A stretch of DNA of 64,000 bases from NCBI GenBank assembly GCA_944392985.1, contig CALXYL010000002.1, positions 1 to 64,000 of the forward strand. The letters run 5' to 3'. The notes beneath the pieces are model-generated. The model worked only from the letters and a program-made list of their open reading frames with translations, searched no databases and was not told where the DNA came from. This document shows, piece after piece, positions 1-64,000 of the stretch. The position numbers were made by a program, and so were the translations under genes. This DNA comes from an uncultured Spirochaetaceae bacterium. Lineage in GTDB: Bacteria > Spirochaetota > Spirochaetia > Sphaerochaetales > Sphaerochaetaceae. How positions within the stretch are numbered: position 1 is the first letter of the stretch; every line of letters starts with the position of its first letter.

Positions 1-380
1 ATAGATAATTTCAAAAAATACATGGAATTAATCTTGAATGGCATTTGCTGCATAGTTATTATGCCAGAATTCAGGGTACTCCATGACCATCTCCTCCTGT
101 TCATCCGCAAGGAGAAGGAGATGCCTCAAGGACCATCTATCACCATGAAAGCATCTGACAACCATCATCATGATGATACACCATATAGAAAAGAGAGGTT
201 TCAGCAGAGATCACGCGGCATTGCCTTATTGCAATCCCGGAACCTGTGGAAGTTTGCAGATATGCAATGTGTCTCCGTGACAAAAAAGACATTTGTCAGG
301 TAATAAAATCAAAAAAATAGCCGAAGATTTTCCATTTTTCTCTCCAGCATTTCCTTATATCATATTGAGTTGCAACTCTC
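1..380. other. No confident gene; possible decayed 3' gene end
   Basis: No convincing gene was found. On the minus strand a reading frame of about 47 codons runs from near 171 down to a TAA at 28-30, and a good AGGAGGAG sequence lies just before an inner ATG. It matches no family I recognise and may be the tail of a decayed gene. A 12-base palindrome (GAGTTGCAACTC, 366-377) follows the 3' end of the tRNA, but it has no loop and no adjacent T-run, so I do not call it a terminator. Confidence 0.3.
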
Positions 381-464
381 TGCCCAGAGGGGGACTCGAA
401 CCCCCACTATCTTGCGAAAACTAGTACCTGAAACTAGCGCGTCTACCAATTCCGCCATCTGGGC
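381..464 (-). tRNA. tRNA-Leu (anticodon CAG)
   Basis: The minus strand folds as a class II tRNA of 84 nt. The 7-bp acceptor stem pairs GCCCAGA with TCTGGGC, followed by discriminator A. The D-arm has the GGTAGACGC pattern. The anticodon arm pairs CTAGT with ACTAG around the loop TTCAGGT, giving anticodon CAG (plus-strand 428-430). There is a long variable arm, and the T-arm reads GGGGGTTCGAGTCCCCC. It decodes CUG, a common Leu codon in these genes. CCA is not encoded. Confidence 0.97.
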
Positions 465-475
465 TGGCTTATTGC

Positions 476-504
476 ATATTACTGATGTTTGCCGACATGT
501 GCAA
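476..504 (-). promoter_or_regulatory. Promoter of tRNA-Leu
   Basis: On the minus strand, -35 TTGCAC (499-504) and -10 TAATAT (476-481) are separated by exactly 17 nt. The -10 ends 11 nt before the first base of the tRNA. Confidence 0.6.
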
Positions 505-561
505 GTATGCAGAACCATGCAAAACACATGTACGAAGATTGCCTATTGCAAGGATTATCGG

Positions 562-567
562 TATCCT
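562..567 (+). promoter_or_regulatory. -10 box of a leaderless transcript (ymdB operon)
   Basis: TATCCT lies 7 nt before the ATG at 575, and there is no Shine-Dalgarno. This supports 575 over the upstream in-frame ATG at 485. Confidence 0.45.
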
Positions 568-574
568 CAGCTTC

Positions 575-1396
575 ATGGTAAGAATACTATTCCTTGGTGA
601 GATCACGGGCCGCCCCGGCATTGCCGCGCTGAAAAGCGGTCTGCAGGACATCAAGACTGAATACAGCATCGATTACACAGTCGCAAACGGCGAAGGCATG
701 ACAAATGGCTTCGGCATCGGCAAGGCACACGCCCTTCAGCTTGGGAAGCTCGGCGTCGATCTCATCACCGGTGGGGAGAAGATGTTCTACAAGCTCGATA
801 TGGTCGAGTTCATCCAGAAAGCAGGCTTCATCCTCCGTCCGGCGAACTACCCTCCCCTCTGTCCCGGCCATGGCTACAGGCATGTCACCCTAGGTGGAAG
901 GAAATTCGCCTTCATCAACATACAGGGGAACTCGAACTTCCCGAGGCAGAACATACAGAACGCATTCTTCTCCGCGGATTCGATCCTTAAGAAGCTCAGG
1001 GAAAGCGACAGCAGCGAGATCCCGATCCTTATCTTCCATGCCGCGACAACCGCTGAGAAGAAAACGATGAAGTTCTACCTTGACGGCAGGGCCGCCGCAG
1101 TGATCGGCACGCATACGAAGGTGCTCACGGCGGATGAATGCGTATCAGAAAAGGGAACCGCCTACATCACCGACATAGGACGTGTCGGCTCATTTCTGTC
1201 TGCAGGAGGATTCGATCCGGAGACTGAAATCACGAAGCTGCGCTCCCAGCTGCCCCTCAGAAGCCGGGAATGCTGGAATGATGGTGTCATAGAAGGCGCT
1301 GTTGTCACCATCGACGAGGAAGCAGGAAGAGCTGCATCCATCGAAAGGATCCTGAAGCATGTAAGCATACCAAAGCCGGAGGAGAAGGCAGAATGA
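575..1396 (+). CDS. YmdB/TIGR00282-family metallophosphoesterase homologue, active site degraded
   Basis: This 273-residue protein aligns end to end with Bacillus YmdB, a di-metal 2',3'-cyclic nucleotide phosphodiesterase. Shared blocks include GRPG (12-15), RPANYP (88-93), INIQG (114-118) and GTAYITD (194-200). Most metal ligands differ: Asp8 is Glu9, Asn40 is Gly41, the Asn-His pair of the GNHTWD motif is Glu68-Lys69, and the second His of THTH is Lys182. Glu40, His155 and His180 remain. The fold should be intact but normal two-metal catalysis is doubtful, so this may be a ligand- or RNA-binding pseudoenzyme. The start at 575 matches the family N-terminus (MVRILFLGE). It heads the operon, and its stop overlaps the next start (ATGA). 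Confidence 0.88.
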   Translation: MVRILFLGEITGRPGIAALKSGLQDIKTEYSIDYTVANGEGMTNGFGIGKAHALQLGKLGVDLITGGEKMFYKLDMVEFIQKAGFILRPANYPPLCPGHGYRHVTLGGRKFAFINIQGNSNFPRQNIQNAFFSADSILKKLRESDSSEIPILIFHAATTAEKKTMKFYLDGRAAAVIGTHTKVLTADECVSEKGTAYITDIGRVGSFLSAGGFDPETEITKLRSQLPLRSRECWNDGVIEGAVVTIDEEAGRAASIERILKHVSIPKPEEKAE

Positions 1397-1800
1397 AGCA
1401 GACAGTGACGATACAGGAGAACAAGGACGGGAGGATCACCGCGGGATGCGACAGGTCCCTCTGCGAAGGATGCAAGGCATCGTTCTTCTGCACTTCCAGG
1501 AAATCATCATTCACAGTCATCAATCCTCAGGATATCCCTCTTGAGAAAGGCGATCACGCAGTCGTCGACATGCCTCCGCGAAAGACGCTATTCACAGTAT
1601 TCATGAGTCTGGGACTGCCTCTGATCATGTTCATCCCCGGCTATATAGTCGGGACTCTCATCTCAGGAAGCCAGACAGTCCACCTCATCGCATCGCTTGC
1701 TGGGGTCGCGCTTGGCTTCATGATATCGGCACTGTTCTTCCGCCGCAGGAAGGATGAGTATTCCCCAGTTGTAATTGCGAAAGAGGAGAACAGGAATTGA
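1393..1800 (+). CDS. SoxR-reducing system RseC/MucC family membrane protein
   Basis: A 135-residue protein with a Cys-rich N-terminal segment (Cys19, 24, 27, 33), a small beta-like domain, two transmembrane helices (about 65-90 and 96-117), and a short basic C-tail. This layout is typical of the RseC/MucC family, whose members adjust sigma-E signalling or take part in Rnf/SoxR electron transfer. The Cx4Cx2Cx5C arrangement could bind metal or an Fe-S cluster. No sigma-E or Rnf genes are visible here, so its partner is unknown. Translation is coupled to ymdB upstream (ATGA) and to lptC downstream (TTGA). Confidence 0.75.
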   Translation: MKQTVTIQENKDGRITAGCDRSLCEGCKASFFCTSRKSSFTVINPQDIPLEKGDHAVVDMPPRKTLFTVFMSLGLPLIMFIPGYIVGTLISGSQTVHLIASLAGVALGFMISALFFRRRKDEYSPVVIAKEENRN

Positions 1801-2321
1801 GGAAAGCGGCATTGGCCATCATACTTCTTGCCCTGCTGTCATCCTGCTCTTTCAGGGACAGCGATGGGGAAACGCATGAGAAAGGAGTCTACCCTGATCT
1901 TGTGCTGACCAATGCCGAATACACCCTCGGGCAGAGCGGAGAGCGTCCGATCCACCTCACATGCAGCATGCTTGCCCTCTTCTCCGCAGACAGCCTTGCC
2001 CAGATCGATGACCTGTCATTCATCTCCTACGATGAGAATGGGGAGACCGCCGTCGAAGGCAGGGCGGACAGGGCTCTTGTAGATACCGATACAAAACGGA
2101 TGGAACTTGAAGGCGATGTCGTGATACATGCCGCCAGCGGTGATATGATGATAACATCCGATGCATTGGTATTCGACAGCGAGAACGACGAGATAACCGC
2201 TGACGGGAACGTAAGCGTGAGTTCAGAGGACGGATCATTCAGAGGAACAGGATTCCGCGGGGATCTGAGGGAAGAGGCATATGCCTTCGCGACAATAGAT
2301 GAAGGGGTGTTCACATTATGA
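1797..2321 (+). CDS. lptC: LptC-like lipoprotein of the Lpt export bridge
   Basis: A 174-residue predicted lipoprotein with lipobox LLSSC (Cys17), followed by an OstA-type beta-jellyroll of short repeated strands (for example EGDVVIHAASGD and ADGNVSVSSEDG). LptC anchors the periplasmic bridge that moves lipopolysaccharide or a related glycolipid from the LptBFG transporter to LptA. The start codon is TTG inside TTGA, overlapping the previous stop. GAGGAG at 1783-1788, 8 nt upstream, supports it. lptA and lptB follow at once; lptF, lptG and lptD are not in the window. Confidence 0.75.
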   Translation: MRKAALAIILLALLSSCSFRDSDGETHEKGVYPDLVLTNAEYTLGQSGERPIHLTCSMLALFSADSLAQIDDLSFISYDENGETAVEGRADRALVDTDTKRMELEGDVVIHAASGDMMITSDALVFDSENDEITADGNVSVSSEDGSFRGTGFRGDLREEAYAFATIDEGVFTL

Positions 2322-2944
2322 GGAGATGGATACTGCTGCTTGGCATCATGCTCACCTTATTCCAGACCATAGCCGCAGAGAGCATCACCTTCTCCGGAGG
2401 TGAAAGCTCCATCGTGCTGCGGGACGGCAGGGAGAACGTCGTACTGTCAGGAGGAGCCTCAGTCTCCGTCGGGACGCTGTCCATCAGCGCGGACACGATC
2501 ACGCTCTCAGGAAGCGGCTGGCGCTTTGTCACCTGCAACGGAGGAATCACAGTCACTGATCCGGAAAGGGGAATAACGATACGCACTTCGTCCCTATGGT
2601 ATGACAGGGAAGAAGAAAGGATACTCATATCCACATGGTATGAAATCGATGACACGGAGAACGAAGTAAGCGCTACAGGCGGGGCTGCAGAGTATCTCCT
2701 CGGCAGCGAGAACCTGAGGCTGGACAAGGATGTGTCACTGCTGAGAAGCACAGACGATGGCACGATAATGCGATGCAGGGCTGAAAGCGTTATTTTTTCC
2801 CGGTCAGAGAACACCGTCCAACTCCGTGGTTCTGCAACAGTTGACTGGGACGGGGACCGCTATGAGGCGGAGGTGATCTCCGTCAATCTCTCAGATGATA
2901 CAATCTCACTGGACGGAAGGATAAAGGGTACGATCAATGGCTGA
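2318..2944 (+). CDS. lptA: LptA/OstA-like periplasmic transport protein
   Basis: 208 residues with a cleavable signal peptide (hydrophobic 4-18, likely cleavage after Ala-Ala at 19-20). The rest is repeats of the OstA/LptA jellyroll, alternating segments such as ENVVLSGGASVSVG and NTVQLRGSATVDWDG. LptA oligomers form the periplasmic slide between LptC and LptD. The start overlaps the lptC stop (ATGA), and the end overlaps the lptB start by 8 bases, so the three genes are one translational unit. The assignment rests on fold-type repeats and gene order, because LptA sequences diverge strongly. Confidence 0.75.
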   Translation: MRRWILLLGIMLTLFQTIAAESITFSGGESSIVLRDGRENVVLSGGASVSVGTLSISADTITLSGSGWRFVTCNGGITVTDPERGITIRTSSLWYDREEERILISTWYEIDDTENEVSATGGAAEYLLGSENLRLDKDVSLLRSTDDGTIMRCRAESVIFSRSENTVQLRGSATVDWDGDRYEAEVISVNLSDDTISLDGRIKGTING

Positions 2945-3671
2945 GCTTTCCATAGAGCATCTCTCGAAATCATATGGAAGGAAGAAAGTCGTGAAGGACA
3001 TCTCCTTCTCCATGGTTTCCGGTGACATCACAGGACTGCTCGGCCCGAACGGGGCTGGAAAGACAACGACTTTCTATATGATAGTCGGCTTCATAAAGGC
3101 AGGTGGCGGAAGCGTGCTCATCAACGGCAAGGACATTACAGATCTGCCGATGCATCGCCGTTCCCGCCTTGGACTTGCATACCTTCCACAGGAAGCCTCG
3201 ATCTTCCGCAAGCTGACGGTTGAGGACAATATACGGCTCGTGCTGCAGACCCAGAAAGGCAAGAGCCGGAAGGAAAAGGATGATCTGCTGGGGGAGCTGA
3301 TCTCTGACTTCGGGCTTGAGAAAGTGCGGAAGCAATATGGATACACCCTTTCTGGAGGAGAGCGCCGCAGGACGGAAATCGCAAGATCGCTTGCAACCTC
3401 TCCTGAATTCCTTCTCCTTGATGAGCCTTTTGCGGGAATAGACCCGAAGGCTGTCTATGAGATCAAGCAGATCATACGCCGTCTTGCCGCATCTGGCATC
3501 GGCATACTCATAACCGACCACAATGTCCGTGATACACTTGAGATAACGACGATGGCCCACATCATCTCCGATGGTGAGATACTCGTTTCGGGAACGGAGG
3601 ACGAACTGCTGCAGAACGAGGAAGCAAGGGAAATCTACTTCGGAAGGGACTTCGACAAGGAGCGTGAATGA
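2937..3671 (+). CDS. lptB: LptB-type ABC transporter ATPase
   Basis: This 244-residue ATPase has every motif of the LptB family: Walker A GPNGAGKT (36-43), Q-loop Gln85 in YLPQEASIF, signature LSGGE (138-142), Walker B FLLLDEP (158-164) and the H-loop ITDHNVR. It is the cytoplasmic motor of the Lpt exporter. Adjacency to lptC-lptA on one side and rpoN on the other is the classic proteobacterial order as well. The stop overlaps the rpoN start (ATGA). Confidence 0.92.
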   Translation: MAELSIEHLSKSYGRKKVVKDISFSMVSGDITGLLGPNGAGKTTTFYMIVGFIKAGGGSVLINGKDITDLPMHRRSRLGLAYLPQEASIFRKLTVEDNIRLVLQTQKGKSRKEKDDLLGELISDFGLEKVRKQYGYTLSGGERRRTEIARSLATSPEFLLLDEPFAGIDPKAVYEIKQIIRRLAASGIGILITDHNVRDTLEITTMAHIISDGEILVSGTEDELLQNEEAREIYFGRDFDKERE

Positions 3672-5041
3672 TCGGACAGGACCTCAATCTCTCCTTACGC
3701 CAGGAGCTGAAGGTAAGCACGCAGCTGCTTCAGACCATGGAGACGCTGTCCCTTTCCACGGAGGAGCTCAGAGAGAGGATACAGAAGGAAGCGGAGACGA
3801 ACCCAACGCTTATCATCCACGAGAATGCCCCTTCGTATGATACGCTTGCCTCGGAATACCGGAAGCGCACAGACAGGAGGGAAAGCCTCTCGGACGATGC
3901 CCCGATACTTCCGGATGACAGCGAGCAGACGAACTGGATGGAGGGCATGGTCTCTTCCAAGGAGACACTGCAGCAGCACCTTCTGGGAGAGCTGGGGCTG
4001 ATGAATCTCACCCCGGAGGTAAGGTGCACCGCTGAAACGCTCATAACAGCCCTCGACAGGAATGGATTCTTTCCCATTCCCCCTGCCCTCATCGTCAAGA
4101 GCGAGGAGGAACCATACACCCAGGATGCCGTGAAGGCGATCCAGAGCATGGAGCCTGAGGGTGTTGGGGCTATCGACTGGAAGGAAAGCCTCATCATACA
4201 GGCCAGGGCAAAAGGCATGAAGGATGAGGAGCTGAGCATCTTTTCCAGGATGGTGGAGAATGAGCTGGAGAACATAAGGGCGGGGAAGCTGGATGCCGCT
4301 GCACGCAATCTCAGAACGGACAGGGAAGAGGTTGAGGCGCTCTATTCCTTCCTTAAGACCCTCACTCCATTTCCGGGGCGGCGTTACAGCGCGGACTATG
4401 ATGAATACATCATCCCCGAGCTCTCGATAAAGAAGGAGGATGGCGTCCTTCGCATGAGGATGAACAGGAATGCACTCCCCTCTCTCGAGATCGATCCATC
4501 ATACAGCTCAATGGCTGAGGAATACAGGAAGGACAGATCGGAAGAAGGAAAGGAAGCCGAGCGCTTCCTGAAGGATAAGCTCAATGCCGCCTCCCAGCTG
4601 ATCAGGCTTCTGGAGATCAGAGCGACAACGCTGGAGCGCCTTGGCGCCGTGCTGATGGACAGGCAGCGCGATTTCTTCCTGAAGGGGCCTCTCTACCTCA
4701 AGGGGCTCACGATGCAGGAAGCCGCCGAGGAGATCGGGGTGCATGAAGCGACTGTAAGCCGGCTCGCAGCCTCAAAGTATATCGATACAGATTTCGGCAT
4801 CTATCCCATCAGGGCGCTTTTCTCCAGCACGGTGGAATCAAGGGATGGGGAGAACTACTCGAAGAACGCAGTGAAGGAGATGATACGCGAAATAATCAGC
4901 AGCAACGACACAGGAAAGGCGCTCTCCGACCAGAAGATCAGCGACATCCTTGCCCAGCGCGGAATCAAGGCGGCGAGGCGCACAGTCAGCAAGTACCGCC
5001 ACGAGCTTGACATAGACTCATCATTCTCAAGATCGAAGTAG
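3668..5041 (+). CDS. rpoN: RNA polymerase sigma-54 factor
   Basis: 457 residues in the usual order: Gln/Leu-rich region I (about 1-50), core-binding domain (about 85-280), a helix-turn-helix that includes MQEAAEEIGVHEATVSRLA, and the C-terminal RpoN box ARRTVSKYR (436-444), which recognises the -24 element. Sigma-54 promoters need an AAA+ activator; none is encoded in this window, and I saw no convincing -24/-12 element near these genes. The start gives the expected IGQDLNLSLRQEL N-terminus and overlaps the lptB stop. Confidence 0.95.
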   Translation: MIGQDLNLSLRQELKVSTQLLQTMETLSLSTEELRERIQKEAETNPTLIIHENAPSYDTLASEYRKRTDRRESLSDDAPILPDDSEQTNWMEGMVSSKETLQQHLLGELGLMNLTPEVRCTAETLITALDRNGFFPIPPALIVKSEEEPYTQDAVKAIQSMEPEGVGAIDWKESLIIQARAKGMKDEELSIFSRMVENELENIRAGKLDAAARNLRTDREEVEALYSFLKTLTPFPGRRYSADYDEYIIPELSIKKEDGVLRMRMNRNALPSLEIDPSYSSMAEEYRKDRSEEGKEAERFLKDKLNAASQLIRLLEIRATTLERLGAVLMDRQRDFFLKGPLYLKGLTMQEAAEEIGVHEATVSRLAASKYIDTDFGIYPIRALFSSTVESRDGENYSKNAVKEMIREIISSNDTGKALSDQKISDILAQRGIKAARRTVSKYRHELDIDSSFSRSK

Positions 5042-5101
5042 CGAAGGGGAATACTGGCCACAGCTTCACGCATCTGGCTAAAACAATACATCCGATATTC
5101 T

Positions 5102-5130
5102 TTGTGCTATCGCAAAAGGTGTTATACAAT
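5102..5130 (+). promoter_or_regulatory. Promoter of hpf
   Basis: -35 TTGTGC (5102-5107) and -10 TACAAT (5125-5130) have a 17-nt spacer. The transcript would have a short leader with a strong AGGAGG before the ATG at 5163. Confidence 0.55.
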
Positions 5131-5162
5131 CTAATCAGGAAAAAGCAAAAAGGAGGAAGCCT

Positions 5163-5459
5163 ATGAATCTCACATTCAGGGGAATCGGATTCACACCAAC
5201 CGATGAAGACAAGGAATTCCTTGACAAGAAGCTGAAGAAGATCTCGTTCGCAGATGACTATCTGCATGATCTCGATATCGTTGCGACGAAGGAAAGCAAA
5301 GGCATCGGGTTCCACCTCGATGCTACGCTTCATTTCACATGGAAGAAGGAGAAGGCAGTCTCCCAGGATTCCTATGAGCTCTACGAAGGAATAGAGCTTC
5401 TTGCAGACAAGATCCAGGCTGCCGCGAAGAAGGAGAAGGAAAAGACGATGAGGATCTGA
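5163..5459 (+). CDS. hpf: Ribosome hibernation promoting factor, short form
   Basis: 98 residues matching the HPF/YfiA (RaiA) domain: N-terminal LTFRGIGF strand, an alpha helix rich in Lys, and a second beta-alpha unit with DATLHFTWKKEKA. It binds the small ribosomal subunit and stabilises inactive ribosomes in stress or stationary phase. It lacks the C-terminal dimerisation domain of long HPF. An AGGAGG sequence lies at the usual distance. The rpoN-hpf-hprK-ptsH order mirrors the rpoN-hpf-ptsN cluster of other Gram-negatives. Confidence 0.9.
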   Translation: MNLTFRGIGFTPTDEDKEFLDKKLKKISFADDYLHDLDIVATKESKGIGFHLDATLHFTWKKEKAVSQDSYELYEGIELLADKIQAAAKKEKEKTMRI

Positions 5460-5478
5460 GCCATCCTCTTCTTCTCCA

Positions 5479-5506
5479 GTGGGGACCGACGGGTCCCCAT
5501 TATTCA
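5479..5506 (+). terminator. Hairpin terminator after hpf
   Basis: TGGGGACC (5480-5487) pairs with GGTCCCCA (5492-5499) around a GACG loop, with a further A-T pair. The T-tract after it is weak (TATTCAT), so termination may be partial. Confidence 0.5.
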
Positions 5507-5523
5507 TGCCCCGTCCATTGTGC

Positions 5524-5529
5524 TATACT
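5524..5529 (+). promoter_or_regulatory. -10 box of a leaderless transcript (hprK)
   Basis: TATACT stands 6 nt before the ATG at 5536, just after the hpf terminator hairpin. It decides this start over the in-frame ATG at 5479, which lies inside the hairpin. Confidence 0.55.
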
Positions 5530-5535
5530 CGAATC

Positions 5536-6540
5536 ATGGAATTCACCGTCCTCGATCTGCTTGATCTCGATCTTAAGGAGCACAATCATCTGCAGCTGAC
5601 CTGCATCGCAGGGCGTTCCGGGCTTTCACGGACGATAAGGAGCGCGAAGATCGCCAGACCGGGACTGGCCCTGTCAGGATACTTCGTGAACTTCTCCGAG
5701 GACAGCATCCAGCTCATCGGGAGAAGCGAGCAGTCATACATCGATCTGCTTGAGGAGAGGAACGAATACAGCAACATCGAACGGCTCTTCAGCTACAATG
5801 TGCCATGCTTCATCTTCATCGGTGACTACAAGCCATCCGAGCATTTCGTGGAGCTTGCGGAGAAGAATGCCACCGCGATCCTCTCCACCCCGCTTGAATC
5901 CTCTGACTTCTCCCGCAGGCTCTACTCGCAGCTGGATGAGGTATTCGCGGCAACGATGACGATCCATGGCGTGCTTGTCGAAGTCTATGGAATCGGAGTG
6001 CTCATCACGGGAGACAGCGGGGTCGGAAAGAGCGAGACAGCGCTTGAGCTCATCGAACGCGGACACAGGCTGATCAGTGACGATACAGTCAAGCTGAAGA
6101 ACATATCGGATTCATTCCTCGTCGGATCAGGAGAGAATCCGATGCTTGCCCACCACATGGAGATAAGGGGACTTGGCATCATCAATCTGACGAATCTCTT
6201 CGGCGTTGGCGCCATCAGGGAGAAAAAGCAGGTGGAGCTTTCCGTATTCCTCGAGGCGTGGGATTCAAGCAAGCAGTATGACAGGATCGGAGACACGCTG
6301 ACGGATACATTCCTTGGGATATCGGTACCGAAGATCGTCATCCCTGTCAGGCCAGGACGGAACGTGCCCATCCTCATCGAGACCGCTGCAAGGAATGAGA
6401 GGCTGAAGAAGCTCGGATACTACTCATCGAAGGAATTTGACCAGAACGTGCTCAAGTGGCTGGAAAGCGAGGCCGCGCGGCGGATGTATTTCAGCAGCGA
6501 CGAGATCGGCTACGAAGGAGAGACAGGCATTGATAACTAA
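5536..6540 (+). CDS. hprK: HPr kinase/phosphorylase
   Basis: 334 residues. The N-terminal MurF-like domain is followed by the catalytic domain with P-loop GDSGVGKS (159-166), His144 just before it, and the HPrK signature around HHMEIRGLGIINL (206-218). The enzyme phosphorylates HPr on Ser46 with ATP or PPi and removes that phosphate again, linking glycolytic state to carbon regulation. Its substrate HPr is encoded directly downstream with overlapping codons. No PTS enzyme I or II is in the window, so the pair may serve regulation rather than sugar uptake. Confidence 0.95.
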   Translation: MEFTVLDLLDLDLKEHNHLQLTCIAGRSGLSRTIRSAKIARPGLALSGYFVNFSEDSIQLIGRSEQSYIDLLEERNEYSNIERLFSYNVPCFIFIGDYKPSEHFVELAEKNATAILSTPLESSDFSRRLYSQLDEVFAATMTIHGVLVEVYGIGVLITGDSGVGKSETALELIERGHRLISDDTVKLKNISDSFLVGSGENPMLAHHMEIRGLGIINLTNLFGVGAIREKKQVELSVFLEAWDSSKQYDRIGDTLTDTFLGISVPKIVIPVRPGRNVPILIETAARNERLKKLGYYSSKEFDQNVLKWLESEAARRMYFSSDEIGYEGETGIDN

Positions 6541-6793
6541 GGATCTTGAAGTGCTGACAAGAGCCGGGATACACGCACGTCCCGCATCGGAGATCGCAAA
6601 GACGGCATCGTCATTCAGGTCCGATATATTCTTCGAGAAGGAGAATATGAGGATCAATGCCAAATCCATCATGGGGATCATAACGCTTGGAGCCACATAC
6701 AGGACACGGATCCACTGCACATGCACAGGACCGGATGAGGAGGAGGCGATGGCTGCGCTTACCTCGCTTTTCGAGAGGAGATTCGAGCAGTGA
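6530..6793 (+). CDS. ptsH: Phosphocarrier protein HPr
   Basis: 87 residues starting with TTG at 6530, preceded by AAGGAG at 6515-6520. With this start the PTS phosphorylation site AGIHARPAS puts His at exactly position 15 and NAKSIMGI puts the regulatory Ser at exactly 46, the standard numbering, which confirms the start. It therefore keeps both the enzyme I site and the HprK site. It overlaps the end of hprK by 11 bases and is itself overlapped by the next gene (GTGA). Confidence 0.93.
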   Translation: MITKDLEVLTRAGIHARPASEIAKTASSFRSDIFFEKENMRINAKSIMGIITLGATYRTRIHCTCTGPDEEEAMAALTSLFERRFEQ

Positions 6794-7425
6794 AGGATCT
6801 GACGGATAGGCAGAAGGAGATACTATCCTACATCTCGGAATATATCACCGGGAATGGAAGGGCTCCGACGCTGAGGGAGATCGGGGACAGATTCGGATTC
6901 TCCCACATCGCGGCACGCGACATGGTGCTTGCCATCGTGAGGAAGGGATACCTTGAACGCGGCGAGAACGAGCTCCGTTCCCTTTCGCTGCCGCTGTCAG
7001 AACGCATCGAGCGTGAGAACCTGCAGATTCCCTTCTTCGCTTCAGAGCCGACTTTGGAAGATGTCGGTTCCGAGCATACGGACAGCACGATCTATGTCCC
7101 GCGCGCCATTGCAGAACAGGGAGCCTATGCATTCCGCGTCACATCCGAGTCGATGAGGAACGCGGGGATACTCCCCGGGGACATTGCGGTGATGACGCAT
7201 CTGAAAGGAGCGCCGAAGAATGACTGGATCATCCTTGCATCCTGCTCCGATGATGCGAAGCCGCTTGAGCTAAGGAGATTCATGCGCATCAATGATGATT
7301 TCATCCAGCTCTGCCCCGAGAATGACACGATGGGTGTCATCAAGGCGTCTTATGCCAGCCTGACAACAGCAGGGGTGCTCTGCATGATAAGGAGGGACTA
7401 TGAACCACATCCTCCTCGGGCCTGA
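6790..7425 (+). CDS. LexA-like repressor lacking self-cleavage residues
   Basis: 211 residues with LexA architecture: a winged helix-turn-helix at 1-65 (LTDRQKEILSYI, APTLREIGDRFGF) and an S24-like domain at about 78-205. Ser121 matches the catalytic Ser (SESMRNAGILPGD), and LCPEND matches the LexA block. The general-base Lys is Arg162 (LELRRF where LexA has TVKRF), and the Ala-Gly scissile bond aligns with Ala84-Ser85. Classical RecA-stimulated autoproteolysis is therefore unlikely. GTG start at 6790 overlaps the ptsH stop. It may be a constitutive or ligand-controlled repressor rather than the SOS switch. Confidence 0.8.
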   Translation: MKDLTDRQKEILSYISEYITGNGRAPTLREIGDRFGFSHIAARDMVLAIVRKGYLERGENELRSLSLPLSERIERENLQIPFFASEPTLEDVGSEHTDSTIYVPRAIAEQGAYAFRVTSESMRNAGILPGDIAVMTHLKGAPKNDWIILASCSDDAKPLELRRFMRINDDFIQLCPENDTMGVIKASYASLTTAGVLCMIRRDYEPHPPRA

Positions 7426-8452
7426 GGAAGGGCTTAAGGCCGCATGGCTGGATGAGGAGAAGAACCGCATCCTCTCCGAGCATCCGGATGCGGAGATACA
7501 CACGCTTTTCGTGGGAGATGACAAGGGAGAGGATCTTGAAGCCATCCTCTCACAGCCTTCCCTCTTCTCCTCATTCCGGCTTGCCATCATCAAGCAGTAT
7601 GAGAACAGGACGGGAAAGGATACCTTCGACAAGGCCCTGATAGACTTCCTTGCCTCAAAGGATAGCGATGCTGAATTCATCATCCTCTCGACGGAGAAAT
7701 CGAAGTCAAAGCTCAGCCAGAAAATCGCTTCCGACAGCAATGTGGAGATAAGGTTCTTCTGGGAGATGTTCGAGAGGGACAAGCGTGACTGGATACGCAC
7801 CGCATTCAGCAAGGAGGGATTCCGCATAAGCGAGAGCGGGATCTCCGAAGTGCTTTTCACCGTGGAGAACAATACCGCTGACATGAGGAATCTCGTGACA
7901 GCGCTGTCCATATTCTTCCATGCCACATCACCATCAAAGAAAGAGATCACCGATGATGATATAGCCGTATACGCCCAGCAGACACGCGGAGAAGACGGAA
8001 ACACGCTTTTCCAGGCCATCGCGGAGAAGGATCTGGGCAGAGCAGAGACCATACTCTCAGCAATCATAGGCTCTGATACACAGGCTCCGATCAGGGCATT
8101 CTCCACGATCTCGCAGCGCTTCAGGCAGCTTGAGAGCTTCGAGATGCTCAAGCAGAGAGGGATGACTGAGAAAGAGGCATTTGAGAATGCGGACTCCCTC
8201 TCCCCGTATGCCGTGTTCTATCCGACAAAGGGCATCAAGGGGCGAGACCAGGCTGTATTCAGGAAAGCCGCCGCATCATACCCTCTCCAGACTGTCAGGA
8301 AGATCATTATCTATCTCGGCAGGATGGATGACAAGGTAAAGAACTCCAGCACAGAATGGCTCCAGCCAATCCTCTCCTCCATACTTGCCACCATCATCCT
8401 TCGGGGAGGCGTGGAAACGGAGCTCTCGCTCTCAGGGCTCTCCCTCGGCTAG
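7400..8452 (+). CDS. holA: DNA polymerase III delta subunit
   Basis: 350 residues. The N-terminal domain has HILLGPEEGLKAAWLDEE and a degenerate ATPase-like fold (1-140). A middle lid domain and a C-terminal collar domain with IRAFSTISQRFRQL follow (about 210-340). HolA opens the beta clamp in the clamp-loader complex. GGAGGG at 7391-7396 sits 3 nt before ATG, and the gene overlaps the LexA-like gene by 26 bases. It is the last gene of the block, and its stop overlaps the convergent uvrC stop. Confidence 0.88.
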   Translation: MNHILLGPEEGLKAAWLDEEKNRILSEHPDAEIHTLFVGDDKGEDLEAILSQPSLFSSFRLAIIKQYENRTGKDTFDKALIDFLASKDSDAEFIILSTEKSKSKLSQKIASDSNVEIRFFWEMFERDKRDWIRTAFSKEGFRISESGISEVLFTVENNTADMRNLVTALSIFFHATSPSKKEITDDDIAVYAQQTRGEDGNTLFQAIAEKDLGRAETILSAIIGSDTQAPIRAFSTISQRFRQLESFEMLKQRGMTEKEAFENADSLSPYAVFYPTKGIKGRDQAVFRKAAASYPLQTVRKIIIYLGRMDDKVKNSSTEWLQPILSSILATIILRGGVETELSLSGLSLG

Positions 8453-10224
8453 AAGTTCAGCTTATGCAGGACACGCTCTGCCACAGTGACTGGAATCGAG
8501 GCGCCCTTCGCCAGTTCCTTGGCAGAGAGTGAGAGTATTGCCTCTACAGAGCCGTACTTCTGCATGATCCGCTTCGATCTCTCCTTCCCGATGCCATCAA
8601 TGGATTCAAGAAGCGAGAAGGATGCCTCGCGGCTCCTCATGCGCTGGTTGAATGATGTAGCGAAACGATGGCACTCATCCCTCACTGCGATCAGGACACG
8701 GAGCCCCGGATCGCTATGATCGAGAAGAAGTGATTCCCTATCACCGGGGAACACGATCTCCTCATGCTCCTTGGCAAGCCCGACAACGGGGAAACCGAGG
8801 CCCAGCGCGGAAAGGGAATCGAGCGCGGCACTCACCTGCCCCTTTCCTCCATCGACCATCAGAAGATCAGGCATCTCCGCACCTTCATTGAGAAGCCTCT
8901 GGTAACGGCGCCCGACAGCTTCCCTCATTGACTGGAAGTCATCGATCCTGCCCTCAAGGGACTTCATCGAGAAATGCCTATACTCCCTGTTCGACGGATT
9001 GCCATCCCTGAACACGATGAGCGAAGCGACTGTATACTTCCCTGATAGCTGCGCTATATCAAAGCCCTCGATGTGCCGTGGAAGCACCTGGAGCCCAAGC
9101 TCCTTCTGAAGCGCTTCCAGCGATGGGGTGTTATCCACTTCCTTGAGGCGCTTCTCCACATCGCGCGAGGCATTCTCCGCAGCCATCCTCAGTATCCTGT
9201 AGTGCTTTCCCTCATTAGGCACCGTGATGAACACAGGAGAGCCAAGCTCATCATTGAAATAACGGGAAAGAAGCCCTGTATCGATATCGCAGGAGACGAA
9301 TATCTCCTGGGGAAGCGTATCACCATCGCTGTAATACTGCACGAGGAACGAGAAGAGAGTCTCCGTCTCATCCCCGAGGCATTCCGCCCTGTAGAGGGCC
9401 TTGCCGATCAACCGCCCCGCGCGGAACTGCATGATCGATATCGTGCAGAGATAGCTTCTCATCTCGATCGCAGCGTAATCACGGCTATCGGCGGAGAAAT
9501 CCTCGACCATCTGGTTCTTCTGCATCACCGTCAGTGCCTTCATCTGATCACGCTTCTTCGCAGCTGTCTCGAAATCCAGCTCCCTCGCGGCCCTCTGCAT
9601 CTCATGCTCGACCTGCTTAATCATCGATGAATCATCACCGGAAAGGAAATCCTCTATCTCCTTGATATACCGGCCATATTCCTTCTCATCCACGGCATCG
9701 ATGCAAGGCCCTGAGCATTTATGGATATGGTAATACAGACATGGCGTTTTCCGCTTCTTCAGCACTCCGGAGCAGTGGCGAAGAGGATAGTTGTCCTCCA
9801 CCATCTTCAGATATGCATCCAGCCTCATCCCATCGGGATAGGGACCATAGTAAACAGACCCGTCCTTTATTACGCGACGTGTCTTGAACACCCGGGGGAA
9901 CGCTTCCTTGGTGATGCGTATCACAGGATAGCTCTTGCCGTCCTTGAGCAGGATGTTGTAATGGGGGTTATACTTCTTTATGAGGTTGTTCTCAAGGATC
10001 AGGGCCTCATACTCATTGCCGGTTATGACGTAATCAATGGTGTCGATCTTCTCAACAAGGGCCGCTGTCTTGGCATTGCGGTTGGGAAGGAAGTACGAAG
10101 TGACGCGGCGGCGCAGGTTCTTGGCCTTGCCGACATAGATAACGGTACCTTCCCTGTTCTTCATCAGATAGCAGCCAGGATCCTCAGGCATCTGGCGCGC
10201 CATCTCCCGTGCGCTTGCAGACAT
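8449..10224 (-). CDS. uvrC: Excinuclease ABC subunit C
   Basis: 591 residues: GIY-YIG nuclease domain at the N-terminus (PEDPGCYLMK, GTVIYVGKAKNLRRR), the Cys-containing segment after it, a UVR motif (MQRAARELDFETAAKKRDQ), the RNase H-like 5' nuclease domain (IEGFDIAQLSGK, MVDGGKGQV) and a C-terminal helix-hairpin-helix. It makes both incisions in nucleotide excision repair after UvrA-UvrB recognition. I place the start at 10224 because a -10 box lies 6 nt upstream; a longer in-frame form would begin at 10275 but would overlap the divergent gene's promoter. Confidence 0.96.
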   Translation of the reverse strand: MSASAREMARQMPEDPGCYLMKNREGTVIYVGKAKNLRRRVTSYFLPNRNAKTAALVEKIDTIDYVITGNEYEALILENNLIKKYNPHYNILLKDGKSYPVIRITKEAFPRVFKTRRVIKDGSVYYGPYPDGMRLDAYLKMVEDNYPLRHCSGVLKKRKTPCLYYHIHKCSGPCIDAVDEKEYGRYIKEIEDFLSGDDSSMIKQVEHEMQRAARELDFETAAKKRDQMKALTVMQKNQMVEDFSADSRDYAAIEMRSYLCTISIMQFRAGRLIGKALYRAECLGDETETLFSFLVQYYSDGDTLPQEIFVSCDIDTGLLSRYFNDELGSPVFITVPNEGKHYRILRMAAENASRDVEKRLKEVDNTPSLEALQKELGLQVLPRHIEGFDIAQLSGKYTVASLIVFRDGNPSNREYRHFSMKSLEGRIDDFQSMREAVGRRYQRLLNEGAEMPDLLMVDGGKGQVSAALDSLSALGLGFPVVGLAKEHEEIVFPGDRESLLLDHSDPGLRVLIAVRDECHRFATSFNQRMRSREASFSLLESIDGIGKERSKRIMQKYGSVEAILSLSAKELAKGASIPVTVAERVLHKLNF

Positions 10225-10230
10225 AACCAG

Positions 10231-10236
10231 AGGATA
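10231..10236 (-). promoter_or_regulatory. -10 box of a leaderless transcript (uvrC)
   Basis: TATCCT on the minus strand, 6 nt before the ATG at 10224. Confidence 0.45.
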
Positions 10237-10262
10237 GCCACGACAAAGCGCTTTGGCAACGC

Positions 10263-10268
10263 TATACT
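10263..10268 (+). promoter_or_regulatory. -10 box of a leaderless transcript (SPL-like gene)
   Basis: TATACT lies 7 nt before the ATG at 10276. The divergent uvrC -10 is only about 30 bp away, so the two promoters are back to back. Confidence 0.5.
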
Positions 10269-10275
10269 TTACCAT

Positions 10276-11508
10276 ATGCCAGCATTGCAGGAACTCATCA
10301 GCTCATTCAGCCAGGAGGAAAGGGAAGCCCTTGATGCCCTCTTCTCCCGCTATCATTTCACAGAGAGCCAGAAGCTGGAGATTGCGAAGGATGAATCCGA
10401 TCTCCGTCAATGGAAGGAGCCCTCTTTCATCCCAGCAGCGCCATACAGCAGGATAGACAGCAGGAAGGACGGAAGAAAGGGAGATGCATTCATGAAAGCG
10501 CTTAGGGAACACATGGATCACCTGCGTTCCTCCGAGACAGACTACTCCACATTCTTCCCTGAAGTGAAGCCGAGGGAGAAGTGCACATCCCGCTTCGTCG
10601 ACAAGCGCATCGTGCTTGGACGCTGTCCCTGCCCTGTCGATGGGGAGAAGACCCGATGCTGCCGCCTGAGGACGCTCGATGCCATAGAGCAGTGCGCATT
10701 CTCATGCTCCTACTGCTCTGTACAGGCTTTCTACAACGAGAACGAGATCCACGCTGTCTCTGGTATCAAGGAGAAGCTCCTTGCATGCACCCCTGATCCA
10801 GACGTATGGCATATAGGGACCGGACAGGCTTCGGACTCGCTCCTTTTCGGGGATGACTTCGGAACGCTGTCAGCGCTCTCCGCCTTCGCTGAGAAGCATC
10901 CGGAGATCATCATCGAGCTCAAGAGCAAGAGCGCAAGGAATGTCTTTGACAGGAAGTATCCGAGGAACATGGTGTTCACATGGTCGCTCAACGCGCCGAC
11001 GATCATAGAAAAGGAGGAGCATCTCACCGCCTCGCTGGAAGGCAGGCTGGAGAATGCGGAAAGGGCGAGGGACAATGGCAACCTCGTAGGCTTCCATATA
11101 CATCCAATGGTCTATTTCAAAGGTTGGGATGAGGAATATCCACGGCTTGCAAAGATGATCGAGAGCCGTTTCCGTCCGGAAGATGTCTGCATGGTGGGAA
11201 TCGGTACGCTGACATTCACCAAAGCGGTTATCAGGCATCTTAGGGAGCGCGGTGACGAGAGCCGTGTGCTGGAGATGGATCTCGTGCCGGCATCTGGAAA
11301 GTTCTCCTATCCCCTGGAGACGAAGGAGAGGATGTTCTCCACTGTATTCCACTCATTTTCAGAGGCATTCAGGAACAATGTGTTTTTCTATCTATGCATG
11401 GAGGATCCCTCGCTCTGGATGCCGGCCCTTGGAAGGGAATACAGCTCGGACAGGGAATTCGAGGAGGATATGAAGAGGCACTACAGAGAGGCCGTCGCCA
11501 GGCTATAG
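10276..11508 (+). CDS. SPL-family radical SAM protein (spore photolyase-like)
   Basis: 410 residues with the SAM-binding cluster motif CAFSCSYC (Cys140, 144, 147), in the CxxxCxxC form. The fold and conserved blocks (DIWHIGTG-like VWHIGTGQASDS, ELKSKS, VFTWSLNAP, GFHIHPM) belong to the SPL family. In spore formers SplB reverses the spore photoproduct thymine dimer; members in non-spore-formers have no proven role. Three extra Cys (117, 119, 128-129 region) precede the cluster. Being divergent from uvrC suggests a DNA-damage role, but that is inference. The long upstream reading frame is antisense to uvrC and is not part of this gene. Confidence 0.85.
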   Translation: MPALQELISSFSQEEREALDALFSRYHFTESQKLEIAKDESDLRQWKEPSFIPAAPYSRIDSRKDGRKGDAFMKALREHMDHLRSSETDYSTFFPEVKPREKCTSRFVDKRIVLGRCPCPVDGEKTRCCRLRTLDAIEQCAFSCSYCSVQAFYNENEIHAVSGIKEKLLACTPDPDVWHIGTGQASDSLLFGDDFGTLSALSAFAEKHPEIIIELKSKSARNVFDRKYPRNMVFTWSLNAPTIIEKEEHLTASLEGRLENAERARDNGNLVGFHIHPMVYFKGWDEEYPRLAKMIESRFRPEDVCMVGIGTLTFTKAVIRHLRERGDESRVLEMDLVPASGKFSYPLETKERMFSTVFHSFSEAFRNNVFFYLCMEDPSLWMPALGREYSSDREFEEDMKRHYREAVARL

Positions 11509-12492
11509 ACCTCTTGTGCTTTCACTTTCCAGGATGGGAATCGGGACAATGCCCTGCTCTTCCCTGCTTCCAGAGAGGAAGGAGATCAGATGGCGCGCGG
11601 AGAGCGATCCAAGCTCAAGCCTCCTGTTCTCCCATGCCGTCCATTCCCCATGCGTTCCCGGCCAGTCATCCTCAAGCACAGCGCCGAAGATACCGTGTCC
11701 AGGGTATATTCCCCTCTCCTGGAATATAGGGGTGAAGAGATCAAGGATGAAGAACCTGTCGAATATGACAGCACCTGCCGAGATCACGGAAGTGGCATCA
11801 GAGGGAGTGACTGAGTCGCTTATCGGGATATCGACGACAGTGATTGACCGCCGCTTGCATGCAGCATGCAGATAAGCGCTCTTATCCTCAGATGGCTCTG
11901 CTGCTGAAAGGCTTGATGAGACGTATGCAATCCTGTCAAAACGCCTTGAAAGGATCTCCACGAGGCTGTCGACAGCTTCCTCATATCCAAACGTGACGCA
12001 GTGCACAGGGCGTCCATGTCCGATTTCCCTTCTGCCTACGAACACCAGCGGATAATCCTGCTTCATAAGCGACACGATATGCTCATCATCCCTCATGACA
12101 CCGATCATGATTGCCCCGGAAGCGAGGCGGATACGGGAGCTCCGGGACTTGTCCTGCCCCCAGTTATTGAGGATCAGGATGTCATATCCCTCCCTTTCCG
12201 CCTCCTGCTGTATGCCAGCGAAGAAGAGGTAGTATTCGCTTCTCGGATCGGAAGGGAAGATGTTCTCATAGGTAAAGACAGCGATGATATGGTTGTCATC
12301 ACCGGTCTTGAGATGCTGGGCTGCTGCATTGGGAACGTATCCAAGGGAGGACGCCGCGCGCAGCACGACGCGCCTCCGTGAATCACTGACCCTTATGCTC
12401 TGCCCCGCCTTCCCGCTCAGGACTGCAGAGGCAGTGGCAACGGAGACCCCGGCCTTTGAGGCAACATCGGAGAGTGTGACCCGCCTATTCAA
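11503..12492 (-). CDS. LacI-family transcriptional regulator
   Basis: 329 residues: N-terminal LacI helix-turn-helix (TLSDVASKAGVSVATASAVL) and hinge helix (SLGYVPNAAAQHL), then a periplasmic-binding-protein-like sugar sensor domain. It is the last gene of the minus-strand sugar operon and overlaps the FAD oxidoreductase by 8 bases, so it probably controls its own operon. The perfect palindrome at 16871-16888 next to the operon promoter is the likely operator. Its inducer is unknown. It converges with the SPL-like gene, and their stops overlap. Confidence 0.92.
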   Translation of the reverse strand: MNRRVTLSDVASKAGVSVATASAVLSGKAGQSIRVSDSRRRVVLRAASSLGYVPNAAAQHLKTGDDNHIIAVFTYENIFPSDPRSEYYLFFAGIQQEAEREGYDILILNNWGQDKSRSSRIRLASGAIMIGVMRDDEHIVSLMKQDYPLVFVGRREIGHGRPVHCVTFGYEEAVDSLVEILSRRFDRIAYVSSSLSAAEPSEDKSAYLHAACKRRSITVVDIPISDSVTPSDATSVISAGAVIFDRFFILDLFTPIFQERGIYPGHGIFGAVLEDDWPGTHGEWTAWENRRLELGSLSARHLISFLSGSREEQGIVPIPILESESTRGL

Positions 12493-13840
12493 CTATCGCA
12501 CCATCCTTCCGAAGGATGTCACGCAGCGCATCGGTATCGACATCAAGCGGGGATATGCCGCTCTTTGAGGCTATCGCGGCTGCCGTGCCCGCCGCCTGCC
12601 CTGTTGCAGTGCAGCATGGGCTGACACGGAGCGATGCGTGCGCCTCGAAGGTGCAGGAGATATCGCGCCCGGCGGCCATGATGTTCCCGACTGTGCTGTT
12701 TATCAGGCACCTGTAGGGAATCGAATAGTAAGCGCCGGAACGAAGGAACGTCGTCTTCGTCTCCGCACCATCGGAATGTATGTCGATCGGATAACCGCAG
12801 CAGGCGATCCCGTCGCTGAACTTCGTCTCGGAAAGGATATCCTCAGCGGTGATGGAATAGACACCGGACATACGTCCAGAGCTGCGGACACCGATCTTTG
12901 GACCGGAAGTGAGCAGCAGCGCATTCTCGAATCCCGGGATATGCTTCCTCAAAAAGCCGTACATCTCCCATACCTGACGCCTTCCCTCAGTCTCCGCCGC
13001 GGAGATATCAAAGGGATTGAGGGGATCCAGGCGGGGAACACGCGTCATGTTGACTATGACCTCATCGGGATTGTTTGTCTCGAAGCAGAGCACTATATCC
13101 CTGTCGATATCCAGCTCACCTGATTCAATCCCCTTCTTCATTATGTCCTGGAAGCCGGAGAACGAGAGGCGGACAGCCTTCTTCTCCAGTCCCTTCTCAT
13201 GAGGAGCGAGGAATGGGAAGATCTCGACATGCTCCTCCATGATGGAGCGGATGCAGTTGATATCCACACCTGAGAGCTTGAAGTTCATCGTCATCGGCTG
13301 ATTCACCCCATCTCCCTTCCTGCCGGATTCAACGGGAACGGAAGCGCACTTCAGGAGAACAGCATCCCCTGTCGCATCAATGAACACCTTGCCCTTGACT
13401 GTTATGGATGAACCAAGGGATGAGACTGTGACGGAGCGGGCAGTACCGTCGATGACATCAGCAGAGACGATCTTCGCATGATAGAGTATCTCCGCACCGC
13501 TCTCCAGCACCATCAGCTCAAGCTCCCTCTTCATGCCTTCGGCATCGAATGGGGTCACAGTATAGGTATAGCCGGTACTGTCAACCGTATGCCCAGGGGA
13601 GAGCCCCTTTGACTTGAGCCTGGCAATAAGCTCTTCCCCAAGCCCCTTTATGACCTGCTCATCCCCTGCATGGAATGTCATCATCGGTCCTGTTCCGCAG
13701 AGCGTCAAGGAACCGCCGAGGAAGCCTGATTCCTCTAGGATGAGGGTTTTCGCACCATGTCTGGCAGCTGCAGTCGCGGCAAGCGATCCTGCGATCCCAC
13801 CACCTGCGACCACTACTTCATAATCAAGCTCGCTTTTCAT
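12485..13840 (-). CDS. FAD-dependent oxidoreductase
   Basis: 451 residues with an N-terminal Rossmann dinucleotide motif (VVVAGGGIAGSLAATAAARHG followed by acidic LEE), a GDATGDA-like FAD loop (FIDATGDAVLLKCAS), and a C-terminal block with NIMAAGRDIS and ASLRVSPCCTATGQAAG. This is the FAD_oxidored (PF12831) type that often lies in carbohydrate operons, where it probably oxidises or reduces a sugar-derived substrate. The substrate cannot be told from sequence. It sits between the ABC permease and the LacI regulator in one operon. Confidence 0.85.
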   Translation of the reverse strand: MKSELDYEVVVAGGGIAGSLAATAAARHGAKTLILEESGFLGGSLTLCGTGPMMTFHAGDEQVIKGLGEELIARLKSKGLSPGHTVDSTGYTYTVTPFDAEGMKRELELMVLESGAEILYHAKIVSADVIDGTARSVTVSSLGSSITVKGKVFIDATGDAVLLKCASVPVESGRKGDGVNQPMTMNFKLSGVDINCIRSIMEEHVEIFPFLAPHEKGLEKKAVRLSFSGFQDIMKKGIESGELDIDRDIVLCFETNNPDEVIVNMTRVPRLDPLNPFDISAAETEGRRQVWEMYGFLRKHIPGFENALLLTSGPKIGVRSSGRMSGVYSITAEDILSETKFSDGIACCGYPIDIHSDGAETKTTFLRSGAYYSIPYRCLINSTVGNIMAAGRDISCTFEAHASLRVSPCCTATGQAAGTAAAIASKSGISPLDVDTDALRDILRKDGAIVE

Positions 13841-13849
13841 CTTCCCTCC

Positions 13850-14680
13850 TTATTTCATGCCCGATGTGACCATCGCATTCGAGATCTTGTTCTGGAATAT
13901 CAGATAGAAGATCATGACAGGAATGACGGAAAGCGTCGTTGCTGCAAGCTGCAGGTTCCACTGTGGCAATCCATAGGTGTCATTGAAGTTCGAAAGGGAT
14001 AGCGGCAGCGTGAACTTGCTCAGGCTTGAGATGAATACAAGCGGCTCAAGGTACATGTTCCATACCGAGAGGAATGCAAGGATCGCCGCGGATGAAAGCA
14101 CAGGCACCGAGATCGGAAGCATAATGCGGAAGAAGATACCGGCAGGACGCAGTCCATCAAGGCGCGCCGCCTCCTCAAGCTCCTTCGGCACGGTGATGAA
14201 GTGCTGGCGCAGCATGAATGCGGAGAAAGCACCCTGCGAGCAGAAGATCGGTATGAGGATAAGCGGCACAAGCGAATCGTTGGCGCCTATCCTGTTCATC
14301 ATGAAGTACATCGGCACGATCGTAACCTCAATCGGCATCATCAGCGCCGTAAGCAGCAGGATGAAAAGCGATGAGCGTCCGGGGAAGCGGAGACGTGCGA
14401 AGGCATATCCCGACAGAGCGGATATAAGGACGTTGCCTGCCGTACCGAGAAGGGCGACAAGAAGCGTGTTCATATAATGCCTTGCGAACGGCTGCACGCG
14501 GAATATCTCTATATAGTTCTCCCACATCCACGACTTCGGCAGCAGCGTGGGCTTGTCGAATATCTCGTTTATGTTATTCAGTGAATTCGTGATCATCCAC
14601 CAGAATGGATAGATGAATACGATTACGATAAGAGCCACCACTATGTAGTAGATGACATTCTTTGCGGTTCTACTCCTCAT
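13850..14680 (-). CDS. Sugar ABC transporter permease, MalG type
   Basis: 276 residues with six predicted transmembrane segments and the inner-membrane permease EAA loop (ELEEAARLDGLRPAGIFFRIMLP), which docks with the ATPase. The N-terminal FIYPFWWMITNSL and C-terminal MFYLIFQNKISNAMVTSGMK match the CUT1 family. It overlaps the MalF-type partner by 11 bases. No ATPase gene is in the operon, so a shared MsmK/UgpC-type ATPase from elsewhere is expected. Confidence 0.93.
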   Translation of the reverse strand: MRSRTAKNVIYYIVVALIVIVFIYPFWWMITNSLNNINEIFDKPTLLPKSWMWENYIEIFRVQPFARHYMNTLLVALLGTAGNVLISALSGYAFARLRFPGRSSLFILLLTALMMPIEVTIVPMYFMMNRIGANDSLVPLILIPIFCSQGAFSAFMLRQHFITVPKELEEAARLDGLRPAGIFFRIMLPISVPVLSSAAILAFLSVWNMYLEPLVFISSLSKFTLPLSLSNFNDTYGLPQWNLQLAATTLSVIPVMIFYLIFQNKISNAMVTSGMK

Positions 14681-15569
14681 AATACGAAGCCCTCTTCCTA
14701 AGTGACCACTGGATGATCGTAAGCACCAGGACTATAGCGAACAGCACCACCGCAACCGACGATGCGTACCCGATATTGAACGTCTTGAAAGCCTGATGGT
14801 AGATGTAGTACACGAGCACCATCGTCGATCCTTCAGGACCGCCATCTGTCATCAGCTTGATCGTGTCGAATACCCTCATCGATCCGATGACAGTAACGAT
14901 CATGACCATGAGTATGGATGGCATCAGCAGAGGCAGCTTTATCTTCCAGAAGAGCACCGGCTTCGTCGCGCCGTCGATGCGCCCTGCCTCAAGCACATCC
15001 TGGGGAAGATTCATAACTGCCCCCATGAAGATGAGGACATTCATGCCAAGGTTCTTCAGGACCCTGGAGATGACTACAGAGAGCATCGCCCATCCCTTCT
15101 CATGCAGCCAGTTCGGCCCCTCTATACCGATGAACGACAGGATATAATTGAGAGGGCCTGCGTCGCCGCCCTGGAAGAGGTACTTGAATACGATTGCCCA
15201 GGCGACGCCGGATGTGATCACAGGAAGGAATATAACGCTCCTGACGATCTTCGTTCCCGCAGCGTTTGCCCCAAGATAGAGAGCAAGCGCCAGCGAGAGC
15301 ACAAGGTTAAGCGGGACGACCCCCAGGGAGAACACGATCGTATTCTTCAGCGTGAGGAAGAAAAGATCGTCATTCACCAGGGTTTCGTAGTTGTCCAGTC
15401 CAGTGAATCCCATATTGCCGAAGAGGAGGTTACGGGATTCAAAGGAATAGACGAATACCATTACAAGAGGAACCAGGACAAGGATTATGAATCCAAGCAT
15501 CTGAGGCAGTATGAAGAGATATCCTGTCACTGCCTCCCCTCTTGCGAGCTTTGATTGTCTTGAGGCCAT
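14670..15569 (-). CDS. Sugar ABC transporter permease, MalF type
   Basis: 299 residues with six predicted membrane helices starting with GYLFILPQMLGFIILVLVP, typical of CUT1 family permeases. The EAA loop reads DVLEAGRIDGATKPVLFWKI. It forms the membrane channel with the MalG-type permease next to it. Its start lies 14 bases after the binding-protein stop, with a GGAGGA-type ribosome site. Confidence 0.93.
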   Translation of the reverse strand: MASRQSKLARGEAVTGYLFILPQMLGFIILVLVPLVMVFVYSFESRNLLFGNMGFTGLDNYETLVNDDLFFLTLKNTIVFSLGVVPLNLVLSLALALYLGANAAGTKIVRSVIFLPVITSGVAWAIVFKYLFQGGDAGPLNYILSFIGIEGPNWLHEKGWAMLSVVISRVLKNLGMNVLIFMGAVMNLPQDVLEAGRIDGATKPVLFWKIKLPLLMPSILMVMIVTVIGSMRVFDTIKLMTDGGPEGSTMVLVYYIYHQAFKTFNIGYASSVAVVLFAIVLVLTIIQWSLRKRASYYEE

Positions 15570-15583
15570 GGTTCCTCCTTCAG

Positions 15584-16855
15584 TTATTTGATGTAGTTGG
15601 CGTAAACGCCGGCTACAGCATCGAGAACTGCCTGAACATCAGCATCCGGTGTCCAGAGCCTGTCCCATACGATCCTTGACTCGACTTCGATCTGCGGATA
15701 CATCACATGCGACGGAAGAACCCTTCCTGTCTCGATGGACGCTGCAACCGCTGTTGACATCTGATCTGCTGTGAGCAGTGGCTGGGATGTAAGGAAGTCA
15801 GGAGACTCAAGAACGGTCTTTCTTGCTGGCGGCCAGATTCCTGCCATGCGTGCAACGCACTCCTCGTTGGTCATATACGCAACGAGCTTCTTCGCGATAT
15901 CAACATTGTCGCCCTTGCTGAAAGCACCGATTCCCGCCTGTCCGATAATAGGCACATCACCCATCGGTCCTGCTGGCATCGGGGCGATTCCCCATGCGAA
16001 ATCAGCATCGGCAAGGTTGGAGACCCTGGATACCTGGGCAGCTGTCATAGCAGCTGATCCTGCAAAGAAATTGGACTGATCCCCAGGAGGAACGACGGAG
16101 CCATCATCATAGACCATGTCATGGAAGAGCTGGACTGCTGCAGCGGATTCCGGCGTGTTGATGAGGATCTGGCCATCGCTTGTCCATGCATCTCCGCCAT
16201 AGGAGCGGATGATCGGGCAGAGGTTGTGGAGGATGCGGACATCGTATCCACCGCCATCAACAGTCTGGTAACCCCATACGCCTGTTGCGTCCTTGATCGC
16301 CTTGCTTGCCTCGCGGAATGTCTCCCAGGTCCAGTTGCCTTCAGCAACGAGCTGATCAGGTGTCGCGATTCCAGCCTGGGCGAAAAGATCCGCATTGTAG
16401 AGCATGAAGAACGGGCTTGTTGAGAACGGGACTGCGTATGTCACGCCATCAGCCTGCCAGAGCTCCATTGCCTTTGCGGAGAAATCCGAGGGATCATACT
16501 CTGCAAGCTCAGCATCAAGCGGTGCAAGAAGGCCGGACTGGATGAATGCAGGAGCGGAAGTCTCAAGCACCCAGAATACGTCCGGAGCCTCAGATCCCTG
16601 AAGCTCAAGGGAGAGCTTCGTGTTGTATTCGCCGAAATCGATTGACTCGAACTCTGCCACGATCTCTATTCCTTCCTTTGCTGCGAACTCATCAACAAAG
16701 CTGGAAAGAAGTGCTATCTGGTCAGGATTCGCTGTCCATGTGGCGATCTTGATCTCTACGGGCCCTGATGCCCCCCCCTGTTCAGCAGGGGCCTGCGCCA
16801 TTGCGGGGATTGCGAGGACTGCAAGTGCCAGAAGCACTGCCATCATTCTTCTCAT
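15584..16855 (-). CDS. Extracellular solute-binding protein (sugar ABC importer)
   Basis: 423 residues with a cleavable signal peptide (basic MRRMM, hydrophobic core, likely cleavage after AMA at 20). The body is a family 1 solute-binding protein (APDVFWVLETS, ALPFSTSPF-like AVPFSTSPFFMLYNADLF, WTWETFREASKAI). There is no lipobox, so it is probably periplasmic and free. A run of eight G bases encodes Gln-Gly-Gly right after the signal peptide (residues 26-28), a possible slippage site. It is the first gene after the palindromic operator. Confidence 0.93.
   Translation of the reverse strand: MRRMMAVLLALAVLAIPAMAQAPAEQGGASGPVEIKIATWTANPDQIALLSSFVDEFAAKEGIEIVAEFESIDFGEYNTKLSLELQGSEAPDVFWVLETSAPAFIQSGLLAPLDAELAEYDPSDFSAKAMELWQADGVTYAVPFSTSPFFMLYNADLFAQAGIATPDQLVAEGNWTWETFREASKAIKDATGVWGYQTVDGGGYDVRILHNLCPIIRSYGGDAWTSDGQILINTPESAAAVQLFHDMVYDDGSVVPPGDQSNFFAGSAAMTAAQVSRVSNLADADFAWGIAPMPAGPMGDVPIIGQAGIGAFSKGDNVDIAKKLVAYMTNEECVARMAGIWPPARKTVLESPDFLTSQPLLTADQMSTAVAASIETGRVLPSHVMYPQIEVESRIVWDRLWTPDADVQAVLDAVAGVYANYIK
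16771..16778 (-). repeat. G8 homopolymer inside binding-protein gene
   Basis: Eight consecutive G (C on the plus strand) cover the codons just after the signal peptide. Gain or loss of one base would frameshift the mature protein. Confidence 0.9.
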
Positions 16856-16870
16856 AATCTCCTCCTTTTG

Positions 16871-16888
16871 TGATTAATCGATTAATCA
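16871..16888. promoter_or_regulatory. LacI-type operator palindrome
   Basis: TGATTAATCGATTAATCA is an 18-bp perfect palindrome with central CG, the symmetry typical of LacI/GalR-family operators. It lies just before the ribosome site of the binding-protein gene, between it and the AGE epimerase gene, where a bound repressor would block the operon. The LacI-family gene at the end of the same operon is the obvious candidate to bind it. Confidence 0.7.
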
Positions 16889-16966
16889 TGATTCTATCAC
16901 TCTTTCCAGAGACTGCAAGAAAAATATCACGAAAAGGAAATCCTCCCCGGAGGGAGGACTGGATGC

Positions 16967-18145
16967 TCAGCTCAGGCTGTCGATTATCTCTATTGCCTTC
17001 ATATACATCCTCGGAATATGGAACGGACCTTTGTAGAGATTGCCCTTCAGCGGAGTAGAGAGAGTGCCATCGCGGTGGAAGTAGCCGTACCACTCACCGT
17101 ATTCCCTATCGAGGAAATGCTCTGATATGTAGCTATCGACAGCACGGAAGCGATCAAGGTACTCATCCTTGCCGGTGATGGAATACGCCATCAAGCTGGC
17201 AATCACAGCCTCACACTGAGGCCACCAGAACTTCATATCCTGATGATACTCCGAGAGGCTCTTGCCAAGGACATCACGGTACTGGATGATGCCACCGCCA
17301 TACTCGCTGTCCCATCCGCATTCCCACATCCAGTCGAGAACGGAGAGACCTGTGTCGATATAATCCTGACGGCCCCGCCTGATGCCTTCATTCATTATGA
17401 ACCACGAACCTTCGATCGCATGGCCAGGATTGACGATCCTCCCCTCGAAATGGTCAGGAAGAAACTCCCCTTCGGGCCCAACTGTCTCCAGCACCGTCTT
17501 CATCTCAGGATGGATGAAGTATCTGATGCAATCGCCTATCTCCCTGTCGATGGCCTCATCGAGCTCTGCGCTCATCCCAGGCAGTACGTTCCTGAGCTCA
17601 GAGATGACATTGATCATGATCATTGAATCGGCATGGCCACGCATCGGGCGCACGGATGGATCAAACTTAGGCACGAGGATCCCAGGCGTATTGCGGGCTT
17701 TCATTGCGCTCCTGTATACCGCAAGGGCCTTCTCCTTGTATGCTTCATCACCGGAAGCCGCGGCGTAAGCTGCATAGCCTATTGCGGCGAAGGTCTCGCT
17801 GAAGAAGTACCTGATGCGCTTGATCACCGGTCGTCCATCAGCAGTGACACGGAAGAACATCCTGCCATCGCTGTCAAAGCAATGCCTGTCGATGAATGAG
17901 ACGATCATCCTCGCCGCCTCAAGGTACTCAGGGCGTCCGAACCGCGTATAAGCTGTCGAGAACACCCAGAGCGCCCTGCCCTGGAACCAGACGGACTTAT
18001 CTGTCTCGATAAGGCTTCCGTCCCTGTCAAGACATGTATAGATGCCGCCATTCACCCTATCCAATCCATGCTCGAGCCAGAACGGGAGGATATTCCCCGT
18101 CAGCTCATTGAAGTACCTTTCCCTGACTTGTCGAAGTGTTTCCAT
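16967..18145 (-). CDS. AGE-family epimerase/isomerase
   Basis: 392 residues of the (alpha/alpha)6-barrel N-acylglucosamine 2-epimerase / cellobiose 2-epimerase family. Recognisable blocks are NGGIYTCLDRDG, WFQGRALWVFSTAY, RHFDCDG-like RHCFDSDGRMFF, NPGHAIEGSWF and FWWPQCEAV; the two His of the GHAIE and later helix are expected to do proton transfer. Substrate (GlcNAc, mannose, cellobiose or mannobiose) cannot be told. It precedes the sugar importer, suggesting that it converts the imported sugar. Start at 18145 (METLRQVR) is supported by a -10 box 6 nt upstream. Confidence 0.88.
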   Translation of the reverse strand: METLRQVRERYFNELTGNILPFWLEHGLDRVNGGIYTCLDRDGSLIETDKSVWFQGRALWVFSTAYTRFGRPEYLEAARMIVSFIDRHCFDSDGRMFFRVTADGRPVIKRIRYFFSETFAAIGYAAYAAASGDEAYKEKALAVYRSAMKARNTPGILVPKFDPSVRPMRGHADSMIMINVISELRNVLPGMSAELDEAIDREIGDCIRYFIHPEMKTVLETVGPEGEFLPDHFEGRIVNPGHAIEGSWFIMNEGIRRGRQDYIDTGLSVLDWMWECGWDSEYGGGIIQYRDVLGKSLSEYHQDMKFWWPQCEAVIASLMAYSITGKDEYLDRFRAVDSYISEHFLDREYGEWYGYFHRDGTLSTPLKGNLYKGPFHIPRMYMKAIEIIDSLS

Positions 18146-18151
18146 ACCTCG

Positions 18152-18157
18152 ATGATA
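18152..18157 (-). promoter_or_regulatory. -10 box of a leaderless transcript (AGE epimerase)
   Basis: TATCAT on the minus strand, 6 nt before the ATG at 18145; no Shine-Dalgarno is placed for this ATG beyond a weak GAGG that would be too close. Confidence 0.4.
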
Positions 18158-18179
18158 CACCAATGGAAGCAAAGTCGTG

Positions 18180-18185
18180 TAGAAT
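18180..18185 (+). promoter_or_regulatory. -10 box of a leaderless transcript (hydrolase)
   Basis: TAGAAT lies 7 nt before the ATG at 18193. Confidence 0.45.
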
Positions 18186-18192
18186 ATGATAC

Positions 18193-18867
18193 ATGTTCTG
18201 CGAAACTGGCAAGGTACGGCTTCATTACGAAATATCGGGCAAGGGGATTCCCCTTATCATGCTCCACGGAAGCGGGGAGGACATCTCAATATTCGACAAA
18301 GCCCTGCCCCTTCTTGAGAAGCATTTCACAGTCTATCGCATCGACTCGAGATGCCATGGGGAAAGCACGGCGGAAGCGCCGCTACATTATGACCTGATAG
18401 CCGATGATGTCTATCGATTCATAATACTCAGGGAGATTGACCGCCCAATCGTCTACGGCTTCTCCGACGGTGGGATCGCGGCACTGATCCTCGCCTACAC
18501 GCATCCTGAATCCGTCAGGGCCATTGCGGCAAGCGGGGCCAACACCAGTCCAAAGGGGCTTAGATGGCTCTATCGCTTCGGATACGCCAAGCTCGCAGCA
18601 TTCCATCCGGATCCGAAATACAGGATGATCGCGACTGAGCCAAGGATCACGAAGGAGGACCTGCAGAAGATAAATGTCCCTGCGCTCATCACCGCGGGAG
18701 AGAAGGATATGATAAGGAAGGAGGACACAGAGTTCATCGCGTCCTCCATACCATCATCGAGGCTCCTTATCCTGCCGGGAGAGAATCATTCATCCTATAT
18801 CTGCGGCTCGAAGAAGATCGCGTGGATACTGATAGACAGCTTCACAGGGAAGGACCCGCTCATCTGA
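18193..18867 (+). CDS. Alpha/beta hydrolase
   Basis: 224 residues with the alpha/beta hydrolase order: oxyanion HGSGED (25-30), nucleophile elbow YGFSDGG with Ser91, an acidic residue after the sixth strand (ITAGEKDMI) and the C-terminal catalytic His in PGENHSSY. Substrate is unknown; the compact lid suggests an esterase or acyl hydrolase. It is divergent from the AGE epimerase and convergent with thyX, with which it overlaps by 8 bases. Confidence 0.85.
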   Translation: MFCETGKVRLHYEISGKGIPLIMLHGSGEDISIFDKALPLLEKHFTVYRIDSRCHGESTAEAPLHYDLIADDVYRFIILREIDRPIVYGFSDGGIAALILAYTHPESVRAIAASGANTSPKGLRWLYRFGYAKLAAFHPDPKYRMIATEPRITKEDLQKINVPALITAGEKDMIRKEDTEFIASSIPSSRLLILPGENHSSYICGSKKIAWILIDSFTGKDPLI

Positions 18868-19678
18868 GCTTATCGAGGAATATCTCCTTCTCCCTCTTCT
18901 CAAGGGGGCACTCCTTCCCTTCAAGCATCGCCTTGATCGCCTCAACCTCGCGCCCGGAGAATGAGCGTCCATTCAGCTTGTGGTTCTCAAAGGCCTCAGT
19001 TGCTATCGGGCAGACGCGTCGCACGATCTCAAGCATGACGATGCCATACTGCCTGATCTCATACTGAGCGTGCCCATCGAGGCGCAGCTTCAGGAAATGG
19101 AAGAGGTTGTGGAGGTCAATCTCCCAGTAGAATTCAGTATAGAGGGACAGCGGCAGATCGATGCGCGATATCTCACGCGCGATTCCCATATCAAGGAGCT
19201 TGTGATAAGAAGCGAAGGCACGGTCCGTATCCTCCTTCATCAGCGCCCTGATGCCCTCTGCAGTAGCAGCATCCACAGGCTCAGAAGCCCTTCCCTGCTT
19301 ATTGTCCTCGCTCTGCATCGCGATATTCTCCGAAGCGGGGATATACACTTCATCCTTCATGACGGAATAGCGTCCTGATATCTCATTCATGCGGGCAGTG
19401 CGATGCCTTGTCCACTGCCTGGCGACGAAGATCGGCATCTTGACATGGAAAGTGAATACAACCTGTTCAAACGGGGACGTGTGGTCATTCCTCATCAGGT
19501 AGTTGATCAGGCCCTTGTCCTGCCTGTATGTCTTTGTCCCCTCTCCATAGCTTACCCTCGCGCTCTGCACGATGCGCTGATCCGAACCAAGATAATCGAC
19601 AAGCCTGACAAAGCCATGGTCAAGCACAGGGAATTCCTTATCGAGGATCTCCTCAGCTTCCGGTACGATACAATGCAT
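18860..19678 (-). CDS. thyX: Flavin-dependent thymidylate synthase
   Basis: 272 residues carrying the ThyX motif RHRx7S (RHRTARMNEISGRYS), the FAD/dUMP-binding signature. ThyX makes dTMP from dUMP with methylene-tetrahydrofolate, using FAD and NADPH. A dCMP deaminase that can supply dUMP is at 48164. AGGAGG lies 7 nt before the ATG. The gene starts 15 bases after rsmE ends, on the same strand, so they are probably co-transcribed. Confidence 0.96.
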   Translation of the reverse strand: MHCIVPEAEEILDKEFPVLDHGFVRLVDYLGSDQRIVQSARVSYGEGTKTYRQDKGLINYLMRNDHTSPFEQVVFTFHVKMPIFVARQWTRHRTARMNEISGRYSVMKDEVYIPASENIAMQSEDNKQGRASEPVDAATAEGIRALMKEDTDRAFASYHKLLDMGIAREISRIDLPLSLYTEFYWEIDLHNLFHFLKLRLDGHAQYEIRQYGIVMLEIVRRVCPIATEAFENHKLNGRSFSGREVEAIKAMLEGKECPLEKREKEIFLDKLR

Positions 19679-19693
19679 ACAAGCCTCCTAATT

Positions 19694-20401
19694 CTAGATG
19701 CAGCCCATGCGTGAAAGAGCGAGCATGGTGCCGCCTACAGCGGCAGTCTCCGTCCTGAGTATGCGGCTTCCAAGGAGCATCGGACGATAACCCGCCTCCA
19801 TGAAAAGCCCGACCTCCCGTTCAGACCAGCCCCGTTCGGGACCGATAGCGAGGACAGCGCTTCTTCCTCTGAGCTCTGCCTCTGATAAACTCACAGCTCC
19901 CGCCCTGTTGTCAAGGAGTATCAGCTCATCACCATCAGCCTGGGCAATCGCCTGATCAAGAGAGGGAAGGACGGAAACACTGCTGACACCCGTCATTCCT
20001 GACTGCATCGCCCCCGAAAGGAGGATGCCTCTGTACTCCTCCTCGCGGTACAAAGAGGCGCCGAGATAGCTCTTCTCCCCCAGATCGGACACAGGCAGGA
20101 GGATGCGGCTGACCCCCATTGATACCGCTTCTCGGAGAATACGGCGCATGCAGATCGGCCTGACCTGCGCAACGATGAGCGTAAGCGGATACAGCGCCGA
20201 GCCATCGCGCTCTGCGGTGAATGAAAGCCCGATCCCCTCTGGACCGGAGGAAACTATACGGGCAGTCCCCATAGCCCCATTCACAATGCCTGCTCGGAAC
20301 GAATCCCCCTCCGCCATATGCAGGACCTTGCGTATGTGCTTAGCCCTCTCATCATTCGAAGGCAGGAATGTCTCCCCCTCTGACAGCAGTATGATGTTCA
20401 C
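19694..20401 (-). CDS. rsmE: 16S rRNA m3U1498 methyltransferase
   Basis: 235 residues of the RsmE SPOUT-fold family: N-terminal PUA-like domain (HIRKVLHMAEGDSF) and C-terminal knot with LIVAQVRPICMRRILREAVSMGV, AIGPERGWSEREVG and LGSRILRTETAA, the SAM-binding segments. It methylates N3 of U1498 in the decoding centre. The start overlaps the malQ stop, giving a malQ-rsmE-thyX order. Confidence 0.95.
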   Translation of the reverse strand: MNIILLSEGETFLPSNDERAKHIRKVLHMAEGDSFRAGIVNGAMGTARIVSSGPEGIGLSFTAERDGSALYPLTLIVAQVRPICMRRILREAVSMGVSRILLPVSDLGEKSYLGASLYREEEYRGILLSGAMQSGMTGVSSVSVLPSLDQAIAQADGDELILLDNRAGAVSLSEAELRGRSAVLAIGPERGWSEREVGLFMEAGYRPMLLGSRILRTETAAVGGTMLALSRMGCI

Positions 20402-21915
20402 CTGTCACGTCCATAAAGGCGGGCATAATACCCGATTCCCTCAAACGATGGGGATACAAGATCATCCTTCCCCATCTTCCATGACCAGTTCGATGTGCCA
20501 CAGGTCGAAGGCACGTTCATCCTAGCCTCAGAGCCAAGGGATAGGATATCCTGCATCGGGAAGATGGCGAATACTGCGGGAGAACCCATCAGGGCGCGTA
20601 TCATCTTCCACACGACCTCATCATCTCCGCACTCGAAATAACGGCGCACATAGTCCTTCATGCCATCGTCCAGCTCATCATACCAGCCTCTGGTCGTGTT
20701 GTTGTCATGGGTTCCAGTATATGCAACGGACATCTTCTCCACGTTATGCGGCAGGTAGGCATTGTCTGTCTGCCATTCACCATCCTCGAATGCAAAGGCG
20801 AACTGCAGGATCTTCATGCCCGGGAAGCCGTTGCTGCGGCGCAGGGCATCCACTTCAGGGGTTATCACCCCGAGATCCTCCGCGATGATCGGGAGATCGC
20901 TGCCAAGCTCCCTCCTGAGTGCATCAAAGAGCTCCTGGCCGGGGCTCTTCACCCACTTGCCGTTTCTGGCGGTTTTCTCTCCCTTCGGGACCTCCCAGCA
21001 TGCCTCGAATCCCCTGAAATGATCGACGCGGACGATATCAAAGAGCTCAAGGTTCTTCCGGAAGCGGTCGATCCACCATCTGAAGCCCGTCCTCTGATGC
21101 TCGCTCCAGCGATACAGGGGATTGCCCCATAGCTGTCCATCGGCACTGAACGCATCTGGCGGAACGCCGGAAGAGGCTTCCTGCTCGCCTTCCTCGTCTA
21201 TCTTCAGCAGTTCCCTATGGGACCAGGCGTCGGCACTGTCTCCTGCAACGAAGATCGGAATGTCCCCGATAAGCTCAACGGAGTGCTCATTCGCGTATGC
21301 CTTGAGATCGAGGAACTGCTTATAGAAGAAATACTGGAGAACGGCATAGATATCTATCTCATGCCTCTTCTCATCCCTCTTCCTGCGTATCGCTTCCTCA
21401 TCCCTCATCTTCAGATCCCTTGGCCACGCGAGGAACCAGCGGGAATCATTGAATTCATCAGCCAGTACCTGGAAGAGCGCGTAGTCCTCAAGCCACCAGC
21501 CTTCCCTTTCCCTGAATGCCTCATATTCATGGATGGCGGCATCCTTTGAGGAAAGGAACGCCTCAGCCGCTCTCCGCAGCATCGGCATCTTAAGTGCCCT
21601 TGCCTCCCCGTAGTCCACACGCTCGGATGGCGATGCCTTCTCCATTGCGTCGCTTATATCAAGATAACCATCAAGATAGAGCAGCTTCGGGGATATCATC
21701 AGTTCGTTTCCTGCAAAGGCCGAGCGCGCTGCATATGGACTGTCCCCATAGCCAGTCGGCCCGACGGGAAGCATCTGCCACAGCCGGACGGATGAAGCTG
21801 AAAGCGTATCAATGAACTTATAGGCATTCTCTCCAAGATCGCCTATGCCGTAATCGGAAGGAAGCGATGTGATGTGAAGCAGGACCCCTGCTTTCCTCTT
21901 TGTCATGTCTGCCAT
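20398..21915 (-). CDS. malQ: 4-alpha-glucanotransferase
   Basis: 505 residues of GH77 (amylomaltase): HITSLPSDYGIGDLG at the N-terminus, QMLPVGPTGYGDSPYAARSAFAGN, IGDIPIFVAGDSADAW, the catalytic nucleophile region DIVRVDHFRGFEACWEVP, acid/base IIAEDLGVITPEV and YTGTHDNNTTRGW. It transfers maltodextrin segments in starch or glycogen use. I choose 21915 because TATACT lies 6 nt upstream; a longer in-frame form from 22044 has no family similarity. Confidence 0.95.
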   Translation of the reverse strand: MADMTKRKAGVLLHITSLPSDYGIGDLGENAYKFIDTLSASSVRLWQMLPVGPTGYGDSPYAARSAFAGNELMISPKLLYLDGYLDISDAMEKASPSERVDYGEARALKMPMLRRAAEAFLSSKDAAIHEYEAFREREGWWLEDYALFQVLADEFNDSRWFLAWPRDLKMRDEEAIRRKRDEKRHEIDIYAVLQYFFYKQFLDLKAYANEHSVELIGDIPIFVAGDSADAWSHRELLKIDEEGEQEASSGVPPDAFSADGQLWGNPLYRWSEHQRTGFRWWIDRFRKNLELFDIVRVDHFRGFEACWEVPKGEKTARNGKWVKSPGQELFDALRRELGSDLPIIAEDLGVITPEVDALRRSNGFPGMKILQFAFAFEDGEWQTDNAYLPHNVEKMSVAYTGTHDNNTTRGWYDELDDGMKDYVRRYFECGDDEVVWKMIRALMGSPAVFAIFPMQDILSLGSEARMNVPSTCGTSNWSWKMGKDDLVSPSFEGIGYYARLYGRDR

Positions 21916-21921
21916 GCGGAT

Positions 21922-21927
21922 AGTATA
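21922..21927 (-). promoter_or_regulatory. -10 box of a leaderless transcript (malQ)
   Basis: TATACT on the minus strand, 6 nt before the ATG at 21915. Confidence 0.5.
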
Positions 21928-22092
21928 TCCCGTCGCAAATGCGATTGAAAGCATGTTCTGCTCATTCGGAAAAGCCTTCCATCCACAGCTGGAGGAGCAG
22001 GATACTGCTTCTTCAGGCAATATATGGCTTTGACATGGCCACATTGCCTGATTTTGTGTATTTTTTCCTGCTACGGATTGTGAAAACCATGA

Positions 22093-22098
22093 TAGAAT
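22093..22098 (+). promoter_or_regulatory. -10 box of a leaderless transcript (carD operon)
   Basis: TAGAAT lies 6 nt before the ATG at 22105; there is no Shine-Dalgarno. Confidence 0.5.
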
Positions 22099-22104
22099 CT
22101 ATAT

Positions 22105-22593
22105 ATGAATAGCACGGACAAGACAGTATTCAGGATCGGCGATGCTGTAGTCTACCCCATGCAGGGAGTGGGCTGCATAATGAGCCGTGAAACACGGAGG
22201 GAGAAGGAATACTACAGAGTGCAGATCGCTGCCTCTGATATGGACGTGCTTTTGCCTGTCGATAACGCCTCGGCGCTGGGCCTGAGGCATCTCGCGTCAG
22301 CGACAGAGGCAAGGAAGGCCATATCCTCGCTTGCGGAGAAGTGGGAGACAAGGGGGCTTGACTGGAAGCAGCGGCTTCTGATGAACCAGGAGCTGATGAA
22401 GGAAGGGACACTCAGCTCCGTTGCGAAGGTCGTCAGCTCCCTGTACCGCAGATCAAAGGTCAAGGAACTCCCCGTGCAGGAGCGCAAGCTCTATGACAAT
22501 GCCCTCTCGATCCTTGTCGACGAGTCCTCCTCTGTGCTAGGAATAGGCACGGAGGAAGCGAAGAAGAGGATCTTCGCGAAACTTGAGAAATGA
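22105..22593 (+). CDS. CarD/CdnL-family RNA polymerase-binding regulator
   Basis: 162 residues with the N-terminal Tudor-like RNA polymerase interaction domain (FRIGDAVVYPMQGVGCI, REKEYYRVQI) and the C-terminal helical DNA-binding domain (ERKLYDNALSILVDE). CarD proteins bind the polymerase beta subunit and stabilise the open complex at sigma-70 promoters, mainly rRNA and housekeeping. It is translationally coupled to ispD (ATGA). carD-ispD-ispF is also the order in mycobacteria. Confidence 0.92.
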   Translation: MNSTDKTVFRIGDAVVYPMQGVGCIMSRETRREKEYYRVQIAASDMDVLLPVDNASALGLRHLASATEARKAISSLAEKWETRGLDWKQRLLMNQELMKEGTLSSVAKVVSSLYRRSKVKELPVQERKLYDNALSILVDESSSVLGIGTEEAKKRIFAKLEK

Positions 22594-23402
22594 GCATACC
22601 GCCTTTCGCAGCTGTCATAACCGCAGCCGGATCGTCAACACGCTTCTCACCGAGCAGCAATCCGGTGAAGAAGGAGTATCTATCCATTGACGGACACACT
22701 GTGCTTTCACGGGCAGTACGTCCTTTCTTCAGCGTTCCTGGCCTCAGCGCCATTGTTGTCACATGCCCTGCCGGATCAGAGGATGAGACGATTGTCGCGC
22801 TTGAGGATCTTGCAGACATCTCCTCAATCCCATTTCTCATCATTCCAGGAGGAATGACAAGGAAGGAGTCAGTGAAAGCGGCCCTTGAGGAGCTTTCAAA
22901 GCTCGCCGTTCCGTTTGAATACATCGCTATACATGACGGAGCGAGGCCCTTCGTGGATACTGGCCTCATCATAAGGACACTTGCCGCGGCAACAGTCACA
23001 GGAGGCGCTGTGCCCGCACTGAGGATCACAGATGCTGTGAAGAAGCTGGGCAAGGATGGCCTCATTGCGGAAAATGTCGACCGCTCTCCCCTGATAACAG
23101 TCCAGACACCCCAGATCTTCCGCCGTGATGAGATCCTTGACGCCTATAACCGCTTCCCCGGGCTTGAGGCAGATGACGATGCAGCAGTGTTCATCTCCGC
23201 CGGCTACTCCTGCACTGTATCACGCGGAAGCATTGAGAACAGGAAGATCACATACATCTCAGATATCCCCGATGCTGAAAAGCAGGCAGAGGAATATGTG
23301 AGGATGCGGGAGGAAGGGCGGAAAAGCGCCGTGGCTTCAAAGCGTATGAGAGAGCTTCTGCAGCAGGGAGACAATGCGGATGAGAGTGGGGATCGGCAGT
23401 GA
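22590..23402 (+). CDS. ispD: 2-C-methyl-D-erythritol 4-phosphate cytidylyltransferase
   Basis: 270 residues of the IspD nucleotidyltransferase family: AVITAAGSSTRFSPS (CTP loop), KKEYLSIDGHTV, HDGARPFVD and LITVQTPQIFRRDE. It joins CTP to methylerythritol phosphate in the MEP isoprenoid pathway. It has a C-terminal extension of about 35 charged residues beyond the catalytic fold, overlapping the ispF start. The next pathway gene, ispF, follows with overlapping codons. Confidence 0.95.
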   Translation: MSIPPFAAVITAAGSSTRFSPSSNPVKKEYLSIDGHTVLSRAVRPFFSVPGLSAIVVTCPAGSEDETIVALEDLADISSIPFLIIPGGMTRKESVKAALEELSKLAVPFEYIAIHDGARPFVDTGLIIRTLAAATVTGGAVPALRITDAVKKLGKDGLIAENVDRSPLITVQTPQIFRRDEILDAYNRFPGLEADDDAAVFISAGYSCTVSRGSIENRKITYISDIPDAEKQAEEYVRMREEGRKSAVASKRMRELLQQGDNADESGDRQ

Positions 23403-23838
23403 CATACACCGCTTAGGAAGTGGGCGAAAACTGGTTATTGGTGGTGTCATGATACCCTATGACAAGGGGGAAATAGCTCATTCCGATGGTGATGTTCTCA
23501 TTCATGCCATCATTGATGCCATCCTTGGTGCAAAAGCAATGGGAGATATCGGGACAATGTTCCCGGATACTGCGGAGGAGACAAAGGATGCGGACAGCGT
23601 CACCCTCCTTAAAGAGGTAATTTCCAGGGCAGAGGCACGCATCATCAACATCGACAGCACAATAACCCTTGAACAGCCGAAGCTACGTCCTCATATCGAT
23701 GCAATCAGGAAAAGCCTTGCCTCAAGTCTCGGGATACCGGAATCAGCAGTATCAGTGAAGGCAAAGACAGCAGAAGGACTTGGCCCAATCGGAGAAGGTC
23801 TTGCTATAAAAGCTGAAGCCGCTGTCCTTATAGACTGA
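23380..23838 (+). CDS. ispF: 2-C-methyl-D-erythritol 2,4-cyclodiphosphate synthase
   Basis: 152 residues with the IspF metal site GSDIHRL and ligand block IAHSDGDVLIHAIIDAILG, plus GDIGTMFPDT and KAKTAEGLGPIGEG. It forms the cyclic diphosphate in the MEP pathway. I prefer the second ATG (23380), 9 nt after GGGAG; the first (23374) would be only 3 nt away. Confidence 0.95.
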   Translation: MRVGIGSDIHRLGSGRKLVIGGVMIPYDKGEIAHSDGDVLIHAIIDAILGAKAMGDIGTMFPDTAEETKDADSVTLLKEVISRAEARIINIDSTITLEQPKLRPHIDAIRKSLASSLGIPESAVSVKAKTAEGLGPIGEGLAIKAEAAVLID

Positions 23839-23860
23839 CAAAAGGAACCAGCCCAATGCT

Positions 23861-23889
23861 TTGACACCCTACTTCACCGATGCTATGCT
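23861..23889 (+). promoter_or_regulatory. Strong sigma-70 promoter for a candidate small RNA
   Basis: Consensus -35 TTGACA (23861-23866), 17-nt spacer, -10 TATGCT (23884-23889), starting 23 bases after the ispF stop. Only one base differs from the consensus hexamers except in the -10 (TATGCT for TATAAT, two bases). No gene start lies within the next 90 bases. Confidence 0.7.
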
Positions 23890-23895
23890 TGAGTA

Positions 23896-23980
23896 AGAAA
23901 AGGCACTCCGATAAACGGATGGCCACGTTAGGTACGAAGACCCCGCAGTAGCTCAATCATCGGCGGGGTCTGCTTTATTT
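23896..23980 (+). ncRNA. Candidate small RNA with its own promoter and terminator
   Basis: The transcript would start near 23896 and end in the terminator at 23939-23980, about 85 nt. It contains a short hairpin TCCG-ATAA-ACGGA (23907-23919) and a single-stranded GTTAGGTACGAA segment before the terminator stem. No reading frame with a ribosome site was found. I could not match it to riboswitch or sRNA classes that I know (c-di-GMP, preQ1, fluoride, SRP, 6S). It may be a trans-acting sRNA or an orphaned leader whose gene was displaced by the IS110 element that begins just after it. Confidence 0.5.
23939..23980 (+). terminator. Rho-independent terminator
   Basis: GACCCCGC (23939-23946) pairs with GCGGGGTC (23963-23970) around a 16-nt loop, followed by TGCTTTATTT. 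The strong GC stem plus T-rich tail is typical. Confidence 0.8.
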
Positions 23981-24095
23981 GAGCCCGTAAGTCAAGAGGA
24001 ATAATAAAGGAAGTTTTCCAGCGCTGAATCGTTGACAAAAAGGCATGGAAAAGCGAACCTTGGAATACAAGGTTTTAAAAGAAATCCAGGAATTG

Positions 24096-24138
24096 AAGCG
24101 CTCTATTTTACTGTGGAAGGTAATCGCAAAGAGCGCTT
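24096..24138 (-). repeat. Inverted repeat at the transposase 3' end
   Basis: AAGCGCTCT (24096-24104) and AGAGCGCTT (24130-24138) are perfect 9-base inverted repeats spanning the last transposase codons and stop. A hairpin here could end transcription or form part of the IS non-coding RNA. Confidence 0.6.
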
Positions 24139-25256
24139 AATTTATATCCAGCAAGCTTTGTTCTGAGCTTCCTGCAGTTATCCTCCTTTGCTGTGCAATA
24201 GATATCATTGTGATGAAGGAGAGCAAGACCTATCTTGAGCATATGGTTTGCTACTGCCACTGCAACCTTGCCGTGATAGATGAGATCATTCTTCTTGCGA
24301 TAGGTGAATCTTGAGAGCGGGCAATTGTCGCTGTACTTCAGATGCGTTATGAAACTGCTTGCTCCCTGGAAGATGTTGCGTCTTATGATCCTGCTTCCCC
24401 TCTTTGTGATCTTTCCGTGGACATTGGTGATTCCGCTCTGGTTCTGCTTAGGGACAAGGCCTGCATAGTTCAAAAGCTGCTCAGACTTTGAGAATCTTGA
24501 TCCATCGCCGACATATGCAATAAGCGTTGCAGCATTTATGAGACCTATCCCCGGTATGGAAAGCCATGCGATAGCCAGCTGCGGATGCTTGAGGCAGATA
24601 TCGATCATTTCCTTCTCCGCGGTTTTAAGCTGGAGCTGTACCAGGTCGATGCCCTCATTCATTGTCCTCCCTATCTGCGCAGCCTGCCCGGAGAGGAGCT
24701 CAGCAGCAAGTCCATGCCTGTATTCGATGTCTTCCTTGCATCTCTTCTTATCGATGACGGGATAGCCCATACCATTGAAAAGGGCAAAGAACCTGTTGAA
24801 ATCCGCAGTCTCCTTTTCCTTAAGATACACATGGAATGTGACGATTGATCTTTCAGCCTGCTCTTCCTCTGTTGGGACGGATACGACAGGCCATGCTTCC
24901 TTTCTCATATCCCTTCCGATACACGCAAGTTTCATCGCATCAGCCTTATCTGTCTTCTTCTGGGAATCCCATATGAGACGCAGCTGGGCTGGATTTAGGA
25001 CGACTATCTCTGCCTCTATGCTGTTCATCAAGAAGCGTGCAAGATTGAATGATGAGCTTCCCGCTTCCATGATCACAAGATCTTCTGGCTGGATCTCGTC
25101 AAGAAGCCTTCTGTACCCGTCTTCTTCCTTTGTCATCTTCCCAGTGAAGTTACGCCTTCTGGCGTATCCATCCCCGGAAAGCCTGCAGCCGGAATATGTC
25201 TTCTTGCTCAGATCAAGTCCGACAATTCCAGGCCATTGATGATGCGTATATGCCAT
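24108..25256 (-). CDS. IS110-family transposase
   Basis: 382 residues. The N-terminal DEDD RuvC-like domain has GLDLSKK, VIMEAGSSSFNLARFL and KTDKADAMKLA, which supply the acidic residues. The C-terminal Transposase_20 domain has LSIPGIGLINAATLIAYVG, SEQLLNYAGLVPKQNQSG and KITKRGSRIIRRNI with the conserved Ser. Recombinases of this family insert by RNA-guided (bridge RNA) recombination. Start at 25256 is set by GGAGGTGTGTATG. The frame is intact, so the element may be active. Confidence 0.95.
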   Translation of the reverse strand: MAYTHHQWPGIVGLDLSKKTYSGCRLSGDGYARRRNFTGKMTKEEDGYRRLLDEIQPEDLVIMEAGSSSFNLARFLMNSIEAEIVVLNPAQLRLIWDSQKKTDKADAMKLACIGRDMRKEAWPVVSVPTEEEQAERSIVTFHVYLKEKETADFNRFFALFNGMGYPVIDKKRCKEDIEYRHGLAAELLSGQAAQIGRTMNEGIDLVQLQLKTAEKEMIDICLKHPQLAIAWLSIPGIGLINAATLIAYVGDGSRFSKSEQLLNYAGLVPKQNQSGITNVHGKITKRGSRIIRRNIFQGASSFITHLKYSDNCPLSRFTYRKKNDLIYHGKVAVAVANHMLKIGLALLHHNDIYCTAKEDNCRKLRTKLAGYKLSALCDYLPQ

Positions 25257-25348
25257 ACACACCTCCCGCAATAAGATTCTGTACTTCATCAGGAGGCTTC
25301 ATTCAGAAGATCTGGCAGTTCATGTCTCATTTTTATTATAGAGGTCAG

Positions 25349-25375
25349 CCCGGTGCGGTCATGCCGCACATCGGG
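25349..25375. repeat. Hairpin at the IS110 insertion site
   Basis: TGCGG (25354-25358) pairs with CCGCA (25364-25368) around TCATG, extended by outer CCCG/CGGG. It lies just outside the inferred element end and may be the target, since several IS110 relatives insert next to hairpins. Confidence 0.45.
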
Positions 25376-25643
25376 AAGCCTCACAAGATACTTCGATGAC
25401 CAGCGACTTGTGTAATTTTAAGATAGAAGTAACAGCGTCATATGACATGTTCTTCACAAAGCAGATCGCATAGTCACCGGCTCCTGACTCCGTCGAATCA
25501 AGATTACCATCGATACCGCATCTCTTGTAATTCAGTCCTCTCTGACTTACGGGCTCAATGTATTTTAAGCGTTCAACGAGCGCTATGACAGTATTCACTA
25601 TCTTGAGCATCATCAGGACAATTCCCAGAATCCTCTCCAGCAT
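25359..25643 (-). CDS. Small membrane protein of unknown function
   Basis: 94 residues starting MLERILGIVLMMLK. One hydrophobic helix spans about residues 4-23; the rest is polar with three Cys. I know no family for it. The start is backed by a strong GGAGGTGAAGGG ribosome site. It follows a structured leader (25671-25769). Its last codons run into the hairpin beside the IS110 element, so the original C-terminus may have been replaced on insertion. It could be a type I toxin-like peptide or a truncated envelope protein. Confidence 0.4.
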   Translation of the reverse strand: MLERILGIVLMMLKIVNTVIALVERLKYIEPVSQRGLNYKRCGIDGNLDSTESGAGDYAICFVKNMSYDAVTSILKLHKSLVIEVSCEASRCAA

Positions 25644-25670
25644 CCCTTCACCTCCCGTATTTTTTTGGAA

Positions 25671-25769
25671 CCGGGAAGCTGAGGCCATCCCATCGAGATG
25701 AGTGACCATCCGCCTACGCGTATATGGAGTGCCGCCGGAAGTGGCCTCTGGAACCCCAATGCTTCCCGG
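25671..25769 (-). promoter_or_regulatory. Structured leader RNA candidate
   Basis: The 99-nt segment is closed by a perfect 9-bp stem: CCGGGAAGC (25671-25679) with GCTTCCCGG (25761-25769). Inside, TGGCCTC/GAGGCCA (minus strand) forms a second 7-bp stem, and the core holds further short pairings. It ends about 16 nt before the ribosome site of the small membrane protein gene, with an A-rich linker between. This resembles a riboswitch-like or other cis-acting RNA of no class I recognise. Confidence 0.35.
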
Positions 25770-25782
25770 CTAAAGTCCTCCT
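25770..25782 (-). repeat. Remnant of a lipoprotein-cassette start region
   Basis: AGGAGGACTTTAG here is identical, over 13 bases, to the ribosome site region of the lipoprotein gene at 26606-26618. The ATG that should follow is gone (GCC). It suggests a third, decayed or recombined cassette. Confidence 0.4.
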
Positions 25783-25832
25783 TGATGGAGTTCCTATCCC
25801 CATATACGCCGCAGATGCCTGAAACGGTCATG

Positions 25833-25862
25833 AAAATGGCCATGCCCTCAACGAGCATGGCC
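25833..25862 (-). terminator. Terminator of the first lipoprotein cassette
   Basis: GGCCATGC (25838-25845) pairs with GCATGGCC (25855-25862), loop of 9, followed on the minus strand by ATTTTCA. It is nearly identical to the terminator at 26782-26811. Confidence 0.75.
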
Positions 25863-25905
25863 GGTGTCTGATACTCCGAAAGAGCTGGAGTTCTGCTGTT
25901 AACAG

Positions 25906-26604
25906 TTACTCAATAACGATGTTTGAGATCTCTACAGTGCTAGCTGCGCTCGCACTTGCATTCCAAAGGTATCTGAAACCAACGATGTCAGCTGGTTCTG
26001 TTCTGCTTGTACCATCAAGCGCCACATCATCAACATTCATTGAATATGTGAATTCCTTGTTCTGCTTGTCATATGATACTGTGAAAGATGCGCTTATCTC
26101 ATTCTCTGTGAATGTCTCGCCTCCGTCCTTGATTGAAGCAATATCAAGATCAATATTGCCATGGTTGATTCCTGTCAGCTCATTCACCGCAAAACCATCA
26201 GCGGTTTTTACAATTCCGAACCTGATTTCATCAATGAAGGTATAACCTTCCTTATTGAAAGCCAGAACCCATGTAGTGGCCTCTCCCTCTTTCAGAGATG
26301 AAAGATCGAGATCAAAGCTCACAGTGGCCTCAGTTCCATCCCAATCAAGGTTTTTGTCGGTTTCTCCAAAATATGTTGAAGGACCTGTTGTTTCAGTATC
26401 CTCCTTTCCTTCAACCTTGAGGATTGCCCCCTTTTCACCCTGTTCGGCATTTTCTGAATACAGTCCAGACTTAAAGATTCCGCAAACAGCTTCCGGTGTT
26501 GTCCAGCTACCAATCACCTCTGGTGCTGGCGTTTTCTCTTCGCATGCAGTGAAAGCAAACAGCATTGCAACAATGCCAAGTGCGATGATAACTTTCTTTC
26601 CCAT
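25906..26604 (-). CDS. Predicted lipoprotein, phase-variable cassette 1
   Basis: 232 residues with a lipoprotein signal peptide (MGKKVIIALGIVAM..., lipobox FTAC, Cys21). The mature part is acidic and beta-rich with no recognised domain; the ENISASFTVSYDKQNKEFTYSM pattern suggests a jellyroll or concanavalin-like fold, but this is weak. It is probably surface or periplasmic. Ribosome site AGGAGG, 8 nt from ATG. Its promoter carries a G10 tract in the spacer. It is paralogous in its signal peptide and flanks, but not in its body, to the next gene. Confidence 0.8.
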   Translation of the reverse strand: MGKKVIIALGIVAMLFAFTACEEKTPAPEVIGSWTTPEAVCGIFKSGLYSENAEQGEKGAILKVEGKEDTETTGPSTYFGETDKNLDWDGTEATVSFDLDLSSLKEGEATTWVLAFNKEGYTFIDEIRFGIVKTADGFAVNELTGINHGNIDLDIASIKDGGETFTENEISASFTVSYDKQNKEFTYSMNVDDVALDGTSRTEPADIVGFRYLWNASASAASTVEISNIVIE

Positions 26605-26637
26605 ACTAAAGTCCTCCTAGTATATTGCTATGGCCTA

Positions 26638-26668
26638 AGAGTACCCCCCCCCCGTTCAACTCCGTCAA
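26638..26668 (-). promoter_or_regulatory. Poly-G spacer promoter of lipoprotein cassette 1
   Basis: On the minus strand: -35 TTGACG (26663-26668), a 19-nt spacer, -10 TACTCT (26638-26643). Ten consecutive G (26644-26653) fill the spacer next to the -10. Loss of one or two G would bring spacing to 18 or 17 nt, so slippage should tune or switch expression. Confidence 0.7.
26644..26653 (-). repeat. G10 homopolymer in promoter
   Basis: Ten G on the minus strand, between -35 and -10. Confidence 0.95.
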
Positions 26669-26781
26669 CTAAAAACATCTCTCTGAGACTTCCTTTTTTA
26701 ACAGACATGGAATTACAGATGTAAAATCAAACCCGATTTGAGCTTATCTGCCCTATCATCCTTTGCTGTGCAAAGCAGTAG
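26669..26781. other. Intergenic region upstream of cassette 1
   Basis: About 110 bases without a gene between the cassette 1 promoter and the cassette 2 terminator. A short inverted repeat (TTTGCTGTGCAAA at 26762-26774) is the only structure seen. Confidence 0.4.
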
Positions 26782-26811
26782 AAAATGGCCATGCCCTCAA
26801 CAAGCATGGCC
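26782..26811 (-). terminator. Terminator of the second lipoprotein cassette
   Basis: GGCCATGC (26787-26794) pairs with GCATGGCC (26804-26811), loop of 9, then ATTTTC. It matches the terminator at 25833-25862 with one loop difference. Confidence 0.75.
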
Positions 26812-26841
26812 GGTTTCTGATATCCCAAAAGAGCAATGCTC

Positions 26842-27681
26842 TTACTCGGCAGTTACCTCTTTATACTCCGCATAGAACTTAACGGAATTCTCTTTAAGCA
26901 TTTCCTTCGCAAGAGCTTCTCCATCCGTGATTGCCGATGTGAAATCCACATGTCCTGCCCAATCATCGCTGATGGAAGAAACACCCTTTACAGTTGGCTT
27001 AGATTCACCGAAGGCAGTATCGAAGTAGATGTGTCCGTTGATAGCGACTTTCTCGATTGTGATATCACCAGTTGAAACATTGATAGGTGCTACACAGCCG
27101 GCAATCCTTGCATTCCTGACTGCACCAGAAGTATTAGTCTGGTAAGCAATGCCGATGACTGTATTGAATTCTGCTGGGGCATCATTAGAAATGTAATCAA
27201 TACCTTCACCAGCTACGAATTCACCAGTGATCGATCCGCCATCGAATACGAAGTTCTTCGCTCCTGACTGAGGTGCTGCCACAGTGTTTGCTGAAACAAC
27301 GATCGCATAGGTGTTGTTCTGCTCTTCACCAACTGGCTTTACACCACCTGTTATCTCGATATCAACATCATTGAATGTGACATCATCAGCCTGGATACTT
27401 ATGACAGCAAGACTATCTGGATTCTCAACCAGGATATCCGCATAGCCATTGAGTGTGACATTGCCTCTGCTGAACACCACGCCGTCAGTTGTAATCGTGA
27501 TGTCCTTGGCAATATATGCCTCTGTCACCTCTGCATACTCACCAGTGCCTTCTGCAAATGCCTTGAGATCCGCGAAATCATTGATGGCGGTGCCTGTAGG
27601 CAGAACTGTAGGTTCATCACACGACGTAAATGCAATCAGCATGGAAATGATGCTGAGTGCAACGATGATCATCTTCTTCAT
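26842..27681 (-). CDS. Predicted lipoprotein with beta-helix-like repeats, phase-variable cassette 2
   Basis: 279 residues. Lipoprotein signal MKKMIIVALSI... with lipobox FTSC (Cys18). The body has repeated short strands with alternating Val/Ile and Asn/Asp (for example GNVTLNGYADILVEN and DDVTFNDVDIEITGG), as in right-handed parallel beta-helix adhesins or glycan-binding proteins. Start at 27681, rather than the upstream in-frame ATG at 27687, matches the spacing of the paralogous cassette. Function is unknown, but surface display and phase variation would fit host interaction. Confidence 0.8.
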   Translation of the reverse strand: MKKMIIVALSIISMLIAFTSCDEPTVLPTGTAINDFADLKAFAEGTGEYAEVTEAYIAKDITITTDGVVFSRGNVTLNGYADILVENPDSLAVISIQADDVTFNDVDIEITGGVKPVGEEQNNTYAIVVSANTVAAPQSGAKNFVFDGGSITGEFVAGEGIDYISNDAPAEFNTVIGIAYQTNTSGAVRNARIAGCVAPINVSTGDITIEKVAINGHIYFDTAFGESKPTVKGVSSISDDWAGHVDFTSAITDGEALAKEMLKENSVKFYAEYKEVTAE

Positions 27682-27713
27682 ACTCATTGTCCTCCTGAAT
27701 ATAGATACCTCCA

Positions 27714-27744
27714 ATGCTACCCCCCCCCCGTACAAAACTGTCAA
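27714..27744 (-). promoter_or_regulatory. Poly-G spacer promoter of lipoprotein cassette 2
   Basis: On the minus strand: -35 TTGACA (27739-27744), 19-nt spacer, -10 TAGCAT (27714-27719). Ten G (27720-27729) are adjacent to the -10, the same register as in cassette 1. Confidence 0.75.
27720..27729 (-). repeat. G10 homopolymer in promoter
   Basis: Ten G on the minus strand, the same length and position as in cassette 1. Confidence 0.95.
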
Positions 27745-27959
27745 CAGAAGAACCCTTTTGTAATTAAAAGCAGTTATGATTCCTGAATCTGAGAGAATTG
27801 CTGGTTTCATCACAAAAGAGTGGATACCCTTGTCATTCCACGTGGATTCCTGCAGCATCCTGCACTGGGCAATCAGAATCAAAAGGAACCCAAAGTTAAT
27901 AATCCCTTGCTTTCACCACTTGATGGCAAATGCGGAATCACGATTGGTGATTCCTCTGT
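27745..27959. other. Intergenic region between divergent genes
   Basis: About 215 bases between the cassette 2 promoter and the promoter of the outer-membrane protein. No gene or clear structure was found. Confidence 0.4.
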
Positions 27960-27965
27960 TACAAT
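27960..27965 (+). promoter_or_regulatory. -10 box of a leaderless transcript (outer-membrane protein)
   Basis: TACAAT lies 6 nt before the ATG at 27972; the GGAG between them is too close to act as a ribosome site. Confidence 0.45.
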
Positions 27966-27971
27966 GGAGCC

Positions 27972-28550
27972 ATGAAGAAGATCATTGCAGCTCTTATCAT
28001 CATGCTTCTTGCTGTCCCGGTCTTTGCTGATGGGGACTTCGGCTCTTTCGCAATGACGGCTGGCTATTCATCAAAGGACAGCACAGCGCTCATGGGAATG
28101 AATGGAACATACCAGTTCCTTGCATCAGCCGGCAGCGGCATCAGCCTTGGAGGATCTGCGCATACCGATATAGCATTCGGACTCAATCATCAGGATACAG
28201 CCACGATCTTCATCGGCACGCTTGCAGGTCTCGCGCTTGAATGGAGGGTGAATCCATCGTTTGCGATCAATATCTCAGTCGGTCCTGCCATCGTTGCCGA
28301 GACAGGCGTCACAGAGCCTTCCATCGGGATCGGGGCTGGATTGGATGCAGTATTCTCATACTTCTTCGGAGAAGGTAAATCAGCTGCGATCTCTGGCGGC
28401 GCGACTGTCTATCCTCAGTTCTTCGTCAGCGATGATGCACGGAGCGCATCGTTCAGCATCGCCGCCATGGGATGGATCGGAATGTCATTCCGCTACCCCG
28501 CACCGGTCTCCGCATTTGCGCTTCCGGCAATAGGCTATCTCATCTATTAG
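27972..28550 (+). CDS. Predicted outer-membrane beta-barrel protein
   Basis: 192 residues with a cleavable signal peptide (MKKIIAALIIMLLAVPVFA, cleavage near 19). The mature part alternates Gly-rich turns with amphipathic strands (GISLGGSAHTDIAFGL, FAINISVGPAIVAE, ASFSIAAMGWIGMSF), as in small outer-membrane barrels. No family name can be assigned. It is 10 bases from the next gene, whose ribosome site is AGGAGG, so the two are probably co-expressed. Confidence 0.7.
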   Translation: MKKIIAALIIMLLAVPVFADGDFGSFAMTAGYSSKDSTALMGMNGTYQFLASAGSGISLGGSAHTDIAFGLNHQDTATIFIGTLAGLALEWRVNPSFAINISVGPAIVAETGVTEPSIGIGAGLDAVFSYFFGEGKSAAISGGATVYPQFFVSDDARSASFSIAAMGWIGMSFRYPAPVSAFALPAIGYLIY

Positions 28551-28559
28551 GAGGAAAAC

Positions 28560-29693
28560 ATGACCGAAAAGGAATTCCTTGAGAAGTACAGCGATTCATC
28601 GTTCGTTCCATTCCCGATGCTTGAGAAATTCATGCATGGCACTTTGACAGCAATAGGTGTTCCCTCCCCCGACGCTGACATCATCACGGATGTGCTCATC
28701 GAATCTGACAAGCGCGGCATCGACAGCCATGGCATCGGAAGACTGAAGCCCATATACATCGACAGGATCGACCAGGGAATACTAAACCCGGTAACGGAAA
28801 TCACCGTGATCAAGGATGAGAAAACAGCCGCTGTTCTTGATGGCAATGACGGAATGGGACATGTCGTTGGATACCGTGCCATGGAACTTGCACTGAGGAA
28901 GGCCGAGGAATATGGCATGGGAATGGTCGCTGTGAGAGGAAGCAGCCATTATGGAATAGCAGGATACTATGCGACAATGGCAACGGAAAGGGGAATGATC
29001 GGAATCACGGGAACCAATGCGCGCCCCTCGATTGCCCCCACATTCGGCACTGAGAACATGCTGGGCACCAACCCCCTGACAATAGGGCTTCCCACCGACG
29101 AGCCTTTTCCGTTCGTCATAGACGCCGCAACATCGGTATCACAAAGGGGAAAGATCGAGGTCTATGGCAGAGCCGGCAAGGACATACCACCGGGGTGGGT
29201 GATCGGCAGCGACGGGAGGACGAGAACCGATACTGATGGGATCCTCCACGATCTCACAACCGGCGATGCCGCCCTTCTTCCTCTGGGAGGAATCGGCACC
29301 GATGGAGCTGGATACAAAGGCTATGGGTACGCAGCCGTTGTCGAGATACTTTCTGCAGCGCTGCAGGATGGTCCTTTCATGCAGGATCTGACAGGAAAGG
29401 ACGGGGAAGGCAGGAAAAGGCCATACCATCTAGGGCATTTCTTCATTGCGATCAATCCGGATTTCTTCCTTGGCAAGGAGACATTCCGCCGCATCTCCGG
29501 CTCGATCCTCCGCGCTCTCAGGGCATCAAGGAAAGCGCCTGGAGAGGAACGCATATATACAGCGGGAGAGCCTGAATGGGAAAGCCGGGGCTACAGGATG
29601 AAATACGGCTGTCCTGTACCTCCCTCGCTTCAGAAGGTCATCGACACGCTTTCAGCGCGTTTCGGCCTTTCTGACAGCTGGCCGTGGCATTGA
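28560..29693 (+). CDS. Ldh_2-family malate/L-lactate/ureidoglycolate-type dehydrogenase
   Basis: 377 residues of the Ldh_2 family (type 2 malate/lactate dehydrogenases): catalytic His in GIDSHGIGRL (residues about 57-66), VRGSSHYGIAGYYA, NARPSIAPTFG and FVIDAATSVSQRGKIEVY. Members reduce 2-oxo acids or diketo sugars (DlgD, AllD, ComC) with NAD(P)H. The exact substrate is unknown. The last 30 residues contain ESRGYRMKYGCPVPPSL. Its stop abuts the convergent mutarotase-like gene. Confidence 0.88.
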   Translation: MTEKEFLEKYSDSSFVPFPMLEKFMHGTLTAIGVPSPDADIITDVLIESDKRGIDSHGIGRLKPIYIDRIDQGILNPVTEITVIKDEKTAAVLDGNDGMGHVVGYRAMELALRKAEEYGMGMVAVRGSSHYGIAGYYATMATERGMIGITGTNARPSIAPTFGTENMLGTNPLTIGLPTDEPFPFVIDAATSVSQRGKIEVYGRAGKDIPPGWVIGSDGRTRTDTDGILHDLTTGDAALLPLGGIGTDGAGYKGYGYAAVVEILSAALQDGPFMQDLTGKDGEGRKRPYHLGHFFIAINPDFFLGKETFRRISGSILRALRASRKAPGEERIYTAGEPEWESRGYRMKYGCPVPPSLQKVIDTLSARFGLSDSWPWH

Positions 29694-30866
29694 TCACTCC
29701 TCTCCGGAGAAGAGCTTCCCAGCAAGGGCCCTGATTGCCGTGAAGCGGTGATCAGCGGCCATTAGCGCCCAGCTCTTGGTACGCTTGAATACGATGCCAT
29801 CATCAGTAAGCTCAGTTGAATAGAATCCCAGCCCGATACGTGGATTGTCATAGCTCATGAAACCGTTCCCGACAAGCAGGAGCCTGGACTGACCTGGCTC
29901 GATCGCGATGTTCGCCGTCCCCTTCGGGCCGGTATTGAAGCCAAGTGTGACGGCGCGTATCTCCGGAGTAGCCCCATCGAAGAGAGCCCACGGGGCATCC
30001 ATGCGTCCGAGATAGTTCTCAGCTATATCGACATTGGGAAGGGCAAGAATCTCTCCATCCTCCGCATGAGGGGTGAATGTGAAGTACAGCAGCTGGCATT
30101 TAGGATTATTCACAGCCGCCCATCCAATTGCATTCCTGTCAGGTATCTTCCCGATAAGATAATCATAGGTGCCTGTTGGAGGAGGCACATAGCCGGCATC
30201 GGCTGTTCCACCACGCACAAGAGGTGCATGCTTCAGCTCGTCAAAGACAGCACCGGGAATGAATCTGTTGACGCCGGATTCGCGCCTTGACAGGGCATAG
30301 GCTGTCCAATAGCGCGCATTCGATGAGATCAATGAGCCGGTCTCAAGAAGAGGAGCGGAAAGCATGCTGTGCCAGGAAGCGGAGCCAGTAAGCATCTCGC
30401 TGCCGGTATTGGTCACCCTGATTGCGCTGTAGAGCACAGGATGGCCGGGAAGGACCATGTCGACCTTCTCCAGCCGGAAGCGGTTGCCCTCCTCCCTGCT
30501 CTTCATCTCCGAAAGCCGCCAGACTCCCCCATGCTCCTCCTCAGTGCCATAGCGCCTGAGCGTCCAGTACGTATTCACTGAATTGATATGCTCGCTTGAG
30601 AAGGACGGGAATGTGAAATAGCAGCCGCCCGCCTGATAAAGAGCCGCACTGCCCTGCCACCATTCGCTGTTCTCGTCGGATATAACGCCGGCACCCGTTC
30701 CGCGGAAATACGGAAGGGCAAGCGCGTTGATCCTGGCGCCGGAAAGAGACCTTGATGTAAGCTCGACGACAACCTCCCCCTGGTCCTCGATCAAGGCAGA
30801 GAATGTACCGTTGGACATGTATGTCGCGTAACGGCCTTCCCATAAGGAAAGCCTCCTTATATCCAT
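29694..30866 (-). CDS. Carbohydrate-related protein, mutarotase-like (unassigned)
   Basis: 390 residues with no signal peptide. The beta-rich sequence with LPYFRGTGAGVI, ENSEWWQGSA and SASWHSMLSAPLL suggests a beta-supersandwich like those of galactose mutarotases or hydrolase domains, but no catalytic signature is clear. It is divergent from an alpha-galactosidase-like gene and sits in a glycan block. Start at 30866 (MDIRRLSLWEG) is chosen for the GGAGGAG ribosome site. The family is unrecognised. Confidence 0.5.
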   Translation of the reverse strand: MDIRRLSLWEGRYATYMSNGTFSALIEDQGEVVVELTSRSLSGARINALALPYFRGTGAGVISDENSEWWQGSAALYQAGGCYFTFPSFSSEHINSVNTYWTLRRYGTEEEHGGVWRLSEMKSREEGNRFRLEKVDMVLPGHPVLYSAIRVTNTGSEMLTGSASWHSMLSAPLLETGSLISSNARYWTAYALSRRESGVNRFIPGAVFDELKHAPLVRGGTADAGYVPPPTGTYDYLIGKIPDRNAIGWAAVNNPKCQLLYFTFTPHAEDGEILALPNVDIAENYLGRMDAPWALFDGATPEIRAVTLGFNTGPKGTANIAIEPGQSRLLLVGNGFMSYDNPRIGLGFYSTELTDDGIVFKRTKSWALMAADHRFTAIRALAGKLFSGEE

Positions 30867-30938
30867 AGCTCCTCCAGTTAACGACAAACAGAGCAATCTG
30901 CGTTAGAATCATTGTAGAGCATAATCCAGAGGTATTCC

Positions 30939-33194
30939 ATGATAGAAGCATTATCGAAAAGCATATTCCACCTCTCCACCGATAGCACCAGCTACATCAT
31001 ACGCATCCTCGAGACAGGCCATGCGGAGCATATATACTACGGCAGGAAGCTCAGGGATGCAGCCGCCTCTGTGCAGGCGCTGGGAGAGAAGCGCTATGCG
31101 CGTCCTGGCATGGGAACATATACGGACAGGAACTTCACGACACTTGTACTGGACGATGCGATGCTTGAGTTCTCCGCCGAGGGACGCGGCGACTACCGCA
31201 CGCCTCTTGTCGCAGTATCGCTCGGGGATGATGGGGAACGCACCCTCGACCTGCGCTATACAGGAAACAGCATCACCAGTGGAGTCAAGCCATTCGAGAC
31301 GCTTGCACTCCCACAGGCAAAGGATCCGTATGGAGAGGCGGATACGCTGACCCTTTCCTTCAGCGATTCCATGAGGAAGATCGATCTGGAGCTCATCTAC
31401 ACAGTATTCCCATCCACTGACACGATCGTAAGAAGAAGTGTCATCCGCAACCGGTCAGGAAAGAGCATCAGAGTGCGCTCAGCGGCTTCTGCACAGCTCG
31501 ACTTCCGCCTCACCGGCATGGAGATGATCACACTCTCAGGAACATGGGGACGCGAGCTCGAGCTCAGAAAAAAGGCGGTAAAGAGCGGCACTGAGATGAT
31601 CGAAAGCCGCGTCCTATCATCCTCCGCAGAGGCAAATCCTGGCTTCATGCTCTCCGCTCCCGATGGTTCATGCTATGCGATGAATCTCATATATTCCGGC
31701 CCCCACAGGGCATCCGTTTCCGTCACGGAGCATGGGATGACACATGTCGTATGGGGTATCAATCCCGATATGTTCACCTGGGTGCTGGAGAACAATGAGG
31801 CTTTTGAATCGCCGGAAGCCGTGATGACATACAGCCCCGAAGGCCCCGAGGATGCAGGAGAGAGGGAGAAACGCTTCATCATGACTTCGATCCTCCGCTC
31901 CTCATGGAAGGACAGGATGCGCCCCATCATGCTAGACACCTGGGAGACGATGCGCTATGCAGCAACGGAGAACAGGATCGAGGATGCCGCAAAAGGCGCA
32001 CTCGCAATGGGCTGTGAAGGCATCCTGATCGGAGATGGCTGGTTCGGCGCAAGGGGGAATGACCGCACAAGCCTTGGGGACTGGTATGCAAACACACAGA
32101 AATTCCCCTCCGGACTGAGGGAGCTTTCCGACTCCATACACCGCATGGGTCTACTCTTCGGACTGTGGTTTGAACCGGAAGCGGTCAGCATACGCTCAAT
32201 GCTCTACCGTGAGCATCCGGACTGGATCATAGGACGGAATGCCGAGACAAACGCGGAAGGACGCCATGAAGCCCTGCTGGATATAACACGAAGCGACGTA
32301 AGCGAATGGATAATCTCCTCGATCGTGCATCTTGCGGAGCTTGTGCGCATCGACTTCATCCGCTGGGACATCAGCAGGCACTACTCCGACATCTACGCAA
32401 AAGGAGGCTCACGGGACTACGGCATGTACCCCCACCGCTATGCTTCCGCCCTCTACGGCATACTGTCGGAAATCGGCAGGAGATGCCCTGACCTATACAT
32501 CGAGATGGGAGGAGGCTGCCGCTTTGATCTAGGAACGATGTGCGTCTCCTCAACGATCATCCCAAGCCAGCTTACCGATCCGATAGAAAGAGCAAGGATA
32601 ATCAGATGCGCCTCCCTGATGTATCCGCAGGCAGTCCTCTCGACGACGGTCGCCCCCTCCCCCGACACCTCAACAAGAAGGATCGTCGACAGGGAGACAC
32701 GTTTCAACATCGCATCATTCGGAGTCCTCTCCTATTCAATGGATCCTTCATCCTTCTCCCGCAGCGAGATGAAGGCATACCAGGAGCAGACGGAATTCTA
32801 CAAATCATTCAGGCTTCTGCTGCAGACAGGCAGAATGAGGACGATAGAGGATGACGACCGCCTCATCTGGTCGGTTTCCGATGAGGACAGATCCACGATC
32901 CTCGTGCTTTACCTGCAGAAGCGGATCAGGCCGAATACCACTGCGGAGAAGCTCATCGTGCCTGACGCGAATGAAAGCTATGACTACAGGGTATTCCCCA
33001 GAAGCCATGCGCTTACTGAGAAGGAATCATATGCTTTCCCGGATTCGGAAAGCTATATCATACCAGGTGATGCGCTCAAATGGGGCGGCATCTCACTGGT
33101 GGAACAGCTGTCAGGAATCGGCAGCCATGAAGGAATGAGGATGATGGGCGACTATTCATCCAGGCTCTACATCATCAGGAGGGTTGAGAAATGA
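30939..33194 (+). CDS. GH36-family alpha-galactosidase-like protein, acid/base replaced
   Basis: 751 residues in GH36 order: N-terminal beta-supersandwich (1-320), (beta/alpha)8 barrel (about 325-650) with GILIGDGWFGAR, GLWFEPEAVS and the nucleophile motif IRWDISR (Asp477), then a C-terminal sandwich. The usual CSGGGGRFD loop is MGGGCRFD, and the acid/base motif SDNTDA is SQLTDP, which places Gln544 where Asp should be; the spacing to the nucleophile (67) is as in known enzymes. It may need an outside acid, act on activated donors, or have another specificity. No signal peptide, so it should act on imported sugar. It overlaps gpsA. Confidence 0.85.
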   Translation: MIEALSKSIFHLSTDSTSYIIRILETGHAEHIYYGRKLRDAAASVQALGEKRYARPGMGTYTDRNFTTLVLDDAMLEFSAEGRGDYRTPLVAVSLGDDGERTLDLRYTGNSITSGVKPFETLALPQAKDPYGEADTLTLSFSDSMRKIDLELIYTVFPSTDTIVRRSVIRNRSGKSIRVRSAASAQLDFRLTGMEMITLSGTWGRELELRKKAVKSGTEMIESRVLSSSAEANPGFMLSAPDGSCYAMNLIYSGPHRASVSVTEHGMTHVVWGINPDMFTWVLENNEAFESPEAVMTYSPEGPEDAGEREKRFIMTSILRSSWKDRMRPIMLDTWETMRYAATENRIEDAAKGALAMGCEGILIGDGWFGARGNDRTSLGDWYANTQKFPSGLRELSDSIHRMGLLFGLWFEPEAVSIRSMLYREHPDWIIGRNAETNAEGRHEALLDITRSDVSEWIISSIVHLAELVRIDFIRWDISRHYSDIYAKGGSRDYGMYPHRYASALYGILSEIGRRCPDLYIEMGGGCRFDLGTMCVSSTIIPSQLTDPIERARIIRCASLMYPQAVLSTTVAPSPDTSTRRIVDRETRFNIASFGVLSYSMDPSSFSRSEMKAYQEQTEFYKSFRLLLQTGRMRTIEDDDRLIWSVSDEDRSTILVLYLQKRIRPNTTAEKLIVPDANESYDYRVFPRSHALTEKESYAFPDSESYIIPGDALKWGGISLVEQLSGIGSHEGMRMMGDYSSRLYIIRRVEK

Positions 33195-34150
33195 ACAATA
33201 TCGTCATCGCAGGAGCAGGAACATTCGGAACAGCCGTCGCAGAACGACTGACCTGGAACATCAACAACAGGGTCACTCTCCACACGATAGAGACAGATGT
33301 GGAGAAGGAGATAAACGACAAGCACACGAACAGGAAATACTTCCCGACCCGCTTTCTCAACAGGTACCTGAGCGCCACATCATCCTTCTCCGTATTCCAG
33401 GAAGCCGATGTGATCATGCTTGTCATCCCATCCAAGGCGATAGTCCCGTTCTCCGAGGAGATCAGGAAGAACACCAGGAAGGAACCTCTGATCATCAATC
33501 TGGCAAAGGGAATGAGCGATGATGGCGCATTCATCACTGAAAACATCCCATTCAGCCGTACAGCAAGCATGAAAGGCCCATCCTTCGCCATCGAGACGAT
33601 AAACGGATTCCCCACCTCATTCACATTCGGGGGAAAGAAAGAGGATTACGACTACTTCAGGAAGAAAGTCCTTCCAGACACGCAGTTCTCTCTCGACTAC
33701 TCCAGCGATGTCAGGGCAGTCGAGCTGATGAGCATCCTGAAGAACATGTATGCAATAGCCATCGGCATCGTTTCCGGGAAATTCAACAGCCCGAATGTCG
33801 ACTTCCTTGTCTACACGAAGGCAGTGAATGAGATGCGCGGCCTTCTCAGGATATTCTCATGTGACGAGGAGACGATCTTCCGCTATTGCGGTATCGGGGA
33901 TCTCGGACTCACAGCCCTCAATGACCTCTCAAGGAACAGGACTCTGGGAATGCTCATCGGAAAGGGCTTCGGATATGATCCGAATTCCAAGTCATCCACT
34001 GTCGTCGAAGGATTGAGGACGGTGCGCCTGATCGGGGAGATCACACGGCAGAAAGGCGTCGCTGACGAGTTCCCACTTGTACAGGCACTCTATCGTCTGC
34101 TCTACGAGAACGATACGCTCAACAGCTATACACTCACCGTGCTCGGCTGA
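33191..34150 (+). CDS. gpsA: NAD(P)-dependent glycerol-3-phosphate dehydrogenase
   Basis: 319 residues: Rossmann motif IAGAGTFGTAVAERL, KGPSFAIE, the catalytic Lys block ELMSILKNMYAIAIGI and GIGDLGLTALNDLSRNR. It reduces dihydroxyacetone phosphate to sn-glycerol 3-phosphate for phospholipid synthesis. It overlaps the GH36 gene by 4 bases (ATGA), an odd neighbour for a lipid gene. It is slightly short at its C-terminus. Some divergence (TIETD instead of the usual dinucleotide segment) leaves room for a related substrate. Confidence 0.88.
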   Translation: MNNIVIAGAGTFGTAVAERLTWNINNRVTLHTIETDVEKEINDKHTNRKYFPTRFLNRYLSATSSFSVFQEADVIMLVIPSKAIVPFSEEIRKNTRKEPLIINLAKGMSDDGAFITENIPFSRTASMKGPSFAIETINGFPTSFTFGGKKEDYDYFRKKVLPDTQFSLDYSSDVRAVELMSILKNMYAIAIGIVSGKFNSPNVDFLVYTKAVNEMRGLLRIFSCDEETIFRYCGIGDLGLTALNDLSRNRTLGMLIGKGFGYDPNSKSSTVVEGLRTVRLIGEITRQKGVADEFPLVQALYRLLYENDTLNSYTLTVLG

Positions 34151-35878
34151 TCATAGGAAGGTCCGGCGTATATACATCAGATCCTCCATGATGAATGAAG
34201 GCTCGGCGCTGGAACGTATGAGAGGAATACCCTCCCGCACCAGGGATGCGATATGAGGATATGTCCTTGCCATGATGCCCTTTCCAAGCGCGGTGCTGTG
34301 ACCGTCAATGGAATCATTGAGGAGCAGTGCCGCGATCCGGGATCCAAGGGAGGAGAATATATCCTCGAAGATGGAAAAGGTATTCCGCCTCTCATCCGCC
34401 GCGGCGAATCCCGCTGGATCAAGAAGGATCGACAGGTCAGGAAGGCTGTTTATCATCTGCCAAACCTTCTGGATACGATCATCGCCGCATCCAGAGAAGG
34501 GATCGATTGCAATGCGGATACCGTTTCTGGATGCTTCAGGCATGATCGACGGGAAGATCCCAAGAAATGAATCAAGGCAGGATGTGCTGAATGATACCCC
34601 GACAACAGGCGCAGAAAGAAATGAAGCCGCCGCGATCGCAGCCCTGCATTCCTCTTCCATGTCCTCTTCTGTGACAGAGACGCCCAGAATGGAGATATCG
34701 AGACCGAGTGAGCGGATCCCGGCAAGACGGCGCTCGCTTATCGTGCGGTATCCAATGCAAAGAGGCATCGAGCGGGGTATATCAAGATAGACGGTATCGA
34801 CACCAAGAAGGCCAAGACGTTCCTTCAGCGTATCAGGGTCAAGGGGACCAAGCGCTTCTGCCGTGATGCCGATACTCATCCCTTCCCGGCTGCCCTGCCG
34901 TCGCTGGATGACCTTCGGTCTGGGAGGGAAAGCGGAAGGAACAAGCTCCTTCCTTTCGGGATAGATGGAATCGATCAGCCTCTCGCGATCCGCCGCTGCC
35001 ATCTTCCGGAACTCAGTCGGGCTGACCCTGCAGAATGAGTAGAACGTCCTGTTGAACTGGGAGGACGAGGAAAAGCCGCAGGCAAGTATCACATCATGTA
35101 TGCGGGCACCGGTATATGAGAGCATCTGCAGTGCCGAGCGTATCCTGACCCTCTGGACATAGCTGATGAATGGCATCCCGACTATCCTGGAGAACTGGTG
35201 CGAGAGATAATACGGAGAGATCGCGAAAGCTGAAGCGACGCCCTGAAGCGTCAGCGGAGAGGTATAGTTCTCCTTCACATACTCGGTTATCTTGTACATC
35301 TTCACATCCGAGCTCTCCACCCGCTCCTCCTTCTCATACTCATTCCTCCTTGCAAGGCGGGCGGTTTCCAGGAGGAACAGCATGAAAAGGGAATATATCT
35401 CTATCTGCCATCCGGATTTCATGGCCTTCGCCGCAGAAAAGAGATCATTGAGACGCGAGACTATCGAGGAAAGCGCCGATGGCGGCAGGCGGAGCACCGG
35501 ATTCCCTTCGGAGAAGAGCGCCTCGATCTTGGAGAACTGGTAATCAAGTCCAGGAACTGGCTGACCGGGCCTGAAGTTGATGATGATCCTGCGCTGGCTC
35601 TCCTTCTTCTTCGGGTATATCGACATATGCAGGAGCTGAGGCCCAAGGAAGAGGATATCCCCCTTGCTCAGGCTGATGTACCGCCCATCGACAAGATGGC
35701 CAGCTACCTCGTCAAGCGGGATGAAGATCTCGTAGAAATCATGGAAATGCTGGCTGCCCATATTCACGTCATAGCTCCGGCTGCCATAGTCAATCAGGAG
35801 AAATACAGGATCCTTGTCCCTGTTGAGCCTGATCCTGAAGCCATCCTCGAAATAGAGCGAATCCATCAAATCGAGCAT
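34151..35878 (-). CDS. AraC-family regulator fused to a xylose isomerase-like TIM barrel
   Basis: 575 residues with three parts. Residues 1-110 form a cupin-like sensor (QHFHDFYEIFIPL, SKGDILFLGPQLLHMSI). Residues 194-292 are the double helix-turn-helix AraC domain (LTLQGVASAFAISPYYLSHQFS, IHDVILACGFSSSSQFNRTF, VSPTEFRKM). Residues about 334-575 match the sugar phosphate isomerase/epimerase (AP endonuclease 2-like) barrel: ALGPLDPDTLKERLGLLGVDTVYLD, SIMPEASRNGIRIAIDPFSG, ILLDPAGFA, LLLNDSIDG. The barrel may be a ligand sensor or an enzyme. Start is supported by a -10 box 6 nt upstream. It probably controls the divergent 848-residue gene and MFS carrier. Confidence 0.85.
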   Translation of the reverse strand: MLDLMDSLYFEDGFRIRLNRDKDPVFLLIDYGSRSYDVNMGSQHFHDFYEIFIPLDEVAGHLVDGRYISLSKGDILFLGPQLLHMSIYPKKKESQRRIIINFRPGQPVPGLDYQFSKIEALFSEGNPVLRLPPSALSSIVSRLNDLFSAAKAMKSGWQIEIYSLFMLFLLETARLARRNEYEKEERVESSDVKMYKITEYVKENYTSPLTLQGVASAFAISPYYLSHQFSRIVGMPFISYVQRVRIRSALQMLSYTGARIHDVILACGFSSSSQFNRTFYSFCRVSPTEFRKMAAADRERLIDSIYPERKELVPSAFPPRPKVIQRRQGSREGMSIGITAEALGPLDPDTLKERLGLLGVDTVYLDIPRSMPLCIGYRTISERRLAGIRSLGLDISILGVSVTEEDMEEECRAAIAAASFLSAPVVGVSFSTSCLDSFLGIFPSIMPEASRNGIRIAIDPFSGCGDDRIQKVWQMINSLPDLSILLDPAGFAAADERRNTFSIFEDIFSSLGSRIAALLLNDSIDGHSTALGKGIMARTYPHIASLVREGIPLIRSSAEPSFIMEDLMYIRRTFL

Positions 35879-35884
35879 ATCTGG

Positions 35885-35890
35885 ATTCTA
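35885..35890 (-). promoter_or_regulatory. -10 box of a leaderless transcript (AraC fusion gene)
   Basis: TAGAAT on the minus strand, 6 nt before the ATG at 35878. Confidence 0.45.
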
Positions 35891-35979
35891 TAGCAAATTA
35901 CGCATTGCAGTGAAGGGAAAAGGACAATAATCATGTAGAATATGATGGTTACTGGTATATACTTCTCGCGGAGGGATGG

Positions 35980-38526
35980 ATGAACTGGCATATTTCAGAA
36001 CTTGAACATGGATATATCACGCGGTTTCTTATAACGGAGCCGAGGATGGAGGAAGTCACAGGTGAGCCTGTCGCGATCACGGAGGAGTCGAACGTCTGGA
36101 TCGGATCGACGGCAGCAGCCTCTCATGAGAACCCGCTGAAGGCCGGCTTCCTCGAGAAAGCCGTAGGAAACGGAATCGCCGCACCTGTATTCACAGATGC
36201 CCAGCCAGAAGGGAGCGCCGTGCTTATGGGGGACACTGTCAGCGTCCGCTACAGAGCACCATTCGGTGATCCTGTCATCGGAGCTTCCCTCTTCACCCCC
36301 ACGCCCCATTGGCTCAGCGTCGCTGCCTACATCGTCCTCAACGCAGCGAAGGAAGGGGATTACCGCTTCCTCCTCACTGTCGAGGGAGGCATGTCGATCT
36401 TCAGCGATGGCAAGGAGATATTCTCATTCAGGCCATACAAGCGCAATCAGGCAAGGGAGACGGAATGCATCCTGCACCTCAAGAAGGGTGACAATATCCT
36501 TGTCGTCGAGGCTGATGAGTTCTCCGAACGCGATACAGAGCTATCAGTGACATTCCTCCTTGAATCCGGGCCCGGCACCCTGCTGCAGAAGGTACCGATG
36601 GGAGAAAGGGACACAGAGAGCATCATGAAGATGGAAAGGGCGATGGAAACCCTCTCCTTCGACAGAAGCACGTTCACCGAAGGCCATGTCACGGCGACAA
36701 TGGAGAATCCCTTCCCCGGAAAGACGATATCAGTCCATATGATCGGCGCGACGGAGGAGAATGAAGCGCTTGGCATCAGGAAGGAAGCCATTGCAGTATT
36801 CCCCGATGGTTCATCAAAGGCGGATCTCGGGCCTGTGGAGGAGTTTCCAGTCGGTTTCCTGAGGATGAATGTATCTGTGGAGATCGAAGGTCTTGCAATA
36901 AGGACGGTGAGGACATTCGAGAACTTCCCATCCTCTTTCCAGGGGGATACCGCCACGGACATCGAGGACAGGCGTATGGAAGCCTGGCGCTTCCTCTCAC
37001 TCTACGGGGAAGGGAACGCGAACAGGGCTATGGCCCTTCTCTACATGGGCGGCGACAAGGATGAGATAGAGAGCATCCTACGCGCACAGCTGGATTTCAT
37101 CAACAGGCGCAGCGATTGCTCTGATTTCTATATCTCCTACTTCCCGTTCATGATCAGGCACTTCGGTTCTTCAGGACTGATCAGGAAGGAAACGCTCGAT
37201 GATATGGAGAAATGCCTTCTCTCCTTCAGGTACTGGCATGATGAGCCAGGCGATGATGCGATGTGGTTCTGGAGTGAGAACCATGCCCTGATGTTCCATG
37301 TATCGGAACTGATTGCAGGAGAGATGTTCCCTGACAGGATCTTCTCCAACAGCGGAATGACAGGACGGGAAAAGCAGAGGAAGGCGATCTCGATGCTCAG
37401 GCCATGGTTCGAGACATTCTTCAAGGATGGATTCACTGAGTGGAACAGCCCTCCCTACCTCCCCATCGATATCCTGGGCTTTGCATCGCTTTATGCACAG
37501 ACGGAGAACGAGGAGATGAGGGCTTTTGCTGAAAAGGCCCTTGAATATGTATTCCGCCTGCTCGCCATCACATCATATGAGGGCATCTTCAGCACAACAA
37601 GTGGAAGGACATACCTGAAGGAGCTGATGGGCAACTACTCCAACTGCCCATCGTTCATCAACTGGATCGGGTACGGAATCGGGAATGAATCCCATGCAGG
37701 AAAGGGTTCTGTGCCTGTGCTGATGAGCAATTACACGCCTTCTCCCGACAATCTCAGATACCACCGGATCAGCAAGGGCCATGCCCTGTTATGGAAATCG
37801 ACCCATGGCTACAATGGATACGCTGATGTGACGGTCTACAAGACATCGGGATACCTCCTTTCCGCGGCGAATGACTTCAATCCCGGTCGGCGGGGATTCC
37901 AGGAGGATGTGCTGCATGCCGTGCTTGGTGCAGAGGCACATGTATGGATAACACACCCCGGTGAGTTCGCCCTCTATGGCCAGGCGCGCCCATCATACTG
38001 GGCAGGAAGCGGAACCCTGCCGAGAGCGAATCAGTACAGAGGCTTTGCTTCCGCTATCTGGGAAGTCGCAGCAGAGCATCCCGTGGATTTCACCCACGCC
38101 TACTTCCCCACCTATGCCTTCAGAAGCTGCAGGATCGAGGATGGTTGGGCATTCGGATTGACGGAAAGAGGTGGAATGATTGCCATCACCGCTGCAAACG
38201 GGCTGGAGATGACAGAAACCGGGCCGAACTCGATGCGTGAGCTGACAAGTCCCGGAAAGAGGAACATCTGGATAATCAGATGCTCCGATGAATGGCTTGA
38301 GGGGAGCTTCGAGGCATTCATATCAAGGATCAGGGGAACACACCTCTCATACGATATGAACGCCCTCTCCTATTCATTCGAGGACGAAGAGTATGGCACT
38401 ATAGAGGCTGGATGGGACAGAAGCCTCAGCGTCTCAGGGAAAGAGGAGCAGTACAAGGGCTTCACCCCAGAGGGCACGCTCTGGGAAATTGAGCCCTCCA
38501 TCAGGGGGAACTCCAATGAAGAATAA
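35980..38526 (+). CDS. 848-residue orphan, polysaccharide-lyase-like architecture
   Basis: No signal peptide. N-terminal half (1-330) is beta-rich with two sandwich-like units (for example EGDYRFLLTVEGGMSIFSD, KKGDNILVVEADEFSE). The middle (about 335-600) is helical with aromatic blocks MWFWSENHALMFHVSELIAG and FKDGFTEWNSPPYLPIDILG; the SENHALMFH segment is like the (alpha/alpha) toroids of alginate or heparin lyases. The C-terminal part has many beta strands. I do not recognise a known family end to end. It lies opposite the AraC fusion and before an MFS carrier, and likely acts on an imported oligosaccharide. GGAGG ribosome site before ATG. Confidence 0.6.
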   Translation: MNWHISELEHGYITRFLITEPRMEEVTGEPVAITEESNVWIGSTAAASHENPLKAGFLEKAVGNGIAAPVFTDAQPEGSAVLMGDTVSVRYRAPFGDPVIGASLFTPTPHWLSVAAYIVLNAAKEGDYRFLLTVEGGMSIFSDGKEIFSFRPYKRNQARETECILHLKKGDNILVVEADEFSERDTELSVTFLLESGPGTLLQKVPMGERDTESIMKMERAMETLSFDRSTFTEGHVTATMENPFPGKTISVHMIGATEENEALGIRKEAIAVFPDGSSKADLGPVEEFPVGFLRMNVSVEIEGLAIRTVRTFENFPSSFQGDTATDIEDRRMEAWRFLSLYGEGNANRAMALLYMGGDKDEIESILRAQLDFINRRSDCSDFYISYFPFMIRHFGSSGLIRKETLDDMEKCLLSFRYWHDEPGDDAMWFWSENHALMFHVSELIAGEMFPDRIFSNSGMTGREKQRKAISMLRPWFETFFKDGFTEWNSPPYLPIDILGFASLYAQTENEEMRAFAEKALEYVFRLLAITSYEGIFSTTSGRTYLKELMGNYSNCPSFINWIGYGIGNESHAGKGSVPVLMSNYTPSPDNLRYHRISKGHALLWKSTHGYNGYADVTVYKTSGYLLSAANDFNPGRRGFQEDVLHAVLGAEAHVWITHPGEFALYGQARPSYWAGSGTLPRANQYRGFASAIWEVAAEHPVDFTHAYFPTYAFRSCRIEDGWAFGLTERGGMIAITAANGLEMTETGPNSMRELTSPGKRNIWIIRCSDEWLEGSFEAFISRIRGTHLSYDMNALSYSFEDEEYGTIEAGWDRSLSVSGKEEQYKGFTPEGTLWEIEPSIRGNSNEE

Positions 38527-39682
38527 GGGATTATACATCGTCTCAGCGTTGCTCATGGTGATACTCGGCGCAAGCGATGCCCTCCGCGGCATCTTCCAGC
38601 CTCTCTTCATCTCCGGCTTCGGATTCTCCGAATCGCAGATAGGACTCATCATATCGGCAAGCTATCTCGGCAATCTCACCTGCCTCCTCTTCGGAGGAAG
38701 GATCCTGGACAGGATCGGTAGAAAGAAGGCAATGGCCGCATTCATCGCGGCTCTTGCGGTTTCCGAAGTGCTTCTTCTTTTCGGACGCGCATACGCCCTC
38801 CTTCTCATCGGTTTCTTCCTTACGCTTGGAATCTCAACGCTGCTGAACACGACGATCAACCTCATCTCCGATTCATTCTCCGCGACGAAGGGCCTGCTTC
38901 TCCTGAACGTCCTCTTCTTCCTGCAGGGAATCGGAACATCGGGATCCCAGCTCATCCTGTCTAACTTCTCGTCAAGCCAAGCTGTCTGGAATGGGGTTCT
39001 CATCGGAATGGCGGTGCTCCTTATCCCCCTCGCCATCGCTGTGCTCCGCCTGAAGGAGGAGAAGCTGGAGCAGGGAAGCAGGACCGAGACAGCCGGCACC
39101 GCTTCCACTGTGGAAAAGACGGAGACTGGAATGATCGCGCTCATAGCGCTCACCCTCGGTCTTTACCTCATTGCTGAGCATGGAATCACGAACTACATAA
39201 TCATGTATGGCAGGGAGCATCTTGGGATTGCTGAAAGCGAAGCGGGATTCGCCCTCTCCCTCTACTCAGCAGGCATCATGATCGGCAGGCTTGTCCTTGG
39301 CACCATCGTCGACCGCATCGGAGCGGAGAGGATGATCTTCGTATCGCTTCTTGTGGCGACGGCTGTCACTGCATTGTCATTCATCTTCGGTATCCTCACC
39401 CTGCTCTTCATCGTTGGCTTTGCCGTCTCCATCGTCTATCCGACAACGGTATCACTTGTGAAGAAGCACGCGCCTCTTTCACTGGGAGCACAGGCGACAA
39501 CAGTCGCTGTCAGCGCGGCGAGCATCCTAGATGTCATATTCAACGCAGCTTTCGGAAGCGCTACAGAGGCATTCGGCTATGGAAAAGCAATGCCAGCGCT
39601 CTGTGTTGCGCTGGCACTCTCCACCATACTGATGGTATTCATCATTCCACGAGGGAATAAACAGCACGCACGGAATCGGTGA
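38516..39682 (+). CDS. MFS transporter
   Basis: 388 residues with 12 predicted transmembrane segments in two six-helix halves, separated by a charged loop (about 185-215). The loop 2-3 motif GGRILDRIGRKKAM is the MFS signature, and GTIVDRIGAERMI repeats it in the second half. A sugar or oligosaccharide/H+ symporter is likely, from its place next to the orphan glycan-active gene. Start at 38516 overlaps that gene by 11 bases. Its end overlaps the convergent SIMPL gene by 41 bases. Confidence 0.88.
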   Translation: MKNKGLYIVSALLMVILGASDALRGIFQPLFISGFGFSESQIGLIISASYLGNLTCLLFGGRILDRIGRKKAMAAFIAALAVSEVLLLFGRAYALLLIGFFLTLGISTLLNTTINLISDSFSATKGLLLLNVLFFLQGIGTSGSQLILSNFSSSQAVWNGVLIGMAVLLIPLAIAVLRLKEEKLEQGSRTETAGTASTVEKTETGMIALIALTLGLYLIAEHGITNYIIMYGREHLGIAESEAGFALSLYSAGIMIGRLVLGTIVDRIGAERMIFVSLLVATAVTALSFIFGILTLLFIVGFAVSIVYPTTVSLVKKHAPLSLGAQATTVAVSAASILDVIFNAAFGSATEAFGYGKAMPALCVALALSTILMVFIIPRGNKQHARNR

Positions 39683-40322
39683 GTGTTATCGTGCCAGCAT
39701 AATACTCCGTACCGCCCGAGGCGGATACGGCGCTGTAAAGCCTTGCCTCCTCTAGAGAGGGGGCAGTTCCTTCTGTCGAGATTGAGATCAGGCTCCCAAG
39801 GGAGTATCCAGAGGCAACAGCATATGCGGAAGCCCTGCTGTATGCGTCCTGGACAGCAAGCGAACGCACCTTGTTCATTTCCAGGGAACTGTCGCTTCTC
39901 ATGGGCTCAATGCTTCCGATCTGGATACCATCAAGCGAAGAAAGGCTTTCAATGAGATCGCCCATTCCTTCTGTATCCCGAAGCACAGCGGCATCCGATA
40001 CAGTTACCCTCTGGCCGTAAAGGATGCTCTCACCATCCCTGTACGAATACTCTGGGTAGACAGAGAAGTGGACTGTCCTTATATCCTCAGGAAGGATTCC
40101 ATGCTCCTCCATGATCAAGAGAGCGCTGTTCATCAGAGCGGAAGCTGCCTCCCCCGCCTCCTCCGTCGTCGGTGCGATGCAGGATGCCGTCACAGTGAAC
40201 GAGATGCCGTCAGGATCGATCTCCAGCGCGGCGCTTCCCGTCACGGAAACAGTCGGCACCTCGCTGCTTGCACATGAGACGATGAGAAGAAGAAGCGGAA
40301 GGAACAGGAACAGCCGTCTCAC
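39642..40322 (-). CDS. SIMPL-domain lipoprotein
   Basis: 226 residues: lipoprotein signal (LFLFLPLLLLIVSC, Cys17) and one SIMPL (DUF541) domain with VSVTGSAALEIDPDGISFTV and AVQDAYSRASAYAVASGYSLG. SIMPL proteins form periplasmic beta-rich assemblies of unknown function. The start codon is GTG at 40320-40322, overlapping the NUDIX stop. Confidence 0.85.
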   Translation of the reverse strand: MRRLFLFLPLLLLIVSCASSEVPTVSVTGSAALEIDPDGISFTVTASCIAPTTEEAGEAASALMNSALLIMEEHGILPEDIRTVHFSVYPEYSYRDGESILYGQRVTVSDAAVLRDTEGMGDLIESLSSLDGIQIGSIEPMRSDSSLEMNKVRSLAVQDAYSRASAYAVASGYSLGSLISISTEGTAPSLEEARLYSAVSASGGTEYYAGTITLTDSVRAVYSLVE

Positions 40323-40894
40323 GCTCTGCCCCTGAGCTCCGGGTGGGACTCGGCATAGCGCATGAAGAACCCGATCGCCATCATCATGATGCCATTGTCA
40401 TAGAGGCCCGTTCCCATATCACGGATCGCTTCCTCGACCGGTACCGTGATGATATCGATCGTCTCATTGGGATCAAGCGACTGTCCGGCTTTCTTCTCAA
40501 GATCCGTCACAAGGAAGAAGGACTGCCTGTTTGACATGAATGCATTGTTCGGGCAGACATTGCCAAGTTCTGTGAAGGTACCGGCAAGACCAGTTTCCTC
40601 CATCAGCTCGCGCTCCGCCGCAGCAAGAGCAGCCTCACCCTTCTCCACCAGACCTGCGGGGAACTCCCTCGTCACTGATTCCGATCCATGGCGGAACTGC
40701 TCTTCCATGATGAAGCATGGAACACCATCCTTCATGAACCAGGGGATCGCGACGATCCAGTCAGGGGAGAGTATCTCCACGAACTCTCCCTTCCTTCCAT
40801 CCTTTGCCACCCTCTCGGCCGCAAGGACATCGAAAATACGGCAGTCGAGGAGCTTCCTCTTCGACTCCGTTCTCCACATCAGATCCTCTCTCAT
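40319..40894 (-). CDS. NUDIX hydrolase, ADP-ribose pyrophosphatase-like
   Basis: 191 residues with a perfect Nudix box: GLVEKGEAALAAAERELMEE and then TGL, giving G-x5-E-x7-REL-x-EE-x-G. The upstream EEQFRHG and REFPAG segments match ADP-ribose/ADP-sugar pyrophosphatases. Start at 40894 follows from the ATGA overlap with mrp. Confidence 0.9.
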   Translation of the reverse strand: MREDLMWRTESKRKLLDCRIFDVLAAERVAKDGRKGEFVEILSPDWIVAIPWFMKDGVPCFIMEEQFRHGSESVTREFPAGLVEKGEAALAAAERELMEETGLAGTFTELGNVCPNNAFMSNRQSFFLVTDLEKKAGQSLDPNETIDIITVPVEEAIRDMGTGLYDNGIMMMAIGFFMRYAESHPELRGRA

Positions 40895-41814
40895 TGCTTC
40901 TTCCTCGACGGGCAGTTCGATGTGCAGGATGCACATGCTGACGGCTTGCACGACGGTGTCCCCAGGAATGATGTATCACGGCTGGTGGAACACGCTGTCC
41001 CGTTGTTGATCTCGTTGGCTATTGCCTTCAAGGCCTCCGCCGAAGGATGGACGCCTGGCTCCGTGATCCATTCCTTGCCCTTATCCTCCGCATTCGGCAA
41101 TCCAGCTTCCATCGGGATGGCCCCAAGGAAAGGAACATGCATATCCTGGCACATCCTCTTCCCGCCTCCCTTTCCGAAGATCGGGATCTCAAATCCGCAG
41201 TTCGGGCAGACAAGGCCGGACATGTTCTCTATGACACCGATGATCGCGACTCCGAGCTTGCGTGAGAAATTCACGGAGCGGCGCGCATCAAGGACGGCGA
41301 CCTCCTGCGGGGTCGTAACGATGATCGATCCGGTAAGCTCGGGTATCGACTGGCAGACAGTAAGCTGCTCATCACCCGTTCCTGGAGGCGTATCGATCAG
41401 GAGGTAATCCAAGTCACCCCACTCCACATCGCCAAGGAACTGCCTGATGGCGCTGTTCTTCAGGCTCCCGCGCCAGATAACAGGCGCATCGGGATCCTCA
41501 AGGGCGAAGGCCAGGGACATTACGGAGAGGTTCTCCCGCGGTTTTACGGGAATGAACGTATGCCCGTCCTCGCTCATGAGCTCTCCATCGCGGCATCCGA
41601 ACATCACCGCGACATTCGGTCCATGAAGGTCCGTGTCAAGGACGCCTACGCGGCATCCCATATCAACAAGGGCATTGGCAAGATTGACAGTGACAGTGGT
41701 CTTGCCGACACCGCCCTTGCCGCTCATGATCATTATCTTGCGCCCGATCCGATCCATCCTCTCGCGGATGCGCTGGCTCTGGGCTTCATACTCATCCATC
41801 TGATTATCAGCCAT
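40891..41814 (-). CDS. Mrp/NBP35-family iron-sulfur carrier ATPase
   Basis: 307 residues. Deviant Walker A SGKGGVGKTT, GSLKNSAIRQFLGDVEWGDLD, IDTPPGTGDEQL, and the conserved CPNCG pair in MSGLVCPNCGFEIPIFG that holds a bridging [4Fe-4S] at the dimer. An unusual Cys-rich tail of about 25 residues follows (Cys at CSTS, SCKPSACASCTSNC), which may bind a second cluster. AGGAGA before the ATG at 41814 sets the start. Confidence 0.92.
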   Translation of the reverse strand: MADNQMDEYEAQSQRIRERMDRIGRKIMIMSGKGGVGKTTVTVNLANALVDMGCRVGVLDTDLHGPNVAVMFGCRDGELMSEDGHTFIPVKPRENLSVMSLAFALEDPDAPVIWRGSLKNSAIRQFLGDVEWGDLDYLLIDTPPGTGDEQLTVCQSIPELTGSIIVTTPQEVAVLDARRSVNFSRKLGVAIIGVIENMSGLVCPNCGFEIPIFGKGGGKRMCQDMHVPFLGAIPMEAGLPNAEDKGKEWITEPGVHPSAEALKAIANEINNGTACSTSRDTSFLGTPSCKPSACASCTSNCPSRKKQ

Positions 41815-41871
41815 GGTTATCTCCTGATGGGAATATAACACAGGAACGGGAAAAAGGCTCCTCCATCGGAT

Positions 41872-43194
41872 TCATCGCCTTTCAGTCCTGAATCCCCTGT
41901 TCTCCGTATCCGTTGAATCGATGATCTCCACGTCCTTCACGAAGCTGCCGCCGCCATCATCCATGAACACCGCGCTGCAGTCCTCCATCAGTAGCCCATC
42001 AACACCGGTGATGAAGAATGCGGAGGATCCTCTCCTCACGACCTCTGTCCCCTCACCTGGACGATAATCATAAAGGCCCTTCTCCCACTTCGAGACTGTC
42101 TTAAGCCCGACCCGGACATTCCTCATCCTGATATTCCTCACCTTGTGGTTGCCATGGATGAATACGCCGTTCTCACCGAGAGTGATGATGTTCTCGAATA
42201 CAACATCCTCAATCGTTCCAGACTCAGTTGATGCAGTCCTGTTTATCGAGGTAATCGCGATCGGCTCAGCGGTGCCCCACCAGCAGGGAGCAAAGCGGCG
42301 TGTCTCTATCGTGATATCCGAAAAGACAGCATTCCTTACGCATCCGCCATCCCTTATCTGTATGGAAATCGCCCTGTTCGTTCCGGAGATCGTGATGCCG
42401 CGGACAACGATATTCCTGAAATCCCCCGTTCCCTCCGTACCGATCTTGAGGGCAGCTGACGTGGACTTGAGCGTGCAGTCCGCGATTACGATGTTCTCCG
42501 TAGGCCCATACTCCATGTTGCCCGCGGAGCTCTTGAGGCATATGCAGTCGTCTGCCGCCTCGACATGGCAGCCAAGGATCCTGACATTCGAGGAATGATC
42601 GGGATCAATACCATCTGAATTGGCGACATCAAGCGGATTGAGTATGCGTATGCTCTGTATCAGCACGTCATAGCATCCCGCGGGATGGAGAGTCCAGAAC
42701 GGCGCATTGCAAAGCGTTATGTCCCTCACTGTCACGTGGGAGCAGTGCTCAAGATAGATCATCGTCGGACGCGGATAGAAGTCACCGGTGACATAATACT
42801 GGGAGACGCGCTTTACGAACGCATAGCAGTTACCATCGATCTCCCCATCTCCTGTTATCGCGATGTCATCCTGGTCAAGCGCATAGATGAATGCATAGGA
42901 GGGCTTGAGCGTCACAGGTGTCCCCGCAATGGACACACCCTCATCCTTCTTCCCCTCATTAGGATGGACATAATCCTCAAGCACCGGCGTCGCCAGCAGC
43001 CTGGATCCGCGCACGACATGGAGATCGACCCCAGCCTTCAGTATCAATGAGCGTGAAAGATAAGTCCTGTTGCCATCAAGAACGACACGTCCGCCACCCG
43101 CGGCGGAGGCTTCATCGATTGCCTTCTGGATAGCTGCTGCATCATCTGTTCTTCCATCTCCTGCAGCTCCATAGGACAGCACATCGTAATCCAT
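41872..43194 (-). CDS. GH28-like (polygalacturonase-fold) protein
   Basis: 440 residues. N-terminal YDVLSYGAAGDGRTDDAAAIQKAID is the pectate-lyase-like start, followed by parallel beta-helix rungs. The GH28 acidic residues are present in NSDGID and ADDCICLKS, but the usual GHG is STSAA (CTLKSTSAALKIGTE) and RIK is not clear. It may be an exo-acting or altered enzyme on uronate or related sugars. There is no signal peptide, so the substrate would have to be imported. Start at 43194 is chosen for AAAGGAGGG; a longer frame to 43524 runs through the divergent oadG promoter. Confidence 0.82.
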   Translation of the reverse strand: MDYDVLSYGAAGDGRTDDAAAIQKAIDEASAAGGGRVVLDGNRTYLSRSLILKAGVDLHVVRGSRLLATPVLEDYVHPNEGKKDEGVSIAGTPVTLKPSYAFIYALDQDDIAITGDGEIDGNCYAFVKRVSQYYVTGDFYPRPTMIYLEHCSHVTVRDITLCNAPFWTLHPAGCYDVLIQSIRILNPLDVANSDGIDPDHSSNVRILGCHVEAADDCICLKSSAGNMEYGPTENIVIADCTLKSTSAALKIGTEGTGDFRNIVVRGITISGTNRAISIQIRDGGCVRNAVFSDITIETRRFAPCWWGTAEPIAITSINRTASTESGTIEDVVFENIITLGENGVFIHGNHKVRNIRMRNVRVGLKTVSKWEKGLYDYRPGEGTEVVRRGSSAFFITGVDGLLMEDCSAVFMDDGGGSFVKDVEIIDSTDTENRGFRTERR

Positions 43195-43286
43195 ATGATT
43201 CCCTCCTTTGCACATTATGCATCGCATGTTCCTTTTTTTCCTCCCCAAAACCTGTTCTGGAGATGATTTTCCGGCATCAGGCGTAG

Positions 43287-43316
43287 TTGCAGTTACTTCC
43301 CTATCTCTGATATATT
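43287..43316 (+). promoter_or_regulatory. Promoter of the oad operon
   Basis: -35 TTGCAG (43287-43292) and -10 TATATT (43311-43316), 18-nt spacer; AGGAG at 43346-43350 precedes the oadG start. Confidence 0.55.
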
Positions 43317-43356
43317 CTGGAATTGAAACCTTATTGGAAAGGTGCAGGAGTGTAAT

Positions 43357-43656
43357 ATGTTGCCATTGTTGACGAATATGCCGAAAGACGTGCTTATCAC
43401 ACAGCTTAAGGATGGTCTTGTGCTCCTGGTGCTTGGAATGGGAACGGTCTTCGTCTTCCTCATCATCCTGATCTTCGCTACCAAGCTGATGAGCAGGATC
43501 ATCATGGGGATGGAGAAGAATCACCAGAGCGCACCAGCGGCAGCCAAAGTGCAGGCTGCAGCACAGGTACAGCAGAAGGCTGCCCCGGCTCCCCAGGGAG
43601 ACGACGCAGCGGTTGCCGCAGCGATAGCTGCTGCATATGACAGATCAAGGAATTGA
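43357..43656 (+). CDS. oadG: Oxaloacetate decarboxylase gamma subunit
   Basis: 99 residues: one N-terminal membrane helix (GLVLLVLGMGTVFVFLIILIF), then a Pro/Ala/Gln-rich linker ending in DDAAVAAAIAAAYDRSRN, typical of OadG. It holds the alpha and beta subunits together and binds Zn. The start at 43357 is 6 nt from AGGAG. oadA follows 15 bases on. Confidence 0.9.
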   Translation: MLPLLTNMPKDVLITQLKDGLVLLVLGMGTVFVFLIILIFATKLMSRIIMGMEKNHQSAPAAAKVQAAAQVQQKAAPAPQGDDAAVAAAIAAAYDRSRN

Positions 43657-43671
43657 GAGGGGTTCAGGGAA

Positions 43672-45858
43672 ATGAGCAAGAAGAAAGTAGATTTCATGTG
43701 CACCGCGTTCCGTGACGGATTCCAGTCCGTCTATGGCGCACGCGTATTCACAAAGGACTTCATGCCAGCGGTTGCCGCTGCGAAGGAAGCAGGAATAACG
43801 CATTTCGAGGCTGGCGGCGGAGCAAGGTTCCAGTCGCTCTATTTCTATACGAATGAGGATGCTTTCGAGATGATGGACGAGTTCAGGCGCGTCGCAGGTC
43901 CGGATGCCAATCTCCAGACCCTCGCCCGCGGAGTGAACGTCGTAGGTCTCGACTCACAGCCAAGGGATGTCATCAAGCTCCATGCCCAGCTTTTCAAGAA
44001 GCATGGAATGACAACGATCAGGAACTTCGATGCCCTCAACGATGTGAACAACCTCATCGACAGCGGAAAGGCAATCCATGATGCGGGTCTCAAGCACGAG
44101 GTCACAGTCACGATGATGAGTCTCCCGGAAGGCGTCACAGGCGCACATACTCCGGAGTTCTATGAGAGGATCCTCCGCGAGATCCTCGACGCGGACATCC
44201 CGTTCGATTCAGTCTGCTTCAAGGATGCATCCGGAACATCCACGCCGCACAATGTCTATGAGACGATCAAGAGGGCAAGGAAGCTCCTCGGACCGAATGT
44301 GAAGATCGTATTCCACTCACATGAGACAGCAGGCGTATCCATCGCACAGTACATGTCAGCACTTGACGCAGGCGCGGATAGCATCGACCTCTCGATGACA
44401 CCATGCTCCGGCGGTACCTGCCAGCCCGACATCCTCACGATGTGGCATGCCTTCAGGGGAACGGACTACACGCTTGATGTCGATATCAACAAGGTCCGCG
44501 AGGCTGAGAAGGTATTCGAGAAGTGCATGGAGGACTACTTCCTGCCTCCTGAGGCGACAGCAGTCAATCCTGAGATCCCGTTCTTCCCGCTTCCTGGCGG
44601 AGCCCTTACTGCAAACACGCAGATGCTCAGGGACAACGGCCTGATGGACAAGTATCCGCAGATCGTAGAGGCGATGGGAGAAACTGTTGCAAAGGGCGGA
44701 TTCGGAACTTCCGTAACCCCTGTTTCACAGTTCTATTTCCAGCAGGCGTTCAACAACGTCATGTTCGGACCATGGAAGAAGTTCGCAGAGGGCTATGGCA
44801 AGATGGTTCTCGGCTACTTCGGAAAGACACCTGTCGCTCCCGATCCGGAGGTCGTGAAGCTCGCATCTGAGCAGCTTCATCTCCAGCCGACAACGGAGAA
44901 GGTCGTTGACATCAATGACAAGGATCCGAAGAAGGGAATCGCAGCAGCAAAGAAGATGCTCGAGGAAGCAGGACTTCCTGAGACAGATGAGAACATCTTC
45001 ATCGCGGCAGCATGCAAGGAGAAGGGAATCCTCTATCTCACGGGCAAGGCAAAGGTCAACGGAGTCAGGCTCAAGAGCGAGATGAAGAAGGCAGAGGAGG
45101 CAAAGGCCGCAGCCGCTGCTCCGAAGAAGGCAGAAGGCGGCGACTACACAGTCACTGTCAATGGACGCGCTTATGGCGTAAGGCTCCAGAACGGAACCGC
45201 TACAGTCAATGGCGTTGCCTACCCCTACTCCATCGCTGATGGAATCGCAGCACCTGCACAGCAGGCGGCTCCGGCTCCTCAGGCAGCTCCTGTCCAGCAG
45301 GCAGTCGTCACAGGATCCGAGGAAGTCAAGGCACCGATGCCGGGCCTCGTTCTCCGCATCAACGTCAAGGTCGGCGATACAGTGAAGAAGGACGACGTCA
45401 TCATGGTCATGGAGGCTATGAAGATGGAGAACGAGATCTACGCTCCTTGCGACGGAACGATCTCATCGATTCCTGTATCACAGGGACAGCAGCTCCAGTC
45501 CGGTGACACTCTCGTGACAATCGGCGGCGTTGTTACAGCAGCTCCTGTACAGGCAGCAGCACCTGCTCCGGCACCGGAAGCAGCACCTGCTGTGCAGCCT
45601 GCACCAGCACCCCAGCCGGCTCCTCAGGCAGCTCCCGCTGCAGGCGGCACCACGATCAATGCACCGATGCCGGGCCTCGTACTCCGCTTCAACGTCAAGC
45701 AGGGCGATGCCGTCAAGAAGGATCAGGTACTGATGGTCATGGAATCGATGAAGATGGAGAATGAGATCTACTCCCCATGCGATGGCGTGGTACAGCAGAT
45801 CCTCGTCAATCAGGGTGACCAGCTCCAGTCTGAGACCCCGCTGATGATTATCGGTTAA
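43672..45858 (+). CDS. oadA: Oxaloacetate decarboxylase alpha subunit with two biotinyl domains
   Basis: 728 residues. N-terminal carboxyltransferase TIM barrel (1-270: FMCTAFRDGFQS, FEAGGGARF, CFKDASGTSTP, MTPCSGGTCQPD), conserved CT domain (to about 440), a short variable domain (YTVTVNGRAYGVRL, about 485-515), and two tandem biotinyl domains with EAMKMEN and ESMKMEN; the biotin lysines are Lys584 and Lys694. Ala/Pro/Gln-rich linkers join them. Most OadA proteins carry one such domain. It transfers the C4 carboxyl of oxaloacetate to biotin, and OadB decarboxylates it and pumps Na+. Confidence 0.95.
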   Translation: MSKKKVDFMCTAFRDGFQSVYGARVFTKDFMPAVAAAKEAGITHFEAGGGARFQSLYFYTNEDAFEMMDEFRRVAGPDANLQTLARGVNVVGLDSQPRDVIKLHAQLFKKHGMTTIRNFDALNDVNNLIDSGKAIHDAGLKHEVTVTMMSLPEGVTGAHTPEFYERILREILDADIPFDSVCFKDASGTSTPHNVYETIKRARKLLGPNVKIVFHSHETAGVSIAQYMSALDAGADSIDLSMTPCSGGTCQPDILTMWHAFRGTDYTLDVDINKVREAEKVFEKCMEDYFLPPEATAVNPEIPFFPLPGGALTANTQMLRDNGLMDKYPQIVEAMGETVAKGGFGTSVTPVSQFYFQQAFNNVMFGPWKKFAEGYGKMVLGYFGKTPVAPDPEVVKLASEQLHLQPTTEKVVDINDKDPKKGIAAAKKMLEEAGLPETDENIFIAAACKEKGILYLTGKAKVNGVRLKSEMKKAEEAKAAAAAPKKAEGGDYTVTVNGRAYGVRLQNGTATVNGVAYPYSIADGIAAPAQQAAPAPQAAPVQQAVVTGSEEVKAPMPGLVLRINVKVGDTVKKDDVIMVMEAMKMENEIYAPCDGTISSIPVSQGQQLQSGDTLVTIGGVVTAAPVQAAAPAPAPEAAPAVQPAPAPQPAPQAAPAAGGTTINAPMPGLVLRFNVKQGDAVKKDQVLMVMESMKMENEIYSPCDGVVQQILVNQGDQLQSETPLMIIG

Positions 45859-45871
45859 GAGGTGAATTGAA

Positions 45872-47113
45872 ATGGAAGCTATCATAAACGGACTTGCAAG
45901 GCTCTGGACATCGACAGGAATCTACGGGTTCCTGTTCCCAGATGCCCTGCAGGCATCATGGGGAGCAAATGCCGCTGAGGGTGGTGCTGTCGGAATCGGC
46001 TGCGCCGTCATGATCCTCGTCGGCTTTGTACTCCTCTATCTGGCAATCAAGAAGGGCTTCGAGCCGCTTCTCCTGATTCCAATCGCAATGGGGTGCATTC
46101 TCTCGAACATCCCTTCGGCGTTCATCGCTGCTGTCGATCCGACATCAGGAGATGCAGGATTCATCAAGATCCTCTATGACGCAGGTATTGAATCAGGTCT
46201 GTTCCCCGTGCTCATCTTCATGGGCGTCGGCGCAATGACTGATTTCGGACCGCTCATCGCAAACCCGAAGACGCTCCTTCTCGGAGCCGCTGCCCAGCTC
46301 GGAATCTTCACCGCTCTCATCGGAGCGCTGCTGCTTTCGTTCCTCCCTGGCATCAACTTCGACCTGAACGTCGCTTCGTCGATCGGAATCATCGGTGGCG
46401 CCGATGGCCCGACTGCGATCTACGTCACAAGCCGTCTGGCTCCTGAATACCTCGGATCGATCGCCGTTGCAGCATACTCATACATGGCGCTTGTACCTAT
46501 CATCCAGCCGCCTATCATGAGGGCTCTCACGACGAAGAAGGAGAGGCTTATAAGGATGCAGCAGCTCCGTCCGGTCTCAAAGGTCGAGAAGATCATCTTC
46601 CCGATCATGGTCATCACACTCTGCGCGATCCTGCTTCCTTCAGCCTGCCCGCTCATCGGCGCGCTGATGTTCGGCAACCTCGCAACGGAGACAGGTGTCA
46701 TAAAGAGGCTCTCGGACACAATGCAGAATGCTCTTATGAACACAGTCACGATCTTCCTCGGACTCTCAGTCGGATCGAAGATGGCTGCCGACAAGTTCCT
46801 CAACCTTGAGACACTCGGCATCCTCGTGCTCGGCATGGTCGCATTCGGAGTCGGCACCGCGGGAGGCGTTCTCCTTGCCAAGCTGATGAACAAGATCGAC
46901 CCGAAGCATCCTGTCAATCCTCTCATCGGATCCGCAGGAGTCTCCGCTGTTCCTATGGCAGCGCGCGTCTCCAGCAAGGAAGGACAGAAGGAGGACACGC
47001 AGAACTTCCTTCTCATGCATGCCATGGGACCGAACGTATCCGGTGTTATCGGATCGGCTGTCGCCGCGGGCGTGCTGATCTCCGTCGTCCCGATGATGAT
47101 GGGCGCTCTCTGA
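45872..47113 (+). CDS. oadB: Oxaloacetate decarboxylase beta subunit, Na+ pump
   Basis: 413 residues, multi-spanning membrane protein of the OadB/GcdB family, with the essential Asp in [15 protein letters not shown] and the later [13 protein letters not shown] and [14 protein letters not shown]-like [16 protein letters not shown] blocks. It decarboxylates carboxybiotin and exports Na+, giving a sodium gradient during fermentation. Last gene of the operon; a terminator follows at 47137. Confidence 0.95.
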
Positions 47114-47136
47114 TAGAGCATACGCAATTCCAGGAG

Positions 47137-47170
47137 AAACGGGCTTTCGGGCCCGTTTTCCTTTTTCACC
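47137..47170 (+). terminator. Terminator of the oad operon
   Basis: AAACGGGC (47137-47144) pairs with GCCCGTTT (47151-47158), loop TTTCGG, followed by TTCCTTTTT. Confidence 0.85.
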
Positions 47171-47212
47171 AGAAAACGCATTCCGTGTATTCATTCCAAG
47201 GCAGATGAAGGG

Positions 47213-47218
47213 TATCAT
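47213..47218 (+). promoter_or_regulatory. -10 box of a leaderless transcript (membrane hydrolase)
   Basis: TATCAT lies 6 nt before the ATG at 47225. Confidence 0.4.
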
Positions 47219-47224
47219 CTCTAC

Positions 47225-48139
47225 ATGATCTGGATTGCCGTGGCAGCCATCACGCTGCTCATCCTTCTCTATATATGGTCCTCGTGCCTGCTTTTCTACC
47301 ACGAAGAAGCCGAGGCACTCCATTCTGACGAATCAAAGTGCTTTGACGAGGCATGCCGTTCAATAATAATCAGGCAAGGGGCCGACAAAGCCGTCCTGAT
47401 GATCCATGGATACCCTACAACACCTGCGATGTACAGCTATGCCGCAGAGAGGATGAAGGGAGAAGGCTATGACGTATACGCTCCCCTCATCCCCACATTC
47501 GGCGCAGACTGGCATGACTTCGAGAAAACCGTATTCTCCTCATGGTACGGCTGGATGCTTGAATACTATGACCATCTCGCCGCTTCCTATAGCAGCATCT
47601 ATGTGATAGGCACTTCCATGGGCGGCGCGATGGCACTGAAGATCGCAGAGGAGAGGAACAATGCCAGAGCCATGGCGATCATAGGCGCGCCTGTGGTCTA
47701 CAACTCATTCTTCCGTGACCATGTCGTGACCTCCTGGTCATCATATGCGGCAAGGATCGCGGGTATCTTCACTTCCTCGATCGGAGCAGGGATTGTCACA
47801 GAGAAGCCTGATTCAAACGATGGCAACGAGGACTGGAAGGGATACAAGGGACTGTTTCCGAAGCAGGGAGCATCCCTTGTGTGGAATCTCAGGACGATAA
47901 GGAAGAACCTTTGGAAGATAAGGACTCCCCTTCTCTCGATCCATGACAGAGGGGACAGGACAGTTCCTTTCGCGAACCAGGGGATCATAAGGAATGAAAC
48001 CGATACCGAAGCGGAATTCCTTGAGACGGAGATGGGAGATGAGTTCCTGCACACCCACCATGCGCTTCTGATGTACAGATCAGTGCAGGAAGGACTGATG
48101 GACCGCATCATCTCATTCTTCTCATCCCATTCAGTATGA
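47225..48139 (+). CDS. Membrane-anchored alpha/beta hydrolase
   Basis: 304 residues with an N-terminal membrane helix (IWIAVAAITLLILLYIWSS) and an alpha/beta hydrolase domain: HGYPTTPAM, nucleophile elbow GTSMGGAMA, Asp in SIHDRGDRTVPF and His in FLHTHHALLM. The layout resembles carboxylesterase or monoacylglycerol lipase (serine hydrolase lip-1 type). It could act on lipids at the membrane. The gene lies after the oad terminator and before dCMP deaminase (24 bases). Confidence 0.83.
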   Translation: MIWIAVAAITLLILLYIWSSCLLFYHEEAEALHSDESKCFDEACRSIIIRQGADKAVLMIHGYPTTPAMYSYAAERMKGEGYDVYAPLIPTFGADWHDFEKTVFSSWYGWMLEYYDHLAASYSSIYVIGTSMGGAMALKIAEERNNARAMAIIGAPVVYNSFFRDHVVTSWSSYAARIAGIFTSSIGAGIVTEKPDSNDGNEDWKGYKGLFPKQGASLVWNLRTIRKNLWKIRTPLLSIHDRGDRTVPFANQGIIRNETDTEAEFLETEMGDEFLHTHHALLMYRSVQEGLMDRIISFFSSHSV

Positions 48140-48163
48140 TATACTGACAGATAGGAGGCCCAT

Positions 48164-48655
48164 ATGCCAGGCAAGAGAGAGGATCATATTTCGTGGGATG
48201 AATACTTCATGGGAATCGCAGTGCTGTCATCGATGCGCTCGAAGGACCCGAACACGCAGGTGGGAGCCTGCATCGTCTCACCTGACAGGAAGATCGTGGG
48301 AGTCGGATACAATGGATTCCCAACAGGATGCTCTGATGATGATCTCCCATGGGAGCGCGAGGGCGAATGGCTTGAGACAAAGTATCCATATGTCTGCCAT
48401 GCGGAGCTGAATGCGATCCTCAATTCAACGATAGCAAGCCTGAAGGGTGCCACCCTCTATGTTGCGCTCTTCCCCTGCAATGAATGCGCGAAGGCCATCA
48501 TACAGGCGGGCATAAAGAAGATCATATACCTATCTGACAAATACGAGACGACTGATTCGACAAGGGCCAGCAAGAAGATGCTCACCGAAGCAGGGGTATC
48601 ATTCGAGCAGCTCAGGACGGACAGGAAGGAACTGACGCTCTCGCTTAAGGCATAA
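48164..48655 (+). CDS. dCMP deaminase
   Basis: 163 residues with the zinc site: HAELNAI (His-Ala-Glu) and PCNECAK, plus the N-terminal [26 protein letters not shown]. It converts dCMP to dUMP, the substrate of thymidylate synthase; thyX is in the same window. TAGGAGG lies before the ATG. Confidence 0.92.
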
Positions 48656-48741
48656 ATCCTTGACGGGGGCCTCAGTGGGCATGAGAATATAAGAGGATTG
48701 GTATCACGGCCAGTGGCTCAGCGGCCAAACCGGAGCACACT

Positions 48742-51300
48742 ATGACGATAACGATTAACGGCAGCACCTACACGACTGACAAGGATACCACCCTCCTCGA
48801 CTACCTCAGGAACACGCTTTCACTGACAGGAACGAAAGACGGATGCTCTTCAGGAGCATGCGGAGCCTGCTCCGTCATCATCAATGGCCGCCTGCGCAAG
48901 GCATGCAAGGAGAGGCTTGAGAAGCTGGATGGCGCGTCAGTCACGACGATAGAAGGCCTCACGCAGAGGGAAAAGGATGTGTATTCCTACGCCTTCTCCC
49001 AGGCAGGGGCCGTGCAGTGCGGATTCTGCACCCCAGGCATGATCATGGCCGCAAAGGCCCTCCTGGACAATGTGAAGGATCCGACGCGCGACGATGTGAA
49101 GAAGGCGATCAGAGGGAACATCTGCCGCTGTACAGGGTATGTGAAGATCGAGGATGCCATCCTTCTGGCAGCACGGATCTTCCGGGAAGGCGGCGAGATA
49201 CCAGAGGAGGATTCCGATCCACGTCTTTCAGGAAGCATGTCACGCATCGATGCCCATGAGAAGGCGCTTGGAAGCGGCATCTATACCGATGATATCCGCA
49301 TCGAAGGGATGGCGCATGCCTCTGCAGTCCGCTCACCATCACCAAGGATCCGACTCCTCGGAATCGATGCATCAGAAGCCATGAGGATCGAAGGTGTCAT
49401 CGCTGTCATCACGGCGAAGGACATCCCGAATAATGTACACGGGCACATCATCCCGGACTGGCCTGTGCTGATCGAGGAGGGAAAGATCAGTGCATACACA
49501 GGCGATGCACTGTGCATCGTCGTGGCAGAGACCAGGGAGACATTGGAGAAAGCGAAAGCTGCTATACGGATCAGCTATGAGGAGCTGGAAGGGATATTCA
49601 GTCCCGAAGATGCACTGACAGAGAGGATACAGATCCATGAAGGCAGGTCCAACATCATGGATCACGAGTATATAAGGAGAGGAAACGCCGCAGCGGCTGT
49701 GGACAGGAGCGCCTTCATAGTCGATGAGATATACACGACGCCCTTTACAGAGCATGCATTCATGGAACCTGAATGCGCTGTCGCTATGCCTTACGGTGAT
49801 GGAGGTGTATTCGTCTATGCCTCTGACCAGTCCGTATATGATGACCAGCGTGAGATCGCGAGGATGCTCTCACTACCAAAGGAGAAGGTACGCGTGAGGG
49901 CAACGCTTGTCGGCGGAGGTTTCGGGGGCAAGGAGGACATGTCAGTCCAGCATCATGCTGCCCTTGCAGCCTGGATCACCAAGCGCCCTGTGAAGGTGCT
50001 TCTCTCCAGGGAGGAAAGCCTCATGATCCATCCGAAGCGCCATCCGATGCAGATCCGCGTCAGGCTGGGTGCGGACAGGGATGGAAGGATCAGGGGAATG
50101 CAGGCCTGGATACTCGCGGACACAGGAGCGTACGCCTCTCTGGGAGGGCCTGTGCTGCAAAGAGCCTGCACCCATGCGTCCGGCCCTTATGATTTCCAGG
50201 ATTTCGAGGTCGACGGGAAGGCCCTCTATACGAACAACGTGCCTTCCGGAGCTTTCCGCGGATTCGGAGTGACACAGTCCTGCTTCGCCGTGGAATCCGC
50301 GCTCGATGAAATGGCAAGGAAGGTCGGAATCGATCCGTTCCAGATCAGGATGATCAATGCCCTGCGTCCGGGTGACACGATGCCGAACGGCCAGATTGCC
50401 GGCCCGGATACGGGAATCGTCGAATGCCTTGAAGCCGTGAAGGACGCTTATTATGCCTCAGAGCGCACAGGTATCGCGCTGGCGATGAAGAACAGCGGCA
50501 TCGGTGTCGGCAATGACGACACAGGAAGATGCACCCTCTCCGTGGAGAACGGGAAGATCCATATCAGATCATCGGCAGCATGCATGGGACAGGGAATCGG
50601 AACCGTGATGCTCCAGATCGCTGCGAAGGCACTCAGCCTCCCGCCGGAATCATTCATCGTGGAACCCCCTGATACGGAGCGCACTCCAGACAGCGGTACA
50701 TCTACCGCTTCCCGTCAGACCGCATTCACAGGAGAGGCTGTCAGGCTTGCTGCCGAGAAGATGAGGAATGACCTCACAGCAAATGGATTGGAAGCGCTGG
50801 AAGGAAAGGAATGGAGCGCTGAATTCAGCTTTCCGACCGACCCGATCACCAGCACGAAGAAGAACCCTGTCTCACACCTCGCCTACTCCTATTCTGCGCA
50901 GGTGGCACAGATTGATGATGATGGAAGGGTGGAAAGGATAACTGCAGCCTGCGATGCTGGAACTGTCATAAACATGAAAGCCATTGAAGGACAGGTTGAA
51001 GGCGGTGTCCTCATGGGAATGGGTTATGCCCTTACAGAGGATTTCATCGTAGAGAAAGGAATCGTGAAATCGAAATATGCCACGCTGGGCCTTCTCCGCT
51101 CAACTGACAGGCCGGAGATACATACTGTAATGGTACATGCATCCGGCGCACTTGGTTCATCATATGGGGCAAAGGGCATAGGAGAGCTCTGCACGATACC
51201 GACCGCTCCGGCCATAGCAAATGCCTATCGGCGCCTGGATGGGGAAGCAAGACGTTCCCTGCCACTGGAAGGTACACCATATACAAGGAAGAGGAAGTAG
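48742..51300 (+). CDS. Fused xanthine dehydrogenase (Se-dependent type) / aldehyde oxidase-like protein
   Basis: 852 residues. The first 160 residues carry two [2Fe-2S] clusters: plant-type CSSGACGACSV and helical CGFCTPG with CRCTGY. The rest is a molybdopterin-binding hydroxylase: GSGIYTDDIRIEGMAHA, GGGFGGKED, AFRGFGVTQS and the catalytic Glu in GAKGIGELCTIPTAPAIANA. FAD domain is absent. This fused arrangement is typical of the selenium-dependent xanthine dehydrogenase family (TIGR03311). It would hydroxylate a purine or similar heterocycle. No FAD subunit or Mo-cofactor gene is nearby. Confidence 0.85.
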   Translation: MTITINGSTYTTDKDTTLLDYLRNTLSLTGTKDGCSSGACGACSVIINGRLRKACKERLEKLDGASVTTIEGLTQREKDVYSYAFSQAGAVQCGFCTPGMIMAAKALLDNVKDPTRDDVKKAIRGNICRCTGYVKIEDAILLAARIFREGGEIPEEDSDPRLSGSMSRIDAHEKALGSGIYTDDIRIEGMAHASAVRSPSPRIRLLGIDASEAMRIEGVIAVITAKDIPNNVHGHIIPDWPVLIEEGKISAYTGDALCIVVAETRETLEKAKAAIRISYEELEGIFSPEDALTERIQIHEGRSNIMDHEYIRRGNAAAAVDRSAFIVDEIYTTPFTEHAFMEPECAVAMPYGDGGVFVYASDQSVYDDQREIARMLSLPKEKVRVRATLVGGGFGGKEDMSVQHHAALAAWITKRPVKVLLSREESLMIHPKRHPMQIRVRLGADRDGRIRGMQAWILADTGAYASLGGPVLQRACTHASGPYDFQDFEVDGKALYTNNVPSGAFRGFGVTQSCFAVESALDEMARKVGIDPFQIRMINALRPGDTMPNGQIAGPDTGIVECLEAVKDAYYASERTGIALAMKNSGIGVGNDDTGRCTLSVENGKIHIRSSAACMGQGIGTVMLQIAAKALSLPPESFIVEPPDTERTPDSGTSTASRQTAFTGEAVRLAAEKMRNDLTANGLEALEGKEWSAEFSFPTDPITSTKKNPVSHLAYSYSAQVAQIDDDGRVERITAACDAGTVINMKAIEGQVEGGVLMGMGYALTEDFIVEKGIVKSKYATLGLLRSTDRPEIHTVMVHASGALGSSYGAKGIGELCTIPTAPAIANAYRRLDGEARRSLPLEGTPYTRKRK

Positions 51301-51328
51301 CCTTCTGGAACAAATGCCCGCTACGGAC

Positions 51329-51334
51329 TATATT
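51329..51334 (+). promoter_or_regulatory. -10 box of a leaderless transcript (M20 peptidase)
   Basis: TATATT lies 6 nt before the ATG at 51341, which sets that start over the longer in-frame form. Confidence 0.45.
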
Positions 51335-51340
51335 CATGGC

Positions 51341-52387
51341 ATGAGCATCTATGAGCATTTCCGGAATCTCCTGGCTATTCCATCACCATCCTGGAAAGAG
51401 GATGGCGTGAGCGCATACATCATCATGAAGATGACAGAGAACGGATACTTCTTCCGAGACGACAAAGCCGGCAACCTGCTCTTCTGGCGCAACCCCACGG
51501 GAGAGAAGGTAATGCTCTCAGCGCATATGGACACTGTCGACAAGGCAGTTGAAGCTCATGTGCTTGAGGATGATGGGAGCTTCTTCACCGATGGGCTTAC
51601 CGCACTTGGAGCGGATGATAAGGCCGCGATCGCAGCACTGCTTTCCACCGCCGAGAAGAAGCCGGATGCACTCTTCCTGTTCACAAGGGCGGAAGAGCTT
51701 GGCCTCAGAGGAGCCGCGGCACTGGAAAGGGAGTTCTTCGATCCATTTGCCATCAAAGCGGCCTTTATCCTCGATGCGACAGGACCCGTCGGATCAGCCA
51801 TCATCTCCGCACCTGGCAAGAACAGGATCGATATAACAATGGAAGGACGCTCTGCCCATGCAGGCTTCCAGCCGGAGAATGGTATCAATGCGATAAAAGC
51901 AGCAGCTGCGGCTGTAACACGTTCCCCGTCAGGAAGGATCGATGATGAGACGACATGCAACATAGGGATGTTCTCAGCTCCCGGATCGACCAATATCGTC
52001 CCGGACAGGGCATCATACTCCTATGAAGTAAGATCGCTGTCCGATGAGAAGAGAAGAGCTGTTTCAGAGAGCATCATCAAAGCAGCAGAGGAAGCCGCCG
52101 CAGAATATGGAGCAGGATGCAAAGCTGAACTGATCGATCTCTACGCACCTTATAGAATCGATCCCGACGATGAAGCGCTGCTTGTGGCAGAACGTGCTGT
52201 CATAAGCATTGGACGGGAGTGGAGCACCAGAAAGACTGCAGGAGGAAGCGACTCGAACTGCATCCGCGCCCTCGGCATCGACGCGCTCACGCTAAGTGCA
52301 GGATATGAGAATGCGCACAGCGTCAATGAAAGGATCCTCAAAAGCGAGATAGACGCCCTGGAGTCACTTGCCTCTGCCCTTCTCTGA
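51341..52387 (+). CDS. M20-family metallopeptidase (tripeptidase T-like)
   Basis: 348 residues with the two-zinc M20 ligands: His and Asp in SAHMDTV, bridging Asp in LGADDKAA, catalytic Glu in RAEELGLRG, Asp in LDATGP and C-terminal His in YENAHSVNE. The lid domain begins near HAGFQPENGINAI. It probably trims tri- or dipeptides in the cytosol. It overlaps the convergent RNase D by 24 bases. Confidence 0.9.
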   Translation: MSIYEHFRNLLAIPSPSWKEDGVSAYIIMKMTENGYFFRDDKAGNLLFWRNPTGEKVMLSAHMDTVDKAVEAHVLEDDGSFFTDGLTALGADDKAAIAALLSTAEKKPDALFLFTRAEELGLRGAAALEREFFDPFAIKAAFILDATGPVGSAIISAPGKNRIDITMEGRSAHAGFQPENGINAIKAAAAAVTRSPSGRIDDETTCNIGMFSAPGSTNIVPDRASYSYEVRSLSDEKRRAVSESIIKAAEEAAAEYGAGCKAELIDLYAPYRIDPDDEALLVAERAVISIGREWSTRKTAGGSDSNCIRALGIDALTLSAGYENAHSVNERILKSEIDALESLASALL

Positions 52388-53245
52388 GATCTCGGCCGCT
52401 GCATCTCCAAGCGCCTTCCACATCGCGGGGACAAGCATGCCTCTGAATCGCTCGCTTTCCGAGGAAAGAAGCGAGGCAAGTGCCTTTTCAGATGACGGCC
52501 TATGCCTCGCCAGCTCCGGCATCAGCTGCTTGTCCATCACGCGGGCCGCTGGAACATTGAACCGCCTTGCTATCGCATCCCGTGCATTGTATATATGGCG
52601 CGCGTAGACCTTCTCCTCAGCGCTCATCCGCTTCCATCCACCGACCTTCGTCCAGCCGGGAAGGGGCTTCTTCACAGCTGTCGCGGCCTTCATTGCAGAA
52701 GCAACGGACTTCTCAAGGCCACGCTCCTTCACAAGGGGCACAAGCACATCCTCAAGCTCCAGAAGATGGGCAACATCCTCAAGGGCATAGATGATCTGCT
52801 CTTCAGGAAGTGGACGGATCATCCAGTTCGCCTGCTGGTTCTTCTTCTTAGGGATACCGTTGTCCAAGGAAAGATACTCACTCTCAAGGCTCTTCAGATT
52901 GCCTTTTGATCCCAGCGCGGATGCAAGCACGCGGATATCAAAGACAGAGGCGATGGAAAGCCCATATACCTTTGACACGAGGGCGGCATCGGACTGGCAG
53001 TCAAACCAAACCTTCTTGACAGGAGAGGAGAAGAAAGCCTCCAGGCCAGCCTTGGTCACACCCTTCGCTCGCGGATCGATGATAAAGAACCTCTCCCCGT
53101 CAAAGATCTGCACAAGGCAGAGGTGCTCACCATAGACATGGAGATTGAACTCCCCCTCGAAATCCACAGCGATCCTCTCCTTCTCCTCGAAAGAGGGAAG
53201 AACAGAAAGGATAGCATCGTCGCTTGTGAGAGAAACATAATCCAT
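52364..53245 (-). CDS. rnd: Ribonuclease D (3'-5' exonuclease with HRDC)
   Basis: 293 residues. The DEDD exonuclease domain has AVDFEGE, FDCQSDA and YALEDVAHLLEL (Asp in the last Exo motif). The HRDC domain (about 205-280) follows. It trims tRNA 3' ends or stable RNA. It could also be a related HRDC exonuclease; the family identity is good. Confidence 0.88.
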   Translation of the reverse strand: MDYVSLTSDDAILSVLPSFEEKERIAVDFEGEFNLHVYGEHLCLVQIFDGERFFIIDPRAKGVTKAGLEAFFSSPVKKVWFDCQSDAALVSKVYGLSIASVFDIRVLASALGSKGNLKSLESEYLSLDNGIPKKKNQQANWMIRPLPEEQIIYALEDVAHLLELEDVLVPLVKERGLEKSVASAMKAATAVKKPLPGWTKVGGWKRMSAEEKVYARHIYNARDAIARRFNVPAARVMDKQLMPELARHRPSSEKALASLLSSESERFRGMLVPAMWKALGDAAAEISEKGRGK

Positions 53246-53251
53246 AGGGCT

Positions 53252-53257
53252 AATCTA
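53252..53257 (-). promoter_or_regulatory. -10 box of a leaderless transcript (rnd)
   Basis: TAGATT on the minus strand, 6 nt before the ATG at 53245. Confidence 0.4.
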
Positions 53258-53328
53258 CCACAGCGGAAGGGTGGCGGCAAACTGCCAGCATGCCTCGTTG
53301 CCTGCTGAACAGATACATCGCTTTGGAG

Positions 53329-53334
53329 TACAAT
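53329..53334 (+). promoter_or_regulatory. -10 box of a leaderless transcript (SprT-DUF2786 gene)
   Basis: TACAAT lies 7 nt before the ATG at 53342. Confidence 0.45.
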
Positions 53335-53341
53335 CCACGAT

Positions 53342-54370
53342 ATGGAGAGAACGATCACCGTCCGAAGCTGTATCATTGATGGAATCAGCAGGAAGCTGAC
53401 AGCACTGGGAAGGGAGAAGGAAGAGGATATAAGGCGAATGGGAATCGCCAGCACTCCCCTTTTCCGCGGCATCTGCATTGCCTCTGCCCTTGAGGATGGA
53501 CGCCTTGGTTATTTCTCCACCGCTGATATGTCGATCATCATTTCAGAAAGCGTCGCGGAGGAATGCTCTGAGGAGACGGTGCAGAACATCTTCCTCCATG
53601 AGCTTGCCCACGCGCTCGATTACAGCATCAATGGGAGGCTATCGGGGCATTCTGCCGGATTCAGGGAATGCTGCAGGATCCTGGGGGTCGATCCGGGATT
53701 CGAGAAAAGCCGCGTCAGGACAGGACTGGAAGAGAGGAAGGAGAAGAAGGACAGGATCAGGAAGCTCCTTGCCCTATCCTCTTCCCCTTTCGAGAATGAA
53801 AGCGCAGAAGCGATCAGGAAAGCGAAGATGCTGATGGCGAAGGATGGAATCACGCTCACGGATGATAATGAGGAGCGTATCTATATGGTGCCCCTGTACA
53901 CAGCGAAGCGCTATCCATTCTCCATACGCCAGCTTCTCTCCTATATCTCCAACACCACAGGCGTGTATATAGTCATATCCGAAGGACGCGAGGGAAAGAC
54001 CGCCTTTGCTTATGGCACTCTGGAAGAGACGGAGGCATCCATATACCTCTATGACTATCTTATCGGCGCGGCAGAGTGCGAGATAAAGCGGATACGGGCA
54101 GAGAACGGCAAGGTGTCGAAGGACAGCTTCCTCCGTGGAGCCATAGCAGTGCTTTCGGAAAGGACAGCTGACGAAGGAATAGACAATGCACTCATCGCCA
54201 TACAAAGCGAGAACATGAGACTGACGAAGAAGATCGTGTTCCCCGAAACACGCATCCGCTTGACAACAATGCGCTCACATGGCGGCGATGCCGAAAGCTA
54301 CAGCAAGGGACGAGGCTTCGGCTCCAGGCTCACGGTCCCAAGCGGTATTGAGAGGCGGAGGATCACATGA
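53342..54370 (+). CDS. SprT-like zinc metalloprotease fused to DUF2786
   Basis: 342 residues. Residues 1-120 hold the SprT-like metal site, HELAH (86-90) with His103 as the third ligand (SGHSAGFREC). Residues about 136-175 match DUF2786 (DRIRKLLALSSSPFENESAEAIRKAKMLMAKDG). The C-terminal part resembles the region following DUF2786 in phage and plasmid proteins. SprT relatives process DNA-bound proteins; DUF2786 has no known role. Fused, they may act in DNA repair or anti-phage/phage biology. No phage genes are adjacent. Confidence 0.8.
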   Translation: MERTITVRSCIIDGISRKLTALGREKEEDIRRMGIASTPLFRGICIASALEDGRLGYFSTADMSIIISESVAEECSEETVQNIFLHELAHALDYSINGRLSGHSAGFRECCRILGVDPGFEKSRVRTGLEERKEKKDRIRKLLALSSSPFENESAEAIRKAKMLMAKDGITLTDDNEERIYMVPLYTAKRYPFSIRQLLSYISNTTGVYIVISEGREGKTAFAYGTLEETEASIYLYDYLIGAAECEIKRIRAENGKVSKDSFLRGAIAVLSERTADEGIDNALIAIQSENMRLTKKIVFPETRIRLTTMRSHGGDAESYSKGRGFGSRLTVPSGIERRRIT

Positions 54371-54397
54371 GAGATGACCATCTCTCGCCTTTGTTGA

Positions 54398-54403
54398 TAT
54401 AAT
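54398..54403 (+). promoter_or_regulatory. -10 box of a leaderless transcript (aroA)
   Basis: TATAAT (consensus) lies 7 nt before the ATG at 54411. Confidence 0.55.
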
Positions 54404-54410
54404 CTGCGCC

Positions 54411-55667
54411 ATGATCGTACTAGAACCCAGGAAAATGAGCGGCACAGTCGAGGTGCCTGCCTCGAAGAGCCAGACCATCAGGGCATTCCTGATCGCGGCA
54501 GCCGCTGAAGGAACCTCTACAATACGCCATCCGCTTGTGTCATCGGATACGCTTTCGGCAGTAGATGCCATAAGGGCCTTCGGAGCAGAAGTCACTTTCA
54601 GCGAGGATGGAGCTGCAGCCACAGTCGTATCAAAGGGACTTGGATCCGCATCCCCTGTTATCGTTGATGCCGGCAACAGCGGTACGACCGCATACCTTCT
54701 GCTCCCGATGGCGGCAGCACTCTCCGTTCCAGTCACGATCACTGGAGACGAGCAGCTGAGAAGGCGTCCTACAGCCCCACTTGCAGAGGCCATCAAAGCG
54801 CTTGGAGCAGAGGCAAAGGACACTGAAGGCAAGCCACCCGTGACTGTCAAAGGCCCACTGAAGGGTGGGAAAACCACAATCGAATGCCGCACAAGCCAGT
54901 ATCTTTCCGGCCTCCTGCTTGCCTCTCCTCTTGCAGAAGGGAAGTGCATCATAGACTGCTCCCTGCTCTATGAGAAGCCGTATGTATCGCTTACCCTCGG
55001 ATGGCTGGACAGGCAGGGAATAAGATACACGATCTCTGAGGACTACATGCATGCTGAAGTTGAAGGAGGACAGTGCTACAGACCCTTCGATGAATACATC
55101 AATGGTGATTTCTCATCAGCCTCATTCTTCTTCGCGGCAGCCGCTGTCTCCGGGACATCAGTCACTGTCCAGGGTCTAGACAGGAACGATCCACAGGGAG
55201 ACAAGGCAATACTCGGCATCCTGGAAGAGATGGGTTGCACAGTCGAATGGGATGGCAACAGAGTCACAGTAACAGGCCCGGAAAGGCTGAAAGGTGGCTG
55301 CTTCGACCTCAATGCGATCCCTGACACCCTTCCCATTCTCTCGATCGCTGCATCTGCCGCAGAGGGCGATACGGTCCTTGGAAATGTCCCACAGGCGCGC
55401 ATCAAGGAAACAGACAGGATCAGATGCATGAGGGAGAACCTAGAGAGGCTGGGTGTTGAAGCCGAAGAGAGGGAGGATGCCCTCATCATCCATGGAAAAG
55501 GAAGGATAAAGGGCGGCAAGACCATGGGATACGGGGACCACAGGATCATCATGTCCCTTGCCATCGCTTCCGCAGCTTCCGAGGAGGCGATAGAGATCGA
55601 TGATGAGCGCGCCGCCGCGGTGACCTTCCCTTCATTCTTCTCACTGCTGGAGACAATCAGGAGGTAA
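54411..55667 (+). CDS. aroA: 3-phosphoshikimate 1-carboxyvinyltransferase (EPSP synthase)
   Basis: 418 residues with EPSP synthase blocks: VEVPASKSQTIRAFLIA, NSGTTAYLLLPMAA, ITGDEQLRRRPTAPL, SQYLSGLLLA, KETDRIRCMRENLERLG and YGDHRIIMSLAIA. It joins shikimate 3-phosphate and PEP in aromatic amino acid synthesis. No other shikimate gene is in the window; the amino-acid-enzyme genes follow. Confidence 0.95.
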   Translation: MIVLEPRKMSGTVEVPASKSQTIRAFLIAAAAEGTSTIRHPLVSSDTLSAVDAIRAFGAEVTFSEDGAAATVVSKGLGSASPVIVDAGNSGTTAYLLLPMAAALSVPVTITGDEQLRRRPTAPLAEAIKALGAEAKDTEGKPPVTVKGPLKGGKTTIECRTSQYLSGLLLASPLAEGKCIIDCSLLYEKPYVSLTLGWLDRQGIRYTISEDYMHAEVEGGQCYRPFDEYINGDFSSASFFFAAAAVSGTSVTVQGLDRNDPQGDKAILGILEEMGCTVEWDGNRVTVTGPERLKGGCFDLNAIPDTLPILSIAASAAEGDTVLGNVPQARIKETDRIRCMRENLERLGVEAEEREDALIIHGKGRIKGGKTMGYGDHRIIMSLAIASAASEEAIEIDDERAAAVTFPSFFSLLETIRR

Positions 55668-55668
55668 T

Positions 55669-56682
55669 ATGCTCGATTTCAGATCTGACACATTCACGCA
55701 GTCTTCAGAGGCGATGAGGAAGGCGATGTATGAAGCCGAGACAGGCGATGACGTCTATGGGGAGGACCCTACAGCGCAGAGACTGCAGAGGATGGCTGAG
55801 GAGATCACAGGAAAGGAGGAATCCCTTATCGTCTCATCCGGATGCATGGGCAACCTGATCCCTCATATGATCAAGGGAGGCAGGGGAAAGGAGGTGCTCT
55901 GTGCAGCTGAGGCCCATATCGTCAGGCACGAGATCGGAGCAATCGTCTCGCTTTCCGGGACACTTCCCGTGCTTGTCCCCTCCGACAACGGGATCATGAG
56001 AGCCTCAGAGGTGGAAAAGAGCATCCACGGCTACGCCTATGATATGTCAGAAACAGCGATGATAGAGACCGAGAACACCACATCGGGACTGATCTATCCT
56101 TTCAATGAGCTGTCCGCCATCAAAGCCATAGCTGAGGCCCATGGACTCTGGGTCCATATGGATGGCGCCCGCATCTTCAATGCCTCTGTAGAGACAGGCA
56201 TTCCCGTTTGCGATTACGCCTCAACAGCCGACGACATCACATTCTGCCTGTCGAAGGGGCTGGGATGCCCTGCATTCTCAATCCTCTCTTCCTCCCATGA
56301 GTTCATCAGGGAAGCGAAGCGCTGCAGGAAGATCCTCGGCGGCGGCATGAGGCAGATAGGCATCCTTGCGGCAGCCGGAATCTATGCACTGAGGAACAAC
56401 ATCGCAAGGCTGAAGGAGGATCATGAGCACAGGGTGGCGATCTCCAAGGCGCTTGAGGAATGCCCCTGGGCTGAGATCATCATATCCGAAACGAATATGA
56501 TCTTCTTCAGATCCTCCTACCCCATCCAGTCCATCATAGATGCCTTCCGAAGGAAAGGCGTTCTCTTCCTGGAGGATGGCGGGATGGCACGGATCGTCAC
56601 CTCCTTGAACAATACCGATGAGGACATAGACGAGATGGTGAGGATAATCAGATCAATGGATGAGAAGGAGCTTGCCGTATGA
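55669..56682 (+). CDS. Low-specificity threonine aldolase
   Basis: 337 residues of the PLP-dependent beta-eliminating lyase fold: LDFRSDTFTQSSEAMRKAM, TGDDVYGEDPT, SSGCMGNLI, HMDGARIFNA (Asp for PLP) and the Schiff-base Lys in FCLSKGLGCP. It splits threonine or allo-threonine into glycine and acetaldehyde. AGGAGG precedes ATG one base after aroA's stop region. It overlaps the next gene. Confidence 0.92.
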   Translation: MLDFRSDTFTQSSEAMRKAMYEAETGDDVYGEDPTAQRLQRMAEEITGKEESLIVSSGCMGNLIPHMIKGGRGKEVLCAAEAHIVRHEIGAIVSLSGTLPVLVPSDNGIMRASEVEKSIHGYAYDMSETAMIETENTTSGLIYPFNELSAIKAIAEAHGLWVHMDGARIFNASVETGIPVCDYASTADDITFCLSKGLGCPAFSILSSSHEFIREAKRCRKILGGGMRQIGILAAAGIYALRNNIARLKEDHEHRVAISKALEECPWAEIIISETNMIFFRSSYPIQSIIDAFRRKGVLFLEDGGMARIVTSLNNTDEDIDEMVRIIRSMDEKELAV

Positions 56683-57443
56683 ATACGATAATCGCGTTGC
56701 ACACAGGAACTGGCAATAGCCTGTATCTGGCGAAGAGGATTCCCGATGCAGAGATCCACTTCATCGATGAGTTCCTCTCAGGATCCTATTCGCTTCCAGA
56801 GGACACGGAGCGTCTGGGAATCATCTTCCCTGTCTACTGCTGGGGACTGCCCTCTCCAGTAAGGGAATTCATCACGAAGGTGCTTGGAAACAGGGACAAC
56901 TCCTCGCTTGGCTATGTATTCGGTCTTGCAACCTGCGGAGCTTTCCCTCTCTATACACTCAATGACCTCTCGTCCTCGCTCTCCGACGTCGGAATAGCGC
57001 TTTCGTACGGGAATGCATTCCGCTTCCCCGATGGCTACCTTCCGCTGCAGAAGAAGGCAGTGGGTAAGGAGATGACAGAGAGAATGGCAAGGGAAGCAGA
57101 ACCCAGGATAATCGAAGCCATCGAGGACATAACGGAGGAAAGGATACGCCTCCCTCGCCGCGGACCGGGCTGGAGACTGGTAAGAAAGCTCTCAATGGCT
57201 TCGATGAAACCAGGGAAGAACAATGATCTGAGCGTATCCTCGGGATGCACAGGCTGCGGCACATGCGCATCCATATGCCCTACGGGGAACATCACAATGG
57301 AAAATGGACGGCCTGTATCCGGTGACAGCTGCATCTCCTGCTTTGCCTGCTACCATAGATGCCCGGAGAATGCTATAGAATACAGGAAAGCCGTGGGACA
57401 GTATCGCGGATTGGTGGAAACAAAGGAGTTGAAAAGACGGTGA
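56679..57443 (+). CDS. EFR1-type flavodoxin-ferredoxin protein
   Basis: 254 residues: an N-terminal flavodoxin-like domain (THGTGNSLYLAK-like HTGTGNSLYLAKRI, FPVYCWGLPSPVREF) and a C-terminal pair of [4Fe-4S] motifs, CTGCGTCASICPTG and CISCFACYHRCPE. EFR1-type proteins shuttle electrons between FMN and Fe-S partners in anaerobes. It is coupled to the threonine aldolase and to the MalY-type gene (GTGA). Confidence 0.9.
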   Translation: MNTIIALHTGTGNSLYLAKRIPDAEIHFIDEFLSGSYSLPEDTERLGIIFPVYCWGLPSPVREFITKVLGNRDNSSLGYVFGLATCGAFPLYTLNDLSSSLSDVGIALSYGNAFRFPDGYLPLQKKAVGKEMTERMAREAEPRIIEAIEDITEERIRLPRRGPGWRLVRKLSMASMKPGKNNDLSVSSGCTGCGTCASICPTGNITMENGRPVSGDSCISCFACYHRCPENAIEYRKAVGQYRGLVETKELKRR

Positions 57444-58657
57444 ACTTCAATATTGCAGCTGATAGACGCAATACAAACAGCATCAAGTGGAGCAAGGAGG
57501 CGATCGAGAGCATCTGCGCCTCGACAGCAGCAGAACCTTTCTGGGTCGCTGACATGGATTTCCTTCCAGAGCCCCATGTACACGAAGCGGCAAGGGTCCT
57601 TGCAGGACAGGGCATCTATGGATATCCCTCATACCCAAAGGATACAGCTGCCGTTGCCTCATGGCTGAGGACAAAGCATGGATGGATACTGCCGAAGGAG
57701 GATATAGTATTCGCTCAGGGACTTCTCCACGCTCTCGCGCTTTCTGTCAACCTCTTCTCGGAAAAGGGCGCTAGGCTTCTTGTCCCATCCCCGATGTACA
57801 GGCCATTCAGGATCATTCCTGAGCGCAATGGCCGCACGCTCATCGAACATGATCTCGGATACGGGGATGGCTCATTCTTCCTTGACAGGGAACGCTTCCG
57901 AAAGGATGCAGAGGAAGCGGATATGATCATCTTCTGCTCTCCCCAGAACCCATCGGGAATCGTGTTCAGCGAAAGCGATCTTGAGTTCGTCCTGCAGACA
58001 GCGAAGGAAAGGGACATCACGATCATCTCCGATGAGATACATTCCGACCTTGTCCATCCTAGCGCCAAACACCTCCCCATGGGGCTTGTAAATGAGCATG
58101 TAGGAGCTAAGTGCATCACGCTTTTTGCCCCATCAAAGACATTCAACATCGCAGGAGAGCACTGCGCCTTCGCGGTGTTCTCCGACAGCGGCATGGAAAA
58201 GGCATTCAGAGAGGCGGAAAGCGCGCTATGGCTCGATGAGCCAGGTATCACAGCAGGTGAACTCGCATCCGCTGCATACTCGCGCGGCATCGAGTACAAC
58301 AAGGAACTCTGCCGATACCTGGGGGAGACCGCAGAGGCGATGAAGGCATACCTGAATACTGCATGCCCTGGGATGAAGCCCGTCAATGGCAACGCTTCCT
58401 TCGTCACATTCATCGACTGCTCTGAATTCTATCAGCGCATAGAGACCGAGGTACTCTCACATCCTGACCGCTATAAAGGGGGCGAAGGCGGCGGGATACT
58501 CTCCCGCTTCTTCGGTGTTGCCGCCGGTGTTGCGATGAACGATGGCACCTGGTTCGGAAGCCAGTGGAAGGATTTCGTCAGATTCAATTACGGCACATCA
58601 AGAGATCGTGTCATGAAGGCCCTTGACCGCATGGTCAAAGCTGTAAAGGCTCTTTGA
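57440..58657 (+). CDS. MalY/PatB-family aminotransferase class I, cystathionine beta-lyase-like
   Basis: 405 residues of fold-type I PLP enzyme: FWVADMDFLPEPHV, YGYPS, FCSPQNPSGIVFS, IISDEIHSDLVH and the PLP Lys in APSKTFNIAG. MalY/PatB enzymes cleave C-S bonds (cystathionine, cysteine) and some act as regulators. GTG start at 57440 overlaps the previous stop; AAGGAG at 57423-57428. Its end overlaps the convergent addA by 23 bases. Confidence 0.92.
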   Translation: MNFNIAADRRNTNSIKWSKEAIESICASTAAEPFWVADMDFLPEPHVHEAARVLAGQGIYGYPSYPKDTAAVASWLRTKHGWILPKEDIVFAQGLLHALALSVNLFSEKGARLLVPSPMYRPFRIIPERNGRTLIEHDLGYGDGSFFLDRERFRKDAEEADMIIFCSPQNPSGIVFSESDLEFVLQTAKERDITIISDEIHSDLVHPSAKHLPMGLVNEHVGAKCITLFAPSKTFNIAGEHCAFAVFSDSGMEKAFREAESALWLDEPGITAGELASAAYSRGIEYNKELCRYLGETAEAMKAYLNTACPGMKPVNGNASFVTFIDCSEFYQRIETEVLSHPDRYKGGEGGGILSRFFGVAAGVAMNDGTWFGSQWKDFVRFNYGTSRDRVMKALDRMVKAVKAL

Positions 58658-61600
58658 CGGGATTGCCCAGCTTATCGAGGATGGTGCCCTGGCGCCATCC
58701 TCTTACATAGAGAAGCACAGCAAGGCAGCGCTTGCCATAAAGATCCTCCATCGCCTTTGCGTATGCCGTGATCTGGGCCTTATGCCTTTCCTCATTCATC
58801 CGCCTGTCCGTCTTGTAGTCGACAACGAGGTTGCAGTCCTCTCCGAATATGATCAGATCAGCAGAGCCTTCTGCGACAGCGCCATCCATAGGATAATAGA
58901 AACGGACCTCCGCGCTGCATTCATGGCATTCCACGTAACCATGGTAGAACGCAGAGGCGGCAAAGCCTTCCCTGATGGAATGGAGCGCTTCAAGCAGGAT
59001 CCTGCTCTCCCCTTCCGTAATCGCCGATGGCATGATGTGCTCCGCTTCCTTCCCCCTCATGAACGCTTCCAGCTCCGCATGGACCATCGTCCCGAAATCA
59101 CTCTGGATAGAATAGCGGGCAACCACTTCATCCGAAGGCAGATCAGGAAGGATCCCGCCTTCATCCCATTGGATCTGCTCGTCATGGGAATGGTCCTTCA
59201 CGCCGAAGCGCTTCTCTGAATAAAGCGGTTCCGGAGCCACAGGCTGGCTATACCAGGAGAGATCCATCTCCTCATCATGCTTTCTGAATATCTCATCTTC
59301 CCCGATTCTCGGTATCTCCCCGATCACGCCTCCATAGCCTTCGAGATAAACATCAAGAAGGGATGGCCCCCGGCGCTGGCTACGCATATGGGCTGTGATG
59401 ATGACATGATCCACAGCGCGTGTGAGGGCAACATAAAGCAGCCTCCTGAGCTCTGCCTCCTCCCTGCGCGTGCGATATGCTCCGATCGTCCGTAGAATCG
59501 GATTCGCAGTTCCCCTTTCAGTCAGATCAGGCATGATGCACGCGTTCTTTCCCTCAAGCGAGATCAGACGGCTCTGCGCTGCCCTTCCGCCAGGGCCATG
59601 GTCGGCATCCGAAATGAATACAATCGGGAACTGGAGCCCCTTTGAACGATGTATTGTCATGATCTGCACCCCATCTGTCTCCAGATGCTGCACAGCTGCA
59701 TTGCTCAGCTTCTCAGCCTGACCGATAAGCGGCCTGATGTACCCAAGGAAATCAGGAAGGGAGCGAGAGGCGGCATCATAACGGGCAGCGGCAGCCCATA
59801 TGTAGCTATAATGCTCCGCATAGACAGAGAGATAGCTGCTGCTCAGGAGGTAAGTGCTGTATCCGCTTCCATAGAAGAGACTGGTCAGTATCTCCGTGAT
59901 CCTCCTCCGCCCGACCATGCTCCTGAGTTCCTCATAGAGCCTCCTGACACTCTCATATGCCTTCCTGTCCTCCTCTCCAAGATCCGGGTCGGAAGCAAAC
60001 GCGAGAGAGTGGTCTGAGGCCAGGAAGAGAAGCCCATCATCAGAGATCCTTGCAAAGGGAGAACGGAGAACTGCCATATATGCCAGCCTGTCCTCAGGAT
60101 ACACAAGAAGCTGCAGGAAAGCGTAGATATCCCAGCCGACACCCTCCAGAGTCGAGGAAGTCGACTCCTGCACGACATACGGGATGCCGCGGGAACGGAA
60201 TGCCCTCTCAATCGGCATCTGCGGCGCTGTCGTACGCAGCAGTATCGCGATATCGGAATACCGGGGCCGCCGCGCACCTTCCTTTCCTCCGATAAGGAAA
60301 CGATCTCCAGAGACCATCTCACGAACCTGATCAGCAATGAAGGCCGCTTCTGAATCCTCATCGGATGCATAGCCCTCATACCCCTTGCCTCTCTCACGCT
60401 TCGGCACGGCCTCCACCATGATGCATGGCCTGATACCAGGATAAGGAGAACGGGATGTGTTCGGCTCAGGAGAGGCGTGGAATGAGGCATACCTCTCTCC
60501 TGTAAAGGATTCCATCAGCTTCTCCTCCTGCATATCATCCTCGGTGATATCAACGGAGAACACAGAATCAAATACACTATTAAAGTGATTTATCAATGCA
60601 GGTTCGGAACGATAATTTGCTGATAATGACAGAACCTGTCCGCCGATGCGCCTTATATCGTCCTTAAGTGAACGGAATACGGAGACATCGGCACCGCGGA
60701 AATAATAGATTGACTGCTTATCATCGCCAACGAAGAAGAGCTTGCTTCTCTCAAGCGCCTCGACAGGAGGGATTGATGGAGAATGGACAGCCATGCGTTC
60801 GGAAAGAAGATACAGCAGGTCACGCTGCTTCCCGTTGTTATCCTGGAACTCATCAACCATGATCCAGCGGAACCTGCCCTTATAGTAATCACGGACCTCG
60901 GTGTTCGCCACAAGCACGGCCCGGCACAGTGATTCAGTGTCCCTGTAGGAGAGAAGGCCCTGAACCCTCTTCTCCCTCTGATACTCTGAGATGAAAGCCG
61001 CAAGCACAGCTGAAACAGCTGAAGACTCCCCTTCCGTTGCCTCAAGCGCCTGGAAAGCCCGAAGATCCACAAAATACTCCTTTACGCCTTCCTCCTTTAT
61101 GAACGACTGGACTGGCTTGTCGGCTGCTTTCCGCAGCTTGTTCAGATTGAACACAGGCAGGGAGGAGAAATCATCATTCCTATACGCCTCCAGAGCCGCC
61201 TCTATCTCCGCACTCTGCCTATTGTCCGGGAATTCCTCATTGAGATCGGCAAGGGACGAGAAGATGTATCCTGCTCTATCGCTGACAAGGTGGTCGCGAA
61301 GCAGGGAAATGAAAGAAACGTAAGATGATGTATTACGATCAGCATCAAAGGCTGTGAGTATATCCGTTTCCGATGAAGCAACCGTGCGCAGCAGCGACAG
61401 GATGTCAGAGGATGTATAAAGCTCTGAGAGCAGGAAGAAACCTTCCTGCAGCTCATCCCGCCCCTGTATCCGCTCATAGACGCGGCGCACCAGCTCCTCC
61501 TCCTTGCCGTCCTCGGCCTCGATTGACTGGAAATCCCTCGTCACTCCGAAACGGAGGGAATCGGTACGCGCTATCTCGCTCCAGAATGAATCCATCGTGG

Positions 61601-61913
61601 AGATCCTAGCCTTCGGAAAGCGTTCACTGAGTTCCTCGGCGATCATCCCATCCTCTGCTGCCGCAATGGACAGAAGCGAATGGATGCGCTCATACATCTC
61701 CGCCGCCGCTTTCTTCGTGAATGTGAGCGTGAGTATCTCATCCGCATGGGCCTTCCCCTCCAGGACAAGGCGCACAAAGCGAAGTGAAAGGACGGTCGTC
61801 TTGCCCGATCCAGCGCCGGCAGAGACAACAGTTGATGTATCCGATGAGATGGCAGCCATCTGCTCATCGGAAACCCTGATTCCTGCCATATCCAAAAGCC
61901 TGGCTATATTCAT
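58635..61913 (-). CDS. addA: AddA-type helicase-nuclease subunit
   Basis: 1092 residues. UvrD-type superfamily 1 helicase with Walker A in VVSAGAGSGKTTVLSLRF, WMVDEFQDNN, SANYRSEPALINHF and TIHRSKGLQFPIVF, and a C-terminal RecB-like PD-(D/E)XK nuclease (AEGSADLIIFGEDCNLVVDYKTDRR). With AddB it makes the recombination complex that resects double-strand breaks. The start at 61913 overlaps the addB stop. Confidence 0.9.
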   Translation of the reverse strand: MNIARLLDMAGIRVSDEQMAAISSDTSTVVSAGAGSGKTTVLSLRFVRLVLEGKAHADEILTLTFTKKAAAEMYERIHSLLSIAAAEDGMIAEELSERFPKARISTMDSFWSEIARTDSLRFGVTRDFQSIEAEDGKEEELVRRVYERIQGRDELQEGFFLLSELYTSSDILSLLRTVASSETDILTAFDADRNTSSYVSFISLLRDHLVSDRAGYIFSSLADLNEEFPDNRQSAEIEAALEAYRNDDFSSLPVFNLNKLRKAADKPVQSFIKEEGVKEYFVDLRAFQALEATEGESSAVSAVLAAFISEYQREKRVQGLLSYRDTESLCRAVLVANTEVRDYYKGRFRWIMVDEFQDNNGKQRDLLYLLSERMAVHSPSIPPVEALERSKLFFVGDDKQSIYYFRGADVSVFRSLKDDIRRIGGQVLSLSANYRSEPALINHFNSVFDSVFSVDITEDDMQEEKLMESFTGERYASFHASPEPNTSRSPYPGIRPCIMVEAVPKRERGKGYEGYASDEDSEAAFIADQVREMVSGDRFLIGGKEGARRPRYSDIAILLRTTAPQMPIERAFRSRGIPYVVQESTSSTLEGVGWDIYAFLQLLVYPEDRLAYMAVLRSPFARISDDGLLFLASDHSLAFASDPDLGEEDRKAYESVRRLYEELRSMVGRRRITEILTSLFYGSGYSTYLLSSSYLSVYAEHYSYIWAAAARYDAASRSLPDFLGYIRPLIGQAEKLSNAAVQHLETDGVQIMTIHRSKGLQFPIVFISDADHGPGGRAAQSRLISLEGKNACIMPDLTERGTANPILRTIGAYRTRREEAELRRLLYVALTRAVDHVIITAHMRSQRRGPSLLDVYLEGYGGVIGEIPRIGEDEIFRKHDEEMDLSWYSQPVAPEPLYSEKRFGVKDHSHDEQIQWDEGGILPDLPSDEVVARYSIQSDFGTMVHAELEAFMRGKEAEHIMPSAITEGESRILLEALHSIREGFAASAFYHGYVECHECSAEVRFYYPMDGAVAEGSADLIIFGEDCNLVVDYKTDRRMNEERHKAQITAYAKAMEDLYGKRCLAVLLYVRGWRQGTILDKLGNPVKEPLQL

Positions 61914-64000
61914 CTGACGCTGAACCTCCTTCTGCACACCCCACGATAAGCGCATCCCCTGCAGTTATCATCGGAGCTCTCCGCATGCCAGTCACCAGCA
62001 GCGATTGAAGCGGCAGTGCCTTCCAGTGCCGCACTCAGCTCCTCATCCGAAGGCGGAGGCGTCCCCGGATCAAAGCCTCCATCAAGAAGCGATATGAAAT
62101 AGGAAGCAGAGACAGTGCCACGCCCGGAAGCCTCTATCATCTTCCTGTAGATATGGAACTGATAACTCTTCTCTGCCTTGCTGTCCTTGGAGAACTTACG
62201 GCCCTTCTTGTAGTCATAGAGTATCAGCGAGGAGCCATCCAGCGCAGATGCGATGCGGTCCGCACGCCCTATAAGGGAGAATCCGGATTCAGGGAAATCG
62301 ACAGCAAGGGATTCCTCGATCCCACCTCCATCAGGAAGGGGCCGGGAAATGGCCTCCATCGATTTCACAGCCTCGATAAGGCGATGCAGGTAGCGGGAAC
62401 GCAGATACCTTATGAGGAATGCCGTCGGCCGCGATGCCGAGGCCGGCATATTGCCCAATGAGCCATCCATCTGGAAGAAGTGTCCATCGCTCCATGCTGC
62501 CATCTCCTCATCAAAGAGCAGCGGCACATCCTCATCGGGAGAGGAGAATCCCTTCCTGTAATACCGCTCGAGGATGCTATGAAGGCGCGATCCTATTTCC
62601 AGATGATCCATATCTGCAGTCTCATAGGCAGGAAGATCACGCAGGGAGAATACATACTGGAGAGCATATAGGTAGGGGCACTTCCTATATGCGTTGAAGG
62701 ATGTGTAGGAAAGCGTGACAGGGAGCGGGACAGCCAATCCCGGATGACGTCTTGTCATATCCTCATCGGATGAGGGTTTTCTGAGCGATGAGAGAAGAGC
62801 ATGATCCAGTCCCTCCTTCTGGGAAGGAAGGATCGTGCCGAGCCTCTTACGGCCATCCTCTGCACGTACCGGATCGAGGAGCGGCACACTGCCTTTCAGG
62901 GAATGAGGGAGCATCGACGGGAGCGGGAGCGCGAAACCAGCATACGTCTCACTGGATGCAGACAGCACAAGTTTCTCCGTCATGGCTGAATAGAGCGACA
63001 GGATCGATTGGGTGATATCCATCTCCTCCCGCTCGGATACAAGCTCATAATCAGAAAGGAAGGACGCCTTCCTTACCATTGCCGAGCCTTCCTTGTCATT
63101 CAGTCCTATTATGAAACGGTACTTGTACGGAATAGCCGCATCCTGGGTGAAAGGATATACCGCCACCCCCTTGATACGTTCTTTCGGAACATACCGGAGA
63201 GTCTTGAGGTAATCGATGAATACAGGGAAGAGCGGGCTGCCGGAAGCGAATCCCGCTTTCTCCGCAGTCCTTGCGGCATCGAGGAACGAGGAAAGGGCAT
63301 CCATGGAGAATGCGTACACATCGGCATCCTGTGCATGCAGGCGGAACTCATCCTCTGCAAGCAGCCCTGACATAAGCGTATGGAGCTGCATCTGTATCCT
63401 GTCCGGATTGGTTTCCGCCATCAGGCTGTCAAGCGTCATGCGGAAAAGGCGGTACCAGTTCTCCTCTCCCTTTGCCGCGATGCCCATGTACCTGTCATTC
63501 CTTCTCTCCGGTGCGCTTGATATGGAGAAGCTGACTGCACGGGCGACAAATGCACGCATCGCAGCAGGATCCCTGAACGGAATCGAGGGATTGAGGAGGA
63601 AGGATCTGAGAGCCTCCAATGAATAGCCCGACGAGTGGATATCGAGAAGGGAGGAGAGGAATGCACCAGGCGCTGTGGAGAGCGGTGACAGACCCTCCCT
63701 GAAATCCAGCGGGATGCCAAACAGATATGCCTCCTCCTCGATATAAGGCCGGAGGCGCTCCAACGGAGCCACTGACAGAGCTATATCAGAAAGAGGAACA
63801 CCGCTGTCCGCTTTTTCCCGTATCGCGGCGAAAAGAGCCCTCAGCTCGCTCTTCTCATTGGGATACACAACCAGATCAGGGCATGGAGAAGCAAGATCAT
63901 CGACAACCTCGATGCCGCTTACACCGCGAAGGGCAGCTGTCAGCCGTTCCTCCTTTGGGAATGCCGACGGCATGATGATGGCATAGTGCGCCTCGAAGCC
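61910..64000 (-). CDS. addB: AddB-type subunit, PD-(D/E)XK nuclease (5' end cut by the window)
   Basis: At least 697 residues; the frame is open to the window edge, so the true start lies outside. The C-terminal nuclease domain has GRADRIAS and LILYDYKKGRKFSKDSKAEKS, and the [4Fe-4S] ligands lie in YRKCPYLY plus CRGCAYRGVC at the end, as in AddB/RexB. The N-terminal part is an inactivated helicase-like region. It is coupled to addA through ATGA. Confidence 0.85.
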   Translation of the reverse strand, partial: GFEAHYAIIMPSAFPKEERLTAALRGVSGIEVVDDLASPCPDLVVYPNEKSELRALFAAIREKADSGVPLSDIALSVAPLERLRPYIEEEAYLFGIPLDFREGLSPLSTAPGAFLSSLLDIHSSGYSLEALRSFLLNPSIPFRDPAAMRAFVARAVSFSISSAPERRNDRYMGIAAKGEENWYRLFRMTLDSLMAETNPDRIQMQLHTLMSGLLAEDEFRLHAQDADVYAFSMDALSSFLDAARTAEKAGFASGSPLFPVFIDYLKTLRYVPKERIKGVAVYPFTQDAAIPYKYRFIIGLNDKEGSAMVRKASFLSDYELVSEREEMDITQSILSLYSAMTEKLVLSASSETYAGFALPLPSMLPHSLKGSVPLLDPVRAEDGRKRLGTILPSQKEGLDHALLSSLRKPSSDEDMTRRHPGLAVPLPVTLSYTSFNAYRKCPYLYALQYVFSLRDLPAYETADMDHLEIGSRLHSILERYYRKGFSSPDEDVPLLFDEEMAAWSDGHFFQMDGSLGNMPASASRPTAFLIRYLRSRYLHRLIEAVKSMEAISRPLPDGGGIEESLAVDFPESGFSLIGRADRIASALDGSSLILYDYKKGRKFSKDSKAEKSYQFHIYRKMIEASGRGTVSASYFISLLDGGFDPGTPPPSDEELSAALEGTAASIAAGDWHAESSDDNCRGCAYRGVCRRRFSVR

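Follow-up and report, generated by a model that had tools for sequence, protein, structure and literature searches.

A xylose-isomerase-like TIM barrel fused to an AraC-type regulator in Sphaerochaetaceae

The window analyzed here, that is, the whole 64,000-nucleotide stretch, comes from a gut spirochaete and contains a gene that joins a sugar-isomerase-like barrel to the C-terminus of an AraC-type regulator. Is this barrel a genuine part of the protein and, if so, does it act as an enzyme, as a sensor of a sugar, or in neither capacity? To answer, the gene, its relatives and its neighbors (Table 1) were compared at the levels of sequence, predicted structure and gene order.

Table 1 Features of the fused regulator gene, the intergenic region and the divergent operon
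Feature	Position in the window	Strand	Basis
AraC regulator fused to TIM barrel, 575 aa	34151..35878	(-)	ORF; full length kept in 17 other genomes
N-terminal cupin-type effector/dimerisation domain, residues 1-178	35345..35878	(-)	AraC_binding in relatives; fold; structural matches
AraC DNA-binding domain, residues 190-305	34964..35311	(-)	HTH_18; AraT match
Linker, residues 306-333, conserved 'PE..E..P..FPPR'	34880..34963	(-)	Low model confidence; alignment
Xylose-isomerase-like TIM barrel, residues 334-575	34154..34879	(-)	Pfam; profiles; AF2 model; alignments
Conserved block CAATAATCATGTAGAATAT, candidate operator	35925..35943	(+)	Phylogenetic footprint
Conserved TATACT region, candidate -10 box of divergent operon	35956..35964	(+)	Footprint; inference
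848-aa protein, putative polysaccharide lyase, likely regulation target	35980..38526	(+)	Fold match; synteny
MFS transporter, same operon	38516..39682	(+)	Pfam MFS_1 1e-32; last operon gene in relatives

Three domains in one reading frame

The reading frame begins with ATG and has no internal stops, and in each of the 17 other genomes of the family the fused frame is likewise intact and stop-free, which excludes a frameshift or an assembly artifact joining two genes. The identity of the regulatory part follows from its two domains. In the window protein, the Pfam families HTH_18 (residues 215-292, 1.8e-20, above the cut-off) and HTH_AraC (2.2e-10) were matched, and a double helix-turn-helix (HTH) of this type is present in all 19 aligned rows of fused proteins; this alignment (A1) represents 18 distinct proteins, since L009 and L042 are one protein from one genome. 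The DNA-binding domain also matches that of AraT structurally (26% identity, TMt 0.81). The N-terminal AraC_binding match of the window protein (E=0.015) lies below the Pfam cut-off, and the family was matched in 12 of the 19 rows. In the AF2 model, the same region forms a beta-rich fold followed by helices, and it matches the structures of RhaR, BgaR (in both cases the regulatory-domain fold) and ToxT. The window protein is thus an AraC/XylS family regulator by virtue of its C-terminal double HTH and its cupin-like effector domain. How the domains are arranged relative to one another cannot be read reliably from the model (pTM 0.47), in which the pLDDT drops to ~ 30 in the linker at residues 310-330.

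Another question is whether the C-terminal domain is a true barrel. Taken alone, the window protein matches AP_endonuc_2 at residues 434-547 with E=8e-4, below the curated Pfam cut-off; the family was matched in 17 of the 19 fused rows, with a best value of 5.6e-25. A phmmer search of the PDB with a single barrel gave no matches, whereas a profile of the barrels matched the solved structures of IolI and Art22, and profile-profile comparison (hhalign) aligned the barrels of the window clade with stand-alone barrels at 98.7% (E=3.6e-16). The AF2 model contains a complete barrel, predicted with good confidence, with eight beta/alpha units and strands in order from 336 to 555. Residues 333-575 of this model superimpose on Art22 with Z 24.3 (2.3 A over 224 residues) and on UlaE, an L-xylulose-5-P 3-epimerase, with Z 22.4. 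The profile scores of the relatives, the profile-profile comparison and the structure together rule out a spurious Pfam match, and residues 334-575 are a genuine TIM barrel of the xylose-isomerase-like (AP_endonuc_2) superfamily. The initial annotation, which had described a cupin domain, an AraC DNA-binding domain and such a barrel in a single protein, is therefore confirmed by the open frame, Pfam, the relatives and the structure, and its barrel assignment withstood profile comparison.

Distribution of the fusion and loss of the metal site

In an order-level sample of 139 genomes, the full-length fusion was found in 18, namely, that of the window, 15 more of its genus and two of a sister genus. 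Beyond the family, where the searches targeted orthologous fusions, none was found in a phylum-wide sample of 393 other Spirochaetota genomes or among 151 genomes of the Paenibacillus order, which yielded barrel-less forms of 290-380 aa only. The same AraC core without the barrel (~ 300-340 aa) occurs in Sphaerochaeta and Paenibacillus, and this wider distribution indicates that the barrel was probably added. In the tree of the AraC part, the fused proteins group together (100/99); one barrel-less paralogue, L078, falls inside the fused clade with weak support (83/26) on a long branch of 1.42, and a single fused clade was not rejected (p-AU 0.318). The position of L078 could reflect either loss of the barrel or misplacement of a long branch. 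In the tree of the barrels, every fused barrel lies on one side (100/100). The simplest history compatible with these trees would be one fusion event before the split between the window's genus and its sister genus.

Enzymes of this superfamily, for example IolI and UlaE, hold a divalent metal with four residues located where strands 5 to 8 end, namely Glu, Asp, His and Glu. The corresponding positions in the aligned barrels, assigned by motif after IolI and UlaE, carry the E-D-H-E quartet in all 12 stand-alone relatives and in both fused proteins of the sister genus (L051 and L052), which also keep the remaining active-site positions that were checked. The 16 fused proteins of the window's genus all have other residues at the His and at both Glu positions, while the Asp position is mostly retained. 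The His position has become Leu, Met, Phe or Arg, and the residue at the first Glu position differs among species, with a Q-D-R-x subgroup (L053-L055) set against the variable-D-L-A pattern of most others. The window protein has D459, D487, L519 and S556 where the stand-alone enzymes have E, D, H and E. The best reading of these alignments is that the barrel of the window's genus can no longer perform metal-dependent isomerization.

This bears directly on the suggestion, made when the locus was first annotated, that the barrel might be a catalytic output. Such a trigger enzyme would be bifunctional, a regulator that also acts on its own inducer and thereby depletes or makes it. It would be in keeping with the four ligands and the other checked positions retained in L051 and L052 and with the maintenance of the barrel in a single frame. 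However, the replacement of three ligands throughout the window's genus, variable between species at the first Glu, makes this reading improbable, and for the window protein itself catalytic output is disfavored on the loss of the predicted metal ligands.

Could the barrel instead be a functionless passenger in decay? Loss of the metal site and fast divergence would agree with this: the degenerate barrels sit on a long branch (0.99), and their identity of 38-47% is below that of the whole proteins within the genus. Nevertheless, stops and frameshifts are absent in all 18 genomes, the model predicts a full barrel with good confidence, and the motifs NTFS, GxGxMA and IR are invariant, so that decay appears highly improbable. 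The residues N499, T500, S502, F504, D522, G532, G534, M536, A537, I554 and R555 are invariant in fused proteins with and without the metal site, and the NTFS stretch and R555 are missing from the stand-alone relatives. The sharing of fused-specific residues by metal-intact and metal-lost barrels indicates that a function linked to the fusion and independent of the metal is being conserved.

The divergent operon and the intergenic region

In 18 of 18 genomes, the gene that faces the fused regulator in divergent orientation encodes a homologue of the 848-aa protein. The initial annotation had placed the regulator divergent from this frame and from an MFS carrier gene downstream of it, which the ORFs and Pfam show to be correct, and had proposed the pair as a likely regulon, a proposal that the strict synteny and the conserved intergenic block support at the level of sequence. 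The intergenic region is 101 bp long, and within it the block CAATAANCRTGTAGAATAT, ahead of TATACT, is kept across ten genomes, including the diverged L070-L072. The candidate operator has its only exact match in the window's genome here, with a chance expectation within the window of 0.04 even at 3 mismatches. For the direct-repeat operator binding and transcriptional control expected of an AraC/XylS regulator, this block is indirect evidence. One of three weaker matches in the genome (3 mismatches) falls in a second cluster (locus L143, G000:C18, ~ 12400-18100), where the gene for a paralogous ABC binding protein follows it at a distance of ~ 60 bp. This cluster comprises ABC transporter genes and an 808-aa paralogue of the 848-aa protein (31% identical). 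The presence of both a 3-mismatch operator copy and this paralogue in the L143 cluster points either to a shared regulator or to common ancestry.

Neither Pfam nor NCBIfam contains a family matched by the 848-aa protein, whose mean column identity among relatives is 77%. The fold looked for was the alpha/alpha toroid plus beta-sandwich of polysaccharide lyases. The AF2 model of the protein (pLDDT 73) weakly matches lyases of glycosaminoglycans (GAG), alginate and hyaluronate over residues 323-825 (Z 8-10, high rmsd), and the Foldseek result was also weak. In relatives, the operon continues past this gene with genes for a sugar ABC transporter and a GH88/105-type hydrolase (Pfam Glyco_hydro_88, 2e-89); some relatives also have GH38, and the MFS gene comes last. 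GH88/105 enzymes act on unsaturated uronides released by lyases. The weak fold likeness and the GH88/105 gene in the relatives' operon make a lyase role plausible, and the protein may plausibly be a candidate for a new polysaccharide lyase family. The neighbors point to the breakdown of uronate polymers, and the locus would be an operon for such polymers that may include a new lyase family. In the same genome, the stand-alone barrel gene is surrounded by GH28, KDPG/KHG aldolase and PfkB kinase genes, a galacturonate/pectin setting.

The window strain has lost from this operon the ABC transporter and GH88/105 genes that are kept by L073, L076 and L077; only the putative lyase and the MFS gene remain. 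The best matches to the ABC and GH88/105 genes elsewhere in the window's genome are paralogues (29% and 40% identical, respectively).

On the other side of the regulator, a glycerol-3-phosphate dehydrogenase-like gene (33191-34150) is convergent with it and abuts its end exactly. In most of the genus, this gene is conserved along with one for GH36 (30939-33194); it scores under the NCBIfam equivalog cut-offs and is perhaps not a true GpsA. A 400-aa protein with no Pfam matches (29697-30896) is conserved beside GH36 across the genus.

Role of the barrel and known systems

With moderate confidence, we favor the explanation that the window protein is the AraC regulator of a uronate-oligosaccharide operon with a fused barrel that, after the loss of its metal site, has been retained as a non-catalytic accessory module. 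As a one-component regulator, it would control the operon for an imported uronate-containing oligosaccharide, the switch itself being made up of the cupin and DNA-binding domains, as it is in barrel-less relatives located opposite a similar operon. The barrel would derive from a sugar-isomerase-like family related to the stand-alone enzymes of pectin/galacturonate clusters and would have joined the C-terminus of the regulator before the two genera split; the loss of the metal site would have come later, in the window's genus. It most likely binds a sugar-acid intermediate, holds the dimer, or both, and its effect would be to modulate DNA binding at the candidate intergenic operator. Of this, the fusion, the barrel fold, the synteny, the loss of the metal ligands and the retention of fused-specific residues are observed; a sensing role of the barrel would fit them and, like its ligand and the activation of the divergent operon, is inferred.

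The barrel-less relatives L058, L062, L064, L067 and L078 are also divergent from the same operon type, which indicates that basic regulation can do without the barrel; sensing could be confined to the N-terminal cupin domain. The barrel might then be a purely structural or dimerization element that binds no ligand, all sensing being left to the cupin. That barrel-less proteins regulate a similar operon agrees with this, as does the long branch of the degenerate barrels, and the residues conserved across fused proteins could form an interface. However, the superfamily pocket is where D522, the Asp that follows the lost His, and the GxG stretch are located, which suggests some pocket conservation, and we consider a purely structural barrel rather unlikely. 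The non-catalytic accessory module that we favor may also be part of an enzyme-to-sensor series, in which the site-intact fusion of the sister genus would be a possible inducer-processing trigger enzyme and the site-ablated fusion of the window's genus a pure sugar-acid sensor; this we regard as possible, if tentative. Such an enzyme-to-sensor origin is made directly testable by the natural pair of fusions with and without the metal site, for which the stand-alone enzymes and the barrel-less regulators serve as outgroups. If it holds, the steps from an enzyme to an allosteric input of an AraC regulator could be read and tested.

How does this architecture compare with known ones? With regulators of the AraC, RhaS/RhaR and MelR type, the window protein shares the N-terminal cupin-like domain, the C-terminal double HTH, the sugar operon and the divergent genes, but it adds a 240-residue TIM barrel after the DNA-binding domain. 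In Ada, Rob and Btr, an AraC-type HTH is followed by an extra C-terminal domain, which in Ada is an enzyme. These proteins thus resemble the window protein in layout, although their additional domains are methyltransferase, GyrI-like and solute-binding domains rather than a sugar-isomerase barrel. They also qualify the earlier statement that the DNA-binding domain is normally the last one in AraC proteins, which is a fair generalization with these exceptions. IolI, UlaE, D-tagatose 3-epimerase and Art22 share the fold of the whole barrel (Z 20-24) and profile similarity, whereas the window barrel is fused to a regulator and, in its genus, has lost the His and both Glu.

A further parallel is found in the SorC family, in which the effector domain shares homology with enzymes of the NagB/RpiA type (PMC11229326). 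SorC/DeoR repressors are likewise regulators with an effector domain homologous to sugar enzymes, but their DNA-binding domain is different, the enzyme fold is Rossmann-like and the enzyme-like domain is the sole sensor (PMC11229326). Enzyme-derived sensor domains and additional domains C-terminal to an AraC-type HTH are therefore already known. The literature searched contained no AraC protein carrying a sugar-isomerase barrel at its C-terminus, although domain databases may list the architecture; within that literature, the combination, in metal-intact and metal-lost forms, is new.

One minor observation concerns the barrel-less paralogue L078 (8034-8996, G040:C53). Its genome also has the fused form, and L078 faces, in divergent orientation, a lyase-like gene, an ABC transporter and GH88/105 of its own.
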